From Hymenobacter metallilatus (GTDB lineage: Bacteria; Bacteroidota; Bacteroidia; Cytophagales; Hymenobacteraceae): DNA of 64,000 bases. This document shows, piece after piece, positions 1-64,000 of the stretch. Numbering within the stretch: position 1 is the stretch's first letter; every line of letters starts with the position of its first letter. The notes beneath the pieces are model-generated. The model was given only the letters and a program-made list of their open reading frames with translations, searched no databases and was not told the origin of the DNA. The stretch spans positions 372,001-436,000 of the forward strand of contig NZ_RWIS01000003.1 of assembly GCF_003944705.1 (NCBI RefSeq). Reading direction: 5' to 3'. Both the position numbers and the translations under genes were made by a program.

Positions 1-2810
1 GCCAGAGGCAATACCAGGCCCGCCCCGTAGTAGCCCCGGGTCCGGGCGCTGAAGGAAAGGCCAGCTACTATTTTGCCTAGCCCCACATCACCGTACACGG
101 CCAGGGAGGTAACCGGCAGGTCGGCTTCCAGGTTGAGAGTGGTAAGCCAGTTCTGAGTGCTAACGGGCACGTAGCCTTTAAAGCCCCCGTCCCGGTCGTC
201 GGTCTGGTGCACCTGGGCGGTGAAGGCATCGGAAATCTGCTGCCGGTCGAGGTAGGTGTTCTGGTAGCGGTAGTCGTAGCTGCCGCTCAGGCCCATCCGG
301 AAGTCGGCGCTGGATTTCAGGAAGGTGCCCCCGAACACGCGCGCCCGCACCTGCTTCCGGGCGTTGTAGTAGCGGCCGTAAGTGGCCGTGGCCCGGAGCA
401 GGCTGGCCTGCCGGGCACTGTTGTCACTGGAAACATCCGATGACAGGAAGTTCAGCTCCAGGTGGCCCGACCAGTTCTGGAGGGCATTCCCGTCGCTGAT
501 GCGGTATTCCGCCGTCTGAATGCTGCTGGTACGGTTCAGGAAGTCGCTCTGCACGGAGGTATTGGCAAACCGGACCCAGTGCTGGGCGCGGTTATAGGCC
601 GAATGCGGCAGCTGCAGGGTGAGGCTGGGCTCAATTTTGCTGAACCGCTCAAACCGCGTCAGCTGTACCTTGGTGATAAGCTGGCGCACATTGGTGCGGG
701 GCAATACGTTCAGCGACACGCTGCCGATGCCGTTTATCTCCGCCCGGTTGAAGCTGAACATGGGCATGGCCAGGAAATTCAGGCGCTTCGGGGCCAGCAG
801 GTTCGTGTAGAAGGCCGCGCCCAGCATAAACTTATCGGCGGTGTTGGCCCCCAGCACCGGCACCCAGTTGATGAAGTGCCGGTCCCAGCGCTCCACGCTG
901 GCCAGGGGCTTCAATTGCAGGGGCTCCCAGGTCGGGAAGCTGCCCTCCAGCTGGCGCTGGTCGTCGCGGCGGTTGAGCTGGGGCGTGAGGTAGCCGGGGT
1001 CGACTACCACGGCCGCCACCCCCTGGCGCTGGAAGTTGAGCTGGGTTTCGTCCTGCTCTTCATCCTCGGTGCCGCCGAATACGGGCGTCCACTTCAACTC
1101 CAGTACTTTCCCCTGAGCATCCAGGGAGGCCACGGGCACGGCCAGGGGCGCGGGAGAGTCGTTGCGTACCAGCACCTTTACCGTACCGTTCTGCACCAGC
1201 ATATCCGACAGCGCTACCTCGTAGTGGTTCTGGGTAGTGAGCATCTGCTGAAAAAACCAGCCGAGCTTCTGGCCGCTGACTTCCTCAAACACGGCCTGCA
1301 TGTCGGCCGGGTAGGGGTGGCGGAACTGCCACCGCTGGTAGTAGGTGTGCATGGCCTCGTCGAACTTCTCCTGCCCCAGGTAGCCGGCCAGGTATCTCAG
1401 CAGGGAGGCCGTTTTGCCGTACACAATCAGGCCGTAGTTGAGCTTGCCGAATTCCGCCGAAATGGGGCCACTCACCGGCTGGTCGAGGCCCCGGGAGGCC
1501 ATGGCCTGGTAGGGAATCTGGTTGAGGGCGGCGGCCGGCAAACCATCTACGCCCAGCTTACCAGCAATTTTGGGCGACTTCGCCAGAAACTCGAACTGCC
1601 CGGCGGTGGGGTTATCCCGCTCCGCCACCCGGTTTTCGATGTAGGAGTTCACACCCTCATCCATCCACGGAAAATCCCGCTCGTTGGAGCCCAGAATCCC
1701 GTAAAACCAGTTGTGGCCCACCTCATGCACAATGGCCGCAGGTTGCGTTACCGTCACCATCGGGTACTCCATACCTGAGCCGGCGCTTAGGGCTCCATCC
1801 ACGGCCGTGGCGGAGGCGTAGGGATACTCGCCCACCCACTGCGAGTAGTAGGTGAGGGCGTCATTCACATCCTGCAGGCCCTTAATCCACTTCTGCGCAT
1901 CCTTGTTGGTGAAAAGCACCCAGGAAGTTACCTGCCGACCCGAGGGTAGTGTGACGCCGCCTTTCAATACGTTAAACCGCTTATCAGCAAACCAGGCAAA
2001 ATCGTGCACCCGGTCCTGCACGTAGCGCAGGGTTTTGGTTTCCGCCGCCGAAGCTGGAAACTTCAAATCGGAGCCGAAGTCCTGCGGGGTTTTCTTGGCC
2101 GCCGTAGTCGTAGCCAACTGGTCGAGGCGCTGCTGCTCGTCGGGATTCTGGAGTACGCCGGTGGCGCCCACCGTGTAGTTGGCCGGCAGCGTAATGCGCA
2201 CATCAAAGGAGCCGTACTCCGAATAGAACTCGCCCTGGTCGAGGTAGGGCATCGGGTGCCAGCCCTTCTGGTCGAATACCGCCGGCTTGGGGTACCACTG
2301 CGTAATCTGGTAACTCTGGCCCACGTGCCCGAACCGGGAAAACGAGTCCGGAATCTTAACCCGGAAGGGCGTGGTGATGGTGGCGCGCGCCCCGGCAGCC
2401 AGGGGCTGCGGCAGCACCAGCTTGGCCATGTCGGGGCTGGTGGCGTCGTACTCCAGCCGGGCCGGCTGCCCGTTCACCTGAAACTCCAGCCCATCGATGT
2501 AGCCGCGCTGGCTGGGGCTGGCAAACTGAAACTTCCGGCTGCCGTTGCGCAGCTGCTGGCGGGCAAAGGCGGTGTTGTTGTCCCGGTAGGCATTCGGCCA
2601 CAGGTGAAACCAGATATAGGTCAGTGCCTGGGGCGAGTTATTGGTATAAATCAGCTCCTCACGGCCGCTGAGCAGGTGCTGCTTGTCGTCGAGGGTTACA
2701 TCGATGGAATAGTCGGCCTGCTGTTGCCACGTGGAAGCCGTTTGGGCTTGGGCGAAGATTGGGGCTACCGTTAGGCCGGCCAGGTAAAGTAGTTGTCGGA
2801 TGCGCAACAT
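1..2810 (-). CDS. M1 family metallopeptidase, 3' end truncated by window edge
   Basis: Minus-strand reading from the ATG at 2810 gives MLRIRQLLYLAGLTVAPIFAQAQ (signal peptide); contains AAIVHEVGHNWFYGILGSNERDFPWMDEGVNSYIENR (HExxH plus downstream Glu). Absent from ORF track because no stop lies in the window. Confidence 0.9.
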   Translation of the reverse strand, partial: MLRIRQLLYLAGLTVAPIFAQAQTASTWQQQADYSIDVTLDDKQHLLSGREELIYTNNSPQALTYIWFHLWPNAYRDNNTAFARQQLRNGSRKFQFASPSQRGYIDGLEFQVNGQPARLEYDATSPDMAKLVLPQPLAAGARATITTPFRVKIPDSFSRFGHVGQSYQITQWYPKPAVFDQKGWHPMPYLDQGEFYSEYGSFDVRITLPANYTVGATGVLQNPDEQQRLDQLATTTAAKKTPQDFGSDLKFPASAAETKTLRYVQDRVHDFAWFADKRFNVLKGGVTLPSGRQVTSWVLFTNKDAQKWIKGLQDVNDALTYYSQWVGEYPYASATAVDGALSAGSGMEYPMVTVTQPAAIVHEVGHNWFYGILGSNERDFPWMDEGVNSYIENRVAERDNPTAGQFEFLAKSPKIAGKLGVDGLPAAALNQIPYQAMASRGLDQPVSGPISAEFGKLNYGLIVYGKTASLLRYLAGYLGQEKFDEAMHTYYQRWQFRHPYPADMQAVFEEVSGQKLGWFFQQMLTTQNHYEVALSDMLVQNGTVKVLVRNDSPAPLAVPVASLDAQGKVLELKWTPVFGGTEDEEQDETQLNFQRQGVAAVVVDPGYLTPQLNRRDDQRQLEGSFPTWEPLQLKPLASVERWDRHFINWVPVLGANTADKFMLGAAFYTNLLAPKRLNFLAMPMFSFNRAEINGIGSVSLNVLPRTNVRQLITKVQLTRFERFSKIEPSLTLQLPHSAYNRAQHWVRFANTSVQSDFLNRTSSIQTAEYRISDGNALQNWSGHLELNFLSSDVSSDNSARQASLLRATATYGRYYNARKQVRARVFGGTFLKSSADFRMGLSGSYDYRYQNTYLDRQQISDAFTAQVHQTDDRDGGFKGYVPVSTQNWLTTLNLEADLPVTSLAVYGDVGLGKIVAGLSFSARTRGYYGAGLVLPL

Positions 2811-2947
2811 AGGATGAGGGGAAGAGAACAAAGCGGCAACGAAAGTAGCCGTTCGGGGCGAGACCCCCGAAGAACCTTCTGAAAAAGCACACGTTTGCCA
2901 CCTACACCCATCCATCACGCTACCTGGTAGCCCAACCCATTCGTATT

Positions 2948-3370
2948 ATGTCGTACCACAAACTGCCCAAGGACGATACCCAGCACCAGAATCACCTCGA
3001 CGGTGCCATCAATCTGCTCACTGGCAACCTCCAGGAAGAAGCTGAGCGTGCCGGCCTCGACAACAATTTCCAGCGCTGGATTGAAGACCTTAAGGACGCC
3101 AACAACCCCGAGCTGCACCAACTGGTAGTTGATTTGCAGGAGCTGAAAGCCCACTTCGGTGGGGGCTCCATTGATAAAAATATCGTGGGCCGGCTGCTGC
3201 ACCGCCTGGGCACTGCCACGAGCAAAGCCGCCATCTTCGCCGAAAACCCCAACACCGCCGACCGGATTGGCAAGCTGGGCGAGGCCCTGACGGCCGCGGC
3301 CGGGCAAGTGCAAGGCGGACAAACCACGCCCGAGCAGGATTTGCAGCAGGATTCCAGCCAGAACCGCTAG
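2948..3370 (+). CDS. hypothetical protein (140 aa)
   Basis: Clean ORF followed by a strong terminator-like hairpin. Confidence 0.7.
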   Translation: MSYHKLPKDDTQHQNHLDGAINLLTGNLQEEAERAGLDNNFQRWIEDLKDANNPELHQLVVDLQELKAHFGGGSIDKNIVGRLLHRLGTATSKAAIFAENPNTADRIGKLGEALTAAAGQVQGGQTTPEQDLQQDSSQNR

Positions 3371-3383
3371 CTAACCTGCGTAA

Positions 3384-3436
3384 CCAAATAGAAACAGCGA
3401 AGCCGGTTTCCTACGCAGGAAACCGGCTTTGCTGTT
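3384..3436. terminator. bidirectional terminator between convergent genes
   Basis: aacagcgaagccggtttc-ctacgca-ggaaaccggctttgctgtt. Confidence 0.75.
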
Positions 3437-3461
3437 ATTAGAAACGCGGAGAGCGGGTAGC

Positions 3462-3836
3462 TTAGGCTACGGTAGCCACTACGCGACGCTTCTCTTTGAT
3501 ACGAGCCGCTTTGCCCGACAGACCACGCAGGTAGAACAGACGGGCCCGGCGCACCTGGCCACGACGAATTACTTCAATCTTGTCGATGTTAGGCGACAGG
3601 AGCGGGAAAATCCGCTCGGTGCCAATCTGGTTCGAAATCTTACGAACAGTGAAGGTTTCGCCGTTCGAGCTGGTGTTCTTGCGCTGGATAACTACGCCCT
3701 GGAACTGCTGAATGCGCTCCTTGTTGCCCTCGCGGATTTTTACGTGGACATTGATGGTGTCACCGGCGGCAAACTTGGGGAAGCTGGCGCGGCGCTCCTG
3801 GGATTCCTGCTGGATAAAATCGAGTAGTACGCTCAT
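3462..3836 (-). CDS. rplS: 50S ribosomal protein L19
   Basis: L19 sequence ([29 protein letters not shown]...[22 protein letters not shown]); operon context. Confidence 0.97.
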
Positions 3837-4018
3837 GGCTGGAAAAACTGTGAAGGACGGCCGCGCCGCCCTGAAGGGTTTCGGGTAAAGAGGCGCAAAT
3901 ATAGCCCTCTGATTTGATGATTACAACTTCCGTTGTTATTGACTGAGTGACTGAGTGTCTGAGTAGTGCCTTTTTAATAGCTTCAGCCCAAAAAACACGC
4001 AGTTATTCAACTACTCAG

Positions 4019-4693
4019 TTACTCTAAAAGGTCCGGCCGCCGCTCCTGTGTGCGAGCCAGGGCCTGCTCATGGCGCCAGATATCAATTTTCGGAGTATTG
4101 CCCGAAAGCAGAATATCCGGTACCGCAAGGCCTCGCCATTCGGCCGGGCGGGTGTACACGGGGGGCGCCAGCAGGTTGTCCTGAAACGAGTCGCTCAGGG
4201 CCGACTCCTCGTTGCCCAGCACGCCGGGCAACAGCCGCACCACCGCGTCCACCAAAATGGCGGCCCCCAGCTCCCCTCCGCTCAGCACGTAGTCGCCTAC
4301 GCTGATTTCGTGGGTGATGTAGGCCTGCCGGATTCGCTCATCCACGCCTTTGTAATGGCCGCACAGGATCAGCAGGTTTCCCGCCAACGATAACCGATTA
4401 ACCAAGGGCTGCCGCAGCGTGTTGCCGTCGGGAGTCATATAGATAACCGCATCGTACGGTCGCTGCGCCATTAGCTCATCGAAACAGGCGGCAATAGGCT
4501 CCACACGCAGTACCATGCCGGCTCCGCCCCCAAACACATAGTCATCAATCTGACCGTGCTTATTGATGGCGTAGCGGCGCAGGTCGTGCAGCTGAATTTC
4601 GGCCAGGCCTTTCTCCTGGGCCCGCTTCACAATGGAATGGGCGAAGGGACTGACCAGCAAATCCGGCTGGCACGTTACAATGTCAATGCGCAT
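4019..4693 (-). CDS. trmD: tRNA (guanine-N1)-methyltransferase
   Basis: [13 protein letters not shown]...[14 protein letters not shown]...[14 protein letters not shown]...[16 protein letters not shown]; operon order. Confidence 0.97.
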
Positions 4694-4715
4694 AGTTCCC
4701 AAGCAGCCGATAAGC

Positions 4716-5297
4716 CTAAGGCGCTACAAATTCGTCGGGCTCATCCCGCTCCCGCGAAGCAGGCGTCAGATACACGTCAAGCAAGCCTTCAGGCAAGTTT
4801 ACGTATAGCTTGCGCGCGTCTTCGTCGGCATGCGAAATCAACTCATCGGCCACTGGAATCAGTACTTCCTGACCCTTGTAGCGCATTGACAGCACGTCCT
4901 GCTGGGGCAACTCGTAGAACGTCTCTACAGTGCCCAACTCACCGAGCTGCTCATCCACCACCAGGAAGCCAATCACATCGTGAAAGTAAAACTGGTCGTC
5001 GGCCAGGTCCGGCAGCTCGGCTAGTGGGCGCCACAGCTTGGCATTCCGCAACGGCTCGGCTTCCTCTATCCGGTCAATACCTTTGAGCTTGAGCAGAGCC
5101 CGCTCACCACTCTGGGGCTGCAGTTTTTCCACGGCATACTCCGTGAGCTTGCCCGGGGCCGTGGGTAGTTCCAGCAGCACCGATTTCAGCTTCCGATACG
5201 GCTCCAGGTCATCCACATCGAAGGTGGCTACCACGAAGCCTTTCAGGCCGTGTGGCTTCACAATGGAACCCAGTTCGTAGCAGTCGTCGAGTGTCAT
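4716..5297 (-). CDS. rimM: ribosome maturation factor RimM
   Basis: [27 protein letters not shown]; between rpsP and trmD. Confidence 0.95.
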
Positions 5298-5412
5298 GAG
5301 GTAGGAAGTGAAGAGGGGGAAACGTGCGAAGGTGATGGAGTGGAACAAGACAGCGGCGGGCAGAGCCGTCGACATCCTCGTTACCCCATCACCTTCTTAC
5401 GTAAGCCAGAAA

Positions 5413-5958
5413 CTATGCGCCGGCTTCCTCAGTGGTTTCAGCCGGAGCTTCTGCCTCGGTGGTTTCAGCTTCGGCGGCCGGAGCAGCAGCAGCCAGGGCG
5501 GCAGCCTGCTTGGCGCGCTGTGCTTCAGCGCGAGCTTCGTTTACCTTGGTTTCAGCGGCCAGACGCTGCTTGCGGGCTTCTTCCTTGGCGGTGCCCAGGC
5601 TGGTGCGCTTGCCTTCGATTTTGGCGTCCTTCTGCTCCTTCCAGTCGGTGTAGCGCTGGTCGGCGGTTTCCTGGGAAATAGCGCCTTTGATAACACCCAG
5701 TTGCAGGTGCTTACGGTACAGCACACCGCGGTAGGAGAGCATGGCGCGCACGGTATCCGTGGGCTGGGCACCTTTCATAATCCAGTCGAACGCCTTGTCA
5801 CCATCAAAGTTGATGGTGGCGGGGTTGGTCTGGGGGTTGTAGGTGCCGATTTTTTCGATGAAGCGGCCGTCGCGGGGCGAGCGGGAGTCAGCAACAACGA
5901 TGTCGAACATTGCGGCCTTCTTGCGGCCACGACGGGCGAGGCGGATTTTAACTGCCAT
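5413..5958 (-). CDS. rpsP: 30S ribosomal protein S16 with Ala/Glu-rich C-terminal extension
   Basis: [42 protein letters not shown]. Confidence 0.97.
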
Positions 5959-6095
5959 AAACCGGTTTGGTTAAGTGACGCATCCCGTGCGTCTGGTTGA
6001 AAAATGAGGTGCAAAGGTAATCATAGATTCATCGGATTAAAAGGATTGCACCGTTTCAGCGCATCAGCCGGTCTAAAAGAGAAGGGTTTAAAGAT

Positions 6096-6136
6096 AAAAA
6101 AAAGGCCATTTCTGCATAGAAATGGCCTTTTCACAA
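6096..6136. terminator. hairpin terminator
   Basis: aaaaggccatttctgcatagaaatggccttttcac. Confidence 0.7.
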
Positions 6137-6156
6137 GAAAATATATCTGGGAGAAC

Positions 6157-6912
6157 CTACGCCGCCATGGGTACATCCTGCTGCCACTTGCGCTTCACTT
6201 TCACCACGCCTATTTTATCGAGGGTCCAGATGAAAGCGTAGGTGGGGTCCAGCTCCCACTTCTTCACGCCGAAGTTGACGCGCATGGGCAGCTTGTGGTG
6301 GTTGTTCTGGAACAGCTCCCCGAAGGCCAAAAAGTCGAAGGGCAGGGTGTTTTTGCTATGGTCGTGGTTGTCGAAGTTCTGGTAGCCGTACTTGTGGCCG
6401 CCCCAGTTCACGATGGCGCCGTGGATGGGGCCCATCAGAAAGTGCAGGGGCAGCAGCAGGAACTGCCACCAGGCCGTGGCAAACTGCACGTAGAACAGCA
6501 CGTATAGAGCGCCCCAGCCGATGCGGGAGTACCACTTGTCGCCCAGGTTTTCCACGGCTTCCCACACCGGGTAGTCGCCCTCAAACCGCTCAGCCAGCTC
6601 GTAGCGACGGTTCAGCACATCGTTGTAGATGTTTTTGGTCTTCCACATCATGCTGAACGCATTGGAAGAGTACAGCGGCGAATGGGGGTCCAGCTCGGTA
6701 TCGGAGTAGGCGTGGTGCATGCGGTGCAGCAGCGCGTAAGCCCGGGGCGAGAGGAAGGAAGAACCCTGGCAGATGTAGGTGAACAGAAAGAAAAACCGCT
6801 CCCAGAATTTATTCATGGTGAACATTTTGTGGGCGGCGTAGCGGTGCAGGTAGAACGTCTGCGTGAAGAGCGACAGGTAATAGTGCGCTACGAAGAAAAC
6901 GAGTATTGCCAT
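6157..6912 (-). CDS. acyl-CoA / fatty acid desaturase
   Basis: Histidine boxes HRYAAHKMF, HRMHHAYSD, FQNNHHKLPM; start ATG at 6912. Confidence 0.9.
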   Translation of the reverse strand: MAILVFFVAHYYLSLFTQTFYLHRYAAHKMFTMNKFWERFFFLFTYICQGSSFLSPRAYALLHRMHHAYSDTELDPHSPLYSSNAFSMMWKTKNIYNDVLNRRYELAERFEGDYPVWEAVENLGDKWYSRIGWGALYVLFYVQFATAWWQFLLLPLHFLMGPIHGAIVNWGGHKYGYQNFDNHDHSKNTLPFDFLAFGELFQNNHHKLPMRVNFGVKKWELDPTYAFIWTLDKIGVVKVKRKWQQDVPMAA

Positions 6913-7138
6913 TGGGGCAGAAGGATTAAGGGTCGGAACCGGAAACGGCGGGCACGTTTGAGGGCAGAAGCCCAAATTCCCTGCTAAAGTTCAAGCGCCG
7001 TTTCGCAAAACTACGGCCACCCCTCCCCCAAGTGCAATTCAGCTTCTAAAAAGGACAAAATGTTATTAGCGACGGGACATGAGCAGGGAAACCTGAGACG
7101 ATGAAGCTGTTTAGGAAGTCTGGCAGAACCAATCAGAA

Positions 7139-7249
7139 CGTCATGCTTCATCTGGTGTCCGCTTGTCGAAGCATCTCTACCGCTTCGTTGAACGGCTCAA
7201 CGAAGCGGTAGAGATGCTTCGACAAGCGGACACCAGATGAAGCATGACG
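7139..7249. repeat. long perfect hairpin, 53-bp arms, 5-nt loop
   Basis: cgtcatgcttcatctggtgtccgcttgtcgaagcatctctaccgcttcgttga-acggc-reverse complement. Confidence 0.95.
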
Positions 7250-7278
7250 TTTTTTCGACTTTCTAAACAGCTTCGACA

Positions 7279-7342
7279 AAACAGCAGAAGTGAGACAGAC
7301 GGACCGTTTGGCGAAGTCGTCTGTCTCACTTCTGCTGTTTCG
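7279..7342. repeat. second hairpin (aaacagcagaagtgagacagacg arms), nested in outer inverted repeats spanning 7086-7359
   Basis: Outer gggaaacctgagacga/tcgtctcaggtttccc and a near-perfect aagctgtttaggaagtc/gactttctaaacagctt pair. Confidence 0.85.
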
Positions 7343-7359
7343 TCGTCTCAGGTTTCCCT

Positions 7360-8067
7360 CTAATAATATGCCTCCGCCGCTTCCCAGTGGGCTATGTCGG
7401 GCAGGGGGGCTTTGAAGCACATAGCTTCTTTGGTTACGGGGTGCTGAAACTCCAGCTGGCGGGCGTGCAGGGCAATGCTCACGTCGGGCAAAGGGGCCAG
7501 GAAACCGTACTTCACGTCGCCCACGATGGGGGTGCCGAGGCCCGAGCTGAGCTGCACCCGAATCTGGTGGGGGCGGCCGGTAATGGGGTTCACCTGCAGC
7601 AGCCAGCGCGTGCCGGCCTGGCCCAGCACCTGGTAGTCCAGCTCCGATTTGAGGCCTTGGCCGTGGCGCTCGGTGTAGGCTTTAGTGGTGTTGCGAATGG
7701 GGTCTTTCACCAACCAGTGCGTGAGGTGGCCCTGGGTAGGGGCGGGACACTTACCGGTGAGGGCCCAGTAGGTTTTGTGCACCTTATTGTCGCGGAACAG
7801 CTCGTTGAGGCGGCTCAGGGCCTTGCTGGTTTTAGCCAGGGCCACCACCCCGCTCACAGGCCTATCCAGGCGGTGCGCTACGCCCACGAAGGCGGCACCG
7901 GGCTTTTTGTACTTGAAGCGCAGGTATTCCTCGGCCTTGGCTGAGAGGGGCTCGTCACCGGTTGCATCGCCTTGTACCAGCAGCCCGGCGGGCTTGTTGA
8001 TGATGAGCAGATGGTTGTCTTCGAACAGGATTTCCCGTCCTTCAGCCCACAAATTTGGTCGGTTCAC
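7360..8067 (-). CDS. RluA family pseudouridine synthase
   Basis: INKPAGLLVQGD, AHRLDRPVSGVVALAKTSKAL, GRPHQIRVQL; GTG start. Confidence 0.93.
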   Translation of the reverse strand: MNRPNLWAEGREILFEDNHLLIINKPAGLLVQGDATGDEPLSAKAEEYLRFKYKKPGAAFVGVAHRLDRPVSGVVALAKTSKALSRLNELFRDNKVHKTYWALTGKCPAPTQGHLTHWLVKDPIRNTTKAYTERHGQGLKSELDYQVLGQAGTRWLLQVNPITGRPHQIRVQLSSGLGTPIVGDVKYGFLAPLPDVSIALHARQLEFQHPVTKEAMCFKAPLPDIAHWEAAEAYY

Positions 8068-8077
8068 TCTGGGGAAA

Positions 8078-8197
8078 GAATTAAAAATTAAAAATTAAAA
8101 ATTATGAATTGGCTGAATCCGAACGGTCAATTTGAGCGCATTAGGGAGCCAGTAGCGTAATTTTTAATTTTTAATTCCTCAATTTTTAATTGATTTA
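8078..8197. repeat. A/T-rich period-7 inverted arms between panB and the pseudouridine synthase gene
   Basis: gaattaaaaattaaaaatta (8078-8097) is perfectly complementary to 8158-8177; right arm tract contains panB stop. Confidence 0.85.
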
Positions 8198-9010
8198 ATA
8201 CGCTTCTTCCGAAGTCGGGAAGTCGCGGGCTTTTACGTCCTGAATGTAGCGCTGCACGGCGTCGTGCATCAGGTCGCCCAGCTCGGCGTAGCGGCGCAGG
8301 AAGCGGGGCTTGAACTCCTTGGTGATGCCCAGCATATCGTGCACTACCAGCACCTGCCCGTCCACGTCGGGGCCGGCACCGATGCCGATTACGGGGATTG
8401 TGAGCTTCTCGGCTACCTGCTTGGCCAGGCTGGACGGAATTTTCTCCAGCACCAGGGCAAAGCAGCCGATTTCCTGCAGCAGCAGCGCGTCTTCCAGCAG
8501 TTTCTGCGCCTCCGCTTCTTCCTTGGCCCGCACGGTGTAGGTGCCAAATTTATAAATACTTTGCGGAGTAAGCCCCAGGTGGCCCATCACCGGAATGCCG
8601 GCCGTGAGGATGCGGGTGATGCTGTCCTTGATTTCGGCCCCGCCTTCCAGCTTGATGCCATGCCCGCCCGATTCCTTCATGATGCGAATGGCGGAGCGCA
8701 GGGCCTCGGAGGAGTTGCCCTGGTAGGAGCCAAAGGGCATATCCACCACCACAAAGGCCCGCTTCACGGCCCGCACTACGCTCTGGGCGTGGTAAATCAT
8801 CTGGTCGAGGGTGATGGGGAGGGTGGTTTCGTGGCCGGCCATAACGTTGGAGGCCGAGTCGCCCACGAGCAGCACATCCACGCCCGCCCCGTCCAGAATT
8901 TGCGCCATCGAGAAGTCGTAGGCGGTGAGCATGGAAATTTTTTCGCCGCGCTGTTTCATGGCCAGCAACTGGTGCGTGGTCACGAGTTTGACTTCTTTAT
9001 GCTGAGACAT
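8195..9010 (-). CDS. panB: 3-methyl-2-oxobutanoate hydroxymethyltransferase
   Basis: [45 protein letters not shown]. Confidence 0.97.
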
Positions 9011-9133
9011 AGAGGTAGAGAAAAGAGAGGAAGAGAAACCGGAGGCATCGGCCTGGGGCAGGGCAAAAGTGCCTAATTTCTTTCAATCAGATGTCCCCTT
9101 GCCATTGGCAGGGTATACAGGCCGCCGCCGCCG

Positions 9134-12073
9134 TTAGTAGTTCAGGAACGTGCGGTTGCGGCTCAGCTTCAGGCTCTGGAGCAGGGTTGATTTGGCTGCA
9201 ATGGTTACGAAGTAGCCCCGGGTGGCGCCGAAGGGCCGCCAGTTCCCGTTGATCTGCCAGCAATGCAGGTCCTTGGTGAAATCCAGGGAGGTAAAAGCGG
9301 GCGTGCGGTTGATGAAGTCGTAGTTGGTGCTGAAGCCGAAGCGGAAGGTTTCGGTGAGCTTCACTGAGCCGTTCAGGTTGAGCGTAGCGGCCGTGTAGGG
9401 CGACCGGCGGGGGCGGGAAGTCAGCTCCGGCAACGGGCCCTGGTTGGCGTAGGAGGCCGTGAAGCTGGTATTCAGCTCCCAGGGAATCGAGAAATCCACG
9501 TAATCCTCGTACGGATTTATCATGCGCGGGGAGCCGAGCTGCGGGTCGTTTACCGGGGCCGCATCCCGCTGAATTGTTGATTTTTTGGTGCCCTGCGCCG
9601 GATTGAACTGGTAGGACAGAGAAGCATTGGCGGTGCTGAGGCGGGCCAGCCGGATGCGGGAAGTGGAGGGTTGGTCCTGCCACAAAAACCGGTCTTTCAG
9701 CGTACCGGTGGAGTCGCGCTGGTAAAACTCGAAGTTGGCGTTGAGCGTGACGTTGAGCTTGCGGGCCACCTGCGTGCGGAACGTTGAGGACAATGGCGCC
9801 AGTTTCAGCCGGTCGGCCGCAAAGTTGTAGCCGGTGCTGAAATCTAGCCCGTCAATCAGGCTCACCTTGTTGAAGGGCGTGTTGCCGGTGGTGTCGTTGG
9901 AGTTGCGCACCTTCATTTCCACGGCGTTCTGCAGCGAGAAGCTCAGCTGGCTGACGCGCGTGGCCGTGGGGTAGCCGTAGAGGAACCCGTTGTACTGGGG
10001 CAGCAGAAAGCCTTGGTTGTCGATGTAAGTTTGACCTTCCTCATATAGGCGGCCGGTGGCGGGGTCGCGCAGGCCGGGGGTAGCAATCCGCTCCAGCCCC
10101 GAGTTCCGGGCCGAGCTGGTGGGCGTGTAGTTGTAGTTCAGGCTGGGCGTGATTTTGTGGCGCAGCGCCTGAATCTTGTGGGTGCCCTTGCGTACAATGG
10201 TCCCGTAGAGGTTGGTGCTCATGCTGGCCCCATATGATACGGCGCTGAGACGGTTGAAGCTGGCCGTGGTATCCACCCGAATGGCTTTGGCCGTTTCGTT
10301 ATAGGAGTAGTCCAGCCGCTTGAAATACCAGATTTCGTTGTAGGTGACAGTAGGACTGAAATTGAGGTGGGCAAAATTGAAGCTGCCCAGCGTAATACCG
10401 AAATTATGGCGCATACCGGTTTGGGAGTTGCGCAGCAGCTTGCTGAGGTTGCCCAGCTTCACGGGCATAATCAGGGCCGTGTTGGAGCCGCCCAGCAGCG
10501 GAATGGCGCCGCCGTTAATCTGGCGGGCAGCAATATTATTGGACAGCTTGTTCTGGAAGGTCAGGTCGTAGGAAAAGGCCAGCTGCTCGTAGGCCTTGCG
10601 GGGCTGAATCTTCAGAATATCATACACGTACTGCCGGGCCAGCTGCGCCGATACGTCGGGCAGGGTGAAATCCATGGTGCCCGTTTGGGTGTTCTGGCTC
10701 TGGCTCAGGTTTACGCTGTAGTTGATGGGCGCGTACCGCAGCTGCTTGGAGTAGGTAACCGTGGACTGGAAGGCCGACGACAGGTAGTTCCGCACGTTGT
10801 AGGAGTTTTGGCGGAAGTAATTGTTGCTGCTCACGTTCACGTTGGCCGAAAACCGGCCGCCATTGGGGCGGGGTACGGGTGTGTGCGTCCACATCAGGGC
10901 AAAAGTTTGCTGAGAGCGGGGTACGTTGTAGGTGGGGTTGGTATTGGCATCTGTAGTACCCAGCAACCGCTCGGTGGGCTGGGAACTGTAGTTGAAAGTG
11001 AACAGGCCCTGGTAGCGGTAGCGGGTGATATACTGCATTTCCGCCGTACCGCGCCAGCCCCCAAACCGGTCGGCGTTGCCCGAGTAAATATCCCCGGTGA
11101 GGCGCACCCCAATGTGCTCATTGGCGGCCCAGTAGTAGCCTCCGTTGCGCAGGAAAAAGCCCCGGTCGGCGGCCTGCCCGAAGGTTGGAATAATCAGGCC
11201 CGAGGAGCGGCGCTTGTTTTTGGGCGAGGGGAAATACCCGAACAGAAAGCCCAGCGGCGTGGGTATATCCCCGATAACCAGGTTGAAGGGTCCCGTCACC
11301 ACGCTCTGGCCCGGTATCACCTTCATCTTGGAGGCGTTGATGTAGAAGTGCGGGTGCTCGAGGTTGCAGGTAGTGTAGCGCCCGTGCACCCCGAACATTT
11401 CGTTCAGCTGGTTTTTTTTGATGGTTTCGGCGTGGATGTAGCCTTCGCCTTGCTGGGTTACCACGTCGGTAATGCGGCCCCGCTTGCTTTTGATGTTGTA
11501 GTCGATGCGGCCGGCCTGGTAGGTTTCGGCGCCCTGCTTGAACACGGGGCGGTCCTGCACGCGGCCGGTAGTATCCTTGGCTCCCTCGGCCGTTACCAGG
11601 TTTTTGCTGTAATCCACCGTAATCAGGGCGGCTTTCAGGTTCATCTCCCCATAATCCACGCTGGCCTTGTCGTAGAGAATGGCGCGCTTATTCTGCACCT
11701 CAAACCGGATGGAGTCCTGGGCCTTGTATTTCACGGTGCTTTCCACCGCGCCCTTGCGGCCCCCGGCCGCCACCCGCACCGAGTCGGGCGTGCCCGACAC
11801 CAGGCCCGTAGTGTCGCGCACGGGCCCGGCGGGGGGCGGGTTCAGGATTTTGGGGGCCGTGGTTCGCACGTCGGCGGGTACGTTGGTAGTACCCGGGCGC
11901 TGCTGGGCGGCAGCCGGCAAGCCCAGGCTCAGCACCAGCGCAAGCAGGCCGGTAAGCCGCAGCAGCGGCCCGAACACACGCAATACAGAAAGGAACACAG
12001 GCGCGAATGAGGCCACGTAGTTTTTATCGTTTATTTTGTGGCGGTTTGCAAAGGTAGCGGGTCGCTGCCCCAA
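9134..12073 (-). CDS. LptD-like outer membrane LPS-assembly protein; N-terminal start uncertain
   Basis: Long outer-membrane beta-barrel after OstA-like domain (YDKASVDYGEMNLKAALITVDYSKNLVTAEG); Cytophagales LptD-like architecture. Confidence 0.8.
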   Translation of the reverse strand: MGQRPATFANRHKINDKNYVASFAPVFLSVLRVFGPLLRLTGLLALVLSLGLPAAAQQRPGTTNVPADVRTTAPKILNPPPAGPVRDTTGLVSGTPDSVRVAAGGRKGAVESTVKYKAQDSIRFEVQNKRAILYDKASVDYGEMNLKAALITVDYSKNLVTAEGAKDTTGRVQDRPVFKQGAETYQAGRIDYNIKSKRGRITDVVTQQGEGYIHAETIKKNQLNEMFGVHGRYTTCNLEHPHFYINASKMKVIPGQSVVTGPFNLVIGDIPTPLGFLFGYFPSPKNKRRSSGLIIPTFGQAADRGFFLRNGGYYWAANEHIGVRLTGDIYSGNADRFGGWRGTAEMQYITRYRYQGLFTFNYSSQPTERLLGTTDANTNPTYNVPRSQQTFALMWTHTPVPRPNGGRFSANVNVSSNNYFRQNSYNVRNYLSSAFQSTVTYSKQLRYAPINYSVNLSQSQNTQTGTMDFTLPDVSAQLARQYVYDILKIQPRKAYEQLAFSYDLTFQNKLSNNIAARQINGGAIPLLGGSNTALIMPVKLGNLSKLLRNSQTGMRHNFGITLGSFNFAHLNFSPTVTYNEIWYFKRLDYSYNETAKAIRVDTTASFNRLSAVSYGASMSTNLYGTIVRKGTHKIQALRHKITPSLNYNYTPTSSARNSGLERIATPGLRDPATGRLYEEGQTYIDNQGFLLPQYNGFLYGYPTATRVSQLSFSLQNAVEMKVRNSNDTTGNTPFNKVSLIDGLDFSTGYNFAADRLKLAPLSSTFRTQVARKLNVTLNANFEFYQRDSTGTLKDRFLWQDQPSTSRIRLARLSTANASLSYQFNPAQGTKKSTIQRDAAPVNDPQLGSPRMINPYEDYVDFSIPWELNTSFTASYANQGPLPELTSRPRRSPYTAATLNLNGSVKLTETFRFGFSTNYDFINRTPAFTSLDFTKDLHCWQINGNWRPFGATRGYFVTIAAKSTLLQSLKLSRNRTFLNY

Positions 12074-12085
12074 CTAACGAACTCC

Positions 12086-12895
12086 GTGCGGAATATTGTC
12101 GCTCTGGGCACGGCGGCCCTGTTTTCCCTCGCCGGATTTGCTTTTCCTCAGAATTCGGAGCCGGTGGCGGGGCCGTTGCCGGCGCGGTATCGGCTGCGGA
12201 CGGTGGTGCTCGATGCGGGGCATGGAGGAAAGGATAGAGGCTGCGCCGGCGTGAAAGCCCGCGAGGCTGATGTAGCGCTAAAAATAATTTTGGCCCTGGG
12301 CCGGCAGATAGAAGAGAACATGCCGGACGTAAAGGTTGTATACACCCGCAAAACTGACGTATTTGTGGAGCTGGCCGACCGGGCGGGCATTGCCAATAAG
12401 AACAACGCCGACCTGTTTATTTCGGTACACTGCAACGCCTCAGCCGCCTCGGCCAACGGGACCGAAGTGTGGACCATGGGGCCGCACAAAACCGATGCCA
12501 ACCTGACCGTAGCCAAGCGCGAAAACTCGGTAATTCTGCAGGAAGACAATTACAAGGAGCGTTACAATGGCTTCGACCCCACTTCCCCCCAGAGTCATAT
12601 TCTGTTTTCGCTTTACCAGAGTGCCCACATTGTAAACAGCATCCGGTTTGCCCAGAAAGTGGACCGGCAGTTTCGTACTACCGTGGGCCGGCCTTCCCGG
12701 GGCGTGAAGCAGGCGGGCTTTCTGGTGCTCTGGAAATCAACCATGCCGGCTGTGCTTATTGAGTCAGGCTTTCTTACGAACCGGCAGGAAGAACTGTATC
12801 TGAACGATAAGACCAATCAGACGTATATGGCCTCGGGTATTTACCGGGCCTTCCGCGACTATAAAAACGAGCTGGAAGCCACCTCGGGCGAATAA
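12086..12895 (+). CDS. N-acetylmuramoyl-L-alanine amidase
   Basis: VVLDAGHGGKDRGCAG, FISVHCNAS, VLIESGFLTNRQEE; probable GTG start at 12086. Confidence 0.92.
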   Translation: MRNIVALGTAALFSLAGFAFPQNSEPVAGPLPARYRLRTVVLDAGHGGKDRGCAGVKAREADVALKIILALGRQIEENMPDVKVVYTRKTDVFVELADRAGIANKNNADLFISVHCNASAASANGTEVWTMGPHKTDANLTVAKRENSVILQEDNYKERYNGFDPTSPQSHILFSLYQSAHIVNSIRFAQKVDRQFRTTVGRPSRGVKQAGFLVLWKSTMPAVLIESGFLTNRQEELYLNDKTNQTYMASGIYRAFRDYKNELEATSGE

Positions 12896-12961
12896 TCCCC
12901 GCCGGGCATTGCAACCCGGCTCTGGCTTCCTGACTCTCCCTCCAACCAACCGCAGACCACC

Positions 12962-13963
12962 GTGTCGAAAGAAATTAAAGTAGCCCTGCTGGGTATTGTG
13001 GCCATTGCCCTGCTCGTTGTGGGCTTCAACTTCCTGAAAGGAAGCAACCTGCTATCTTCCGACCGGACCTACTACGCCAAGTACGACAACGTAGACGGCC
13101 TGAACGTGGGCAACCCGGTGGTGCTGAACGGCATCAAGGTGGGCCAGGTAAAGGAAATGACGCTGGTGCCTGAGGAAGGTAACCGCGTGAAAGTGGCCCT
13201 GGAGCTGCAAAAAGGTGTTACCGTCGGCGACTCTACGGTAGCCTCGCTGAGCGGCTCCCTGCTGGGCTCCAAAACCATTACCCTGTTTCTGGGCAAGGAC
13301 AGCAAGGTGTACGACGGGGGCGAGGAGCTGAAATCCTACACCGTGGCCAGCATTACCGATGCCTTTCAGGCCAAGGCCCTGCCCGTGCTCGGCACCGTCG
13401 ACTCCACCCTGATTAAGGTGAACGGCTTCCTGAATAAGGATGCCAAAGTAAGCCTGCAGGCTACCCTGCTCAACGCCCAGGGCAGTACCGAGGCCCTGAA
13501 AAACCTGCTGCTGATGAACCAGCGCAACATCAACCAGATTACCACCAACATGGCCCGCCTGACCGCAGAGCTGAATAAAACCAGCGCTAAATTCGACCGG
13601 ATTGCCAGCAACTTCTCCACGCTCAGCGACTCACTGAAAAATGCTCCGGTGGGCCCGGCCATGCGCAAGCTCAACGCTACCATGACAGAAGCCCAGGGAA
13701 CCATGACCACGCTCAACCGCTCTTTGTCGGATCAGAAAGGCTCATTGGGCAAGCTCATCAGTGACTCTACGCTGTACAACAACCTCAACGCCACGGCCGC
13801 CAGCTCTAATGCCTTGCTGCAGGACCTGAAAGCTAACCCCAAGAACTACGTGCACTTCTCGGTGTTTGGGGGGGGGGGCAAGGCCAAGAAAGAAACAGAA
13901 ACCACCACCGTGAAACCCAACGGTACTACCACTGAAACCGAAGTGAAAACGACGGTAAAGTAG
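12962..13963 (+). CDS. MlaD/MCE domain-containing protein
   Basis: MSKEIKVALLGIVAIALLVVGFNFLKGSNLL...YDNVDGLNVGNPVVLNGIKVGQV; GTG start. Confidence 0.92.
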   Translation: MSKEIKVALLGIVAIALLVVGFNFLKGSNLLSSDRTYYAKYDNVDGLNVGNPVVLNGIKVGQVKEMTLVPEEGNRVKVALELQKGVTVGDSTVASLSGSLLGSKTITLFLGKDSKVYDGGEELKSYTVASITDAFQAKALPVLGTVDSTLIKVNGFLNKDAKVSLQATLLNAQGSTEALKNLLLMNQRNINQITTNMARLTAELNKTSAKFDRIASNFSTLSDSLKNAPVGPAMRKLNATMTEAQGTMTTLNRSLSDQKGSLGKLISDSTLYNNLNATAASSNALLQDLKANPKNYVHFSVFGGGGKAKKETETTTVKPNGTTTETEVKTTVK

Positions 13964-13999
13964 GTGTCGGCCACAAACGGCAATCCTCTTACCTTTGAA

Positions 14000-14027
14000 T
14001 CCGCCCCGTGAGGGGCGGATTTTTTTG
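14000..14027 (+). terminator. rho-independent terminator
   Basis: ccgccccgtgaggggcggattttttt. Confidence 0.85.
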
Positions 14028-14181
14028 TTCTGCCCAAAGGTGAAATAGTGAGATGGTGAAAAGGTGGGCTTGCTGTGCTGATGACTTACGCGGGGCGAAT
14101 GGCCCGGCACAAGTTGCCGAAACGGCAAACTCACCCTTTCACCATCTCACTATTTCACTGCTCCCACCCATTCCCACCCCA

Positions 14182-15810
14182 ATGAACCTCGAATTCAACA
14201 AGAACGAAGACAGCATCAAGCAACTTAACTTTCAGCTGAAAAAACGGCTGGAAAAAGTGCAGCTCGGCGGCGGCGAGAAGCGCATTGCCGCCCACAAAGC
14301 CAAGGGCAAGCTCACCGCCCGGGAGCGGATAGAGTATCTGCTCGATACAGGCGCGGAAACCGTGGAAATCGGGGCGTTTGCCGGGGAGGGCATGTACAAG
14401 GAAGAAGGAGGCTGCCCCTCGGGCGGCGTGGTGGTGGTAATTGGCTGGGTGCAGGGCCGGCAGTGCGTGGTAGTAGCCAACGACGCCACTGTAAAGGCCG
14501 GGGCCTGGTTCCCGATTACGGCCAAAAAGAACCTGCGGGCCCAGGAAATCAGCATCGAAAACAAGCTGCCCATTATCTACCTCGTCGATTCGGCGGGCGT
14601 GTACCTGCCCATGCAGGACGAAATCTTCCCCGATAAGGAGCACTTCGGCCGCATCTTCCGCAACAACGCCGTAATGAGCAGCATGGGTATCGTGCAGCTG
14701 GCCGCCATCATGGGCCCCTGCGTGGCTGGTGGGGCTTACCTGCCTATTATGTCCGACGAGGCCATGATTGTGGACGGTACCGGCTCGGTATTTCTGGCGG
14801 GCTCCTACCTGGTGAAGTCGGCCATTGGGGAAAGCATTGACAATGAGACGCTGGGCGGGGCCACCACGCACTCCGAAATTTCGGGTGTGACGGACTACAA
14901 GTTTGCCAACGACGAGGAGTGCCTCGACCACATCCGCAACATCTTCGATAAGATGGGCGGGCAGGCTACAGCTGGCTTCTCGCGCAAAGCGCCCCTGGCT
15001 CCGGCCCAGGACGAGAAGGAAATCTACGGTCTGCTGCCCGCCGACCGCGCCAAGCCCTACGACATGATGGACATCATCAACCGCTTGGTGGACAACTCGG
15101 AGTTTGAGCCTTATAAGGATCTTTATGGTCAGAGCCTGATTTGCGGGCTGGCGCGCATTGATGGCTGGGCCGTGGGCATCGTGGCCAACCAGCGCAAAAT
15201 CGTGAAGACCAAGAAGGGCGCCATGCAGATGGGCGGTGTTATCTATTCCGACTCGGCCGACAAGGCCGCGCGCTTCATCATGAACTGCAACCAGAAGAAG
15301 ATTCCGCTGGTGTTCCTGCACGATGTGTCGGGCTTCATGGTGGGCTCCCAATCAGAGCACGGCGGCATCATCAAGGATGGAGCCAAGATGGTGAATGCCA
15401 TGGCCAACTCCGTGGTGCCGAAGTTTTCGGTGATTGTGGGCAACAGCTACGGGGCCGGCAACTACGCCATGTGCGGCAAAGCCTACGACCCCCGCCTGAT
15501 TGTGGCCTGGCCCACTGCCCAGCTGGCCGTGATGAGCGGGGCCGCCGCCGCCAACACGCTCCTCCAAATTCAGGTAGCCGCCGCCGAGGGCAAGGGCGAA
15601 AAGCTGACGGACGAGGCCAAAAAGGAAATGTTCGACAACATCAAGGCCCGCTACGACGAGCAGCTCTCGCCCTACTACGCCGCCGCCCGCCTCTGGGTGG
15701 ATGCCATCATCGACCCGCTGGAAACCCGCAGAGTCATTTCCCAGGGCATTTCAATGGCCAACCACGCGCCGATTGAAAAGGCGTATAATGTGGGTGTGAT
15801 TCAGGTGTGA
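14182..15810 (+). CDS. acyl-CoA carboxylase beta subunit (propionyl-CoA/methylmalonyl-CoA carboxyltransferase family)
   Basis: Carboxyltransferase domain: KGKLTARERIEYLLD, GGAYLPIMSDEAMIV, GGIIKDGAKMVNAMANSVVPKFSVIVGNSYGAGNYAMCGKAYDP. Confidence 0.93.
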   Translation: MNLEFNKNEDSIKQLNFQLKKRLEKVQLGGGEKRIAAHKAKGKLTARERIEYLLDTGAETVEIGAFAGEGMYKEEGGCPSGGVVVVIGWVQGRQCVVVANDATVKAGAWFPITAKKNLRAQEISIENKLPIIYLVDSAGVYLPMQDEIFPDKEHFGRIFRNNAVMSSMGIVQLAAIMGPCVAGGAYLPIMSDEAMIVDGTGSVFLAGSYLVKSAIGESIDNETLGGATTHSEISGVTDYKFANDEECLDHIRNIFDKMGGQATAGFSRKAPLAPAQDEKEIYGLLPADRAKPYDMMDIINRLVDNSEFEPYKDLYGQSLICGLARIDGWAVGIVANQRKIVKTKKGAMQMGGVIYSDSADKAARFIMNCNQKKIPLVFLHDVSGFMVGSQSEHGGIIKDGAKMVNAMANSVVPKFSVIVGNSYGAGNYAMCGKAYDPRLIVAWPTAQLAVMSGAAAANTLLQIQVAAAEGKGEKLTDEAKKEMFDNIKARYDEQLSPYYAAARLWVDAIIDPLETRRVISQGISMANHAPIEKAYNVGVIQV

Positions 15811-16298
15811 TGACGATTCTGCTTGAAAATCCTCCTCAGTTCCGGTGGCAGACGGATATGGATAACCTATTGCCCGCTATTAGGCAGCAGGTTGAAGAAC
15901 TGAACTGGGTTATTTCTAATCTGCAATGTTGGCACCTCAAGGACTTTGTGCCAACAGTTGCTGACTGGGAGAAACAGCAGGAAAACTCATATATCGTCAT
16001 ACCTGGGAAGATTCTGTATGACGTTATGGTCAATCAAGGCATTCAGATAGTATGGGGTGTTTTCTGTGGTATAGCAGGCGAAGTACCTGAACTGTCTTTT
16101 GATGAAATACCGTACGCCGACGGAAATCGGGAGCTATGGACTGAGCCGGAATCATTGCAGTTAGCTGCTGCTGCGTTAGAAATCGTGTGCTTCGACAGCA
16201 GTGTGACCATTGTAAAGTTTAGGAATGAGGAATTAGGATGTCAGTTTTTAGATGCATTTCCGGATGGGCAAGTTCTGCGAACCACTGCAGTTGAATAG
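15807..16298 (+). CDS. hypothetical protein (163 aa)
   Basis: ORF overlapping carboxylase stop; lower GC than surroundings. Confidence 0.6.
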   Translation: MMTILLENPPQFRWQTDMDNLLPAIRQQVEELNWVISNLQCWHLKDFVPTVADWEKQQENSYIVIPGKILYDVMVNQGIQIVWGVFCGIAGEVPELSFDEIPYADGNRELWTEPESLQLAAAALEIVCFDSSVTIVKFRNEELGCQFLDAFPDGQVLRTTAVE

Positions 16299-16399
16299 GG
16301 GTTTTGAAAGGCCTCTATTTATTAGCCGGCTGCAATAGCGTGAGCAGAACTCCTCTTCGCCACCGGGTAGAAAACGTCATAACATCTTCCACTTACTGC

Positions 16400-16442
16400 G
16401 GCCCGCCAGCTTCACTTGAAGCGGCGGGCTGTTGTTTTTTTC
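16400..16442 (+). terminator. terminator hairpin
   Basis: gcccgccagcttcacttgaagcggcgggctgttgttttttt. Confidence 0.7.
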
Positions 16443-16506
16443 GGAAGCAAACAGACAGGAAATCCGGCTGTGGATTGTAACTCGCAGCCACACTCATGGC
16501 TACACT

Positions 16507-17367
16507 ATGCTCAAATCTATCCTGCCCGTTATGTTCTGCGCTGTTTCCGGCGTAAGCTGGGCCCAAACGTCCCCCAAGCCCGCCGAGGTAATGGTGGTGG
16601 GCTGCGACCATCTCAACCAGATTTACAAACCTGCCAAGCCTGCCACCGACGTGCTGACGCCTCAGGGTCAGCAGGAAATAAGCCGGTTCACGGCCGCCAT
16701 TGCCCGGTTTCGCCCCGATATGTTGGTAGTGGAAATGCTGCCCGAGGAGCAGCCCCGCCTCGACAGCCTCTACGCCCTCTACCGGCAGGATAAGCTGGAC
16801 CTAGCCGCGCTGCCCGGCGGCCGGAGCGAAGTGTACCAGGTAGCGTTTCGGCTGGGCAAGCAGCTGCAGCTGCCCCGGATTTACTGCGCCAATGCCCCGG
16901 GCGGCACGTCGCAGGGCATTTTACGCACCGGCCAGAACATTGAACTGTACCAGCAGGCCGGGGCGGAGCTGAGCAAAGTAGCCGGGGCCAAGCGGGCTGC
17001 GCTGGAAGATGGCAGCCTGCCGTTGTCCCGCTACTTGGCCACCCTCAACCAGCCCGAAATTTACAACCTGGTGTACCGGCTGCGCTACGTAACACCGGCC
17101 CGCGTCACCAACGGCCGCTTCACCAACCCTGACGCGGCCGTGGACACGGCCTTCATCAACCCGCGCTACATTGGGGCGGAGCTGATATCAGTGTTCAAGA
17201 ACCGGGACTATAAAATCTACTCCAACATCGTGACGCAGGCGCTGCCGGTCCGGCCGCAGCGGGTGCTGGCCCTGTTTGGCGCGGCCCACATCGGCTCGTT
17301 GCAAAGCATCTTCGCCAGTGACCCGGAGTTTCGGGTGGTGGAGTCGCGGAAGTATCTGAAAAAGTAG
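16507..17367 (+). CDS. secreted DUF5694-like protein
   Basis: Signal peptide MLKSILPVMFCAVSGVSWAQ; VMVVGCDHLNQIYKPA...PDMLVVEMLPEEQP resembles the DUF5694 family. Confidence 0.65.
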   Translation: MLKSILPVMFCAVSGVSWAQTSPKPAEVMVVGCDHLNQIYKPAKPATDVLTPQGQQEISRFTAAIARFRPDMLVVEMLPEEQPRLDSLYALYRQDKLDLAALPGGRSEVYQVAFRLGKQLQLPRIYCANAPGGTSQGILRTGQNIELYQQAGAELSKVAGAKRAALEDGSLPLSRYLATLNQPEIYNLVYRLRYVTPARVTNGRFTNPDAAVDTAFINPRYIGAELISVFKNRDYKIYSNIVTQALPVRPQRVLALFGAAHIGSLQSIFASDPEFRVVESRKYLKK

Positions 17368-17477
17368 GCAGCACATTCTGAACGCAGGTTGTGGGTAGCA
17401 CGGCTGCTACGTGAGGGTGATGGTCAGAAAAGTGAAAGTTGCCGTATAGCCTTCCGGACTTAACTCCTCTGAAGACA

Positions 17478-19205
17478 ATGGCAAAGAAAACCGTAGCGGA
17501 AATACTGGTTGATACCCTGGTGGCGGCCGGCGTGCGGCGCGTGTACGGCGTGGTGGGTGACTCGCTCAACGGCCTTACCGACGAAATCCGGAAGCGCGAC
17601 AACATTGACTGGGTGCACGTGCGCAACGAGGAAGCCGGCGCGTTTGCCGCCGGGGCCGAGGCCCACCTCACCGGCTCCCTGGCCGTGTGCGCCGGCAGCT
17701 GTGGCCCCGGCAATACCCACCTCATCAACGGCCTCTACGACTGCCACCGCAGCCGGGTGCCCGTGCTGGCCATTGCAGCTCAGATTCCGAGCATCGAAAT
17801 AGGTACCGGCTACTTCCAGGAAACCCACCCCGAAAACACCTTCAAAGAGTGCAGCGCCTACTGCGAGCTACTGGGTAACCCCGGTCAGGCCGTGCGCATG
17901 GTGGAGTCGGCGGTGCAAACGGCCCTTACGCAGCGTGGCGTGGCGGTGCTGGTGATTCCTGGTGACATCCAGTACGAGGAAACCGATGCCCCTGAGCCCC
18001 GGGTGCCGGCTCTGCGCAGCAAGGCTACGCTGGTGCCGGCTCCAGACGATTTGCGGGCCGCCGCCGATGTGCTCAATACCGCCGATAAAGTTACCATTCT
18101 GGCCGGGGCCGGGTGCGCCGAGGCCCACGCCGAGCTGCTGCAGGTGGCCGAAGCCCTGGGGGCTCCCGTGGTGCACGCTCTGCGCGGGAAAGAGTACGTG
18201 GAGGGCAACAACCCCTACGACGTGGGCATGAGCGGGCTGCTGGGCTTTACCTCCGGCTACGCAGCCATCATGGATGCCGATGCGCTGCTGATGCTGGGCA
18301 CGGACTTTCCCTACACCCAGTTTCTGCCCCCGGAAACCCGCACGGTGCAGGTTGACCTGCGCGGGGAGCACATTGGCCGGCGCACCCGGGTGGAGGTGGG
18401 CCTGGTAGGCGACGTGGCCGCCACGCTGCAGGCCCTGTTGCCCATTCTCAACCACAAGCAGGACCGCCGCCACCTCGAAAAATCTCTGGACCATTACCGG
18501 GAAGCCCGCCAGGACCTGGACGAGCTGGCAACCGGCGAGGCCGGCGACACCAGCATGCACCCGCAATACGTAGCCCGCCTCCTGAACGAGCAGGCCGCCG
18601 AGGACGCCATTTTCACCTGCGACGTGGGCACGCCCACCATCTGGGCGGCCCGCTACCTGCGCATGAACGGCCGGCGGCGGCTGATTGGCTCCTTCAACCA
18701 CGGCAGTATGGCCAACGCCATGCCCCAGGCCTTCGGAGCCCAGCTGGCCAGCCCCGGCCGGCAGGTAATTGCCCTGGCCGGTGATGGGGGCTTTGCCATG
18801 CTGATGGGCGAGATGCTGACGCTGAAACAGCTGAAAACACCCGTTAAAATCGTCATCTTCAATAACGCCAGTCTGGCCTTTGTGGAGCTGGAAATGAAAG
18901 CCGCCGGCATTCTGGAATACGGCACTGAGCTGGATAATCCCAATTTTGCGGCCCTGGCCGAAGCAGCCGGCGTGCGGGGTATCCGCGTTTCGGACCCCGC
19001 TGCACTACCTGCGGCCATTGCCGAAATGCTGGCTCACCCGGGCCCGGTAGTGCTGGATGCCGTGGTGAAGCGCACGGAGCTGTCGATGCCGCCCACCATT
19101 CAGGCCAGCCAGGTAAAAGGATTCAGCTTGTACGCCCTGAAAGCCATCATGAGCGGCCGCGGCGACGAAGTGCTGGAGTTGGCGAAAACCAATCTGCTGC
19201 GGTAA
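17478..19205 (+). CDS. poxB: thiamine pyrophosphate-dependent enzyme, pyruvate dehydrogenase (quinone)/pyruvate oxidase type
   Basis: VYGVVGDSLNGLTDEIRK, GTGYFQETHPENTFKECSAYCEL, ALAGDGGFAMLMGEMLTLKQ (TPP motif). Confidence 0.85.
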   Translation: MAKKTVAEILVDTLVAAGVRRVYGVVGDSLNGLTDEIRKRDNIDWVHVRNEEAGAFAAGAEAHLTGSLAVCAGSCGPGNTHLINGLYDCHRSRVPVLAIAAQIPSIEIGTGYFQETHPENTFKECSAYCELLGNPGQAVRMVESAVQTALTQRGVAVLVIPGDIQYEETDAPEPRVPALRSKATLVPAPDDLRAAADVLNTADKVTILAGAGCAEAHAELLQVAEALGAPVVHALRGKEYVEGNNPYDVGMSGLLGFTSGYAAIMDADALLMLGTDFPYTQFLPPETRTVQVDLRGEHIGRRTRVEVGLVGDVAATLQALLPILNHKQDRRHLEKSLDHYREARQDLDELATGEAGDTSMHPQYVARLLNEQAAEDAIFTCDVGTPTIWAARYLRMNGRRRLIGSFNHGSMANAMPQAFGAQLASPGRQVIALAGDGGFAMLMGEMLTLKQLKTPVKIVIFNNASLAFVELEMKAAGILEYGTELDNPNFAALAEAAGVRGIRVSDPAALPAAIAEMLAHPGPVVLDAVVKRTELSMPPTIQASQVKGFSLYALKAIMSGRGDEVLELAKTNLLR

Positions 19206-19341
19206 GGAAGCACTCAAAGAGTACGGTTTTAATGCTTTAGCAGAGCGCCGTTCCGAGCGGAGTGCAAGAATGACGAGTAGGGAAGCTGTTTACGAAGGCA
19301 TTTAGGGCATGTGGACAGTTAACACAATGCACTACCAGAGA

Positions 19342-19377
19342 ACGTCCTTCCTCGGCTTCGCTCGGAAGGACGTTCTT
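19342..19377. repeat. intergenic hairpin, gaacgtccttc arms
   Basis: gaacgtccttc-ctcggcttcgctcg-gaaggacgttc. Confidence 0.8.
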
Positions 19378-19690
19378 CTTATATGACTGACCACACAGCC
19401 TAGGAGGTCGTTGGAAATTAGCGGAACGCTATGCGCTGTCTGGTGTTCCGCTACTGCCCGAAGTCTCCTACTTGGGCAGTGTTTAGGAATTGTCATGCTT
19501 CGACAAGCTACGGCTGGCAGCAACTTCCTTTTTATAAATTCCTAAACGCTTCCAGCAATGAAAGGCTCCGAATGAACAAATAGGCCCGCTCAGGCTGTTA
19601 TTTCCGGATAAACCTGTGCGGTGAACCCGCGCGGGTTGTGTTTATTTGCTCCTTCTGCTTCTCGCGGCTTCCGCTGCCGCCTGCTGATCC

Positions 19691-20566
19691 ATGACCAACA
19701 AAGAAATAAAAGCCCTTATCTCCCTGCTCGACGACCCGGAAGTTGCCCCGCAGATTCAGGAGAAGATTCAGACTCTGGGCGAAACCATTATTCCGTTTCT
19801 GGAGGAAAGCTGGGAGGAAACCCTGGATTCCCAGCAGCAGCAGCGCCTGGAGGACCTGATCCATCATTTGCAGTTTGAGGGGTTGCAGCAGCGCCTGCGC
19901 GTGTGGCGCGACTCCGGCGGCGAAAACCTGCTGGAGGGCATGTGGCTGCTCAACAGCTACCAGTATCCCGACGCCGATTTTCAGGTGCTGAACCGGGCCA
20001 TTGAGCAGTTGCGCTTTGAGGTGTGGACGCTGCTGCAACCCGAAATGCACCCCGCCGACCAGGTACAAACCCTGAACCATGTGCTCTTCCGCACGCACAA
20101 GTTTGCCGCCAACACCCAGAATTTCCATTCCCCAGCCAACTCCATGCTGCACCGGGTGCTGGAAACCCGCCGCGGCAATCCGCTCACGCTCTGCGTAATT
20201 TATCTGCTGGTGGCGCAGCGCCTGAAACTGCCGGTATTTGGTGTGAACCTGCCCAACCTGTTTGTGCTCACCTACCGTCTGGAGCCGCCTCTGGAGCCGT
20301 TTTATATAAACTGCTACAACCGGGGGCTGGTCCTCTCGCGCACTGATATTGAGCACTATATTGCCCAGCTCAACCTCACGCCCAACGAAATCTTTTTTGA
20401 GCCCTGCTCGCACCTGGATATTGTGCGCCGGGCCCTGCGCAACCTGCAGCTCAGCTTCGAGAAGCTGCAGGAACCCGCCAAAGCCGCCGAAGTGGGTCAG
20501 CTGCTGACCATCCTCACGGACGACGTGCAGACTGACAATCCCCAAGCCGCCCCCGACGAGGAGTAA
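19691..20566 (+). CDS. SirB1-like / transglutaminase-like protein
   Basis: FHSPANSMLHRVLETRRGNPLTLCVIYLLVAQRLKLPVFGVNLPNLF is the SirB1 N-terminal region pattern. Confidence 0.8.
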   Translation: MTNKEIKALISLLDDPEVAPQIQEKIQTLGETIIPFLEESWEETLDSQQQQRLEDLIHHLQFEGLQQRLRVWRDSGGENLLEGMWLLNSYQYPDADFQVLNRAIEQLRFEVWTLLQPEMHPADQVQTLNHVLFRTHKFAANTQNFHSPANSMLHRVLETRRGNPLTLCVIYLLVAQRLKLPVFGVNLPNLFVLTYRLEPPLEPFYINCYNRGLVLSRTDIEHYIAQLNLTPNEIFFEPCSHLDIVRRALRNLQLSFEKLQEPAKAAEVGQLLTILTDDVQTDNPQAAPDEE

Positions 20567-20575
20567 GGTTGTGAG

Positions 20576-20748
20576 CCGCGTGTCGTTGCGCGGACGAAGG
20601 ACGACGCAATCCGTCTTATTGTACACGCAAAACGCCCGAATATGCAAAGCCCCTGACGTGCATACATCAGGGGCTTTCGAGTAGGTCAGCGTTTTATACT
20701 TGGAGAAAGATGGATTGCGTCGTTCTTCGTCCGCGCAATAACACGCGG
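20576..20748. repeat. composite inverted repeat enclosing an internal terminator-like hairpin
   Basis: ccgcgtgtcgttgcgcggacgaaggacgacgcaatccgtctt vs aaagatggattgcgtcgttcttcgtccgcgcaataacacgcgg; internal aaagcccctga...tcaggggcttt. Confidence 0.85.
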
Positions 20749-20768
20749 TCCAACCGACTTATTTCTGC

Positions 20769-21377
20769 TTAAAACTTCTTGATCAGGCAGCCAGCGGCGC
20801 GTCTGTCGGAGACGGTGGCGGGGCGGCCGGCCAGCAGGTTATCAAGCACCAGTTCCACGTATTTCTCCTTGGCGTAGGCTTCTACCTGGGGATTGTCGTC
20901 GATGGCACCCTTGTAGCGCACGGCAAATCCGTCACCCACGGGTTGTAGCACAACGGCCTCGGGGGTTTTGCTGGCTCCCAGCAGGGTGCTCACCTTCTGG
21001 CCTTCATCCGTGAGCAGGGGCAGGTCGGGTCCGGCCGTTTTCACCTTGAGCTTTTCGGCGTCGCCCGTGTCGGCGCTGGCCTCCAGGTTGATGGGGGTAT
21101 TTACAAACAGAAACTGCACTCCTTTGGCGCTGTATTCCGTGCTTAGTGCGGCCAGACGGCTTTGGTAGAGCTTGGAAAAGGCGCAGGCGGGATTCAGGAA
21201 CACCACTACCACGGCCTTGCTGCCAGCGTAGCTTTTCAGAGCCACTTCGGCATTGGAAGCATTTTTCAGGCTGAAATCCGCCACGGAACGGTTGCCCTGG
21301 GCACGGGCCACGCTAACAGCTACGGTACAGAACAGCAGGGCAGCAGCGGCAACTATGGAAATTCGGCGAAATGACAT
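20769..21377 (-). CDS. thioredoxin-like/redoxin family secreted protein
   Basis: Signal peptide; VADFSLKNASNAEVALKSYAGSKAVVVVFLNPACAFSKLYQSRL. Confidence 0.8.
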   Translation of the reverse strand: MSFRRISIVAAAALLFCTVAVSVARAQGNRSVADFSLKNASNAEVALKSYAGSKAVVVVFLNPACAFSKLYQSRLAALSTEYSAKGVQFLFVNTPINLEASADTGDAEKLKVKTAGPDLPLLTDEGQKVSTLLGASKTPEAVVLQPVGDGFAVRYKGAIDDNPQVEAYAKEKYVELVLDNLLAGRPATVSDRRAAGCLIKKF

Positions 21378-21489
21378 GGGCAGTGAAAGGGAAATGCGGC
21401 GGTGGTAAGCGGTGCAATACGACAGTAGCGGGGAAGAGGAGGTATTCCGTGTGCTTGAGTGGTACAAGCGGAACGACAAACCCACCAGT

Positions 21490-22149
21490 TCACCATTTCA
21501 GTATCTCACCAATGGTGTAAGTTAGGATGTAGTCGGGAGTTGGGCGCATATACTGGATCTGGTGTTGGCTGCGGGAGTTTTCGAGCAGCAGGTGTCCCGT
21601 CAGCACACCAGCCTCCCGCAGCTCAAACGGGCTGAGCAACAAGTGCTCTTTAAACACCAGGCCCCGGCGGCTATGCAGCTTGTATAACGTCTCCTTGGCG
21701 CTCCAATACAGACAATACTTCGATGCGTCGCTGCCGGCGTCGGCCAGCTCGGATTCCGCCAGAACCCGGTGGGCCAACTTTTTAGCTTTCGGGCGTATCA
21801 TTTCAATATCTATGCCAACCCGCTCATGGGCGGAAAGCACCGCCGCTACCCACTCACCCGAGTGCGACAAAGAAATGCCGTAGGCAGGCAACTCCTGGAA
21901 GTAGGGCCGGCCGTTTTCATCGTTGTGCAGGGTGGCCGGGGCATCGTTCAGCTCCCGCAGCAGCTGGTGGGCCAGCACCCGGCCGGCCAGCCACTGCCGG
22001 GCCCGTAGCTCGTCGCGGCCCTGAGGAAAGCGGGCCAGGTAGTGGGCCTGCGCCGGCAGCTGGGCCCAAAGCGCCTCGGCTGGTTCCGTCAGGTGCCAGA
22101 GCCCCAGCACGGCCGTTTGGGAAAGAGGGGAGAGGGAGTGAAGGGGCAA
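21490..22149 (-). CDS. 4'-phosphopantetheinyl transferase superfamily protein
   Basis: ISLSHSGEWVAAVLSAHERVGIDIEMIRPK...YWSAKETLYKL. Confidence 0.9.
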   Translation of the reverse strand: MPLHSLSPLSQTAVLGLWHLTEPAEALWAQLPAQAHYLARFPQGRDELRARQWLAGRVLAHQLLRELNDAPATLHNDENGRPYFQELPAYGISLSHSGEWVAAVLSAHERVGIDIEMIRPKAKKLAHRVLAESELADAGSDASKYCLYWSAKETLYKLHSRRGLVFKEHLLLSPFELREAGVLTGHLLLENSRSQHQIQYMRPTPDYILTYTIGEILKW

Positions 22150-22233
22150 AAGGCAAAGGAATGAAGGAGTGAATAAGTGAAGGTACTACCAGAACGTGTA
22201 CCCTGGCGCGCAGCTCCGGTCGTCGTTGTTCTT

Positions 22234-22329
22234 GTACCCCGAAGCTGTGCTTCGGCCCGCGTCAGGGACTAAACTCATTATCTGGGTTGATTAGCCTCTC
22301 ACGTGAGCCGAAGCACAGCTTCGGGGTAC
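22234..22329. repeat. intergenic inverted repeat, 23-bp perfect arms
   Basis: gtaccccgaagctgtgcttcggc / gccgaagcacagcttcggggtac. Confidence 0.9.
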
Positions 22330-22367
22330 ACGTTCTATCTTCGCGCAGTCATCTATTCCTGTTACCC

Positions 22368-23294
22368 TTGTCCACTCGCCCCCAGGTTCACAAAGCAGCT
22401 TCTCTCACCGGCCACCGCGACTGTGTGTACGCCCTGACCGGCATGGCCGGTGGTGAAACCGTGTTTTCGTCGGGGGCCGATGGGTTGGTGGTGGCCTGGC
22501 AGGCCGATGCGCCCGGGCAGGACGGCGAACTGCTGGCCCGGGTGGAAAACTCGGTGTATGCGCTACTGCATCTGCCGGAGCAGAACCTGCTGGTGCTTGG
22601 CCATAATTTTCAGGGCGTGCAGGTGCTGGACCTCGGTACTAAAACCCTGCTGCACGCTACGGCCCTGCCCCCGGTAGCCATTTTCGATGTGGTGTATTCT
22701 GAGGCCCGACAGCGCCTGTACGTGGCCCTGGCCGATGGCACCCTGGCCGTGCTGCGCGGCCCCGATTTTTCGGTGGAAACCCTGCTGCGCGTGTCCGACA
22801 AAAGCCTACGCTGCCTGGCTTTGCACGAGCAGCGCGGTGAGCTGGCCGTGGGTGGCTCCGACCATCTGGTGCGGGTGCTCGATGCCGACTCGCTGCGGGT
22901 GAGGAACGTGCTGGCCGGGGCTACCAACTCGGTGTTTACCTGCGCCTACTCGCCCGGGGGGCGCTACCTGCTCACGGCCGGCCGCGACGCCCACCTGCGC
23001 ATCTGGGACGTGGCCGCCGGCTACCAGGAGCACCGCAGCATAGTGGCCCACATGTTCACCATCAACCACCTGGCCTTCTCGCCCGATGCCCGCCTGCTGG
23101 CTACCTGCAGCATGGACAAAAGCATCAAGCTCTGGGACGCCGAAACCTGGCAGCTGCTGCGGGTGGTGGACAAGGCCCGGCACGCCGGCCACGGCACCTC
23201 AGTAAACAAGTTATTTTGGCCGGGAAGCGGGAATAGGCTAGTTTCGTGTAGCGACGACCGTAGCCTGGTCGTTTGGCAGGTTGGTAGTGAGTAG
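22368..23294 (+). CDS. WD40 repeat protein; start uncertain (TTG 22368 or ATG 22443)
   Basis: Repeated WD40 motifs (HLRIWDVAAGY, SIKLWDAETWQ, SLVVWQVG). Confidence 0.85.
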   Translation: MSTRPQVHKAASLTGHRDCVYALTGMAGGETVFSSGADGLVVAWQADAPGQDGELLARVENSVYALLHLPEQNLLVLGHNFQGVQVLDLGTKTLLHATALPPVAIFDVVYSEARQRLYVALADGTLAVLRGPDFSVETLLRVSDKSLRCLALHEQRGELAVGGSDHLVRVLDADSLRVRNVLAGATNSVFTCAYSPGGRYLLTAGRDAHLRIWDVAAGYQEHRSIVAHMFTINHLAFSPDARLLATCSMDKSIKLWDAETWQLLRVVDKARHAGHGTSVNKLFWPGSGNRLVSCSDDRSLVVWQVGSE

Positions 23295-23410
23295 CTGGTA
23301 GTTGGTAATAAGAAAGGGCAGCAAACACGTGCGGATGCTGGGCCTTGACCTGTATACCGCTACTGCCATGTCCTAGTCTCAATACCTGATACCTATTACT
23401 CAGTACCACA

Positions 23411-24373
23411 ATGAAAATCACCGCCCTCGATATCCGGCAGAAAACCTTTGAAAAAGCCTTTCGCGGGTTGGATAAGGACGAAGTGCAGGCCTTTCTGCTA
23501 ACTCTTTCCCAGCAGTGGGAGCGAATGGGCGACGAAAACCGGGAGCTGCGCCTCAAGCTCGACCACGCCACCCAGGAAGTGAGCAAGATGCGGGAGGTAG
23601 AAACCAGCCTCTACCGCACCCTCAAAACGGCCGAAGACACTGGCAACAGCATTACCGAGCAGGCCCAGCGCGACGCCCAGCTGCGCATCCGGGAAGCCCA
23701 GCTACAAGCCGAGCAGTTGCTGGCCGATGCCCGCCAGAAAGCCCGCACCGTGGTCGACGATGCCTACCAGCAGGCGGAGCGGACCGTGGCTGATATGCAG
23801 AAGGAGGTAAATGGTTTGGGCCAGGAATGCCAGCGGCTGGAAAGTATGCTGGACAGCCTCACCCGCGACCTGCACAACCTGGCCTCTGATGCCCTGGCCA
23901 AAGTGGAAAAAGCCCGCACCCGGCCAAAATCCAGCACGGCGGCCATCCTTTCCAAAGCGGCCAGCGTAAAAGTAAACCGCCCGCACCCTGCGGACGATTC
24001 ACCCAAACCAGACGCCGCCATGTACGTTTCCACTGCTTCTTCTGCTGCTACCGCCACTGCTGTAGCGGGTAGTGTAGCTGCTTTTCGCGCCGGTACCCCC
24101 GAGGTAGCGGAGCGCCAGCCCATCGGCTACAACCCCAAGCCCGGCCAACAGCCTGACCCCAACCAACCCGAGCGGCCCGAGCCGGAAATTGAGCGGCCCG
24201 GTGCCCCCATTCCCGGGGCCCCCAACCCGGCCGTGCAGCCCGATATCCGTCCCGGTAGCCCCGACCGACCCGAAATTCCGCAGCCGGTGCCGCCTTCCCA
24301 CCCCGGCCACTCGGACCAGCCTAACATGCAAGCTGAGGCCCTGGGGGAGAAATCCTTCTTTGATGAGATTTAA
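23411..24373 (+). CDS. DivIVA domain-containing coiled-coil protein with Pro-rich C-terminus
   Basis: MKITALDIRQKTFEKAFRGLDKDEVQAFLLTLSQQWE matches DivIVA N-terminal pattern. Confidence 0.88.
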   Translation: MKITALDIRQKTFEKAFRGLDKDEVQAFLLTLSQQWERMGDENRELRLKLDHATQEVSKMREVETSLYRTLKTAEDTGNSITEQAQRDAQLRIREAQLQAEQLLADARQKARTVVDDAYQQAERTVADMQKEVNGLGQECQRLESMLDSLTRDLHNLASDALAKVEKARTRPKSSTAAILSKAASVKVNRPHPADDSPKPDAAMYVSTASSAATATAVAGSVAAFRAGTPEVAERQPIGYNPKPGQQPDPNQPERPEPEIERPGAPIPGAPNPAVQPDIRPGSPDRPEIPQPVPPSHPGHSDQPNMQAEALGEKSFFDEI

Positions 24374-24408
24374 CCGTACTGCCTGACTTCAGGTGGTCCA
24401 GTACATAA

Positions 24409-24437
24409 AGCCTGCCCGCTGGGGCGGGCTTTTTTGT
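24409..24437 (+). terminator. rho-independent terminator
   Basis: aaagcctgcccgctggggcgggcttttttg. Confidence 0.8.
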
Positions 24438-24512
24438 TTCCTTTGCCGGTTGTACGCATCCGGGCGAGGAGCATTACTGCCTTACCCGTTCACCATTTTA
24501 CCATTTTACCGC

Positions 24513-24869
24513 ATGGGTCAGATTGCACTGGAAGGCATGGAGTTTTTCGCGTTTCACGGCTACTACGACGAGGAGCAGAAAATTGGGAACAAGTACGGCG
24601 TGGACCTCTACATCGACACCGATTTGCACGCCGCCGGGGCTTCTGACCAGCTGCGCGAAACCGTAAACTACGAGGTGCTGTACCGGGTAGTGGCCGAGGA
24701 AATGCTGGCACCAGCCCGCCTGCTGGAGCACCTGGGCCACCGGGTACTGGACCGGGTGCTGGAAGAGTTTCCGTATGTAAATGGGGTGCGCGTGAGCGTG
24801 TCGAAATTCAACCCACCCCTGGGCGGCATCTGCCACCGGGCCCGCGTAACGCTGGAGCGCCAACGGTAG
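24513..24869 (+). CDS. folB: dihydroneopterin aldolase
   Basis: MGQIALEGMEFFAFHGYYDEEQKIGNKYGVDLYIDTDL...NYEVLY. Confidence 0.93.
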   Translation: MGQIALEGMEFFAFHGYYDEEQKIGNKYGVDLYIDTDLHAAGASDQLRETVNYEVLYRVVAEEMLAPARLLEHLGHRVLDRVLEEFPYVNGVRVSVSKFNPPLGGICHRARVTLERQR

Positions 24870-24980
24870 CTACCCTAGGTATAATAGGCTAACAGCTGAG
24901 GGCCGTCGTTCTACCGAAGGAAGGTAGAATGGCGGCCCTTATTGCGTTTAGATGCTTACATTCAAGTAGATAAAATATTA

Positions 24981-25054
24981 TACGAAATAAATCGTAGATA
25001 TTTCTTGGATGTACGACAAGCTTCGTATATGTTTGATGTACGAACTGCTTCGTA
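24981..25054. promoter_or_regulatory. three TACGA-N6-TCGTA palindromes, candidate BlaI/MecI-type operators
   Basis: TACGAAATAAATCGTA (24981-24996), TACGACAAGCTTCGTA (25012-25027), TACGAACTGCTTCGTA (25039-25054), upstream of the blaI-like gene. Confidence 0.75.
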
Positions 25055-25161
25055 GCTGGTTTTGCCTGGGGTATTCCGTGGTTTCCTGCGCGTAGGAGCT
25101 GGCCCAGGCAACGGTGGCGGGTGGTTCGGTAGTCCCATACAGTACCCTTTAGTTTGGTCCC

Positions 25162-25581
25162 ATGAGTAAATCCCCCCTTCCGAAACCTACCGAATCGGAG
25201 CTGGAAATTCTGCAGGTGCTCTGGCAGCATGGCCCCAGCACCGTCCGCTTCGTGAACGACGAGCTGAACCGGCGCCGTGAAGTAGGCTACACCACCTCCC
25301 TGAAGCTACTGCAACTGATGCTGGACAAAGGGCTGGTGCTACGCGACGACGACAGCAAAACCCACGTGTACCGGGCCGCCGTGCGCGAAGAAGAAACCCA
25401 GGGCCTGCTGCTCGACCGATTCGTGGATTCCACCTTCGGCGGCTCGGCCATGAAGCTGGTAATGCAGGCCCTGGGCAACCGCCGCACCTCCCGCGAGGAG
25501 CTGGCCCAGATTCGCCGCCTGCTCAACGACATCGAAATTCAGAACGACACGACTCCACCCTCAACCGACGAAGCCCCATGA
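25162..25581 (+). CDS. BlaI/MecI/CopY family transcriptional repressor
   Basis: PTESELEILQVLWQHGPSTVRFVNDELNRRREVGYTTSLKLLQLMLDKGLV. Confidence 0.93.
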   Translation: MSKSPLPKPTESELEILQVLWQHGPSTVRFVNDELNRRREVGYTTSLKLLQLMLDKGLVLRDDDSKTHVYRAAVREEETQGLLLDRFVDSTFGGSAMKLVMQALGNRRTSREELAQIRRLLNDIEIQNDTTPPSTDEAP

Positions 25582-28364
25582 ACTGGCTGGAAAACATGTT
25601 GCCCCCCGCGCTGGTGCGCGCCCTGGGCTGGACGCTGGTACACTCCCTGTGGCAGGGAGCCGTAGTGGCACTGGCATTGGCTGGCCTGCTGCTGCTGCTG
25701 CGCCGGCACCAGGCCGAAATCCGCTACCGGACGGCGGCAGCGGCTTTGCTGGTATTGCTTGCGCTGGCCAGCATCACATTCGCCCGCTACTATACCGCGG
25801 CTCCTGCGCTACATACGACCGTTGCGGGCTTCCGGGTAGGGGATGAGGCCGCCGTGCGGGCGGATGGGATTGTAACGACGGCCCCGGCCGAAGCCAACCA
25901 TGCCGTAACCCCGCCAGCGGCGGCGGTAGCTCCGGCGGCCCCTACCGGTCTGCAAGCCTGGCTCACTTACTTCGATAACAACCTGCCCATTCTGGTAGCC
26001 GGCTGGCTGCTGGGGCTGCTGGCCATGACGCTCCGGTTGCTGGGCGGGCTGGCCTACGTGCAGCGCCTGCGCCGCTACCGGGTGCAGCCCCTGGCCGAGG
26101 AGTGGCAGCAGCGCCTCCGGACCCTGGCCGACAAAGCCGGCCTCCAGCAGCCGGTGCAGCTGCTGGAGTCGGCGCTGGTGCGGGTACCGGTAGTGGTGGG
26201 GCACCTGAGCCCCGTGATTCTGCTGCCGCTGGGCACCGTGACGGGGCTGAGCACGGCCTACCTGGAGGCCATTCTGGCCCACGAGCTGGCCCACGTGCAG
26301 CGCCGCGACTACCTCATGAACCTGGTGCAGTCGGTGGCCGAAACGTTGTTCTTCTACCACCCGGCCGTGTGGTTCGTGACGGCCTGCCTGCGCACGGAGC
26401 GCGAAAACTGCTGCGACGACGCCGCCACGGCCTTGGTGGGGGGAAACGCCCTCACGGTAGCCCGGGCCCTGGCCGCTCTGGCCGAGCTGACCACTGCGCC
26501 GGAACCCGCTGCACCCCGGCTGGCTATGTCGGCGCTGGGACCCGATGGCTCGGTACTGGGCCGCATCCGGCGGCTGGTGCAGGGCCGCACGGCGCCCACC
26601 TTCACGGAAGGCTTTATGGCCGCCTGCGTGGTGCTGAGTGGCCTGGTGCTGCTGACCTCCGCCGTGGCCATTGCCGACCCCCGGCCGGTGGGTGAGCAGT
26701 CCGTTGGCGGTGCTCTGAAACAACTACCCTTCCTGCAGCCGGAGCCCGATACAACGCAGAAGAAAGCAGCTGCGGAGCGGCTTGCCTCCAGCCTGGCGCC
26801 GGCAAATCCGGCAGGGCTGCCTCCCATTGCGGGCGAGGATGATTTGGCGGCTCTGAGTGCTGCCCCGGCCGCCGCGGCAGCTCCGGAAATGGTTCCCGCG
26901 GGGGCCTCTGCCAACTTTACGCTCCGCGCTGACGATGAGCAGGATGATGAGGGCAAGAAGCGCAAACGCACCCGCCAGCAGGTGGTAGTGGTGCCCGGCC
27001 CCAGCCGGAGCCGCCCCGGTACGGTGGTGATTGAGAAAGATAAGAAGGGCCGTATTACCAACCTCACGGTAGATGGGCAGCGGGTAGAAACGGCCTCGGC
27101 CGGCAAATCGAAGGCGAAGGGCAAGCAGGCCGCCAGCCAGGTGGAGGTAATTCAGCTGCAGGGTCGCCGCGGCGAATGGGCGAGCGGTCAGAACTTCAAT
27201 TTCAACTTCGACGACAACTTCAACCGCAACTTCCACTTCCAAAGCCCCGGCCTGAGCCCAGCCGACGTGGCCCGCATTAAAGCCGATGCCCAGCGGGCCG
27301 CCGCCGATGCCCGCCGCCAGCTGCGCGAAAACCCGCAGTGGCGTATGCAGATGGAACGCAGCGCCGACGTGTGGACCGACCAGGCCATGAAGGCCCGCCT
27401 CCAGGGGCTGAAGGGGCGGCTGCAGGCTTTACAAGGGGCCGAAAGCGCCCTGCGCACCACTCTGGCCGACGAGGACTTGAATGAGGAGCAGCGGGAGCAG
27501 ATCCGGGAGCAGCTGGAAAACATCCGGGAGGAGCAGCAGGATGCCCGGCAGGATTACAGGGATGACCTGCGCGACCAGCTGGAAGACGCGGACGGCGACA
27601 GCCGCAACGGCGGCGACGAGGAAGCGGCCCACCGCCGGGTAGAGGCCGAAATGCGCCGCCATGAGGCCGAGATGCACCGGCTGGAAGCCGAGATGCGCCG
27701 CCACGAAGCTACTCTGCGCCGCAATGAGGCCGAAGTACGCCGAAATGAGGCCGAGGTGCGCCGCTATGAAGCCGACACCCGCCGCCGCACTGCCGATGGC
27801 ACTGAGGAGGCCCTACTACGGGAGCTACGTAAGGATGGCCTCATCAAAAGCACTAATAGCGTGCAGCTGAGCCTCACGGCCACGGCGCTTACCGTAAACG
27901 GAAAAAAGCAGCCGGCCACCGTGCGCGACAAATACCTGAAGCTGGTGGAAAAACAAACCGGCCGTAAGCTCACTAAGGGCTCATTTGTGCTAAACCGGCA
28001 AACTTCCGTCCGCACTACTACCGGGCGGGGAATGGCCGTACCACCAGCTCCGCCGGTGCCCCCCGTCGCGCCGCTGCCGCCGGCCGGGGCCGATGCTCCG
28101 CTGCCACCGGCACCCCCGCGCGTACCCCGCGCGCCCCGGCCTCCCCGCTTTAACTCCGACAACATTCGGGCGGAACTGCGCAAGGATGGCGTTCTTGGCG
28201 CCAATGAAAAAAACTTCCAGTTTCAGCTAAACGAAGAAGGCCTGACCGTAAATGGTAAAAAACAGTCGGCCGAACTGACGGAAAAGTACCGCCGGCTGCT
28301 GGATGAGCCGGATGCCAACGGCCGCAACGTGCGCCGGAACGTGCAGATTTCCATCAGTGAATAG
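25578..28364 (+). CDS. BlaR1-like M56 family metallopeptidase with long C-terminal extension
   Basis: AILAHELAHVQRRDYLMNLVQSVAETLFFYHPAVWFVTACLRTERENCCDDAA; overlaps the blaI-like gene by 4 nt. Confidence 0.92.
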   Translation: MNWLENMLPPALVRALGWTLVHSLWQGAVVALALAGLLLLLRRHQAEIRYRTAAAALLVLLALASITFARYYTAAPALHTTVAGFRVGDEAAVRADGIVTTAPAEANHAVTPPAAAVAPAAPTGLQAWLTYFDNNLPILVAGWLLGLLAMTLRLLGGLAYVQRLRRYRVQPLAEEWQQRLRTLADKAGLQQPVQLLESALVRVPVVVGHLSPVILLPLGTVTGLSTAYLEAILAHELAHVQRRDYLMNLVQSVAETLFFYHPAVWFVTACLRTERENCCDDAATALVGGNALTVARALAALAELTTAPEPAAPRLAMSALGPDGSVLGRIRRLVQGRTAPTFTEGFMAACVVLSGLVLLTSAVAIADPRPVGEQSVGGALKQLPFLQPEPDTTQKKAAAERLASSLAPANPAGLPPIAGEDDLAALSAAPAAAAAPEMVPAGASANFTLRADDEQDDEGKKRKRTRQQVVVVPGPSRSRPGTVVIEKDKKGRITNLTVDGQRVETASAGKSKAKGKQAASQVEVIQLQGRRGEWASGQNFNFNFDDNFNRNFHFQSPGLSPADVARIKADAQRAAADARRQLRENPQWRMQMERSADVWTDQAMKARLQGLKGRLQALQGAESALRTTLADEDLNEEQREQIREQLENIREEQQDARQDYRDDLRDQLEDADGDSRNGGDEEAAHRRVEAEMRRHEAEMHRLEAEMRRHEATLRRNEAEVRRNEAEVRRYEADTRRRTADGTEEALLRELRKDGLIKSTNSVQLSLTATALTVNGKKQPATVRDKYLKLVEKQTGRKLTKGSFVLNRQTSVRTTTGRGMAVPPAPPVPPVAPLPPAGADAPLPPAPPRVPRAPRPPRFNSDNIRAELRKDGVLGANEKNFQFQLNEEGLTVNGKKQSAELTEKYRRLLDEPDANGRNVRRNVQISISE
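27634..27786 (+). repeat. about 7 imperfect 21-bp tandem repeats encoding (R/H)RxEAE(M/V)
   Basis: RRVEAEM RRHEAEM HRLEAEM RRHEATL RRNEAEV RRNEAEV RRYEADT. Confidence 0.9.
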
Positions 28365-28379
28365 CAACTGCAAAAACAA

Positions 28380-28414
28380 CCTCGGCCGCCGCTGCAACGG
28401 CGGCCGATTTTTTT
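28380..28414 (+). terminator. rho-independent terminator
   Basis: cggccgccgctgcaacggcggccgattttttt. Confidence 0.85.
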
Positions 28415-28607
28415 AATGTTAAGTCTGAATATAGAGGCAACGGTTCAGGAGCGGCCTGCATCTATTGCTGCATCCTGCCCATTAGGGACACACGTATCCG
28501 CCACTTCCCGTACCGACGCCCTTGCCCGTGTTACCGCCCCGGCCGTCGGGTTTCTCACCCATCTACCACCGCTCTGCTTGTTCTACTTTTTCTCCCGTCG
28601 TTACGTC

Positions 28608-31211
28608 GTGAACTGTTCTCGTGTGCTGCTACTGCTGGCTTGCTGGCTGGGTGCCCTTGGGGCCGCCCGGGCCCAAACCGCCCCCGAAACTCCCGCCAAT
28701 GCGGCGGTGCCGGCCCTCAAGCGCCAGCTGCAGGCAGTGCGCATCACAGAAACCATTAAGCTCGACGGCGACCTGAACGAAGCCGTGTGGCAGCAGGCCA
28801 CGCCGGCTACCGATTTTATCCAGAACCGACCCAACCCCGGCCCTCACGAACGGCACAAAACGGAGGTACGGGTGCTCTACGATGATGCCAACCTGTACAT
28901 CGGCGCCATTATGCACGATGTGTCCCTGGATTCGATTCCGCGGGAGCTGTCGGGGCGCGACGACTTTGGCAACACCGACTTCTTCGGCATCTTCCTGGAT
29001 ACTTATCACGACAAGATTAACGGCTATGGCTTTTTTGTAACCACTGGCGGCGTGCAGGGTGATGCCCGCTACTCCCCGGCCGGGGGCGAAGATTTCAACT
29101 GGAACGCCGTGTGGGACTCCCGCACCGCCCTGCGCGGTACCGATTGGGTAGCCGAAATGCGAATTCCGTATTCGGCCATCCGCTTCAGCAAAGCGCCGGA
29201 GCAGCTCTGGGGCATCAACTTCATGCGGCAGCGCAAGCGCGACAACCAGGGTTTTTTCTGGAATGAGGTGCGGCCGGCCGTGGATGGGTTCGTGAACCAG
29301 TGGGGCGAGCTGCTGGGGGTGAAAAACGTGCAGCCCCCGCTGCGCCTTTCCCTCACGCCCTACATTTCAGCCTACGCCAACCACTACCCCTACAACGTGC
29401 AGGGCACGCGCAACACCAGCACCAGCTTCAACGGCGGCGCCGACGTGAAATGGGGCATCAATGAGAGCTTCACCCTGGATGCTACCCTGGTGCCCGACTT
29501 CGGGCAGGTGCAGAGCGACAACCAGGTGCTCAACCTCTCGCCCTTTGAAGTGCAGTACAACGAAAACCGCCAGTTCTTCACGGAGGGAACCGAGCTGTTC
29601 AACAAAGGCAACTTGTTTTACTCCCGCCGGGTAGGGGCCCAGCCCATTGGTTTCTATAACGTAGAGAGTCAGCTGCGGGCCGGCGAACTGGGCCCCGATG
29701 GCAAGCGCCGGCCGGGCGAGGCCGTCGTGAGCAACCCCGGCGTCACGCGCCTGCTCAATGCCACCAAAGTATCGGGGCGCACCAAAAACGGCCTGGGCGT
29801 GGGCGTTTTCAATGCTCTCAGCAATGATGTGTACGCCACCGTGCGCGACTCGGTGGACGGGCGGGAGCGGAGTGTGCTGACCCAGCCCTTCAGCAACTAC
29901 AACATTGTGGTGCTCGACCAGAGCCTGAAAAACAACAGCTACGTCTCGCTCATCAACACCAACGTTACGCGCTGGGGCAGCACCTACGATGCCAACGTGA
30001 CGGGCGGCCTGTTTCGCTTCGCCAACAAGAAGAACTCCTACGCCGTGGATGGGCGCGTGGTGTACTCGCGGCGGCGGGGCACGGTGTTCGGCTCCGAGGA
30101 GGCCATTGACGACCAGAACGGCTACAAGTACCGGGTGGGCGTGAGCAAAATCAGCGGCAACTTTACCTGGAGCCTGAGCCAGGGCATCGAGTCGGACACG
30201 TACAACCCCAACGACCTGGGCATTCTGTTCGGCAACAACAACATCAATCAGAACATCAACTTCAACTACAACAAGTACAAGCCCTTCTGGAAGGTCAATA
30301 ACTTCTACTCCTACTGGGGCGTCGACCATACCCTGCTCTACAAGCCCACACGCTACCAGGGCCTGAATTTCTACGGGGGCTTCAATACCACCTTCACCAA
30401 GCGCTTTCTGACCACGGGCCTGAATTTCGACGCCAACCCCGTGACGCACGACTACTTTGAGCCGCGGCAGTACCCGCTGGGCGACTACTACGTGCGGGTG
30501 CCGGTGAATGCCAACGTGGGCGGCTTTGCCTCTTCCGATTACCGCAAAAAGCTGGCTCTGGACGTGAACGGGGGCATCCGGTGGTACCAGCAGGATAACC
30601 GGTTTGCCCGGCCCCGCCGCATGGGCTACGGCTGGGGCTTCTCGCCCCGCTACCGCGTGAGCAACCAGCTTAACTTCCGCTATAGCCTCGACTGGAACCT
30701 GCGCCAGAACCAGGTGGGCTACGTGAATGGGGGGCTGGATGGCAGCCAGCCGGAGGATGCCCGCTTCCGCGCCGACCACCCCAACGACGTGCTGCTGGGC
30801 GTGCGGCGCGTGCTCACGGTTACCAATACCGTATCGGGTGGGTACACCTTCAACAACCGCATGTCGCTCACGGTGCGGGTGCGCCACTACACCAGCACCG
30901 TGAATTACCACGACTTCGCGCGGTTGAGCAAGGGAGGCGAGGAATTTCCCGTGGACTACCGCCGCAACCGGGACAACACGTTCAATGCCTTCAACGTGGA
31001 TGCCGTGTACTCGTGGTGGTTTGCGCCCGGCTCGCAGGTGAGCATCGTATGGAAAAACGCCAGCTCCTCTTTCCTGGAGGCCAACCAGGCCACCCCGCTC
31101 TACTTCGACAACCTGAGCAACACCATCAACACGCCCCACAACAACAACCTGAGCATCAAAATCCTGTACTACCTGGATTACCTGATGTTGAAGCGGCGCA
31201 CGAAAGTGTAG
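28608..31211 (+). CDS. DUF5916-like protein (CBM9-like N-terminus plus outer-membrane barrel); start uncertain
   Basis: ITETIKLDGDLNEAVWQQATPATDFIQNRPNPG...VRVLYDDANLYIGAIMHD; barrel-like C-terminus. Confidence 0.85.
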   Translation: MNCSRVLLLLACWLGALGAARAQTAPETPANAAVPALKRQLQAVRITETIKLDGDLNEAVWQQATPATDFIQNRPNPGPHERHKTEVRVLYDDANLYIGAIMHDVSLDSIPRELSGRDDFGNTDFFGIFLDTYHDKINGYGFFVTTGGVQGDARYSPAGGEDFNWNAVWDSRTALRGTDWVAEMRIPYSAIRFSKAPEQLWGINFMRQRKRDNQGFFWNEVRPAVDGFVNQWGELLGVKNVQPPLRLSLTPYISAYANHYPYNVQGTRNTSTSFNGGADVKWGINESFTLDATLVPDFGQVQSDNQVLNLSPFEVQYNENRQFFTEGTELFNKGNLFYSRRVGAQPIGFYNVESQLRAGELGPDGKRRPGEAVVSNPGVTRLLNATKVSGRTKNGLGVGVFNALSNDVYATVRDSVDGRERSVLTQPFSNYNIVVLDQSLKNNSYVSLINTNVTRWGSTYDANVTGGLFRFANKKNSYAVDGRVVYSRRRGTVFGSEEAIDDQNGYKYRVGVSKISGNFTWSLSQGIESDTYNPNDLGILFGNNNINQNINFNYNKYKPFWKVNNFYSYWGVDHTLLYKPTRYQGLNFYGGFNTTFTKRFLTTGLNFDANPVTHDYFEPRQYPLGDYYVRVPVNANVGGFASSDYRKKLALDVNGGIRWYQQDNRFARPRRMGYGWGFSPRYRVSNQLNFRYSLDWNLRQNQVGYVNGGLDGSQPEDARFRADHPNDVLLGVRRVLTVTNTVSGGYTFNNRMSLTVRVRHYTSTVNYHDFARLSKGGEEFPVDYRRNRDNTFNAFNVDAVYSWWFAPGSQVSIVWKNASSSFLEANQATPLYFDNLSNTINTPHNNNLSIKILYYLDYLMLKRRTKV

Positions 31212-31562
31212 CCGACGGGTGCCGCGGCCCGAACCAGCAGTTCCCCTGATTTCCGGTATTCCTTTCCGGTGCGTCGTTCCGACGGGCCTGGGTTTCTGTT
31301 GCCTTGTCTGCCCGCCCCGTAGCGTATCCGCCGATGAAGAAATGTATTCTGCTTTTGCTGTCCTGGCGGTGGCTGGCAGCCGAAACGCAGCAGTTGACCC
31401 AGGCAATCCGCTCAGGTATTGCAATTCCCTGGGCAGGTAGTACGTGCTTTTCTGCCCGAACTGTCGGCATTCGGGGCCGGGTGGTCGATTAGAATTGGGC
31501 TGGTAAGAGGTAGTGGGCAACTTCGGGTAAGAAATCAGATAACCTTTCATCCGGATTGCCTT

Positions 31563-32285
31563 ATGGAACGCAAGAATTTCCTGAAAACCCTGTTTTTGGG
31601 CGCTGTTTCGGCGCCGGCCGTGCTGGCCGCCTGTAGCAAGGACGAGGCCGACACCGTGACGCCCACCAGCAGCGGCACCACCACCGGCGGTACTACCTCG
31701 GGCAGCTGCACCGTGGCTCCTACCGAAACCGAGGGACCTTTTCCCACCAAAGTGCCGTCGTCGTACGTCCGCTCCGACATTACCGACGACCGGACGGGCT
31801 ACAAGCTGACGGCCACTCTCACCATTACCAACAGCAACAACAGCTGCGCCGCCCTGGCCGGGGCGCTGGTAGATATCTGGCACTGCGACGCCGAGGGCAA
31901 TTACTCCGAGTACGGCGGCACGGGTATGCAGAGCACCAACTACCAGAGCGTACACTTCCTGCGCGGCCGGCAAACCACCAACGCCAGCGGGCAGGTAACG
32001 TTTACCAGCATCTTCCCCGGCTGGTACTCCGGGCGCGCCACCCACATTCACGTGCACGTGTACTCGGCTACCGGCACTTCCCTCAAAGTCACCCAGATTG
32101 CCTTTCCTGAGGGCACTGGTACGGCCGTGGCCGCCGTAAACGGCTACGCCAAGGGCCTGAGCGGCTACACCTCCAACGCCCAGGACAACGTGTTCAGCGA
32201 CGGAGTGGCCCAGGAGCTGGCCACCGTAACGGGCAGCACCACGGCGGGCTTTCAGCTGAACATCACGTTTGCGGTGCCTGCCTAA
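31563..32285 (+). CDS. intradiol ring-cleavage dioxygenase-like lipoprotein
   Basis: Lipobox-like VLAACSKDE; TEGPFP, VDIWHCDAEGNYSEYGG, FTSIFPGWYSGRATHIHVHVY. Confidence 0.88.
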   Translation: MERKNFLKTLFLGAVSAPAVLAACSKDEADTVTPTSSGTTTGGTTSGSCTVAPTETEGPFPTKVPSSYVRSDITDDRTGYKLTATLTITNSNNSCAALAGALVDIWHCDAEGNYSEYGGTGMQSTNYQSVHFLRGRQTTNASGQVTFTSIFPGWYSGRATHIHVHVYSATGTSLKVTQIAFPEGTGTAVAAVNGYAKGLSGYTSNAQDNVFSDGVAQELATVTGSTTAGFQLNITFAVPA

Positions 32286-32351
32286 CCAGCTTATCGGGCT
32301 TGTTCGTATCCGGGAGCCGCGCCGGGTAGTACGTTCCGGCGCAGTTTCGCG

Positions 32352-32906
32352 GTGCGGCGGCAGTTCAACTTCTTCTACTGTTTATGGGCTATGACTGAGC
32401 GGGTTATTACGCTGTGCTACCGGAAAATTATCGACGCCGCCGCCACCCGGCCCTGGGACAAGCTGGTGCTGGAGGATACGTACAACGAGCTGCGGATACA
32501 GGCGCAGCTCTACAACCCGGAGCGGCGGTTTCGGACCTACGCCGAGCTGGTGCACCACGTACCCGGGGCCAGCCAACTGTCGTTTCTGGTGAGTGGGGTG
32601 GCCCGGGGCTACCTGCCCCAGTTGGGCGGCCTGGTGCCCGATGTGGTAGACAACCTGGGCCGGCGCTTTCTCCGGTTCAGCCGGTTTCAGTTTGAAATCA
32701 TCAACTCCGACCTGCTCGATAAGAGCCGCCACCAGGTAACCATCAACTTTTTCTCCGACCCGCTCACCTGGCACGCCACCATCGAGAACCTGCTACTGGT
32801 GTCGGCGGCGGCAGCCGACCCCGAAAACAGAGAGATACTGACGCACCTGGTGCCGCTACAGCCCTTTCTAGGCATCTATTCCATCCAAACCCCGGCTGCT
32901 GTATGA
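32352..32906 (+). CDS. hypothetical protein
   Basis: ORF overlapping next start by 4 nt; likely start at MTERVITLC. Confidence 0.65.
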   Translation: MRRQFNFFYCLWAMTERVITLCYRKIIDAAATRPWDKLVLEDTYNELRIQAQLYNPERRFRTYAELVHHVPGASQLSFLVSGVARGYLPQLGGLVPDVVDNLGRRFLRFSRFQFEIINSDLLDKSRHQVTINFFSDPLTWHATIENLLLVSAAAADPENREILTHLVPLQPFLGIYSIQTPAAV

Positions 32907-33595
32907 CGCTGCAAATTCCCGGCCGCCTGTACCTGGCCGACCAGCACGGTACGCTCACCACGCCGCAGTCGAGCCGCCGCAGCGTGTTTTCCTTCGGCCC
33001 CTACCAGGATGCCCAGCGCCCGGCTGCCGGCCGGCTGCTGGCCCTCAACGAGGAAACCCTGGCTGGGGGCCACCAGCTGGTGCTGCCCGCCAGCCAGGCC
33101 GCGCACTGCCTGGTGCTGCCCCTGACGGGAGCGGTGGGCTGCGGCGACGCGCTCAGTCAGGAGCTGGTGCAGGTGGAAGCGGTGTGGGCGGGGCTGGTGT
33201 CGGCGGGTCACCAGCTGGTGCTCAGCAATCCATATGCTGAGGAGGCTGTGAGCTTTTTGCATATCTGGCTGGCTCTTGATGCCTCCTTGGCCGCGCAGCC
33301 CCAGGCCACAACAGTTGCCTACACCTTTCAGCAGGTAGAAAGCGGCCTAGCCGAGCTGGTCAGCACGCCGGACCTCAGGCTCAGCCTGGGCCGCTTCGGG
33401 GGCCGGCAGGAGGATGTGTACCGCCTGCACGATACGGAGGCCCTTTTTTTTGCCTACGTGCTGGCCGGGGCTTTTGAGGTGGAAGGCCGCCTCCTGCATC
33501 CCAACGACGGCCTGGCGTTGTGGCAGGTGCAGCAGGTGGAGCTGGAAGCCCTTAGCAACAATGCTTTGGTGCTGGTACTGGAAGTAAGCCAGTAG
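32903..33595 (+). CDS. pirin-like / cupin-fold protein
   Basis: Pattern resembles pirin-type bicupin, no strict motif checked. Confidence 0.5.
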   Translation: MTLQIPGRLYLADQHGTLTTPQSSRRSVFSFGPYQDAQRPAAGRLLALNEETLAGGHQLVLPASQAAHCLVLPLTGAVGCGDALSQELVQVEAVWAGLVSAGHQLVLSNPYAEEAVSFLHIWLALDASLAAQPQATTVAYTFQQVESGLAELVSTPDLRLSLGRFGGRQEDVYRLHDTEALFFAYVLAGAFEVEGRLLHPNDGLALWQVQQVELEALSNNALVLVLEVSQ

Positions 33596-33678
33596 CGCGC
33601 AGCTCCGCTTCGCGCACGAGCCGCAGGCGAGTTCCGGCGCGTAAGGGTAGCGCGGCAACGTAGCAGCGCACCACTCCG

Positions 33679-34656
33679 CTACAGCCCCAGTAGCTCCTCC
33701 GCCGCTCCAAACGCCGACTTGGTACCATGCATTACCTGCTGGCGCAGCTCCGGCAGGCGGTTGGCCACGGCCGGTCGGGCGTAGAAACGGGCTTCCAGCG
33801 TTTCCCGAATGGTTTCCTCCAGCCAGTGCAGGTGCTGCTCCTGGCGGCGGCGCTGGAAGTAGCCGCTGGCCTTGGTGTGCTGCACGTACTGCTCTATCAG
33901 CTGCCACACCTCCGCTACCCCGGCCCCGGTAAGCGCCGAGCTGGTGGTTACCACCGGGCTCCACTGCGAGGCGGCCAGCGGAAACAGGTGCAGGGCGTTC
34001 TGGTACTCGGCCCGGGCGCGGCGGGCGGCCTGTTCGTTGCCGGCATCGGCTTTGGTGATGGTTACGGCATCGGCCATTTCCATAATACCCTTCTTGATGC
34101 CCTGTAGCTCGTCGCCGGCCCCGGCCAGCATCAGCAGCAGGAAGAAATCTACCATGCCGTGCACGGCAGTTTCACTCTGGCCCACGCCTACGGTTTCCAC
34201 GAAAATAACAGTGTGGCCCGCCGCTTCGCAGAGCACCAGAGCCTCGCGGGTGCTGCGTGTAACACCGCCCAGGCTGCGGCCGGCGGGTGAGGGTCGGATG
34301 AAAGCCTGCGGGTGGGCTGCCAGTTCGTTCATGCGGGTTTTGTCGCCGAGGATGCTGCCCCCACTGCGCTGGCTGCTGGGGTCCACGGCCAGCACGGCCA
34401 GGCGCTGGCCCTGCTCGCGCACCAAGTGCAGGCCCAGGGCCTCAATAAACGTGCTTTTGCCCACGCCCGGCACGCCCGTAATGCCTACCCGCACCGAGCG
34501 GCCGGCCTGGGGCAGCACCGCATCCAGCACCTGCCGGGCCAGCTCCTGGTCGGTGGGCAGGGTGCTTTCCACCAGGGTAATGGCCCGGCTGAGCATGACG
34601 CGGTTGCCGGCCAGTACGCCGTCGATATACTCAGCAGGAGAAAAGCGTTTGGGCAC
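33679..34656 (-). CDS. meaB: methylmalonyl-CoA mutase-associated GTPase MeaB
   Basis: GITGVPGVGKSTFIEALG, VLAVDPSSQRSGGSILGDKTRM, FVETVGVGQSE. Confidence 0.96.
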   Translation of the reverse strand: MPKRFSPAEYIDGVLAGNRVMLSRAITLVESTLPTDQELARQVLDAVLPQAGRSVRVGITGVPGVGKSTFIEALGLHLVREQGQRLAVLAVDPSSQRSGGSILGDKTRMNELAAHPQAFIRPSPAGRSLGGVTRSTREALVLCEAAGHTVIFVETVGVGQSETAVHGMVDFFLLLMLAGAGDELQGIKKGIMEMADAVTITKADAGNEQAARRARAEYQNALHLFPLAASQWSPVVTTSSALTGAGVAEVWQLIEQYVQHTKASGYFQRRRQEQHLHWLEETIRETLEARFYARPAVANRLPELRQQVMHGTKSAFGAAEELLGL

Positions 34657-34668
34657 GGGTGAAAAAGA

Positions 34669-34780
34669 AATGTGGCGTAAGCTTTAGCTTGCGCCCTGCG
34701 CTGATGAAAACCTGTATTTTCAGCAGTTGGCGGCCGCCCGGCCGCCACTTAACAGCGCAAGCTAAAGCTTACGCCACATT
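34669..34780. repeat. inverted repeat, 26-bp perfect arms, ending 6 nt before the ATG at 34787
   Basis: aatgtggcgtaagctttagcttgcgc / gcgcaagctaaagcttacgccacatt. Confidence 0.9.
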
Positions 34781-34786
34781 TTCGCT

Positions 34787-36184
34787 ATGAATCTACTCCG
34801 ACTGACTTCTGCGCTGGCCTTATTGCTGGCGCTGCCCACCGCTGTGCGTGCCCAGAACGAGCTGAGCAACTTTACTGCCACGGGCCGGGGCGGCGTGGCC
34901 ACCACCTTCGCCTCCGACTATCAGGCTATTGGCATCAACCCCGCCAATTTGGGCCGGGTAGGCGGGGCCACCGTGGCCTTTACCATCGGTGAAGTGGGGG
35001 CCGGCGCTGCTTCTCAGTCGCTCACGCGGCAGCAGCTGCGCAAGTTCATCACCGATACCAACCAGCCCCTCACAGCCCCCGAAAAGCAGGCGCTGGCGGT
35101 GGCCTTCAACTCCGGTAACGCGCTCAACCTGAACGCCGACGCCACCACGCTGGCGCTGGCTGTGCAGCTGCCGGTAGTTGGGGGTATTGCCATCAGTAAC
35201 CGGGTGCGCACGGCCGGGCACGTGGGCCTGAACAAAAACGCCGCTGATATTCTGTTTCTGGGCAAAGATGCGCCCATTTATACCAGCACGGCGGCCGGCA
35301 ACGTGCCGCTGGTAACGGAAGCCCTGGCTGGTACTGAAATGCAGTTTTCGGTACTGAATGAGTTCAACCTGGCCTGGGGTACCCGCCTGCTCGATTTACC
35401 CCTGTTCCAGCTGTCGGCCGGGGCGGGCTACCGCCACATTCAGGGCATTGGCATTGTGGATGTGCGCGTGCAGCCCGGCAACCTGCAAGCTTACAGCTCC
35501 ATGTCGCCGGTGTTTGATATTGATTACGGCAGTCTGGCGGCTAACCCTAACTTCAACCTGCGCACCGGCTCCGGCCTGAACCCGGTGGGCAAGGGCCACG
35601 GCTTCGATTTCGGGGTGGCGGCAGAAGTGGGCAAAACTATGCGTCTGGGCCTGGCCGTTACTGATATTGGCCGGATGACCTGGACCGGCAACCTGCTCAC
35701 GGCCAACGACCAAAAGCTGAAGCGGCTGAAATCGAGCGGGGTGGGTAGCTACAACTTCATCAAAGAGGCTGCCGAAATCTTCGCCTCCGGCTCCGACAGC
35801 CTGTTTCAGTATCAAACGGGCCAGGAGCGCCGCGCCGACCTGCCCACCAAGCTGCGGGCCGGGGCCGGGCTGCGCCTGAGTGAGTATGTTGAAGTAGGTC
35901 TGGATGTTACCGTCCCACTCAACGAGGTGGCCGGTAACATCACCTCTCCCTTTGTGGGAGCCGGCCTCGACTATAAACCGGTAAAATGGCTGCGCCTGAG
36001 CAGTGGCCTGACGGCCGGGGCGGGCTACGGCTTCAGTGTGCCGCTGGGTTTCACGCTGGCTACCAGTTTCTACGAAGCCGGCATCAGCACCCGCGACGTG
36101 GCGGGCCTGCTGACCTCTGAGCATCCCTACCTGTCGGTGGCAGGCGGCTTTCTGCGGTTTAAGCTGGGTGGGAAAAGTAATTAA
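34787..36184 (+). CDS. outer-membrane protein, DUF5723-like
   Basis: Signal peptide plus DYQAIGINPANLGR...barrel-like repeats. Confidence 0.7.
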   Translation: MNLLRLTSALALLLALPTAVRAQNELSNFTATGRGGVATTFASDYQAIGINPANLGRVGGATVAFTIGEVGAGAASQSLTRQQLRKFITDTNQPLTAPEKQALAVAFNSGNALNLNADATTLALAVQLPVVGGIAISNRVRTAGHVGLNKNAADILFLGKDAPIYTSTAAGNVPLVTEALAGTEMQFSVLNEFNLAWGTRLLDLPLFQLSAGAGYRHIQGIGIVDVRVQPGNLQAYSSMSPVFDIDYGSLAANPNFNLRTGSGLNPVGKGHGFDFGVAAEVGKTMRLGLAVTDIGRMTWTGNLLTANDQKLKRLKSSGVGSYNFIKEAAEIFASGSDSLFQYQTGQERRADLPTKLRAGAGLRLSEYVEVGLDVTVPLNEVAGNITSPFVGAGLDYKPVKWLRLSSGLTAGAGYGFSVPLGFTLATSFYEAGISTRDVAGLLTSEHPYLSVAGGFLRFKLGGKSN

Positions 36185-36298
36185 CCGTGTCATTGCGCGG
36201 TGAGAAGGACGACGCACCCGCAGGACACTGGCTTGATGCGCCACATGCCTCGCAATGACGGTTCTTGCTTTCACCATTTCACCACTTCACCATTTCAC

Positions 36299-37399
36299 CT
36301 ACTTCCCTGGCTCCGTGATAAAATTGGGGAGGCCCAGCTTGCTGCGTCGGCCACCGAGCTTCAGGCCGTCGTCCAGGTACTTGGCGGCTTCGGAGTTGGG
36401 GTTCTGGATGACGCCTAGGAACTGGTTGTCTTCGCGGGCCACGTAGATGTTACCATCGGGGGCGCGCTGCAGGGAGCCCACCTTGCGGTTGGCCGATTTG
36501 CCGATGACGGTAGCCTTGCCCGTTTTCAGATCGAACTGGTATACCTGAGCCTGGCCGCCGCCCTCACCGTTGCTGGAGCCATACAGCTTGGTGCCATCCG
36601 GCGAAAATTCCACGCCGTAGGCTTCGGGGTAGGGGGCAAAGGCTTTCACATTCTTTACCTGCCCGGTGGTCCGGTCAAAGTCGAACAACTCATACTTGTT
36701 GGCCTCACGCCATAGGGCCACGGCCAGCTTGCGGCCATCGGGGGAGAACTTCATGGCCCCGATGGCGTTGCGGCCGGGGCCGGCGTGCATACTGCCCACG
36801 TTGCTCATGATGGGCTTACTCTGCACCCCGTCGGCGGTTACCAGGTAGCTCACAAAAGCGTTGGAGTTCCAGCGGTGGGCCACCACCCATACGTCGCGGC
36901 CGTTCTGGTGGCGCACGGCGGCCAGCTTCTCGGCCACCGGCGTAATGAGCAGGGCATTGGCACGGGGCACGTCGCCGAGGCCATTCTCGCGGGTCATGTC
37001 CACTACCGAGTAGCGCAGGCCGTTGGAGCCGCCCTGGGCGCCCACGGTAAATACGTAGAACACGTTGCCGCTGCCGGGGTCAGGTACGATGAGGGCGCTT
37101 TGGGTGCTGGAGTTAGAGCCCATCAGCTTGCGGCCGTTGGGCATTACCTGGTGCTGACGGTTGAATACAAACTCGCCATTGGTGTAAAACAGCAGCTGGC
37201 CCTGCTGATTGGTGGCCACGGCGGAGCCCTCATAGGTAGTCATTTTGCTGGTGAGCAGCGGCGTGGGCGTACCACCATCGGCCGGGAACTGCAGCCCGGC
37301 CTGCTGTCCAAATAGCCAGATGGATTGCTCGCGCTGAGCCAGAGCCGCACCTGGCAGCAGCAACGCCAGCAGTAACGGCAGGAAAGAGAATCGTTTCAT
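36299..37399 (-). CDS. secreted beta-propeller-like protein
   Basis: Signal peptide; MKFSPDGRKLAVALW, GVEFSPDGTKLYGSS repeats. Confidence 0.75.
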   Translation of the reverse strand: MKRFSFLPLLLALLLPGAALAQREQSIWLFGQQAGLQFPADGGTPTPLLTSKMTTYEGSAVATNQQGQLLFYTNGEFVFNRQHQVMPNGRKLMGSNSSTQSALIVPDPGSGNVFYVFTVGAQGGSNGLRYSVVDMTRENGLGDVPRANALLITPVAEKLAAVRHQNGRDVWVVAHRWNSNAFVSYLVTADGVQSKPIMSNVGSMHAGPGRNAIGAMKFSPDGRKLAVALWREANKYELFDFDRTTGQVKNVKAFAPYPEAYGVEFSPDGTKLYGSSNGEGGGQAQVYQFDLKTGKATVIGKSANRKVGSLQRAPDGNIYVAREDNQFLGVIQNPNSEAAKYLDDGLKLGGRRSKLGLPNFITEPGK

Positions 37400-37464
37400 G
37401 GAGCGAAAAAGGGTGTGCGGAGTGCTAACGTAATTTCATGCCAGAAAGTAGGTAGTGCAGCGAA

Positions 37465-37532
37465 GTGACAGGGTAGACCGTCCTGCTCTATCTGGCGTCC
37501 GCTTGTCGAAGCAGGACGGTCTACCCTGTCAC
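37465..37532. repeat. hairpin, 23-bp perfect arms, 22-nt loop
   Basis: gtgacagggtagaccgtcctgct / agcaggacggtctaccctgtcac. Confidence 0.92.
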
Positions 37533-37547
37533 CTCATCACCTCATCA

Positions 37548-38105
37548 TTACACCTCCCATTCGCCAGCCAGCAGCCGCGGAATCAGGGGCTGGATGATGC
37601 GGTAGCTGGCCCCCCACAGCTGGTAGCCGCCGGCCAGCCGGTAGAAGGGTACACGGCGCGGGCCCGGCCAGCCGGCCAGCTCCCATACCTCCTCCGCGTG
37701 GTTGGCCGCATCGGCCAGGTAGCGCAGCGGAATTTCCAGCACCTCATCAATTTCGGCGGTTTGCCACTGCCAGGTTTCTGGCCGGCGAATACGGCCCAGG
37801 AAGGGACTGATACGGAAACCGGAGGGCACCGGCACCGTGGGCAGCGCTGCCAGAATAGCCACGTTGGCCGGAGGCAGGTGTACCTCTTCAAATGCTTCAC
37901 GCAGTGCCGTGGCCTGTAGGTCTTCATCCTGAGGCTCATACTTACCGCCTGGAAAAGCCAGCTGGCCGCCATGCACGCCAAAGGCAGCCCGGCGTACCAG
38001 TACTACCTGCAACTCGCCGGCTGCATCCCGGAAAACGGGCACCAGTACGGCGGAATCACGCAGGTTTTTAGGAATCGGGAAATCATGAAGTGAAAGCTCG
38101 GGCAT
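37548..38105 (-). CDS. NUDIX hydrolase (CoA pyrophosphatase-like)
   Basis: LAFPGGKYEPQDEDLQATALREAFEEVHL Nudix box. Confidence 0.9.
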   Translation of the reverse strand: MPELSLHDFPIPKNLRDSAVLVPVFRDAAGELQVVLVRRAAFGVHGGQLAFPGGKYEPQDEDLQATALREAFEEVHLPPANVAILAALPTVPVPSGFRISPFLGRIRRPETWQWQTAEIDEVLEIPLRYLADAANHAEEVWELAGWPGPRRVPFYRLAGGYQLWGASYRIIQPLIPRLLAGEWEV

Positions 38106-38147
38106 AGGTGCAAAGTACGCAGCGCTCTGGTATAGCGTTCCGGTAAT

Positions 38148-38903
38148 TTAGTGCACAGCGTATGCTCCGGCGGCCGTAACCGTTACGCTGGGGAGCTCAT
38201 GGGTAGCTTCGAAGGCCTCATACCCGGGGGCCAGCTGCTGCCAGAACGCCAGGTGCGGGCTGGTCATGCGGCGGGCCAGATTATCGGCGGTCAGCTCAAA
38301 CGGGAAAATGTGCACCGGAATACTGGCCTGCCCGGCGCTGCGGGCCTCTACTGCCAGCACGTACAACTCCCGGATGCCTTCATCGGTAATGGGCAGGCAG
38401 CCGATGGTTTCGTGGGAGCCGTGGATGAAAATGTCGTTGCCGGGATCCTGGGGGCCGGCCCGGAACTGGTCGGCGGCGTTGGGGTAGTCGAGGCCCAGGG
38501 AGAGGTGAAACCGGCTGTCGGGGTTGAAGCGGTTGATGGTATAAAAGCCCTCCGGAATCTGCCCGTCGTGGGCCCGTTGCTTCGGCCCCAGCGTACCCGA
38601 GGTGCCCGCCAGCCGGAACGTGCGCAGCAGCACAAACTGTCCTTCACCCTGATTGCGCCCCCACACCTCTACTCGCCGGCCCACTTTAAACGCCCGCAGA
38701 AACAGCTCCAGCCGCCCGGGGGCCAGGCCGTTGCGGCGCAGCAGTGCCCCGGTGGCTGTTTCGTAAGCAGCGTAGGCCGCCCGCACCCGTGGGAATTGCA
38801 GCTGGTTGGCCCGGAAGGTTGGGTTAGGCTCGGGCGTACGCACCGAAGAGCGGGCGGCCAGCGCCACCAGTAGCACGGTTGCCACCAGGAAAAATACACG
38901 CAT
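38148..38903 (-). CDS. L,D-transpeptidase (YkuD)-like protein
   Basis: DIFIHGSHETIGCLPITDEGIREL resembles the catalytic HG...G-C motif. Confidence 0.75.
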   Translation of the reverse strand: MRVFFLVATVLLVALAARSSVRTPEPNPTFRANQLQFPRVRAAYAAYETATGALLRRNGLAPGRLELFLRAFKVGRRVEVWGRNQGEGQFVLLRTFRLAGTSGTLGPKQRAHDGQIPEGFYTINRFNPDSRFHLSLGLDYPNAADQFRAGPQDPGNDIFIHGSHETIGCLPITDEGIRELYVLAVEARSAGQASIPVHIFPFELTADNLARRMTSPHLAFWQQLAPGYEAFEATHELPSVTVTAAGAYAVH

Positions 38904-39034
38904 AACAGGGAGAGGTAACACCGCTGAGGCAGCGGCCGGGCTCCTGAAACGGCCCCGCAACCGGTTTAGTATTGTGCTCCGGATATATTCAGCAAGGCGG
39001 ATTATCCTTCCGGCCCGTTTTGCGTACCGAGCCT

Positions 39035-40006
39035 ATGTCTCTTGTTTCCGCCGCCGCTGCCTACCTACCCGACCCCTTAGGCCCCGATTTCGAGCAGCTC
39101 AGCCTGATGCAGCCTCCCGATTATGAGGGGCCGGTGCGGGCCGTGCTGGTGCGTTGCCACCTCAACCCTGCTTCTGCTGCAGGCCGGGCCGTGCTGTACG
39201 TACACGGCTTCAACGACTACTTTTTTCAGCGGGAAATGGCCTTGGAGTACACGGCGCACGGCTACCGGTTCTACGCCCTCGATTTGCGCAAGTACGGGCG
39301 GGCTCTGCTGCCCCACCAGCAGCCTAATACCGTGCGCAACCTCCAAGAGTATTTCCCCGACCTGGATGCAGCCCTGGCCCGGATACAGGCCGAGAGCCAT
39401 ACCGAGGTGCTGCTGAGCGGCCACTCCACCGGTGGCCTTATTACGGCCCTGTATATAGCCCAGCGGCAGCCGCCGCAGGTGAAGGCGCTGGTGCTGAACA
39501 GCCCGTTTCTGGAGTTGCATCAGTCGTGGCTGCGGCGGCAGGTGGCGGTGCCGGTGGCAGTAGCGCTGGGAGCCTACTGGCCCACGATGCCCCTGCCCGC
39601 CGGCCTGCCCGATACCTACGGGCAAAGTCTGCACCGGGCGTACCGGGGCCAGTGGGACTACAACCTGGCCTGGAAGCCCAACCGCGTATTTGCCGTAAAT
39701 GCCGGCTGGCTGCGGGCCATCCGCCGGGGGCAGGCCCGGGTGCGGCGTGGGTTGCACCTGTCGTTGTCGGTGCTGGTGCTGCACTCCGCCCACACGGCCA
39801 CCGGCCGCCGCTGGCACGAGGAGTTCCAGCGGGCCGATATTGTGCTGAATGTGGCCCACATCCGGCAGCTGGCTCCGCGTCTGGGCGAACAGGTAACGGT
39901 ACAGGCCGTGCCCGGAGCGGTGCACGACGTGTTTCTGTCGGCTCCGGCAGTGCGGGCGCAAGCGTACCGGCAGCTGTTCGCGTGGCTGCAAACGGTTATG
40001 GCGTAG
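39035..40006 (+). CDS. alpha/beta hydrolase
   Basis: VLYVHGFNDYFFQ, LLSGHSTGGLITALY. Confidence 0.88.
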   Translation: MSLVSAAAAYLPDPLGPDFEQLSLMQPPDYEGPVRAVLVRCHLNPASAAGRAVLYVHGFNDYFFQREMALEYTAHGYRFYALDLRKYGRALLPHQQPNTVRNLQEYFPDLDAALARIQAESHTEVLLSGHSTGGLITALYIAQRQPPQVKALVLNSPFLELHQSWLRRQVAVPVAVALGAYWPTMPLPAGLPDTYGQSLHRAYRGQWDYNLAWKPNRVFAVNAGWLRAIRRGQARVRRGLHLSLSVLVLHSAHTATGRRWHEEFQRADIVLNVAHIRQLAPRLGEQVTVQAVPGAVHDVFLSAPAVRAQAYRQLFAWLQTVMA

Positions 40007-40034
40007 CCAGGAAAATCAGGAGGGCGTAACTAAC

Positions 40035-40481
40035 ATGACTATGGGACGGATGAAAAGATATTGGCTGATGTGCTGGGCGCTGGCACTACTGGCGAGCGGT
40101 GCCCGGGCTCAGCAGCCGGGTTCCGCTCTGGCGGCTGCCATTCGGGCTGGCAAGTGGCAGCAGCGGATCCTGCTTCTGTGTGCCCCCAGTCCCGATAATG
40201 CCGCCCTGCGCCGCCAGCAGGCGCTGCTGCGGCCGGTGGGCCGGGAGCTGAATGCGCGGGATATGGTGGTGCGGGTAGTAGTGCCGGACCAGCTTTCCGC
40301 CCCCGACCAGCGCTACCTGCGGGAGCAGCTGAGAGTGAAAACCGGCGGCTTTGTGTTGCTGCTGATAGGGAAAGATGGAGGGGTGAAGCGACGGGAAACC
40401 GCCCCACTACCCGCCGCTGAGCTATTCTCAACGGTGGATGCCATGCCCATGCGCCAGCAGGAAATGCGCCCGCGCCAGTAG
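40035..40481 (+). CDS. DUF4174-like secreted protein
   Basis: Signal peptide; RKWQQRILLLCAPS-type start of the DUF4174 pattern. Confidence 0.6.
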   Translation: MTMGRMKRYWLMCWALALLASGARAQQPGSALAAAIRAGKWQQRILLLCAPSPDNAALRRQQALLRPVGRELNARDMVVRVVVPDQLSAPDQRYLREQLRVKTGGFVLLLIGKDGGVKRRETAPLPAAELFSTVDAMPMRQQEMRPRQ

Positions 40482-40522
40482 GGCACGCAGCAGTTCCGCA
40501 GGAGCCTGCGTACTTTCAGGCG

Positions 40523-41680
40523 GTGGCTGCTACTCCGGAGTATGATGTGCTGATTGTAGGAGCCGGTCCGGCCGGTACGGCCTGTGCCCTGGGCCTAGCC
40601 GGCAGCGGCCTGCGTGTTGGCCTGTTGGATAAGGCCGCCTTTCCCCGCGACAAAGTGTGCGGCGACGCTATTCCGGGCCCAACCCTACGGGCCCTGGCCC
40701 GCCTCAATCCACGCTACGCCCAGGAGTTACGCGAACTTACCCAGCCTCACCGCACCGATGTCAGCTGCAGCCGGCTGGTGTCGCCGCGGGGCCGGGAGCT
40801 AAGCGTGCAGTGGCAGGCTCCGGCCTTCAACAGCCCCCGGCTGCACTTCGACGAGGCCCTGCTGGTGCTGGTACGCCGTCATACTGCCACGGAAGTGCTG
40901 GAAAACAGTCCGGTGAAAACGCTGGCAGCTACTTCCGTGGGTGTAATGGTAACGCTGGCCGATGGTAGCACCCTCTCCACCCGCCTGGTTATTGGCTGCG
41001 ACGGGGCCAACTCGGCGGTGGGCCGGTGCCTGGTGCCGCACCCGCTTAACCGGCGGCGGCACTGCGCGGCCGTACGCGCCTACTACCAGGGCGTAGCCGA
41101 TGCCCCCGAAACTACCAGTGACTTTCTGTTTCTGCGCCGCTACCGGGCGGGCTACTGCTGGGTGTTTCCAGTGGGCAATGGCCTCTACAACGTGGGGTTT
41201 GGCATGTTGTCGGAGGATATTGCCCGCGAAAAAGTCGACCTGAAACAGGTGCTGAATGAGCTGCTGGCCACGCATCCGACGCTGGAGCCGCGCTTCCGCC
41301 AGGCCCGGCGGGTGAGCCCGCTCCAAGGGTTTGGTCTGCCCCTGGGTGGTGCCCGCCGGCCGCTTACCGGTTTCCGGGTCCTGCTCTGCGGCGACGCCGC
41401 CGCCCTCATTGACCCGCTGCAGGGGCACGGCATCGACAAAGCCGTAATCAGTGGGATGCTGGCGGCGGAGCAGGCCCGGCGTTGCTGCCAAACCCAGGAT
41501 TTCAGCCCTGCTTTCCTGCAGCAGTACGCCCAAGCCGTACACCAGCGCCTGGGCCGGGAGCTGCGCTTCCGCTACCGCATTATGCGCCTGCTGGCCCGGG
41601 TTCCGTGGCTGGTGGAGGCTGCCTTCCGGGCTAGCCAGTGGGCGTGGCTGCGGCGGTGGCTGGTACGGGTAGTAGGGTAG
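40523..41680 (+). CDS. geranylgeranyl reductase family / FAD-dependent oxidoreductase
   Basis: YDVLIVGAGPAGTACALGLAGSGLRVGLLDKAAFPRDKVCGD; LLCGDAAALIDPLQGHGI. Confidence 0.9.
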   Translation: MAATPEYDVLIVGAGPAGTACALGLAGSGLRVGLLDKAAFPRDKVCGDAIPGPTLRALARLNPRYAQELRELTQPHRTDVSCSRLVSPRGRELSVQWQAPAFNSPRLHFDEALLVLVRRHTATEVLENSPVKTLAATSVGVMVTLADGSTLSTRLVIGCDGANSAVGRCLVPHPLNRRRHCAAVRAYYQGVADAPETTSDFLFLRRYRAGYCWVFPVGNGLYNVGFGMLSEDIAREKVDLKQVLNELLATHPTLEPRFRQARRVSPLQGFGLPLGGARRPLTGFRVLLCGDAAALIDPLQGHGIDKAVISGMLAAEQARRCCQTQDFSPAFLQQYAQAVHQRLGRELRFRYRIMRLLARVPWLVEAAFRASQWAWLRRWLVRVVG

Positions 41681-42000
41681 AGGCCCCCGTTACGAGCCCC
41701 GCGAGAAAGTCCGTGTGCTAACGTTGTTTATCCAATGCACCTTGCCGGACGGAGCCACGCCATTCTGCGTGCCTACTGCCTGGGCCGCACACCACCGGCC
41801 CGTCAGATGCAGCGTACCGGACAAGCTGTTACTCTCCTGTTACAACGGTTTGGCGAACCACGCAGCGCGGACTGTAGTCCCAGTTCCCGCGTACTTCTCG
41901 GCCAGCAAAGCAGAAGACCCCGCTACGGGCAAAAGCCCGCGCTACGAACCGGATTTACCGCTTGCGGAACCGCTGTGCCTCAAGCCGCAAACAGCTGTTT

Positions 42001-42792
42001 TTAGCCGATGCTGCGGATAACGCCCCCATCTACCCGCACCGAAGCCCCATTGGTAGCCACGGCTAAAGGACTGGCGAGGTAGGCCACCATGTTGGCTACT
42101 TCCTCGGGCGTGATAAAGCGCTTGAGCAGAGATGAAGGCCGGGCGTCGCGGAAGAACTCGTGCTCTGCTTCCTCCCGGGTTTTACCATTGCCGGCTAGCT
42201 TCTGCAGAAACTCCTCCACTCCTTCGGAGGCGGTGGGACCGGGCAGCACCGAGTTAACGGTTACTTCGGTGCCAGCCGTAAGCTCGGCCAGGCCACGGGC
42301 TACGGCCAGCTGGGCCGTTTTGGTGGTGCCATAGTGAATCATTTCCTGCGGAATCTGCAAGCCCGATTCGCTGGAGATGAATAGGATGCGGCCCCATTTA
42401 CGGGCCAGCATCTGCGGGAAGTACTGGCGCGCGAGGCGCACCCCACTTAGCACGTTTACTTCAAAAAAGTGCAGCCAGTCCTCATCCGTAATGTCGGAGA
42501 AAGGCTTGGGCTCGAAGATGCCGACATTGTTGACCAGAATATCCACCGCGGGTACTTCCGACAACAGATGCTGCACCTGCTCGGCCTGGCCAAAATCCAC
42601 GGGTGCGCCGCGCAGCTTGGCGCCGGGCGTTTCGCGCAGAATGACGGCGCGGGCTTCGCTGATGCGGGCTTCTGTGCGACCAGTCACTACTACTTCGGCA
42701 CCTTCGGCGGCCAGGCGGCGGGCAATGGCCAGGCCGATGCCGGCGGTAGAGCCCGTTACCAGGGCTACTTTGTTGGTGAGATGCAAATTCAT
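42001..42792 (-). CDS. SDR family oxidoreductase
   Basis: VTGSTAGIGLAIARRLAAEGA, LVNNVGIFEPKPF, YGTTKTAQLAVARGLAE. Confidence 0.93.
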   Translation of the reverse strand: MNLHLTNKVALVTGSTAGIGLAIARRLAAEGAEVVVTGRTEARISEARAVILRETPGAKLRGAPVDFGQAEQVQHLLSEVPAVDILVNNVGIFEPKPFSDITDEDWLHFFEVNVLSGVRLARQYFPQMLARKWGRILFISSESGLQIPQEMIHYGTTKTAQLAVARGLAELTAGTEVTVNSVLPGPTASEGVEEFLQKLAGNGKTREEAEHEFFRDARPSSLLKRFITPEEVANMVAYLASPLAVATNGASVRVDGGVIRSIG

Positions 42793-42941
42793 AAGAAACG
42801 ATAACCAGCGTGGAAAGAAGGAGGTTGTATAACCCCACGGCCGCAGGTTTGTCTGCGGGGGCCATCCAATTTGTGCCGGTTGCGTACTTCCCAGGCCGGA
42901 TACCTACTTCTGTTTTTCGCTTTCTTTTACCGATTTACCGC

Positions 42942-43427
42942 ATGGATTTTACCTCATCCCGTCCCGAGGACCTGTTTTTTAACGCGGCCCGCCAGGGCGA
43001 CGTAGCTACCCTGCAACGGCTGCTGCAGGAGGGTGTGAATGTAAATACCCAGGATGGCCGCGGCTTCACGGCCCTGATTCTGGCTGCCTACGACAACCAC
43101 CTCGAAGCGGCCCGCCTGCTGCTGGAAGCCGGCGCCAACCCCAACGTGCACGATGCCAGCGGCAACACGGCCCTGATGGGTGTTTCATTCAAAGGCTACC
43201 CCGAAATTGCCCAGCTGCTCATCGACAACGGCGCCGACCTGAATGCCCGTAACGGCAACAATGGTACCGCCCTCATGTATGCCACGCTCTTCGGCCGCCA
43301 CAACCTTGTGCCCCTGCTGCTCAAGGCCGGGGCCGATACCACTCTGCGCGACGTGCGGGGCCTCTCGGCCCGCGACCTGGCCATTCAGCAGGGCAATACC
43401 ACCGCGCTGGAGCTGCTGCCGGAGTAG
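42942..43427 (+). CDS. ankyrin repeat protein
   Basis: Repeats DGRGFTALILAAYDNHLEAARLLLEAGANPNVHD and following. Confidence 0.9.
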   Translation: MDFTSSRPEDLFFNAARQGDVATLQRLLQEGVNVNTQDGRGFTALILAAYDNHLEAARLLLEAGANPNVHDASGNTALMGVSFKGYPEIAQLLIDNGADLNARNGNNGTALMYATLFGRHNLVPLLLKAGADTTLRDVRGLSARDLAIQQGNTTALELLPE

Positions 43428-43810
43428 CAGTCAGCGCCCTCAAACAGGCGCTGAGTTACCGTAACTTCTCTTGAGCAGTACGGGCCAGGATGCGGCAACT
43501 CAGTGCCTGTTCGGGGTAGGGGCCGGAGGGCCTGTCGGGTTTGCGGGAAGCTGCCTACCGCCTGTCCGGGCGCGGTGGCCTGGGCCGGCTGAGGCTACCG
43601 GCTGCGGCGTTGTTTCCTCTCGGGCAAAGCCCGGACCGGGGGCAAACAAGGCGCGGGCGAATAAATGAGGCGGTTGGTCGGTTTTTCGGCGGGGTTACTG
43701 GAGTAGCGGGGCAACGGCAGCGAGGTCGGCATTGGGTTTGAGTAAGGACAGACCGAACACGCGGTTCTCAATCTTACTTGCTTCAACCCTCACTTTTCAA
43801 CCCCTTCCTC

Positions 43811-44305
43811 ATGAAAAAGCAATTTTTGAGTTTTGCCCTCCTGCTCGGTCTGCTTGTTTCCGTTTCCGAAACCACTGTTGCCGCCCCTGCCGTTTCCGGG
43901 CAGGAGCAGCACCAGGATAAGCGCCTCTACCAAGCGGGCCGCCAGGGCCGCAGTCAGCGCCCCGATGGCCAGCAGGGTCCGCGCCGCCAGCAGCGCCTCG
44001 ATGCTATGGCTAAGGAGATGAACCTGAGCAGCAAGCAGAAATCCAAAGTGGAGAAAATCTACCAGGAGCAGCAGCAGCAGATGCAGGCCCTGCGCGGCCA
44101 GTCGGGCCAGGACCGGACCCAGCAGCGCGACGAGTTCAAGCGCATCCACGAAGGCACCGATAAAAAACTAAAAGACGTGCTGTCCAAAAAGCAGTACGCG
44201 CAGCTGGAAGCCAAGCGCCAGGAGCGGATGCGCCAACTGCAAAGCCGCCGGGGCGACCAGCGGCGCGGTGGCCCAGAACGCCGCGACTTCAACGGCCGGG
44301 GCTAA
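43811..44305 (+). CDS. secreted Arg/Gln-rich protein, Spy/CpxP-like composition
   Basis: Signal peptide MKKQFLSFALLLGLLVSVSETTVA; MNLSSKQKSKVEKIYQEQQQQMQ. Confidence 0.6.
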   Translation: MKKQFLSFALLLGLLVSVSETTVAAPAVSGQEQHQDKRLYQAGRQGRSQRPDGQQGPRRQQRLDAMAKEMNLSSKQKSKVEKIYQEQQQQMQALRGQSGQDRTQQRDEFKRIHEGTDKKLKDVLSKKQYAQLEAKRQERMRQLQSRRGDQRRGGPERRDFNGRG

Positions 44306-44342
44306 ACCGGCCTGTCCGTTCCGAGTTCCTATTCTGAAAAAC

Positions 44343-44448
44343 AGACCGTCATTCCGAGCGTAGCCGAGGAATCTCGCGTGCTGATGTTGCAAGGGTAAAC
44401 CTGACGTCAGCACGCGAGATTCCTCGGCTACGCTCGGAATGACGGTCT
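44343..44448. repeat. hairpin with 42-bp perfect arms (GTCATTCCGAGCGTAGCCGAGGAATCT family)
   Basis: 44343-44384 complementary to 44407-44448, 22-nt loop. Confidence 0.95.
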
Positions 44449-44651
44449 ATTTTGTGCAGGCTGTCAGGCCGGTTGTTGTGAGCTGATATTGTGATGACGT
44501 GGTGCAGATGAATCGGACCACTATCGGCCCGATGGTTTGCCGCCGGACCGGCGTCACCGCCGAAGCTTGCGGCTGCGTTACAATATTTCCCGTATCAACC
44601 CGACTACCGGAACAACCAGCTCCGATTGGCGGGGCTTCACATGTCGAGTTG

Positions 44652-45773
44652 ATGCGCAGAATTCTGAAAATAACCGGCCGCCTGGCCCTGGTGCTGCTGG
44701 CCGTATTGGTGGTGGCCGGCGTAGCCTTTGCCAACCTTAGCCCCGAGCTGGGCGGCAAGCCCACCAAAGCCCAGAAAGCCGCCTACGCCCGCACCGGCCG
44801 CTACCACGACGGTGAATTCCGCAACCTGGAGCCCACCGAGGTAATGACGGGGGGCAGCACGTTTTCGGTGCTGTGGCGTTTCCTGTTCACCAAAGTAACC
44901 AACGCGGCCCCGGCGGCTCCGCTGCCCACCCAGCCGCTCGATTCCAGCAGCATCACCCGCAAAACGCCCGAAACGGTGCGTGTCACCTGGTTCGGGCACT
45001 CGGCCAGCCTGGTGGAAATCGGGGGCAAAAACGTCCTGCTCGACCCCATGCTGAGCGTGCAGATGGGGCCACTTTCCTGGGTGACGCCCCGGCGCTACAA
45101 CCCCAGCCTGGCCATTACCGCCGAGCAGCTCCCGGCCATCGACGCCGTGCTCATCTCCCACGACCACTACGACCACCTCGATTACCAGACCATCCGCCGG
45201 CTCAAGGACAAAACGGCCCGCTTCCTGGTGCCGCTGGGTGTGGGGGCGCACCTGCTGGCCTGGGGCGTAGCACCCGAAAAAATACAGGAGCTGGACTGGC
45301 AGGATTCGGTGCGGCTGCCGGGCCTTACCATCATCAGCACGCCGGCCCGGCACTTCTCGGGCCGGGGCCTCACCAATCGCAACTCTACTTCCTGGAGTTC
45401 CTGGGTGCTGAAAACGCCCACCCACCGCGTGTTCTACAGCGGCGACGGGGGCTACGGCCAGCATTTCCGCGCCATCGGCCAGCAGCACGGCCCCTTCAAC
45501 CTGGCCCTGCTAGAATGCGGGCAGTACGACGCCAACTGGGCCCAGATTCATATGCTGCCCGAGCAAAGCGTGCAGGCCGCCCTCGATGTGCGGGCCCGCG
45601 CCATGCTGCCGGTGCACTGGGGCGCTTTCACCGAAGCCCACCACGCCTGGAACGAGCCCGTGCGCCGCGCCACGGCCGCCGCCGCCCTGCACCAGCTGCC
45701 CATCACCACCCCCGAGTTGGGCCAGCCCGTTACGTTGGGCCAGCCCCTGCCGCAGCGGCGGTGGTGGGAGTAG
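44652..45773 (+). CDS. MBL-fold metallohydrolase
   Basis: VTWFGHSASLVEIGGKNVLLDPML, LISHDHYDHLDYQTI. Confidence 0.92.
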   Translation: MRRILKITGRLALVLLAVLVVAGVAFANLSPELGGKPTKAQKAAYARTGRYHDGEFRNLEPTEVMTGGSTFSVLWRFLFTKVTNAAPAAPLPTQPLDSSSITRKTPETVRVTWFGHSASLVEIGGKNVLLDPMLSVQMGPLSWVTPRRYNPSLAITAEQLPAIDAVLISHDHYDHLDYQTIRRLKDKTARFLVPLGVGAHLLAWGVAPEKIQELDWQDSVRLPGLTIISTPARHFSGRGLTNRNSTSWSSWVLKTPTHRVFYSGDGGYGQHFRAIGQQHGPFNLALLECGQYDANWAQIHMLPEQSVQAALDVRARAMLPVHWGAFTEAHHAWNEPVRRATAAAALHQLPITTPELGQPVTLGQPLPQRRWWE

Positions 45774-45796
45774 CTGGAACGGTGTTGAGTAGAAAT

Positions 45797-45909
45797 AAAA
45801 ACTGTCATCCTGAGCGGAGCGAAGGACCTTATCAAGTAGAACGGCACTCGTAGCAATGGCCAGCTCTAAGGTGATAAGGTCCTTCGCTCCGCTCAGGATG
45901 ACAGTTTTT
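45797..45909. repeat. hairpin with 38-bp perfect arms (GTCATCCTGAGCGGAGCGAAGGACCTT family)
   Basis: 45797-45834 complementary to 45872-45909. Confidence 0.95.
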
Positions 45910-45955
45910 GAAACCGAAACCGGCCCGCTGCAGCAGCGGGCCGGTTTCGGTTTCA
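45909..45955. terminator. 22-bp-arm hairpin, 3-nt loop, at the stop of the 45953-46390 gene
   Basis: tgaaaccgaaaccggcccgctg-cag-cagcgggccggtttcggtttca. Confidence 0.85.
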
Positions 45956-46390
45956 GACAATGCCGGCAATATCCAGCGTTTCCAGCTCGGCTGCGGAGCC
46001 GGGCAGTTGGGTGCGGCGCAGCAGCTCCGCCAGCGGCGGCGGTAGCTCGGCCAGGGTGAGGGGTTGTAGGGGCCGGGCCACCGCGTAGTAGCGCGTATCG
46101 GTGCGCTCGTGCAGGCGGGTTTTGGCGAAGGAGAACAGCCCGCGCCGGGCGTAGCGGGCGGCACCCGGATAAGCCCCATCCTGGGCCAAAGCCGGCGCGG
46201 CCGCCGCCGCCGAATCGGTTTCCGGCCGCGTCAGGAAATACTGGTGCAGCTCCAGCAGCGCCGCCTCATCCGCCGCCACCGATTCCGGCAGCACCCCGCC
46301 CCCGGACGCCACGTGCACAATGTGCCCGGCCGCATCAGTAGCGAAGTAATCAATGTCGGCGTCTTCCTGGTCGATGTCGTGAATGCGCAT
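45953..46390 (-). CDS. hypothetical protein (145 aa)
   Basis: ORF starting MRIHDIDQEDADIDYFATDAAGHIVHVASGGG. Confidence 0.65.
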   Translation of the reverse strand: MRIHDIDQEDADIDYFATDAAGHIVHVASGGGVLPESVAADEAALLELHQYFLTRPETDSAAAAAPALAQDGAYPGAARYARRGLFSFAKTRLHERTDTRYYAVARPLQPLTLAELPPPLAELLRRTQLPGSAAELETLDIAGIV

Positions 46391-46696
46391 AAGAAGCTAG
46401 TGTGAGATGCTAATGCGAGGTATTCTCTTTGTGGTTTCTAACAACGCAAACAGCTACCAATACTGTCAGAGAAGCGCCCGAAAGTATAGAGTATAAGCAC
46501 GAAGCATACAGGCCGATATATAACAGCCAGGAATCAATAAAAGCAAAACCAAATGCGCCGACAAATCCTATGTCAATCCGTAAAACATAATTTTACAGAT
46601 TAGTACAAACTGCTGGTATTTTATTCTGTTGGATATATTTTTACACTGCACGGCAAAGCATGTTCAGTATTTTTTATGTGCCAGCTATTATCTGGT

Positions 46697-47137
46697 TTAA
46701 TTTTGCGTTTTCTTGTCTTCAATATGAATTAGTATGCGTTCATGTAATTGGGTTTCAATGTGTCCTTTTTCTAATGGATTCGATAGAATGCCCAGTATGT
46801 CGATGCCATTCATAAACCGGTAACTGCGTCCGTCATCAAAGTGTATTTTTGAAAGAAACGTGTTTCCATTAGATACTGACTTGTAATTCTGAAATGAATA
46901 ATTTCTGGTTGACCAGATTTGTTCAATTGCTATACTTTTATCCGTGAGAGTAACATTGGGTGTAAAAATCACAACTGATAGCAAGCACATTCCAAGCGTG
47001 CAAATAATTGTTATGATTGGTTCTTGTTGATGTAAAATTCCTCTGATGGCTGTCAGAGCCATCAGAGGGACTATGAATAATAAAATAGCCCATTTCTTTA
47101 ATTTAGATGAGTGGAAGCCTAGGGGAGTATTTTGCAT
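46697..47137 (-). CDS. small membrane protein in A/T-rich segment
   Basis: Two hydrophobic segments; composition clearly more A/T-rich than neighbours. Confidence 0.55.
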   Translation of the reverse strand: MQNTPLGFHSSKLKKWAILLFIVPLMALTAIRGILHQQEPIITIICTLGMCLLSVVIFTPNVTLTDKSIAIEQIWSTRNYSFQNYKSVSNGNTFLSKIHFDDGRSYRFMNGIDILGILSNPLEKGHIETQLHERILIHIEDKKTQN

Positions 47138-47165
47138 AATCTATTGTGCTTTGCAATTTAGTTAT

Positions 47166-49367
47166 CTACTCCCCCAGCTTCCCCAAAATCTCCTGCGCCG
47201 CCACGGCAATAACCGTCCCGGGGCCGTACACGCCGGCCACGCCGGCATCGTAGAGGAACTGGTAGTCCTGAGCGGGGATGACGCCGCCGGCAATGACGAG
47301 GATATCCTCGCGGCCGAGCTGCTGCAGCTCCCGGAGTAGCTGCGGAATCAGGGTTTTGTGGCCGGCGGCGAGGCTGCTCACGCCTACTACGTGCACGTCG
47401 TTTTCGGCAGCCTGGCGGGCTACCTCGTCGGGGGTCTGGAACAGGGGCGCAATGTCCACGTCGAAGCCCACGTCGGCGAAGGAGGTGGCAATGATTTTGG
47501 AGCCCCGGTCGTGGCCGTCCTGGCCCATTTTGGCCACCATCATGCGGGGGCGGCGGCCTTCGCGCTGGGCAAACTCATCGGCCTGCTGGCGGGCCTTGGC
47601 GAACTGCTCGTCGTAGTTCATTTCCTGGGAATACACGCCCGAAATAGCCCGAATAGTGGCCTGGTGGCGGCCGTACACTTTCTCCAGCGCATCCGAAATT
47701 TCGCCCAGCGTAGCGCGCAGGCGTGCCGCGTTTACGGCCAGGGCCAATAAATTATGAGAGTTGAATGATGAGTTATGAGTTGGGTTTTCCGCAGTGGTGT
47801 CTGAGCCGGTCAACTCATCATTCATCATTCCTAATTCATCATTCCCTCGCGCAGCAGCCGTGAGGGCCTCCAGGGCCTGCTGCACGGCGGCCGTGTCGCG
47901 GGAGGCTTTGATGTGGTTGAGGCGGGTGATTTGCGACTCGCGCACGGCGGCGTTGTCGATGTCGAGCACCTCAATGTCGGTGGCCTCGTTTACGCGGTAC
48001 TTGTTCACGCCCACCACCGTTTCCTTGCCCGAGTCGATGCGGGCCTGCTTGCGGGCGGCGGCTTCCTCGATGCGCATTTTGGGCAGGCCGGTTTCAATGG
48101 CCTTGGCCATGCCGCCCAGTTCCTCCACTTCCTGAATCAGGGCCCAGGCTTTGTCGGCCAGCTCGTAGGTGAGGCTTTCCACGTAGTAGGAGCCGCCCCA
48201 GGGGTCCACCACGCGGGTAATGTCCGTCTCGTGCTGGAGGTAGAGCTGGGTGTTGCGGGCAATGCGGGCCGAGAAGTCGGTGGGTAGGGCAATGGCTTCG
48301 TCGAGGGCGTTGGTGTGCAGGCTCTGGGTGCCGCCCAAGGCCGCGGCCAGGGCCTCAATGGCCGTGCGGGCCACGTTATTGAAGGGGTCCTGCTCGGTGA
48401 GCGAATAGCCCGAGGTCTGGCAATGCGTGCGCAGGGCCAGGCTTTTGGGGTTCTGGGGGTTGAACTGCTTAATCAGCTTGGCCCAGAGCAACCGGCCGGC
48501 CCGCATCTTGGCAATTTCCATGAAATGGTTCATGCCGATGGCCCAGAAGAAGCTCAGGCGCGGAGCGAAGTCGTCAATCTTCATGCCCGCCGCCAGGCCT
48601 GCCCGCACGTACTCCAGTCCATCGGCCAGGGTGTAGGCCAGCTCCAGGTCGGCGGTGGCCCCGGCCTCCTGCATGTGGTAGCCCGAAATGCTGATGCTGT
48701 TGAATTTGGGCATCTTCTGGGCCGTGAAGCTGAAGATATCCGCAATGATGCGCATACTCGGCTGGGGCGGGTAGATGTAGGTGTTGCGCACCATAAACTC
48801 CTTCAGAATATCGTTCTGAATGGTGCCCGCCAGCTTATCGGGCGTGACGCCCTGCTCCTCGGCCGCCACAATGTAAAACGCCAGAATGGGCAGCACGGCC
48901 CCGTTCATGGTCATGCTCACCGACATCTGGTCCAGCGGAATCTGGTCAAACAGCACCTTCATGTCCTCCACCGAGTCGATGGCCACGCCGGCCTTGCCCA
49001 CGTCGCCCACCACGCGGGGGTGGTCGGAGTCGTATCCCCGGTGCGTAGCCAAATCAAAGGCTACCGACAGGCCCTTTTGCCCGCCCGCCAGGTTGCGGCG
49101 GTAAAAGGCGTTGCTTTCTTCGGCCGTGCTGAAGCCCGCGTACTGCCGGATGGTCCAGGGGTTTTGCACGTACATGCTGGCGTAGGGCCCCCGCAGGTAG
49201 GGCGCCTGCCCCGCCCCAAAGCCGAGGTGCGTGAGGTGCTGCACATCCTGAGAGGTGTAGAACTGCTTCAGCGCAATACCTTCGGGCGTGCTGGTTTCGG
49301 TGGGTTCCGTGGCCGGTGCAGGCAGCTGGGCCGCGTCGTAGGCTATAGTAGAGAAGTTGGGCTTCAT
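47166..49367 (-). CDS. methylmalonyl-CoA mutase large subunit, carrying an in-frame insertion
   Basis: [65 protein letters not shown]12 domain [28 protein letters not shown]. Confidence 0.97.
47746..47845. repeat. low-complexity inverted repeat inserted inside the mutase ORF
   Basis: aattatgagagttgaatgatgagttatgagttg ... caactcatcattcatcattcctaattcatcattcc; encodes [32 protein letters not shown]. Confidence 0.85.
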
Positions 49368-49370
49368 GGG

Positions 49371-49494
49371 TGGTGGTGAAATTGTGAGTTTGTGAAATTG
49401 TGAGTTAGGGGGTGAAATGCGTGGTTTTGTTGTACGGACGCAGCACATGCGCCCTGAACATCAATTCACCATTTCACCACTTCACCATTTCACT
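49371..49494. repeat. GTGAAAT/ATTTCAC inverted arms between mutase subunit genes
   Basis: tggtggtgaaattgtgagtttgtgaaattgtgagtt ... aattcaccatttcaccacttcaccatttcac. Confidence 0.85.
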
Positions 49495-51268
49495 TTTTCC
49501 CCTGTAACCGGGCCAGTACGGCTTCGGTGCTGTATCCCTGCACCGTGAATTCCTTGAGGCCGAAAATATGCGTGGCTTCCTGCATGGTAGCCAGGTCGGC
49601 GGTGAGCAGGGCCGGCGCAATAAAGTTGGGCTCATCAATAGGCACATGACTGATGGCCCGGGCCAGGCGGCCAAACTGCTCGGGCGTAGCATACATCAGC
49701 GTGGCTTCCTCGGCGGAGGAAAACAGTACCGACAACGTGCCCTCGGGGTGAGATTTGTGCAGCTCGGTACGGTCGGCTTCCGGCAGCGTCATCAGAAACG
49801 ACTCCAGGATGGTCTGGTTGGTGTGGGCACCCAGCAGCACCAGCGCCGCCCGCTTCTTCTTTTTCTCCCGGCGCTCAAAGTGCAGGGCCGTGGCCAGTCG
49901 CAGCACCTCGGCCGGGTAAGTGGCGCGGGTGCTGTCGAAGTCCCGGCTGCGCAACAGGCGCTTGGGGTTGTAGTCGAACTTCTCGTTGGGGTTGTGAAAT
50001 TTGTTGGTGCCTACTACTACCTGCTCACCGTTGGCAATACGCCGGAACTGAGCCTGGGCCGAGGTATGCAGCTCCTGCAGCACGAAGCCCGTGGCCGCCG
50101 GCAGGCCACCCTGCGCCTGAATTTTCTGAAACAGAGCCCAGCCTTCCCGGGCCAGCTGGTCGGTGAGGGTTTCCACGTAGTAGGAGCCAGCGGCGGGGTC
50201 CTGCACCCGGTCGAGGTAGGCTTCCTCGCGCAGGAGCACAGGCAGGTTGCGGGCCAGCCGCTCGGCAAACTCGTTGGGCGCGTGAAACAGGCAGTCGAAG
50301 GTACCCACGCTCACCGCGTCGGCGCCGCCCAGCACGGCGCTCATGGCCTCGGTGGTGGTGCGTAGCAGGTTGGTGTGCGGGTCGAGAGTAGTCTGGCTCC
50401 AGGTGGCCGTGCTGGCAAAAATGGTGAGCTGCTGGGCTGCTTCGGCGGGCAGGCCGTAGGCGTGCAGCAGGGTAGCCCATAGCTTGCGCAGGGCCCGGAG
50501 CTTGGCAATTTCGAAGAAGTAGTTTGGGCCCACGGCTACGTGCAGGTGCAGGGCCGCCGCCACCTCGGCCACCGCAAGGTCGGCCGTGGGCAACTCGCTC
50601 AGGTAGGCGGCGGCTGTACTTAGTGCAAAAGCAAGTTGTTGGGTAGCGGTGGCGCCGCGGTTGCCATAAAAGGCCACATCCAGGCCCAATACCTTGAAGG
50701 CGGGCCAGGCGCGGGCGGTTCGCACGGCCTCCCGTACCTCGTCCAGCTGGGCCGCCAGATCCGGCGCGTGCCTAGTTACCGGGTCCGATACCAGAAACCC
50801 CCGGGGAGGCGACGGCAGGGCTGCTAACCGCTGCAGCAGGCCGGATACTCCCCCCCGCACTGTGTAGCCCACGTACGTGGTTGCCAGCGGCATCCGCTGT
50901 TGCAGGTAGTCGGTATCAAAGCCTTCGGAGTGGCCCAATACGAAGTGGGCACCTTCGGCGCCGCGCTCCAGGGCTTCCGCTGCCCGCCGAATGGCACCGT
51001 GGCCGCGCTCCAGGGCGGGTACTGAGTAGGTGGGCACGTTGCGCCAGTGGGTGGCCGGCCGGGCCAGAGGGGAAGGCCAGCCGCCTAAGGCCTGAAGCGC
51101 CTCCTGATGATAAAAGGGCTGTACCACAAACCCATCGGGGGTGGTCCAGGTGAGGGAGGCGGGGTCCTGGCCTTTCAGGTCGCGGGCAATGCGCTCCTGC
51201 CACTGGGCGGTGGTAACGGCGTCAAACTCAGAAAACGAAACAGGCGCAGAGCGCAGCGAATCGGCCAT
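49490..51268 (-). CDS. methylmalonyl-CoA mutase small subunit
   Basis: Mutase-fold homologue lacking B12 box, adjacent to the large subunit; start ATG 51268. Confidence 0.92.
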   Translation of the reverse strand: MADSLRSAPVSFSEFDAVTTAQWQERIARDLKGQDPASLTWTTPDGFVVQPFYHQEALQALGGWPSPLARPATHWRNVPTYSVPALERGHGAIRRAAEALERGAEGAHFVLGHSEGFDTDYLQQRMPLATTYVGYTVRGGVSGLLQRLAALPSPPRGFLVSDPVTRHAPDLAAQLDEVREAVRTARAWPAFKVLGLDVAFYGNRGATATQQLAFALSTAAAYLSELPTADLAVAEVAAALHLHVAVGPNYFFEIAKLRALRKLWATLLHAYGLPAEAAQQLTIFASTATWSQTTLDPHTNLLRTTTEAMSAVLGGADAVSVGTFDCLFHAPNEFAERLARNLPVLLREEAYLDRVQDPAAGSYYVETLTDQLAREGWALFQKIQAQGGLPAATGFVLQELHTSAQAQFRRIANGEQVVVGTNKFHNPNEKFDYNPKRLLRSRDFDSTRATYPAEVLRLATALHFERREKKKKRAALVLLGAHTNQTILESFLMTLPEADRTELHKSHPEGTLSVLFSSAEEATLMYATPEQFGRLARAISHVPIDEPNFIAPALLTADLATMQEATHIFGLKEFTVQGYSTEAVLARLQGKK

Positions 51269-51445
51269 AATACGGCGGGGTGGGGGTGGGAAACTGGGCC
51301 TGGGGAGGCGGGCTAAAGATACCGGTTCGGGACGGGAATGCCGCCGGGCGCAGCCGGTTCTTGCGGAGGCACACGTCCGGAAGTATCTTTGCAGCCCTTT
51401 TACCAAATCCCTTTCGCCGGCCCGGCCCGCATTGTTTTATCAACC

Positions 51446-52669
51446 ATGAAAAAGTGCTTATTCCTGCTGTCCTCACTGGCAGTATCCTCAGTGGCAATAG
51501 CACAAACTAATTTTCAACCCGGTTATGTAGTACCCCTGAGTGGCGACACGCTACGGGGGGAGGTAGACTCGCGGGGCGAGCTGCGGGGCGCAACGCTGTG
51601 TCGGTTCCGGGCTTCCGCCCAGGCAGATGCCACCGAATACAAACCGGGCGAAATCAGGGGGTATGGCTTCGATGCCGGCAACTCGTACCGAACGGCAATG
51701 CTGCCAAACGCTGCCCGTACACCAGCCTTTTTGCAGGTACTGGCCGACGGAAAGCTGACGTTGCTGCGGTATACCAACGAAAACGAGAACAAGCAGTATT
51801 ATGCTCAAACAGCCAGCGCACCATTGCTACAGCCGTTGATACAGCGCGATACAATTGTACTGCAGATCAATCCGCAAACTCAGGCCGAAAATAGGGTCAG
51901 CACCCGGGTTTATCCGTTCCGTAATGTGCTGTGGCAGCTTATGGCCGACTGCCCAACGGTGCAAACTTCCTTAACTCGTCTAGAGCTCCAGGAGGCGCGC
52001 CTGGTGAAAACGGTTACCGCCTACAATACCTGTGTTGGCGGCCCGCAATACGTCATTCGCAAGCAAACCAATAAGGTTCGGGTTGGCGTTTTTGCAGGGG
52101 TCTATCGGGCCAATGTCACGTACAAGGACGACAAACAGTATTTTGATCTTACCTCCGATGCGTTGCCCTCATTTGGCCTGGCACTGCACCTGAAGCCCGC
52201 CAGCTTCAATCCTCATCTTTCGCTGCTGGCAGAGCTGTGGTTTACCCGGCAGAAATATAGCACTACCTACGATGGCGTGGGGCCGCTGGGCCCTGGCTAT
52301 GAGCGCACGTTGAAAGTGGATATTGCCTCTATTGGTGTGCCTCTGTTACTACGGTATAGCCTCACGAAAGGCATCGTTCGGCCGTATGTGCAAGCCGGAT
52401 TTGTGTTCAAGCAGAATATCAAGAACGAGGCGGAGAAATCAGATTATCTGCCTCGCTTCTCCTCCGACCGAACTACCACTGCCATAGATTTGAAGTCCTA
52501 CAACATTGGCGGCTTGTTTGGAGTTGGGGTTACTATTCCAACGGGCTCCAAAGGCAGCATCAACCTGGAGGGCCGGCTGGATAAGCTCGACAGTACTTCC
52601 TCGGCCGCGGGCATTATCTCCAACTCGCGCGGGTTGTCGTTGCTGGCCGGGTACACGTTCGGTCAGTAG
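51446..52669 (+). CDS. outer-membrane beta-barrel family protein
   Basis: Signal peptide MKKCLFLLSSLAVSSVAIAQ; barrel-like C-terminus ending ...LLAGYTFGQ. Confidence 0.75.
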   Translation: MKKCLFLLSSLAVSSVAIAQTNFQPGYVVPLSGDTLRGEVDSRGELRGATLCRFRASAQADATEYKPGEIRGYGFDAGNSYRTAMLPNAARTPAFLQVLADGKLTLLRYTNENENKQYYAQTASAPLLQPLIQRDTIVLQINPQTQAENRVSTRVYPFRNVLWQLMADCPTVQTSLTRLELQEARLVKTVTAYNTCVGGPQYVIRKQTNKVRVGVFAGVYRANVTYKDDKQYFDLTSDALPSFGLALHLKPASFNPHLSLLAELWFTRQKYSTTYDGVGPLGPGYERTLKVDIASIGVPLLLRYSLTKGIVRPYVQAGFVFKQNIKNEAEKSDYLPRFSSDRTTTAIDLKSYNIGGLFGVGVTIPTGSKGSINLEGRLDKLDSTSSAAGIISNSRGLSLLAGYTFGQ

Positions 52670-52687
52670 GCAAGCACCCTTGCTTCC

Positions 52688-52749
52688 GCGCAGGCCCCGG
52701 CCGGGCCGATACGTTTTATGCATGTGTCGGCCCGGCCGGGGCCTGCGGC
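52688..52749 (+). terminator. GC-rich intergenic hairpin
   Basis: gcaggccccggccgggccgatacgttttatgcatgtgtcggcccggccggggcctgc. Confidence 0.8.
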
Positions 52750-52824
52750 CTTCGTGGGCCAGCCTGTCAACTCCCGCCTCACTGCCGTATCTTTACGGCT
52801 TGCTTTCCTCTTTTTCCTGATTCC

Positions 52825-53586
52825 ATGCAGTTTCTTCGTTCCCGCGTAGCAGCGCTGGGCCTGTTGGCAGCAGTGGCAGTGGCTTCATCCTGCCAGCGCG
52901 GTGCTTACGTGCCCAAGGCCCAACTGGCTCCTGTTACAGCTCAGCCCGTAGGCAGCACTTTGGCCGACAATGCCCAGGCCGCGGCCACCATTGCGCCCTA
53001 CCGCCAGCGGGTAACCGAGCAGATGACGGCCGTATTGGGGCAGGCACCGGCCGCCATTACCAAGAACAGCGGCGAGTCGCCCTTGGCCAATTACGTGGGC
53101 GATATTCAGCGGGTACGGGCCAGCCGGGAGCTGGGCAAACCGGTCGATTTGGGCGTAATGTCGAACGGGGGGCTCCGGGCACCGCTACCCGCCGGGGCCG
53201 TTACCATGGGCTCCGTGTTTGAGCTGATGCCCTTCGAAAACGAACTGGTGGTGCTGGATGCCTCCGGGGCGGTGGTGCAGCAGCTGTTCGACTACGCGGC
53301 TCGCATCAAAATGGCTGTTTCAGGTGCTACCTACACCGTTACGGCCGATGGTAAGCCACAGAACATCCTCATCAACGGCCAGCCCTTCGACGCAGCCCGC
53401 ACGTATACCATTGCCATTTCCGACTACCTGGCTGGTGGCGGCGACAATATGGTATTCTTTAAGCCCATTAAGCCCCGGGGTACGGGCGTACTGCTGCGCT
53501 CTGCCATTGCCGAGTACATTCAGGAGCAGACCAGACAGGGCAAATCCATCGAGGCCAAAGTAGAAGGCCGGGTGAAGAGTAACTGA
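52825..53586 (+). CDS. 5'-nucleotidase C-terminal domain lipoprotein
   Basis: Lipobox-like ASSCQRG; SPLANYVGDIQRVRA, GVMSNGGLRAPLPAGAVTMGSVFELMPFENELVVLDASG, YTIAISDYLAGGGDNM. Confidence 0.88.
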   Translation: MQFLRSRVAALGLLAAVAVASSCQRGAYVPKAQLAPVTAQPVGSTLADNAQAAATIAPYRQRVTEQMTAVLGQAPAAITKNSGESPLANYVGDIQRVRASRELGKPVDLGVMSNGGLRAPLPAGAVTMGSVFELMPFENELVVLDASGAVVQQLFDYAARIKMAVSGATYTVTADGKPQNILINGQPFDAARTYTIAISDYLAGGGDNMVFFKPIKPRGTGVLLRSAIAEYIQEQTRQGKSIEAKVEGRVKSN

Positions 53587-53716
53587 GCAACTGCGTATCT
53601 GAATAATCGTTCTACTGGCGCAAATGACGCAGGTATCCGTTCGATTATTCAATTCGTCAGTCAGTCAAGTGCTTAGCTACTCCATTCTCAGTTACTCAAC
53701 TACTCAGTTACTCTTC
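53574..53716. repeat. inverted arms joining the stop and start codons of adjacent genes
   Basis: gaagagtaactgag (53574-53587, contains TGA stop) perfectly complementary to ctcagttactcttc (53703-53716), 1 nt before ATG. Confidence 0.9.
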
Positions 53717-53717
53717 C

Positions 53718-54647
53718 ATGAAGCGTCGCGAATTTCTGAAATATACCGGCCTGGGGGCTGCTTCTGTGGGGCTGCTGGGGGCTGCGGCACTGCCGGCTGC
53801 GGCTGCCGATAAAAAGGCCGTGCGCCTTACCATTCTGCACACCAACGACATGCACTCCCGCATCGAGCCTTTCCCCAGCAATGCGGCTCAGTGGGCGGGC
53901 ATGGGTGGCATGGCCCGGCGCGCTACGCTCATCGAGCAAATCCGGCAGCAGGAGCCCAACGTGCTGCTGCTCGATTCCGGCGACATCTGGCAGGGCACGC
54001 CGTATTTTAACTTCTTCCAGGGGGAGCTGGAGTACAAGCTCATGAGCCAGATGGCTTATGATGCCAGCACCCTCGGCAACCACGACTTCGACAATGGCCT
54101 GGAGGGCCTGCAGAAGCAGCTGCCCAACGCCACGTTTCCCTTCCTGATTGCCAACTACGACTTCTCCCAAACCATTCTGGCGGGCAAGTTTCAGCCGTAT
54201 AAGGTGTTTGAGAAGCAGGGAATCCGCATTGGTGTGTTTGGGCTGGGCATCGAAATGGCCGGACTGGTGGCCGACAAAAACTTTGGAGCCACCAAGTACC
54301 TCGACCCCGTAGCCGTGGCCAAAGACATGGTAACCAAGCTGCGCGGCCCCGAGCGGTGCGACCTGGTTATCTGCTTGTCCCACCTGGGCTACAAGTACGA
54401 GTCGGCCAAGCTCGACGACCGGAAACTGGCGGCCCAGGTTAGCGGCATCGACCTGATCCTGGGGGGGCATACCCACACTTTCCTAGAGAAGCCCGAGCCC
54501 ATTGCCAGCCCCAACGGCCAGCCGACGCTCATCAACCAGGTGGGCTGGTCCGGCATCAACCTGGGCCGCCTCGACTATGCCTTTGAGCACGGTACCCGCC
54601 GCCCCACGGTGGCCGCCTCGGCGGTAGTGCCCATCCGGCAGGCCTAG
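53718..54647 (+). CDS. metallophosphoesterase (5'-nucleotidase N-terminal type)
   Basis: LTILHTNDMHSRIEPFP, LLLDSGDIWQGTPYFN, LGNHDFDNG, LILGGHTHTF; twin-Arg-like absent, MKRREFLKYTG N-terminus. Confidence 0.92.
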   Translation: MKRREFLKYTGLGAASVGLLGAAALPAAAADKKAVRLTILHTNDMHSRIEPFPSNAAQWAGMGGMARRATLIEQIRQQEPNVLLLDSGDIWQGTPYFNFFQGELEYKLMSQMAYDASTLGNHDFDNGLEGLQKQLPNATFPFLIANYDFSQTILAGKFQPYKVFEKQGIRIGVFGLGIEMAGLVADKNFGATKYLDPVAVAKDMVTKLRGPERCDLVICLSHLGYKYESAKLDDRKLAAQVSGIDLILGGHTHTFLEKPEPIASPNGQPTLINQVGWSGINLGRLDYAFEHGTRRPTVAASAVVPIRQA

Positions 54648-54961
54648 CCCGGCTGCCTGTGGGCGCTTACCTGGCCGGGCTCCATTCGGGTGGTTTTCCA
54701 TCCTTGGGCCGGGCTGCTTTTAGCATCAGTTTTTTGCGAAAAAAATACCTGACTCCGAAAAAAAATCGTTGAGTCAGATCCAGGCACGGGTGTGAGCGGT
54801 AAGTGGTAAAAGCGTGTAAAATGCAAGAGCCAGAAGTTTTTTTTGTCTCAGGAGTTTTCCACATTTTTGTCTCCCCCTAGAAAAAATGGGTGCCCTCACG
54901 CCCGTTGCCAAGCTGTCGTTTCTCCCATCTGCGCACCAGTTGCTTTTGTCCTATCGTATTG

Positions 54962-56461
54962 ATGCTCAAAGATTGTCGAACCGTATGGGCCAACTGTCTT
55001 CGTGTCATCAAGGCAACGATTGGTGAGCAGAGTTTCCGGACCTGGTTTCAACCCATTGTGCCGGTGCAGCTCCACAATAACATCCTGCTGATTCAGGTAC
55101 CCAGCACCTATTTCTACGAGTTTCTGGAGGAGCACTACGTGGAGGAGCTGAAGCGGGCCATCCACCAGGAGCTGGGGCCCGAGGGGCGCCTGGAGTACAG
55201 CATTGTGGTAGACCAAGGCAATGCCCAGCAGAAACCCCGGACTCTGAACCTGCCTACGGCCCGCAAATCGGCGGGACCAGCCCAGGCCGCTACCCCGGCC
55301 GCCACGGCAATGGCCGCCAGCGCCCTCACGGCCTCGGCCCGCAACGTAGCGGCGGCGGCCGTGTCGCCGGCACCCACGCCCCCCACGCTGCGCAACCCCT
55401 TTGAGGCCAGCAAAACCATTGAGCGGGATTATTTGAAGTCCCAGCTTAACACAACGTACACCTTCGAAAATTATATCGAGGGCGATTGTAACCGCCTGGC
55501 CCGCTCGGCCGGCCTCGCGGTGGCTAACAAGCCCGGTACCACCTCCTTTAACCCATTAATGGTGTACGGGGGCGTGGGCCTGGGTAAAACCCATTTGGTG
55601 CAGGCCATCGGCAACCACATCAAGGCCACCAATACCGACAAGTTCGTGCTCTACGTGTCGGCGGAGAAGTTTACGAACCAGTTCATCGAGAGCCTCCGCT
55701 CCAACCAGGTGCAGGACTTCGCCAACTTCTACCTGCTGGTGGATATCCTGATTCTGGACGACGTGCAGTTTCTGTCGGGCAAGGACAAGACCCAGGAAAT
55801 GTTCTTCCACATTTTCAACCACTTGCACCAGGCCGGTAAGCAAATCGTCATGACCTCCGACCGGCCCCCGCGCGACCTGGTGGGCCTGGAGGACCGGCTG
55901 TTGTCGCGCTTCAAGTGGGGCCTCACCGCCGACCTGCAAAGTCCCGATTTCGAGACGCGCATGGCCATCATTCAGAACAAGATGCAGCAGGATGGTATTG
56001 ACATTCCGCCGCAGGTGGTGGAGTATCTGGCCCATTCCGTGAACACCAACGTGCGGGAGCTGGAGGGTGTGCTGATTTCCCTGGTGGCCCAGAGTAGCCT
56101 CAACCGCCGCGAAATTGACCTGGAAATGGCCAAGCAGGCCCTGCGGCATATTATTGAGGAAGTGGAGGCTGAAGTCAACCTCGACTTCATTCAGAAAACC
56201 TGCGCCGAGTACTTTGGTGTGTCGTTGGAGTTGCTCAAGGCCAAAACCCGCAAGAAGGAAGTGGTAACGGCCCGGCAGGTGGCCATGTACTTTGCCAAGG
56301 AGCACACCACCCATTCCCTTAAAAGCATAGGCCACCACTTTGGGGGCCGCGACCATAGCACCGTCATTCACTCGGTACAAACCGTATCGGACCTGATTGA
56401 CTCGGATAAGTCGTTTCGCAGCACTATTGTGGAGCTACGCAAGAAATTTGCCGGCAAGTAG
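54962..56461 (+). CDS. dnaA: chromosomal replication initiator protein DnaA
   Basis: FNPLMVYGGVGLGKTHLVQAIGNHI (Walker A), DILILDDVQFLSGKDKTQE (Walker B), GGRDHSTVIHSV (DnaA box-binding). Confidence 0.98.
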   Translation: MLKDCRTVWANCLRVIKATIGEQSFRTWFQPIVPVQLHNNILLIQVPSTYFYEFLEEHYVEELKRAIHQELGPEGRLEYSIVVDQGNAQQKPRTLNLPTARKSAGPAQAATPAATAMAASALTASARNVAAAAVSPAPTPPTLRNPFEASKTIERDYLKSQLNTTYTFENYIEGDCNRLARSAGLAVANKPGTTSFNPLMVYGGVGLGKTHLVQAIGNHIKATNTDKFVLYVSAEKFTNQFIESLRSNQVQDFANFYLLVDILILDDVQFLSGKDKTQEMFFHIFNHLHQAGKQIVMTSDRPPRDLVGLEDRLLSRFKWGLTADLQSPDFETRMAIIQNKMQQDGIDIPPQVVEYLAHSVNTNVRELEGVLISLVAQSSLNRREIDLEMAKQALRHIIEEVEAEVNLDFIQKTCAEYFGVSLELLKAKTRKKEVVTARQVAMYFAKEHTTHSLKSIGHHFGGRDHSTVIHSVQTVSDLIDSDKSFRSTIVELRKKFAGK

Positions 56462-56475
56462 TAGGGTAGTGCCTG

Positions 56476-56768
56476 CGTCATTGCGAGGCATGTGGCGCAT
56501 CAAGCCAGCGCCCGAAGCAATCCGTCCTTTTCAAGGTGACAAGTTCCGACCTATTTTAAAGACCTTGATAGTGGAACGGATGTAGAGACGCGACACTTCG
56601 CGTCTTCCATCAGAACGGCACAGCCGAACCGTTCAACGCCGAGACGCGAAGTATCGCGTCTCGGCTACATACAAAAGCCCCTGCCGTTCCACACAGCAGG
56701 GGCTTTTCACTTTTTTATATTTCTACCTGAGAAAAAGACGGATTGCGTCGTTTTCTCCTCGCAATGAC
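56476..56768. repeat. composite inverted-repeat region with internal terminator-like hairpin
   Basis: gcgtcattgcgaggcatgtggcgcatcaagccagcg...; gtagagacgcgacacttcgcgtct / gagacgcgaagtatcgcgtctcggctac; agcccctg...caggggctttt; gacggattgcgtcgttttctcctcgcaatgacac. Confidence 0.8.
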
Positions 56769-56793
56769 ACTTAACTCAGCCGCTCATTCACTG

Positions 56794-57273
56794 CTACTGC
56801 ACGTCGCGCAGGGCGATGTTGTGCTTGGCAGCAAAAGCGCGTACCTGCTCACGCATGATGCGCTTGCGCTTGGCTCCTTTCACCTGACGCAGGCTCAGCG
56901 CATAGGTGCCGCCTTCTTTCAGCTGCAAGCGTAGCTGCTGCGGGGCCAGCTCCAGGCTGGCAATGGTTTCGGCCGGAAAGGCTTGCTTGGGCCGGAACAG
57001 CCCATCTTTATGCACAATGTAGGCAGGCGTAAACTCCAGGTAGCTCTGCGTACCGAAAACGGGGGCGTTATGCACCAGCACGTACCCCACGTACACCAGG
57101 CTGAACAGCAGAAACAGAATGTGCAGAAACTGAAAGTCGCTGGCCCCCGCTCCCGTTACAATAAGCGCCACCGTATAACCAATCCAGAGTAAACCCAGAA
57201 AGAGCTGCCCCCAGAATGGGATGCGCTGCGTATTGGCGGGCTGAAGACGAATGCGGGTAGAGTCAGGGTTCAT
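56794..57273 (-). CDS. hypothetical membrane protein (PH-domain-like architecture)
   Basis: Two TM segments followed by LEFTPAYIVHKDGLFRPKQAFPAETIASLEL. Confidence 0.6.
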   Translation of the reverse strand: MNPDSTRIRLQPANTQRIPFWGQLFLGLLWIGYTVALIVTGAGASDFQFLHILFLLFSLVYVGYVLVHNAPVFGTQSYLEFTPAYIVHKDGLFRPKQAFPAETIASLELAPQQLRLQLKEGGTYALSLRQVKGAKRKRIMREQVRAFAAKHNIALRDVQ

Positions 57274-57446
57274 AGAGGCAGTAAAGTCGCTAGGGCCCGC
57301 AAAAGTAAGGAGTTGGCAGTTAGGAGTTGCATACTGCCAGGAGAACAGCATTGTGTGGAGAAATACATTCCTGAGAATTAGTATTCTGAATGTAGCGAAG
57401 CCAAGGAATGATGGTTCACGGGCACGACGCGCTGATAGGCAGCCGC

Positions 57447-57875
57447 TTATTTCAGCTTGGCTGAAGCCAGCTCCATTTCGGGCACGGCTTTCAGCAGCAC
57501 CGAAATGGGGCAGTTTTCCTTGGCTTTCTCAGCATACTGCTGAAACTCTTCCTGCGTCAGACCCTCTACCTCGCCTTCGGTAGTCAGGCTGATTTTGACC
57601 ACCTTCGGAGCCTCGCCAGAGGTATCGAGCGTTACCTTCGACTCGGTGCGGATTTGCTTCACCTGCTTGCCATCCTTGGTCAGAATGCTGGTCAGGAACA
57701 TGGTGTAGCAGCCAGCGTGGGCCGCGCCAATCAGCTCCTCGGGGTTGGTGCCCTTCTGGCCCTCAAACCGCGCACCTACCGAATACGGTGCTTGTACGGT
57801 GCCACTCTGGGTGGAAATTTCGCCGCTGCCTTTAATGTCGCCGTTCCAGACGGCCGTGCCACGTTGGTTGATCAT
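57447..57875 (-). CDS. OsmC family peroxiredoxin-like protein
   Basis: GTNPEELIGAAHAGCYTMFLTSIL...NCPISVLLKAVPEMEL. Confidence 0.93.
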   Translation of the reverse strand: MINQRGTAVWNGDIKGSGEISTQSGTVQAPYSVGARFEGQKGTNPEELIGAAHAGCYTMFLTSILTKDGKQVKQIRTESKVTLDTSGEAPKVVKISLTTEGEVEGLTQEEFQQYAEKAKENCPISVLLKAVPEMELASAKLK

Positions 57876-58052
57876 GAGAGGAAATGAGATAGTGAAAGGT
57901 GAAGTTGTGCAAAGAAGCAGATACGGAAGCCGGGCGGAAAAGATAGTGTTGCGGCATCAGCCTGCACTAACCAGGAGTGTATCTTTGACAAGCTGTAAGC
58001 GTGAAATTGAACCAGCAGCTCCCTATTTCACCATCTCACTATTTCACCGCTC

Positions 58053-59549
58053 ATGGGCCTGAAATCTACCTTGAGCCAACCTTTGGCCGCCTACATAGTC
58101 CGCCAGTACGCTCAGTGGCAGCAGGACCCCATCGGGACCCAGCAGCGGGTGTTGCGCGGGTTGCTGGCCCAGGGTGCCCGCACGGCTTTCGGCCAGGACC
58201 ATTGCCTACACAACGCCCGCACGGCCCAGGACCTGGCCTGGCAGGTGCCCGTGCGCGACTATGAGGCCTTGAAGCCCTACTTTGAGCGGGTAAAGGCTGG
58301 GGAAGCCAATGTGCTCTGGCCCGGTAAGCCCCTATACTTGGCCAAAACCTCCGGCACCACCTCCGGCGCCAAATACATCCCGCTGACCCGGGACAGCATC
58401 CCCAACCACATCAACGGGGCCCGGGATGCGCTGCTCCACTACGTACACCGTACCGGCAAAAGCCGGTTTCTGGATGGCAAGCTGATGTTTCTGTCGGGCA
58501 GCCCGGAGCTGGAAACAGTGGGCGGCATCCACACGGGCCGCCTCTCTGGCATCGTAAACCACCACGTGCCGGCCTATTTGCGCCGCAACCAGCTGCCCAG
58601 CTACGCTACCAACGTCATTGAAGACTGGGAACAGAAGCTCGACCGGATTGTGGACGAAACCCTGCCCCAGCCTATGACGCTGATTTCGGGGATTCCGCCC
58701 TGGGTGCAGATGTATTTCGACCGTATTGTGCAGCGCACCGGCCGGCCGGTGGGGGAGGTGTTTCCGCAGTTCGATTTGTTCGTGTACGGCGGCGTCAACT
58801 TTGAGCCCTACCGTAAAAAGCTGCTGGAAACCATTGGCCGGCCCGTGGACAGTGTGGAGCTGTTTCCGGCCTCCGAAGGCTTCTTGGCCTTCCAGGACGA
58901 GCCCGGCAACCCCGGCCTGCTGCTGCTGCTGGACGCGGGTATCTTCTATGAGTTCATTCCGGCCGAGCGGTTCTTTGAGAAGAATCCGCCCCGTCTCACC
59001 CTGGCCGATGTGGAGCTGGACCGCCAGTACGCTGTAGTGCTCAGCAGCAACGCCGGCCTCTGGGGGTACTCCCTCGGCGACACGGTGCGCTTCGTGAGCC
59101 GTTACCCGTTTCGGGTGGTAGTTACGGGCCGCATCAAGCATTTTCTATCGGCCTTCGGGGAGCATGTTATTGGGGAAGAAGTTGAGCAGACCCTGCGCGA
59201 GGCCATGCGCCAGCATCCAGAGGTGGAGGTAGTGGAATTCACCGTAGCTCCCCAGGTCAGCGACGACCCCACCGTGCCCTCCCGCCATCAGTGGCTGGTA
59301 GAATTCGCCCGCCCGCCCCACGATGCTGCCGCCTTCGCCGCCGCCCTCGATGCCGGCCTGCGCCAGCGCAACACCTACTACGACGACCTGTTGCGCGGCC
59401 ACATTCTGGCCCCGTTGCAGCTCACGCCGCTGCCGGCCGGTGCCTTCCAGCGCTACATGAAAAGCCAGGGTAAGCTCGGCGGCCAGAACAAAGTGCCCCG
59501 CCTCAGCAACGACCGGGTGCTGGCGGAGGGGTTGGTGGGCGTTGGGTAA
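58053..59549 (+). CDS. GH3 auxin-responsive promoter family protein (acyl-adenylating superfamily)
   Basis: LAKTSGTTSGAKYIPLTRDSI...YGGVNFEPYRK...ASEGFLAFQ...LWGYSLGDTVRFV. Confidence 0.9.
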   Translation: MGLKSTLSQPLAAYIVRQYAQWQQDPIGTQQRVLRGLLAQGARTAFGQDHCLHNARTAQDLAWQVPVRDYEALKPYFERVKAGEANVLWPGKPLYLAKTSGTTSGAKYIPLTRDSIPNHINGARDALLHYVHRTGKSRFLDGKLMFLSGSPELETVGGIHTGRLSGIVNHHVPAYLRRNQLPSYATNVIEDWEQKLDRIVDETLPQPMTLISGIPPWVQMYFDRIVQRTGRPVGEVFPQFDLFVYGGVNFEPYRKKLLETIGRPVDSVELFPASEGFLAFQDEPGNPGLLLLLDAGIFYEFIPAERFFEKNPPRLTLADVELDRQYAVVLSSNAGLWGYSLGDTVRFVSRYPFRVVVTGRIKHFLSAFGEHVIGEEVEQTLREAMRQHPEVEVVEFTVAPQVSDDPTVPSRHQWLVEFARPPHDAAAFAAALDAGLRQRNTYYDDLLRGHILAPLQLTPLPAGAFQRYMKSQGKLGGQNKVPRLSNDRVLAEGLVGVG

Positions 59550-59570
59550 TCTTCTGAGTAGCTCCTTCTG

Positions 59571-59987
59571 ATGAACACCGGTAGTTTACAGATTTTGACA
59601 TGGGATATTGCTGATAGCACTTATAGTTTCGAGGTAACTATCTGTTTCCAACAATTAGCAACGAAGCTGGATTTCTATGCCGAATGTGACATTTGGCGAC
59701 AATTCGGGCGGGAGTTGCAAACTTTCCCGTTAAGCCTGACTCATGAAGTTACGCTTCAGATACAGCAAGCTGAAATGGCACTAGAGCTTACAGCCTTTTG
59801 CTATGATAACGAGGGGCATGCTGCTTTGCGGGTCATGGTAAATGATAACAGAGTGCAACCGGGACCGTATCGGCTGGAATTTGCCATCCCTACCGACATA
59901 GGCGGGTTGAACGAGTTGGGCCGGAAACTCGCTGGCTGGTCTTTGCATGCGTATGATGAGTTTTATGGGGAGTTTCATACAAGCTGA
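59571..59987 (+). CDS. hypothetical protein (138 aa)
   Basis: ORF in A/T-richer segment. Confidence 0.6.
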   Translation: MNTGSLQILTWDIADSTYSFEVTICFQQLATKLDFYAECDIWRQFGRELQTFPLSLTHEVTLQIQQAEMALELTAFCYDNEGHAALRVMVNDNRVQPGPYRLEFAIPTDIGGLNELGRKLAGWSLHAYDEFYGEFHTS

Positions 59988-59992
59988 CCTTC

Positions 59993-60439
59993 ATGCGCCT
60001 GGCTTTCGACCTCGACAATACGCTAATCCGTAACAACTACGCATTTCCACTGGCAAAGCCCTATTGGCCGCTGCTGGCGCGTTTATTCAGCAACGAGGGG
60101 TTGCGCCAGGGCATACGAGAAGTGGTGGCCTTTTGTCGGGAGCAAGGCTGGGAAGTGTGGGTGTACACCACGTCGTACCGCAGCAAATGGCATATTCGGC
60201 GGCTATTCTGGCTGCATGGCATCCGGTTGGATGGGGTCGTCAATCAGCAGCGGCACGACCGGTACGTTCGGGTCCGGTGTACTAAGCACCCGCCTACTTT
60301 TGGCATAGAGTTGCTCGTTGACGATTCGGAAGGCGTACGACTGGAAGGCGAGCGGCACGGTTTCCGGGTGCTGGTGGTGCGGCCAGACGACGAACGGTGG
60401 ACGGAAGCATTGAAACGCGCGGCGCTAACTGTTGCGTAA
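59993..60439 (+). CDS. HAD superfamily hydrolase
   Basis: MRLAFDLDNTLIRNNYAFPLAKPYW (DxDxT) ... LVDDSEGV. Confidence 0.85.
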   Translation: MRLAFDLDNTLIRNNYAFPLAKPYWPLLARLFSNEGLRQGIREVVAFCREQGWEVWVYTTSYRSKWHIRRLFWLHGIRLDGVVNQQRHDRYVRVRCTKHPPTFGIELLVDDSEGVRLEGERHGFRVLVVRPDDERWTEALKRAALTVA

Positions 60440-60483
60440 GCTGTAGCAGGGGTAGGCTGTATTTAACTTTAGCATCCAAGCAC

Positions 60484-60554
60484 GGTAGCCAGAAGGAGTG
60501 TCTTACCTCAGCAACGACCGGGTGCTGGCAGAGGAATCAATGGAAATTGAGTAA
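60484..60554 (+). pseudogene. relic of a GH3-family gene 3' end
   Basis: ggtagccagaa..cctcagcaacgaccgggtgctggcagagg..gagtaa aligns to 59477-59549 with about 1-nt deletion, same distance to stop. Confidence 0.75.
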
Positions 60555-60591
60555 CCAAGAATCCATTGTTTGTTGCAGTTGAATTTCGATT

Positions 60592-60691
60592 AGGACTTAC
60601 ACATCAGCCTTTTTAAGCACTGCGAAACACTGCGTAACCCTCTGCGAGACACTGCGAGAAATAAGCATTGCTAATATGTTGCGTAAGTCCT
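60592..60691. mobile_element. candidate MITE-like element, about 100 bp
   Basis: Ends AGGACTTACaCA ... TGttgCGTAAGTCCT form a terminal inverted repeat (AGGACTTAC + CA); interior has repeated ACTGCG units. Confidence 0.45.
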
Positions 60692-60707
60692 GTCAATACT
60701 ATTTCGT

Positions 60708-61034
60708 ATGGTATCAGTAAATAGAATCGTATCTGTTCTTCTGGGAGTTACAAGTGCACTCCTCGCCGCTTTTTTCTTCTTAGGAACACCGGAAGGGCAC
60801 AAGCAACTTCTGCAGGAAGATTTCTGGTCAGTTTTCTTTAGCCGATGGTATGGCTTTGGCGCATTGGGCTTACTAGGAAGCCTAGCCTGCTGGTTGCTGA
60901 ATGGCTTACTCCGGTTAATGGGTATTGAGCAGAATGTTCAATTAGGGTGGGCGGCTTTAGAATTGAGCATTGGCCCAGTTGTCGGGGCTTTTTTTGGGTA
61001 CTCTTTTTTTCTGCCTATGGAGTGTCAGCAATGA
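60708..61034 (+). CDS. small hypothetical membrane protein
   Basis: Three hydrophobic segments. Confidence 0.6.
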   Translation: MVSVNRIVSVLLGVTSALLAAFFFLGTPEGHKQLLQEDFWSVFFSRWYGFGALGLLGSLACWLLNGLLRLMGIEQNVQLGWAALELSIGPVVGAFFGYSFFLPMECQQ

Positions 61035-61128
61035 CTAAGCCGCCTGCTTCCTCAACCTTTGCCGGACACAGCACTTAATTAGGTTGGCTTTCGATAAGGT
61101 GATTTGCTGAAGATAATATCAAACTAAT

Positions 61129-61593
61129 ATGGCAGGCTCTGCTCAACTAATCAAACCCCACCTCCACGCCCTCTGCCTCGCCTATGTGCAGGAGCGCATA
61201 GCCGCCTGCCAGGCCGCCATCCGGGCCGCCCAGGAATCGGCAAACTCCGAAACCAAGAGCAGCGCCGGCGACAAGTACGAAACCGGCCGCGCCATGGCCC
61301 AGAACGAGCGGGACCGGAACGCCGTGCAGCTGCAGCAGGCCCAGCAGCTCCAGGGCGAGTTACTGCGCATCAACCCCGAAGTACCCTGCGACACCGTGCG
61401 GCCTGGGGCCCTGGTGCATACCAGCATGGGTACATTTTACCTCGGTATCAGCGCGGGCAAGCTTACGGTGGAAGGGCAGGACTATTTTGCCGTATCGGCC
61501 GCTGCCCCGGTGGCCGCCGCTCTGGCCGGCAAGCGGGCCGGGGAGAAAGCCGTATTCAACGGCAAGCCGGTACAGGTTACGGCCATTGAGTAG
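61129..61593 (+). CDS. GreA/GreB-like C-terminal domain protein
   Basis: Coiled-coil N-terminus then TSMGTFYLGISAGKLTVEGQDYFAVSAAAPVAAALAGKRAGEKAVFNGKPVQV. Confidence 0.55.
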   Translation: MAGSAQLIKPHLHALCLAYVQERIAACQAAIRAAQESANSETKSSAGDKYETGRAMAQNERDRNAVQLQQAQQLQGELLRINPEVPCDTVRPGALVHTSMGTFYLGISAGKLTVEGQDYFAVSAAAPVAAALAGKRAGEKAVFNGKPVQVTAIE

Positions 61594-61656
61594 AGTACCT
61601 GTTCGATAGACAAGACGTGCCAGTTCGCGTTCTGGTGTATGTGAAGCGTTGGTAAG

Positions 61657-61737
61657 TTGTCATTCCGAGTACAGCGAGGAATCTGAGTGAATTGCTGAAG
61701 GACACACCCAGATTCCTCGCTGTGCTCGGAATGACAA
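61657..61737. repeat. hairpin with 29-bp arms, one mismatch (GTCATTCCGAG family)
   Basis: ttgtcattccgagtacagcgaggaatctg / cagattcctcgctgtgctcggaatgacaa. Confidence 0.92.
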
Positions 61738-61743
61738 TCCTTT

Positions 61744-62253
61744 TTATACCCGCGGCAGCAGCCCCGAGATGCCCCGGATGTTGAGGCGCACGAAGTTGCG
61801 CACCCGCTCGAAGCGGGCGTTGGCTTCGTCCAGCTCCTCGTCGGGGTCCAGCTTGGTGGGGCGGTGGGTGTCGAGCAGGGTGAAGACGGTTTCGGCCAGG
61901 TCCATGTAGCCCAGAATCATCAGAAACAGCAGTTTCTTGTCGTCTTCCGGGTAAGGTTTCTGGCGTACGGCTTTCACCAGGCTGTCGAGCTGGATGGTTT
62001 CGTCCGCGTACAGGTCGCGTAGTGCCGTCCGCTGGTGCTGGTAGTCAAGCAACTGCTGGGGCTGCAGGCTGGCGGCCACGAAGGGAAACGTGGTGGTGAA
62101 GCGGGTAGCTGCCTGGAAGTCTTTTTCGGCAGCATACACAGTGCCCAGGTGCTTTTGCAGGCTGACCCACAAGCCGGTGCGGGCTTTATCGAAGGCAGAA
62201 GGGGAGGCAGCGGATTCAGTCACGGAAGTAGGTACAGAAAGCAGAAAAGGCAA
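61744..62253 (-). CDS. hypothetical protein (169 aa)
   Basis: ORF with helical composition; start codon uncertain. Confidence 0.65.
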   Translation of the reverse strand: MPFLLSVPTSVTESAASPSAFDKARTGLWVSLQKHLGTVYAAEKDFQAATRFTTTFPFVAASLQPQQLLDYQHQRTALRDLYADETIQLDSLVKAVRQKPYPEDDKKLLFLMILGYMDLAETVFTLLDTHRPTKLDPDEELDEANARFERVRNFVRLNIRGISGLLPRV

Positions 62254-62361
62254 AGTACGCGGATTTTGGGGCGTTCAGCCAATTGCACATTCGGAGGCCA
62301 GAGGGGAGTGGTTTCCTTATCTTATGGCCAAATTCCCTGTTACTCCCTCGCCAAACGCAAG

Positions 62362-63009
62362 ATGCGGCCCCAGCTTCTTCTCCTATTGCTGAGCTGCGTG
62401 GCCTGCCAGCCGTCGACTCCAGAGCAGGCGGCACCTGCTGCTACGACCCCGGCCCCTGTCCCCGTACTTGCTCCTCCGCCCCCGAGGGCTGATAATTTCC
62501 TTGATTCAGCTTGGTTTACCGTAGCTAAGCTGGATACTTTTTTCGTCGGCAGAGCCAGTGAGAAGCTTTTGCAGCTGACGCCGACTCAGGAAAAACAATT
62601 CTTCCAGCAGACGGCCCGGCCCTACAGCCGGTACACGCCCAGCTACTTCTACTCTTTGCAGGAAAACACGCCCAACCGCCAGGAAATTACCGTGCTGACC
62701 TACGACGGCGAGTATATGTCTACGTTGTGGCGGTTGGTGTACGATGCTCGTCATCGGCTAATCAGCCGGCAGCGGGTGGCCGGGTACGGAGCGGATGGGG
62801 AGCAGCAAACCAGCATAACCGGCCTGTTTGAAACGCCTGCCCGTTTCCGGCAAACCGTCCTGGATAAATGGAGCACCGAGGACTCAACGCTCACCCGGTA
62901 CGAGGTAGATTCCACCGTCACGCACTACGCCGTGGCGCAGGAGAAATTCCGGCAACTGCGGCAGCGCACCTACAAACGCCAGTACACTCGGCCGTTGAAT
63001 CCGGAGTAG
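62362..63009 (+). CDS. hypothetical lipoprotein
   Basis: MRPQLLLLLLSCVACQPSTPEQ lipobox. Confidence 0.7.
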   Translation: MRPQLLLLLLSCVACQPSTPEQAAPAATTPAPVPVLAPPPPRADNFLDSAWFTVAKLDTFFVGRASEKLLQLTPTQEKQFFQQTARPYSRYTPSYFYSLQENTPNRQEITVLTYDGEYMSTLWRLVYDARHRLISRQRVAGYGADGEQQTSITGLFETPARFRQTVLDKWSTEDSTLTRYEVDSTVTHYAVAQEKFRQLRQRTYKRQYTRPLNPE

Positions 63010-63072
63010 CCGCCCCGCCTGAACTGCGCGGGCTTCCACTACCTTTGCGCCAGCAGTTCCCGACTCTTTTCT

Positions 63073-64000
63073 ATGTCCTCCGAATTTCCCAAACGTGTGA
63101 GTCTGCTGGGCTCCACCGGCTCCATCGGCACCCAGGCCCTGGACGTAGTGCGTGCTCAGCCCGGCCGTTTTCAGGTCACAGCCCTTTCGGCCCAGTCCAA
63201 TGCCGCGCTGCTTATTGCCCAGGCCCGGGAGTTCCGGCCCGCTGCCGTGGTTATCGGCGAGGAGAGCAAGTACCAGCAGGTGCGCGAGGCCCTGGCCGCT
63301 CAGCCCGAAACCGAGGTGCTGGCCGGCGCCGCTGCTCTCACCGAAGTAGCCGCCCGCCCCGACACCGACGTGGTGCTCACGGCCATGGTCGGGTACGCCG
63401 GGCTGCTGCCCACGGTGGCCGCCATCCGGGCCGGGAAAGACATAGCCCTGGCTAACAAGGAAACTCTGGTGGTGGCCGGCCAGCTCATTACGGGGCTGGT
63501 GCGGGAGCACGGCGTACAGCTGCTGCCCGTCGACTCCGAGCACTCGGCTATTTTTCAGTGCCTGGTCGGGGAGGAGCGCAACCCCATCGAGAAAATCATT
63601 CTCACGGCTTCGGGTGGGCCGTTCCGGGGGCGCACCCGCGAGCAGCTGGCCCAGGTAACCAAAGCCCAGGCCCTCAAGCACCCGAATTGGGACATGGGCG
63701 CCAAAATCACCATCGACTCGGCTTCGCTGATGAACAAGGGCTTGGAGGTGATTGAGGCCAAGTGGCTGTTCGGTCTGCAAAACGAGCAGATTGACGTGGT
63801 GGTACACCCGCAGAGCATCATTCACTCCCTGGTGCAGTTCGAGGATGGCTCCCTGAAAGCCCAGTTGGGCCTGCCCGACATGAAGCTGCCCATTCAGTAC
63901 GCCCTGGGCTACCCCCAACGCCTGCCCAATCAATTCCCCCGCTTTAGCTTCCTCGACTACCCCCAACTCACTTTCGAGCAGCCCGATACCACCGCTTTCC
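63073..64000 (+). CDS. dxr: 1-deoxy-D-xylulose-5-phosphate reductoisomerase, truncated by window end
   Basis: KRVSLLGSTGSIGTQALDVV, ALANKETLVVAG, LPVDSEHSAIFQCL, LTASGGPFRG. Confidence 0.97.
   Translation, partial: MSSEFPKRVSLLGSTGSIGTQALDVVRAQPGRFQVTALSAQSNAALLIAQAREFRPAAVVIGEESKYQQVREALAAQPETEVLAGAAALTEVAARPDTDVVLTAMVGYAGLLPTVAAIRAGKDIALANKETLVVAGQLITGLVREHGVQLLPVDSEHSAIFQCLVGEERNPIEKIILTASGGPFRGRTREQLAQVTKAQALKHPNWDMGAKITIDSASLMNKGLEVIEAKWLFGLQNEQIDVVVHPQSIIHSLVQFEDGSLKAQLGLPDMKLPIQYALGYPQRLPNQFPRFSFLDYPQLTFEQPDTTAF

Follow-up and report, generated by a model that had tools for sequence, protein, structure and literature searches.

Intergenic palindromes directly behind genes in Hymenobacter and their replacement between related species

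The spacer between a 5'-nucleotidase gene and a metallophosphoesterase gene of Hymenobacter metallilatus contains a real inverted repeat, which is one of many in Hymenobacter located directly behind genes. These palindromes are gained, lost, or swapped for other families within species pairs of about 90 to 95% DNA identity. We explain them, with a probability of roughly 0.6, as abundant intergenic palindromes behind genes that are similar to REP/BIME and MITE elements and are often replaced, the focal spacer containing one copy. In-place template switching between the arms and a role at the 3' end are live alternatives, neither of which excludes this explanation. The element class is larger than the first-pass annotation of this DNA had recognized: about a quarter of the spacers in a 24% sample of the genome carry such palindromes.

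The focal spacer and other elements in the window

“The window” is the whole stretch of DNA that was analyzed, with a length of 64,000 nucleotides, and all positions in Table 1 refer to it. The coordinates of two exact 14-nt arms, the left one containing the TGA stop codon of the upstream gene and the right one ending 1 nt ahead of the ATG of the downstream gene, were verified. The outer arm pair could be extended to 29 nt at 83%, and a perfect inner pair of 10 nt was nested within it. A period-8 tandem repeat, CTCAGTTA, spanned positions 53687 to 53713 as part of the right arm. The RNA fold of positions 53560 to 53730 had −49.3 kcal/mol and a z value of −2.7, with 2 of 200 shuffled sequences being equally good. 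None of the Rfam models matched positions 53400 to 53900 at an E value of ≤1, and a conserved RNA family was rejected for the focal spacer on this basis. The metallophosphoesterase was 94% identical to its counterpart in H. rigui.

Table 1. Positions of the genes and inverted arms in the window
Feature	Position	Strand	Remarks
Upstream gene, 5'-nucleotidase C-terminal domain protein	52825..53586	+	Pfam PF02872, E 1.8e-25
Left (stop-side) arm, octamer type GAGTAACT	53574..53602	+	Exact 14-nt part GAAGAGTAACTGAG, 53574-53587, includes the TGA at 53584-53586
Inner left arm TGAATAATCG	53600..53609	+	Resembles the AATCGTT core of the genome's other GAGTA-type elements
Inner right arm CGATTATTCA	53642..53651	+	
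Right (start-side) arm, complementary to the left arm	53688..53716	+	Exact 14-nt part CTCAGTTACTCTTC, 53703-53716, exact complement of GAAGAGTAACTGAG
Downstream gene, calcineurin-like metallophosphoesterase	53718..54647	+	PF00149; array stops 1 nt short of the ATG at 53718
GTGAAATG octamer element between the mutase subunits	49376..49493	−	Arms 49376-49406 and 49465-49493
AATTAAA heptamer element, panB/pseudouridine synthase gene	8076..8191	−	Arms 8076-8110 and 8158-8191
GGTGAAAT octamer element	14039..14159	+	Arms 14039-14066 and 14130-14159; behind a conventional terminator, not stop-anchored
GAGTAACT-type arrays between the trmD stop (4019-4021) and the rplS promoter	3940..4024	−	

Further boundaries of the window had been named as having the same geometry. 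Clear locus-specific inverted pairs were present at the panB/pseudouridine synthase boundary and between the mutase subunits, and the one-sided arrays at position 21490 and before folB were also found. At trmD/rplS, only the motif was shared, and the start-side array ended more than 100 nt away from the rplS start, with the rplS promoter located between array and start. The pairs proposed for WD40/DivIVA and mlaD/carboxylase remained below the score of 14 used as cutoff.

Some other sequences of the window were recorded in addition. A GTACCCCGAAGCTGTGCTTCGGC inverted pair at positions 22230 to 22340 is among several longer palindrome families of the genome. Imperfect TACGAA/TTCGTA repeats at positions 24980 to 25055, upstream of the gene at 25162, were kept in the genomes G081 and G036 and appear to be operator-like palindromes. 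The promoter-like box TATATTTGCGCC of rplS (window positions 3837 to 3930, loci L113 to L142) was strongly conserved in 30 species, as was a GC-rich inverted leader, GGGCGGCGCGGCCGTCC, in the same species; box and inverted leader together may be a ribosomal-protein leader.

Abundance of inverted pairs and their position relative to stop and start codons

The sample comprised 1.256 Mb (24%) of the Hymenobacter genome (5.2 Mb, 60% GC) in the form of stretches that included the window. Genes were called with a home-made hexamer model, so that stop codons are certain and start codons are predicted. Scoring of inverted pairs used a chosen threshold of 14, and the minimum loop length considered was 19 to 20 nt for G000, compared to 12 nt for the species pairs. 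As the first-pass annotation had suggested, inverted arms were searched in this sample against shuffled controls, and they were far from chance: 201 of the 863 intergenic regions in this 1.26 Mb contained an inverted pair with a score of at least 14, compared to 0.5 expected from the shuffles. The pairs included long REP-like families plus several short-period families, such as GTTGYYR, GTGAAATG, GAGTAACT, AATTAAA, GGTAGTA/GGATGAA, and AGCTGTT, and about 64 of the 201 spacers had short-period arms. Periods of 7, 8, 14, 16, and 21 were in excess in spacers, with no such excess in genes or shuffled spacers, and arrays numbered 119 in real spacers compared to 1 in shuffled spacers.

An unbiased evaluation of complementarity picked loci by the periodicity of their ends alone and scored the spacer ends together thereafter. 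The score of an arm with its own partner was 20.5 at 24 codirectional loci and 35.6 at 5 convergent loci, compared to 9.7 and 13.9, respectively, with the partners from other loci. The locus-specific complementarity of the arms is real. The composition of the spacers differs from that of the genes, which might have allowed chance repeats in low-complexity spacers, but the results of the shuffling and the excess for the own partner rule this out, leaving chance a practically negligible probability.

The short-period elements were mutually unlike. Their median best similarity was 0.31 of the length, and only 1 of the 64 was above 0.7, which rules out one mobile family with a single master copy for these elements. 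The pattern AGTTGTYAGTTGYTNGTTGT occurred in 3 of 118 genomes spread across the phylum, with 44 copies in this genome compared to 2 for the reversed control. This family is patchy and not universal.

Anchoring of the arms to both stop and start codons had been proposed, and the stop side of this proposal was confirmed, with a distance of not more than 5 nt to the stop codon for 24 of the 47 short-period codirectional elements, compared to a mean of 7.4 and a maximum of 17 in 2,000 random placements. On the start side, the signal was weak, with 11 of the 47 within 5 nt and a mean of 7.4 in the null model. Start anchoring as a trait of the class was rejected, since it did not go beyond the effect of short spacers and was near chance in spacers longer than 150 nt. 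When the arrays alone were considered in five genomes, start proximity was higher than under uniform placement in no other spacers than those of 80 to 150 nt; in spacers longer than 150 nt, proximity was 4 compared to 3.3 expected for the start and 9 compared to 3.2 expected for the stop. Short-period elements were present in 14 of 146 convergent, 47 of 558 codirectional, and 3 of 159 divergent spacers. The definition of the class by a stop-to-start geometry therefore fails, because convergent copies were as common as codirectional ones, the start proximity disappeared in spacers above 150 nt, and the rplS promoter lies between array and start at trmD/rplS. What anchors the class is the gene end, with arms adjoining or including the stop codon, and not a pair of stop and start codons.

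This result needs to be considered when a functional stop-to-start element is evaluated, in which a stem over the stop and the start codon would mediate translational coupling or intercistronic RNA protection. A 14-bp stem closes the focal spacer, the start-side arms are G-poor (8% G), and operon boundaries retain palindromes from species to species while the sequence is altered, all of which would agree with such an element. On the other hand, convergent genes, which offer no start codon, have these arms between them just as often, no start anchoring above the free-space null was visible, a separate promoter follows the array ahead of the rplS start at trmD/rplS, and the focal spacers of 10 to 33 nt in some species have no arms. 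Translational coupling is impossible as a role for the convergent copies and is not supported as the role that defines the class, making this element an improbable explanation overall.

The palindromes may act mainly as bidirectional transcription terminators or stabilizers of 3' ends that are swapped between strains by recombination as cassettes. Palindromes with a score of at least 14 were enriched between convergent genes (68 of 146 spacers), where near-perfect short-period arms occurred, and the arrays at trmD/rplS are located between the trmD stop and the rplS promoter. There was also a weak tendency of palindromes to take the place of conventional terminators, although their mutual exclusion was only marginal, with odds ratios of 0.49 (P = 0.054) for convergent and 0.61 (P = 0.11) for codirectional spacers. 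An obvious U-tract was not found in the short-period elements of the spacers that were read, and many elements are within operons, both speaking against this possibility. It can nevertheless be true together with the replacement of abundant palindromes, the confidences in the two overlap, and it can be held tentatively.

The location of the arms may be understood from their sequence when a palindrome inserts into a short spacer behind a stop codon. The outgoing arm contains TAA, TAG, or TGA, and with a period that cannot be divided by three, any reading frame entering the arm should stop within a few units. A stop codon would be found within the arm because any frame entering it closes after these few units; the stop-triplet density of the stop-side arms was about 2-fold that of their complement. 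If the original spacer was 10 to 33 nt long, the far arm would necessarily end beside the start codon. The stop-to-start geometry of the focal spacer would thus result from its compactness because a palindrome of about 100 bp must touch both codons. After transcription, the 3' end of the upstream gene would carry a long hairpin formed by the palindrome.

Variation of the same boundaries between species

The spacers at the focal boundary were 10 to 17 nt in Pontibacter and 27 to 33 nt in several Hymenobacter species, and some of these short spacers of 10 to 33 nt carried no arms. In many other species, they were about 75 to 270 nt with differing arm families, among them GAGTAACT, GAATGTG, GTGCTGAT, and others. 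Scores of 12 or more were reached by all nine focal-boundary spacers of two other genera, Rufibacter and Sabulibacter, which contained units like GGAGATTT. The mutase boundary contained a dozen or so unrelated palindromes in 28 species, reaching from stop to start and including REP types, and a few of the 28 had no palindrome. In 30 species, promoter and leader of rplS were conserved, and the variable region with the arrays was located between the trmD stop and this promoter.

A change of sequence with kept complementarity had been noticed between different loci, and it was confirmed when a single boundary was compared between species. Own partners scored better than those from other species at the focal boundary (11.2 compared to 7.7, and 12.1 compared to 7.0 over 54 species), the mutase boundary (16.8 compared to 7.4), and trmD/rplS (10.1 compared to 7.9), in each case with 0 of 5,000 permutations as good, although the phylogenetic dependence of the ortholog windows means that the permutation P values overstate the evidence. 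Complementarity that is kept without conservation of the sequence mimics RNA covariation and can be produced by replacement of whole palindromes.

Replacement was followed in two syntenic pairs of species, G009/G071 with an identity of about 94% and G081/G036 with one of about 90%, with counts that cover all palindromes, the short-period ones included, at loci unscreened for recombination of the flanking genes. When one species had a palindrome not shared by its partner, the partner had a different one in 26 of 36 cases; when one species had none, the partner had one in 7 of 95 cases (P = 3e-13). In non-alignable spacers only, the values were 26 of 36 compared to 5 of 29 (P = 1.4e-5), and for the codirectional loci of G009/G071 alone, 13 of 17 compared to 3 of 35 (P = 1.5e-6). 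The effect in this pair was also visible with matched lengths. As an example, G000 and G081 had GGTGA arms around a REP pair, and the sister species G036 had only a GTTG element. The slot occupancy in the species pairs also agrees with a function as terminators or 3'-end stabilizers. A palindrome that persists despite a swapped sequence suggests that either the hairpin is useful, as may be the case in 3'-end protection or termination, or the spacers are preferred target sites.

The arms themselves changed less than the loops in alignable spacers, with 44 substitutions at 1,080 positions compared to 40 at 535 (P = 0.006), and four double compensating changes were found at four loci, both counts including a few ordinary terminators. 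Mismatches changed into paired positions 13 times in one species pair. The paired arms are not always altered together because, at one locus, one arm had lost a heptamer and the other arm was unchanged.

These observations bear on template switching in place, in which hairpin copying of arm onto arm plus slippage of 7- to 8-nt units would let palindromes grow outward to the coding sequence until the arms end at stop and start. It would account for arms that are unique to a locus but self-complementary and that occupy whole spacers of 80 to 150 nt, and also for the four compensating double changes and the 13 mismatch-to-paired changes within one species pair. Occurrence of the same unit families at many loci and in other genera is unexpected for de novo copying, and the heptamer lost from one arm was not followed by the other, leaving template switching rather unlikely. 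A further point in its favor comes from the spacer of an EVE-domain gene (locus L185, gene at 9748) in G009, where octamer arms of the type GGTGGATT flank a terminator/promoter middle common to relatives without the stop-side arm. Simple insertion does not account for these arms around a shared middle.

Among the relatives at this locus (L200 to L215), G072, G020, G099, and G071 had the start-side array only, and whole palindromes were present in G064, G056, G039, and G066. A scan for other paired complementary insertions around a homologous middle yielded mostly alignment artifacts, with the exception of the EVE-gene locus.

The insertion of MITE-like families at gene boundaries, which the first-pass annotation had given as its alternative, is the better fit, considering the compact spacers of 10 to 33 nt and the exchange of palindromes between families. 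Nearly unique short-period arms stand against the replacement of abundant palindromes as favored here: since no short-period element is a copy of another, replacement by a homogeneous family can at most be part of the explanation. It is conceivable, with some reserve, that the boundaries are persistent palindrome slots in which arms with a period of 7 to 8 nt originate or are restored when one arm serves as the template for the other, giving each locus its private self-complementary sequence. If so, a long hairpin would stay in place at gene boundaries of the Hymenobacteraceae, and a few percent of divergence would be enough for its sequence to be exchanged completely. The result for the slots makes it testable if REP-like palindromes are tolerated parasites or if a hairpin is selected whatever its sequence.

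Comparison with known repeats and terminators

MITEs such as Nezha or Correia/NEMIS are small elements with inverted ends near genes that are transcribed and can give hairpins. The elements described here are likewise small intergenic palindromes with inverted ends beside genes. They do not share a conserved terminal inverted repeat common to the copies, as indicated by the median best similarity given above, and form no homogeneous family; transposase genes were not found beside the short-period elements. A literature search for intergenic inverted repeats of Hymenobacter found none.

Intrinsic (Rho-independent) terminators also form a hairpin behind a stop codon. The loops of the Hymenobacter elements, however, are about 20 to 100 nt, and the arms are long and not GC-rich. 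The focal loop is 85 to 115 nt, with no U-tract following the right arm, and none was seen in the other short-period elements that were read.

REPs are mostly located downstream of genes, the ends of the GTAG REPs supply TAG stop codons, and the GTAG and CGTC super-families of REP/BIME elements are numerous short palindromes, often in head-to-head pairs (BMC Genomics 2013, PMC3733652). The short-period elements resemble them in being situated behind genes and rare between divergent genes. They differ by the 7- to 8-nt period, the long loops, and a sequence that changes from locus to locus with self-complementarity, and the focal arms as well as other short-period arms have no GTAG or CGTC tag at a fixed end. 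Moreover, they are nearly unique instead of being a homogeneous family that includes a RAYT gene with the family's repeat on both sides.

Other palindromes in the genome do carry GTAG or CGTC tags, and the pairs of the CGTCATGCTGAGC.. type and the GTAGCGCGCAGCTCCGCTTCGCGC repeats around a Y1_Tnp gene look like true REPs. A RAYT-like gene (Y1_Tnp, PF01797) at L173:1225-1830 (G000 contig C27, near 137758) has multiple GTAG-tagged palindromes, GTAGCGCGCAGCTCCGCTTCGCGCACGAGC, on both sides and is a candidate REP-transposase unit in Hymenobacter. A second Y1_Tnp gene (L174, G000 contig C30, near 155588) has long repeats with CACTCGGCATAGCCGAGCGAGTG and GCAGCTGTGCTGCGCGCGCCTG on both sides. Mobilization of the short-period elements by RAYT was rejected, since these two of the three RAYT-like hits (the third being L175) are flanked by other repeats.

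In Beggiatoaceae, Cyanobacteria, and a few Bacteroidetes, direct repeats of the heptamer TAACTGA occur in intergenic regions beside start codons; one Bacteroidetes set is directly behind a stop codon in the reverse orientation, and the repeats are described as one-sided and direct, the main genome having just one inverted case (MacGregor 2015, PMC4679880). The arm GAGTAACTGAG from Hymenobacter contains TAACTGA. In contrast to the published repeats, paired inverted arms are the rule in Hymenobacter, with many unit families and a period of 8 at the focal boundary.
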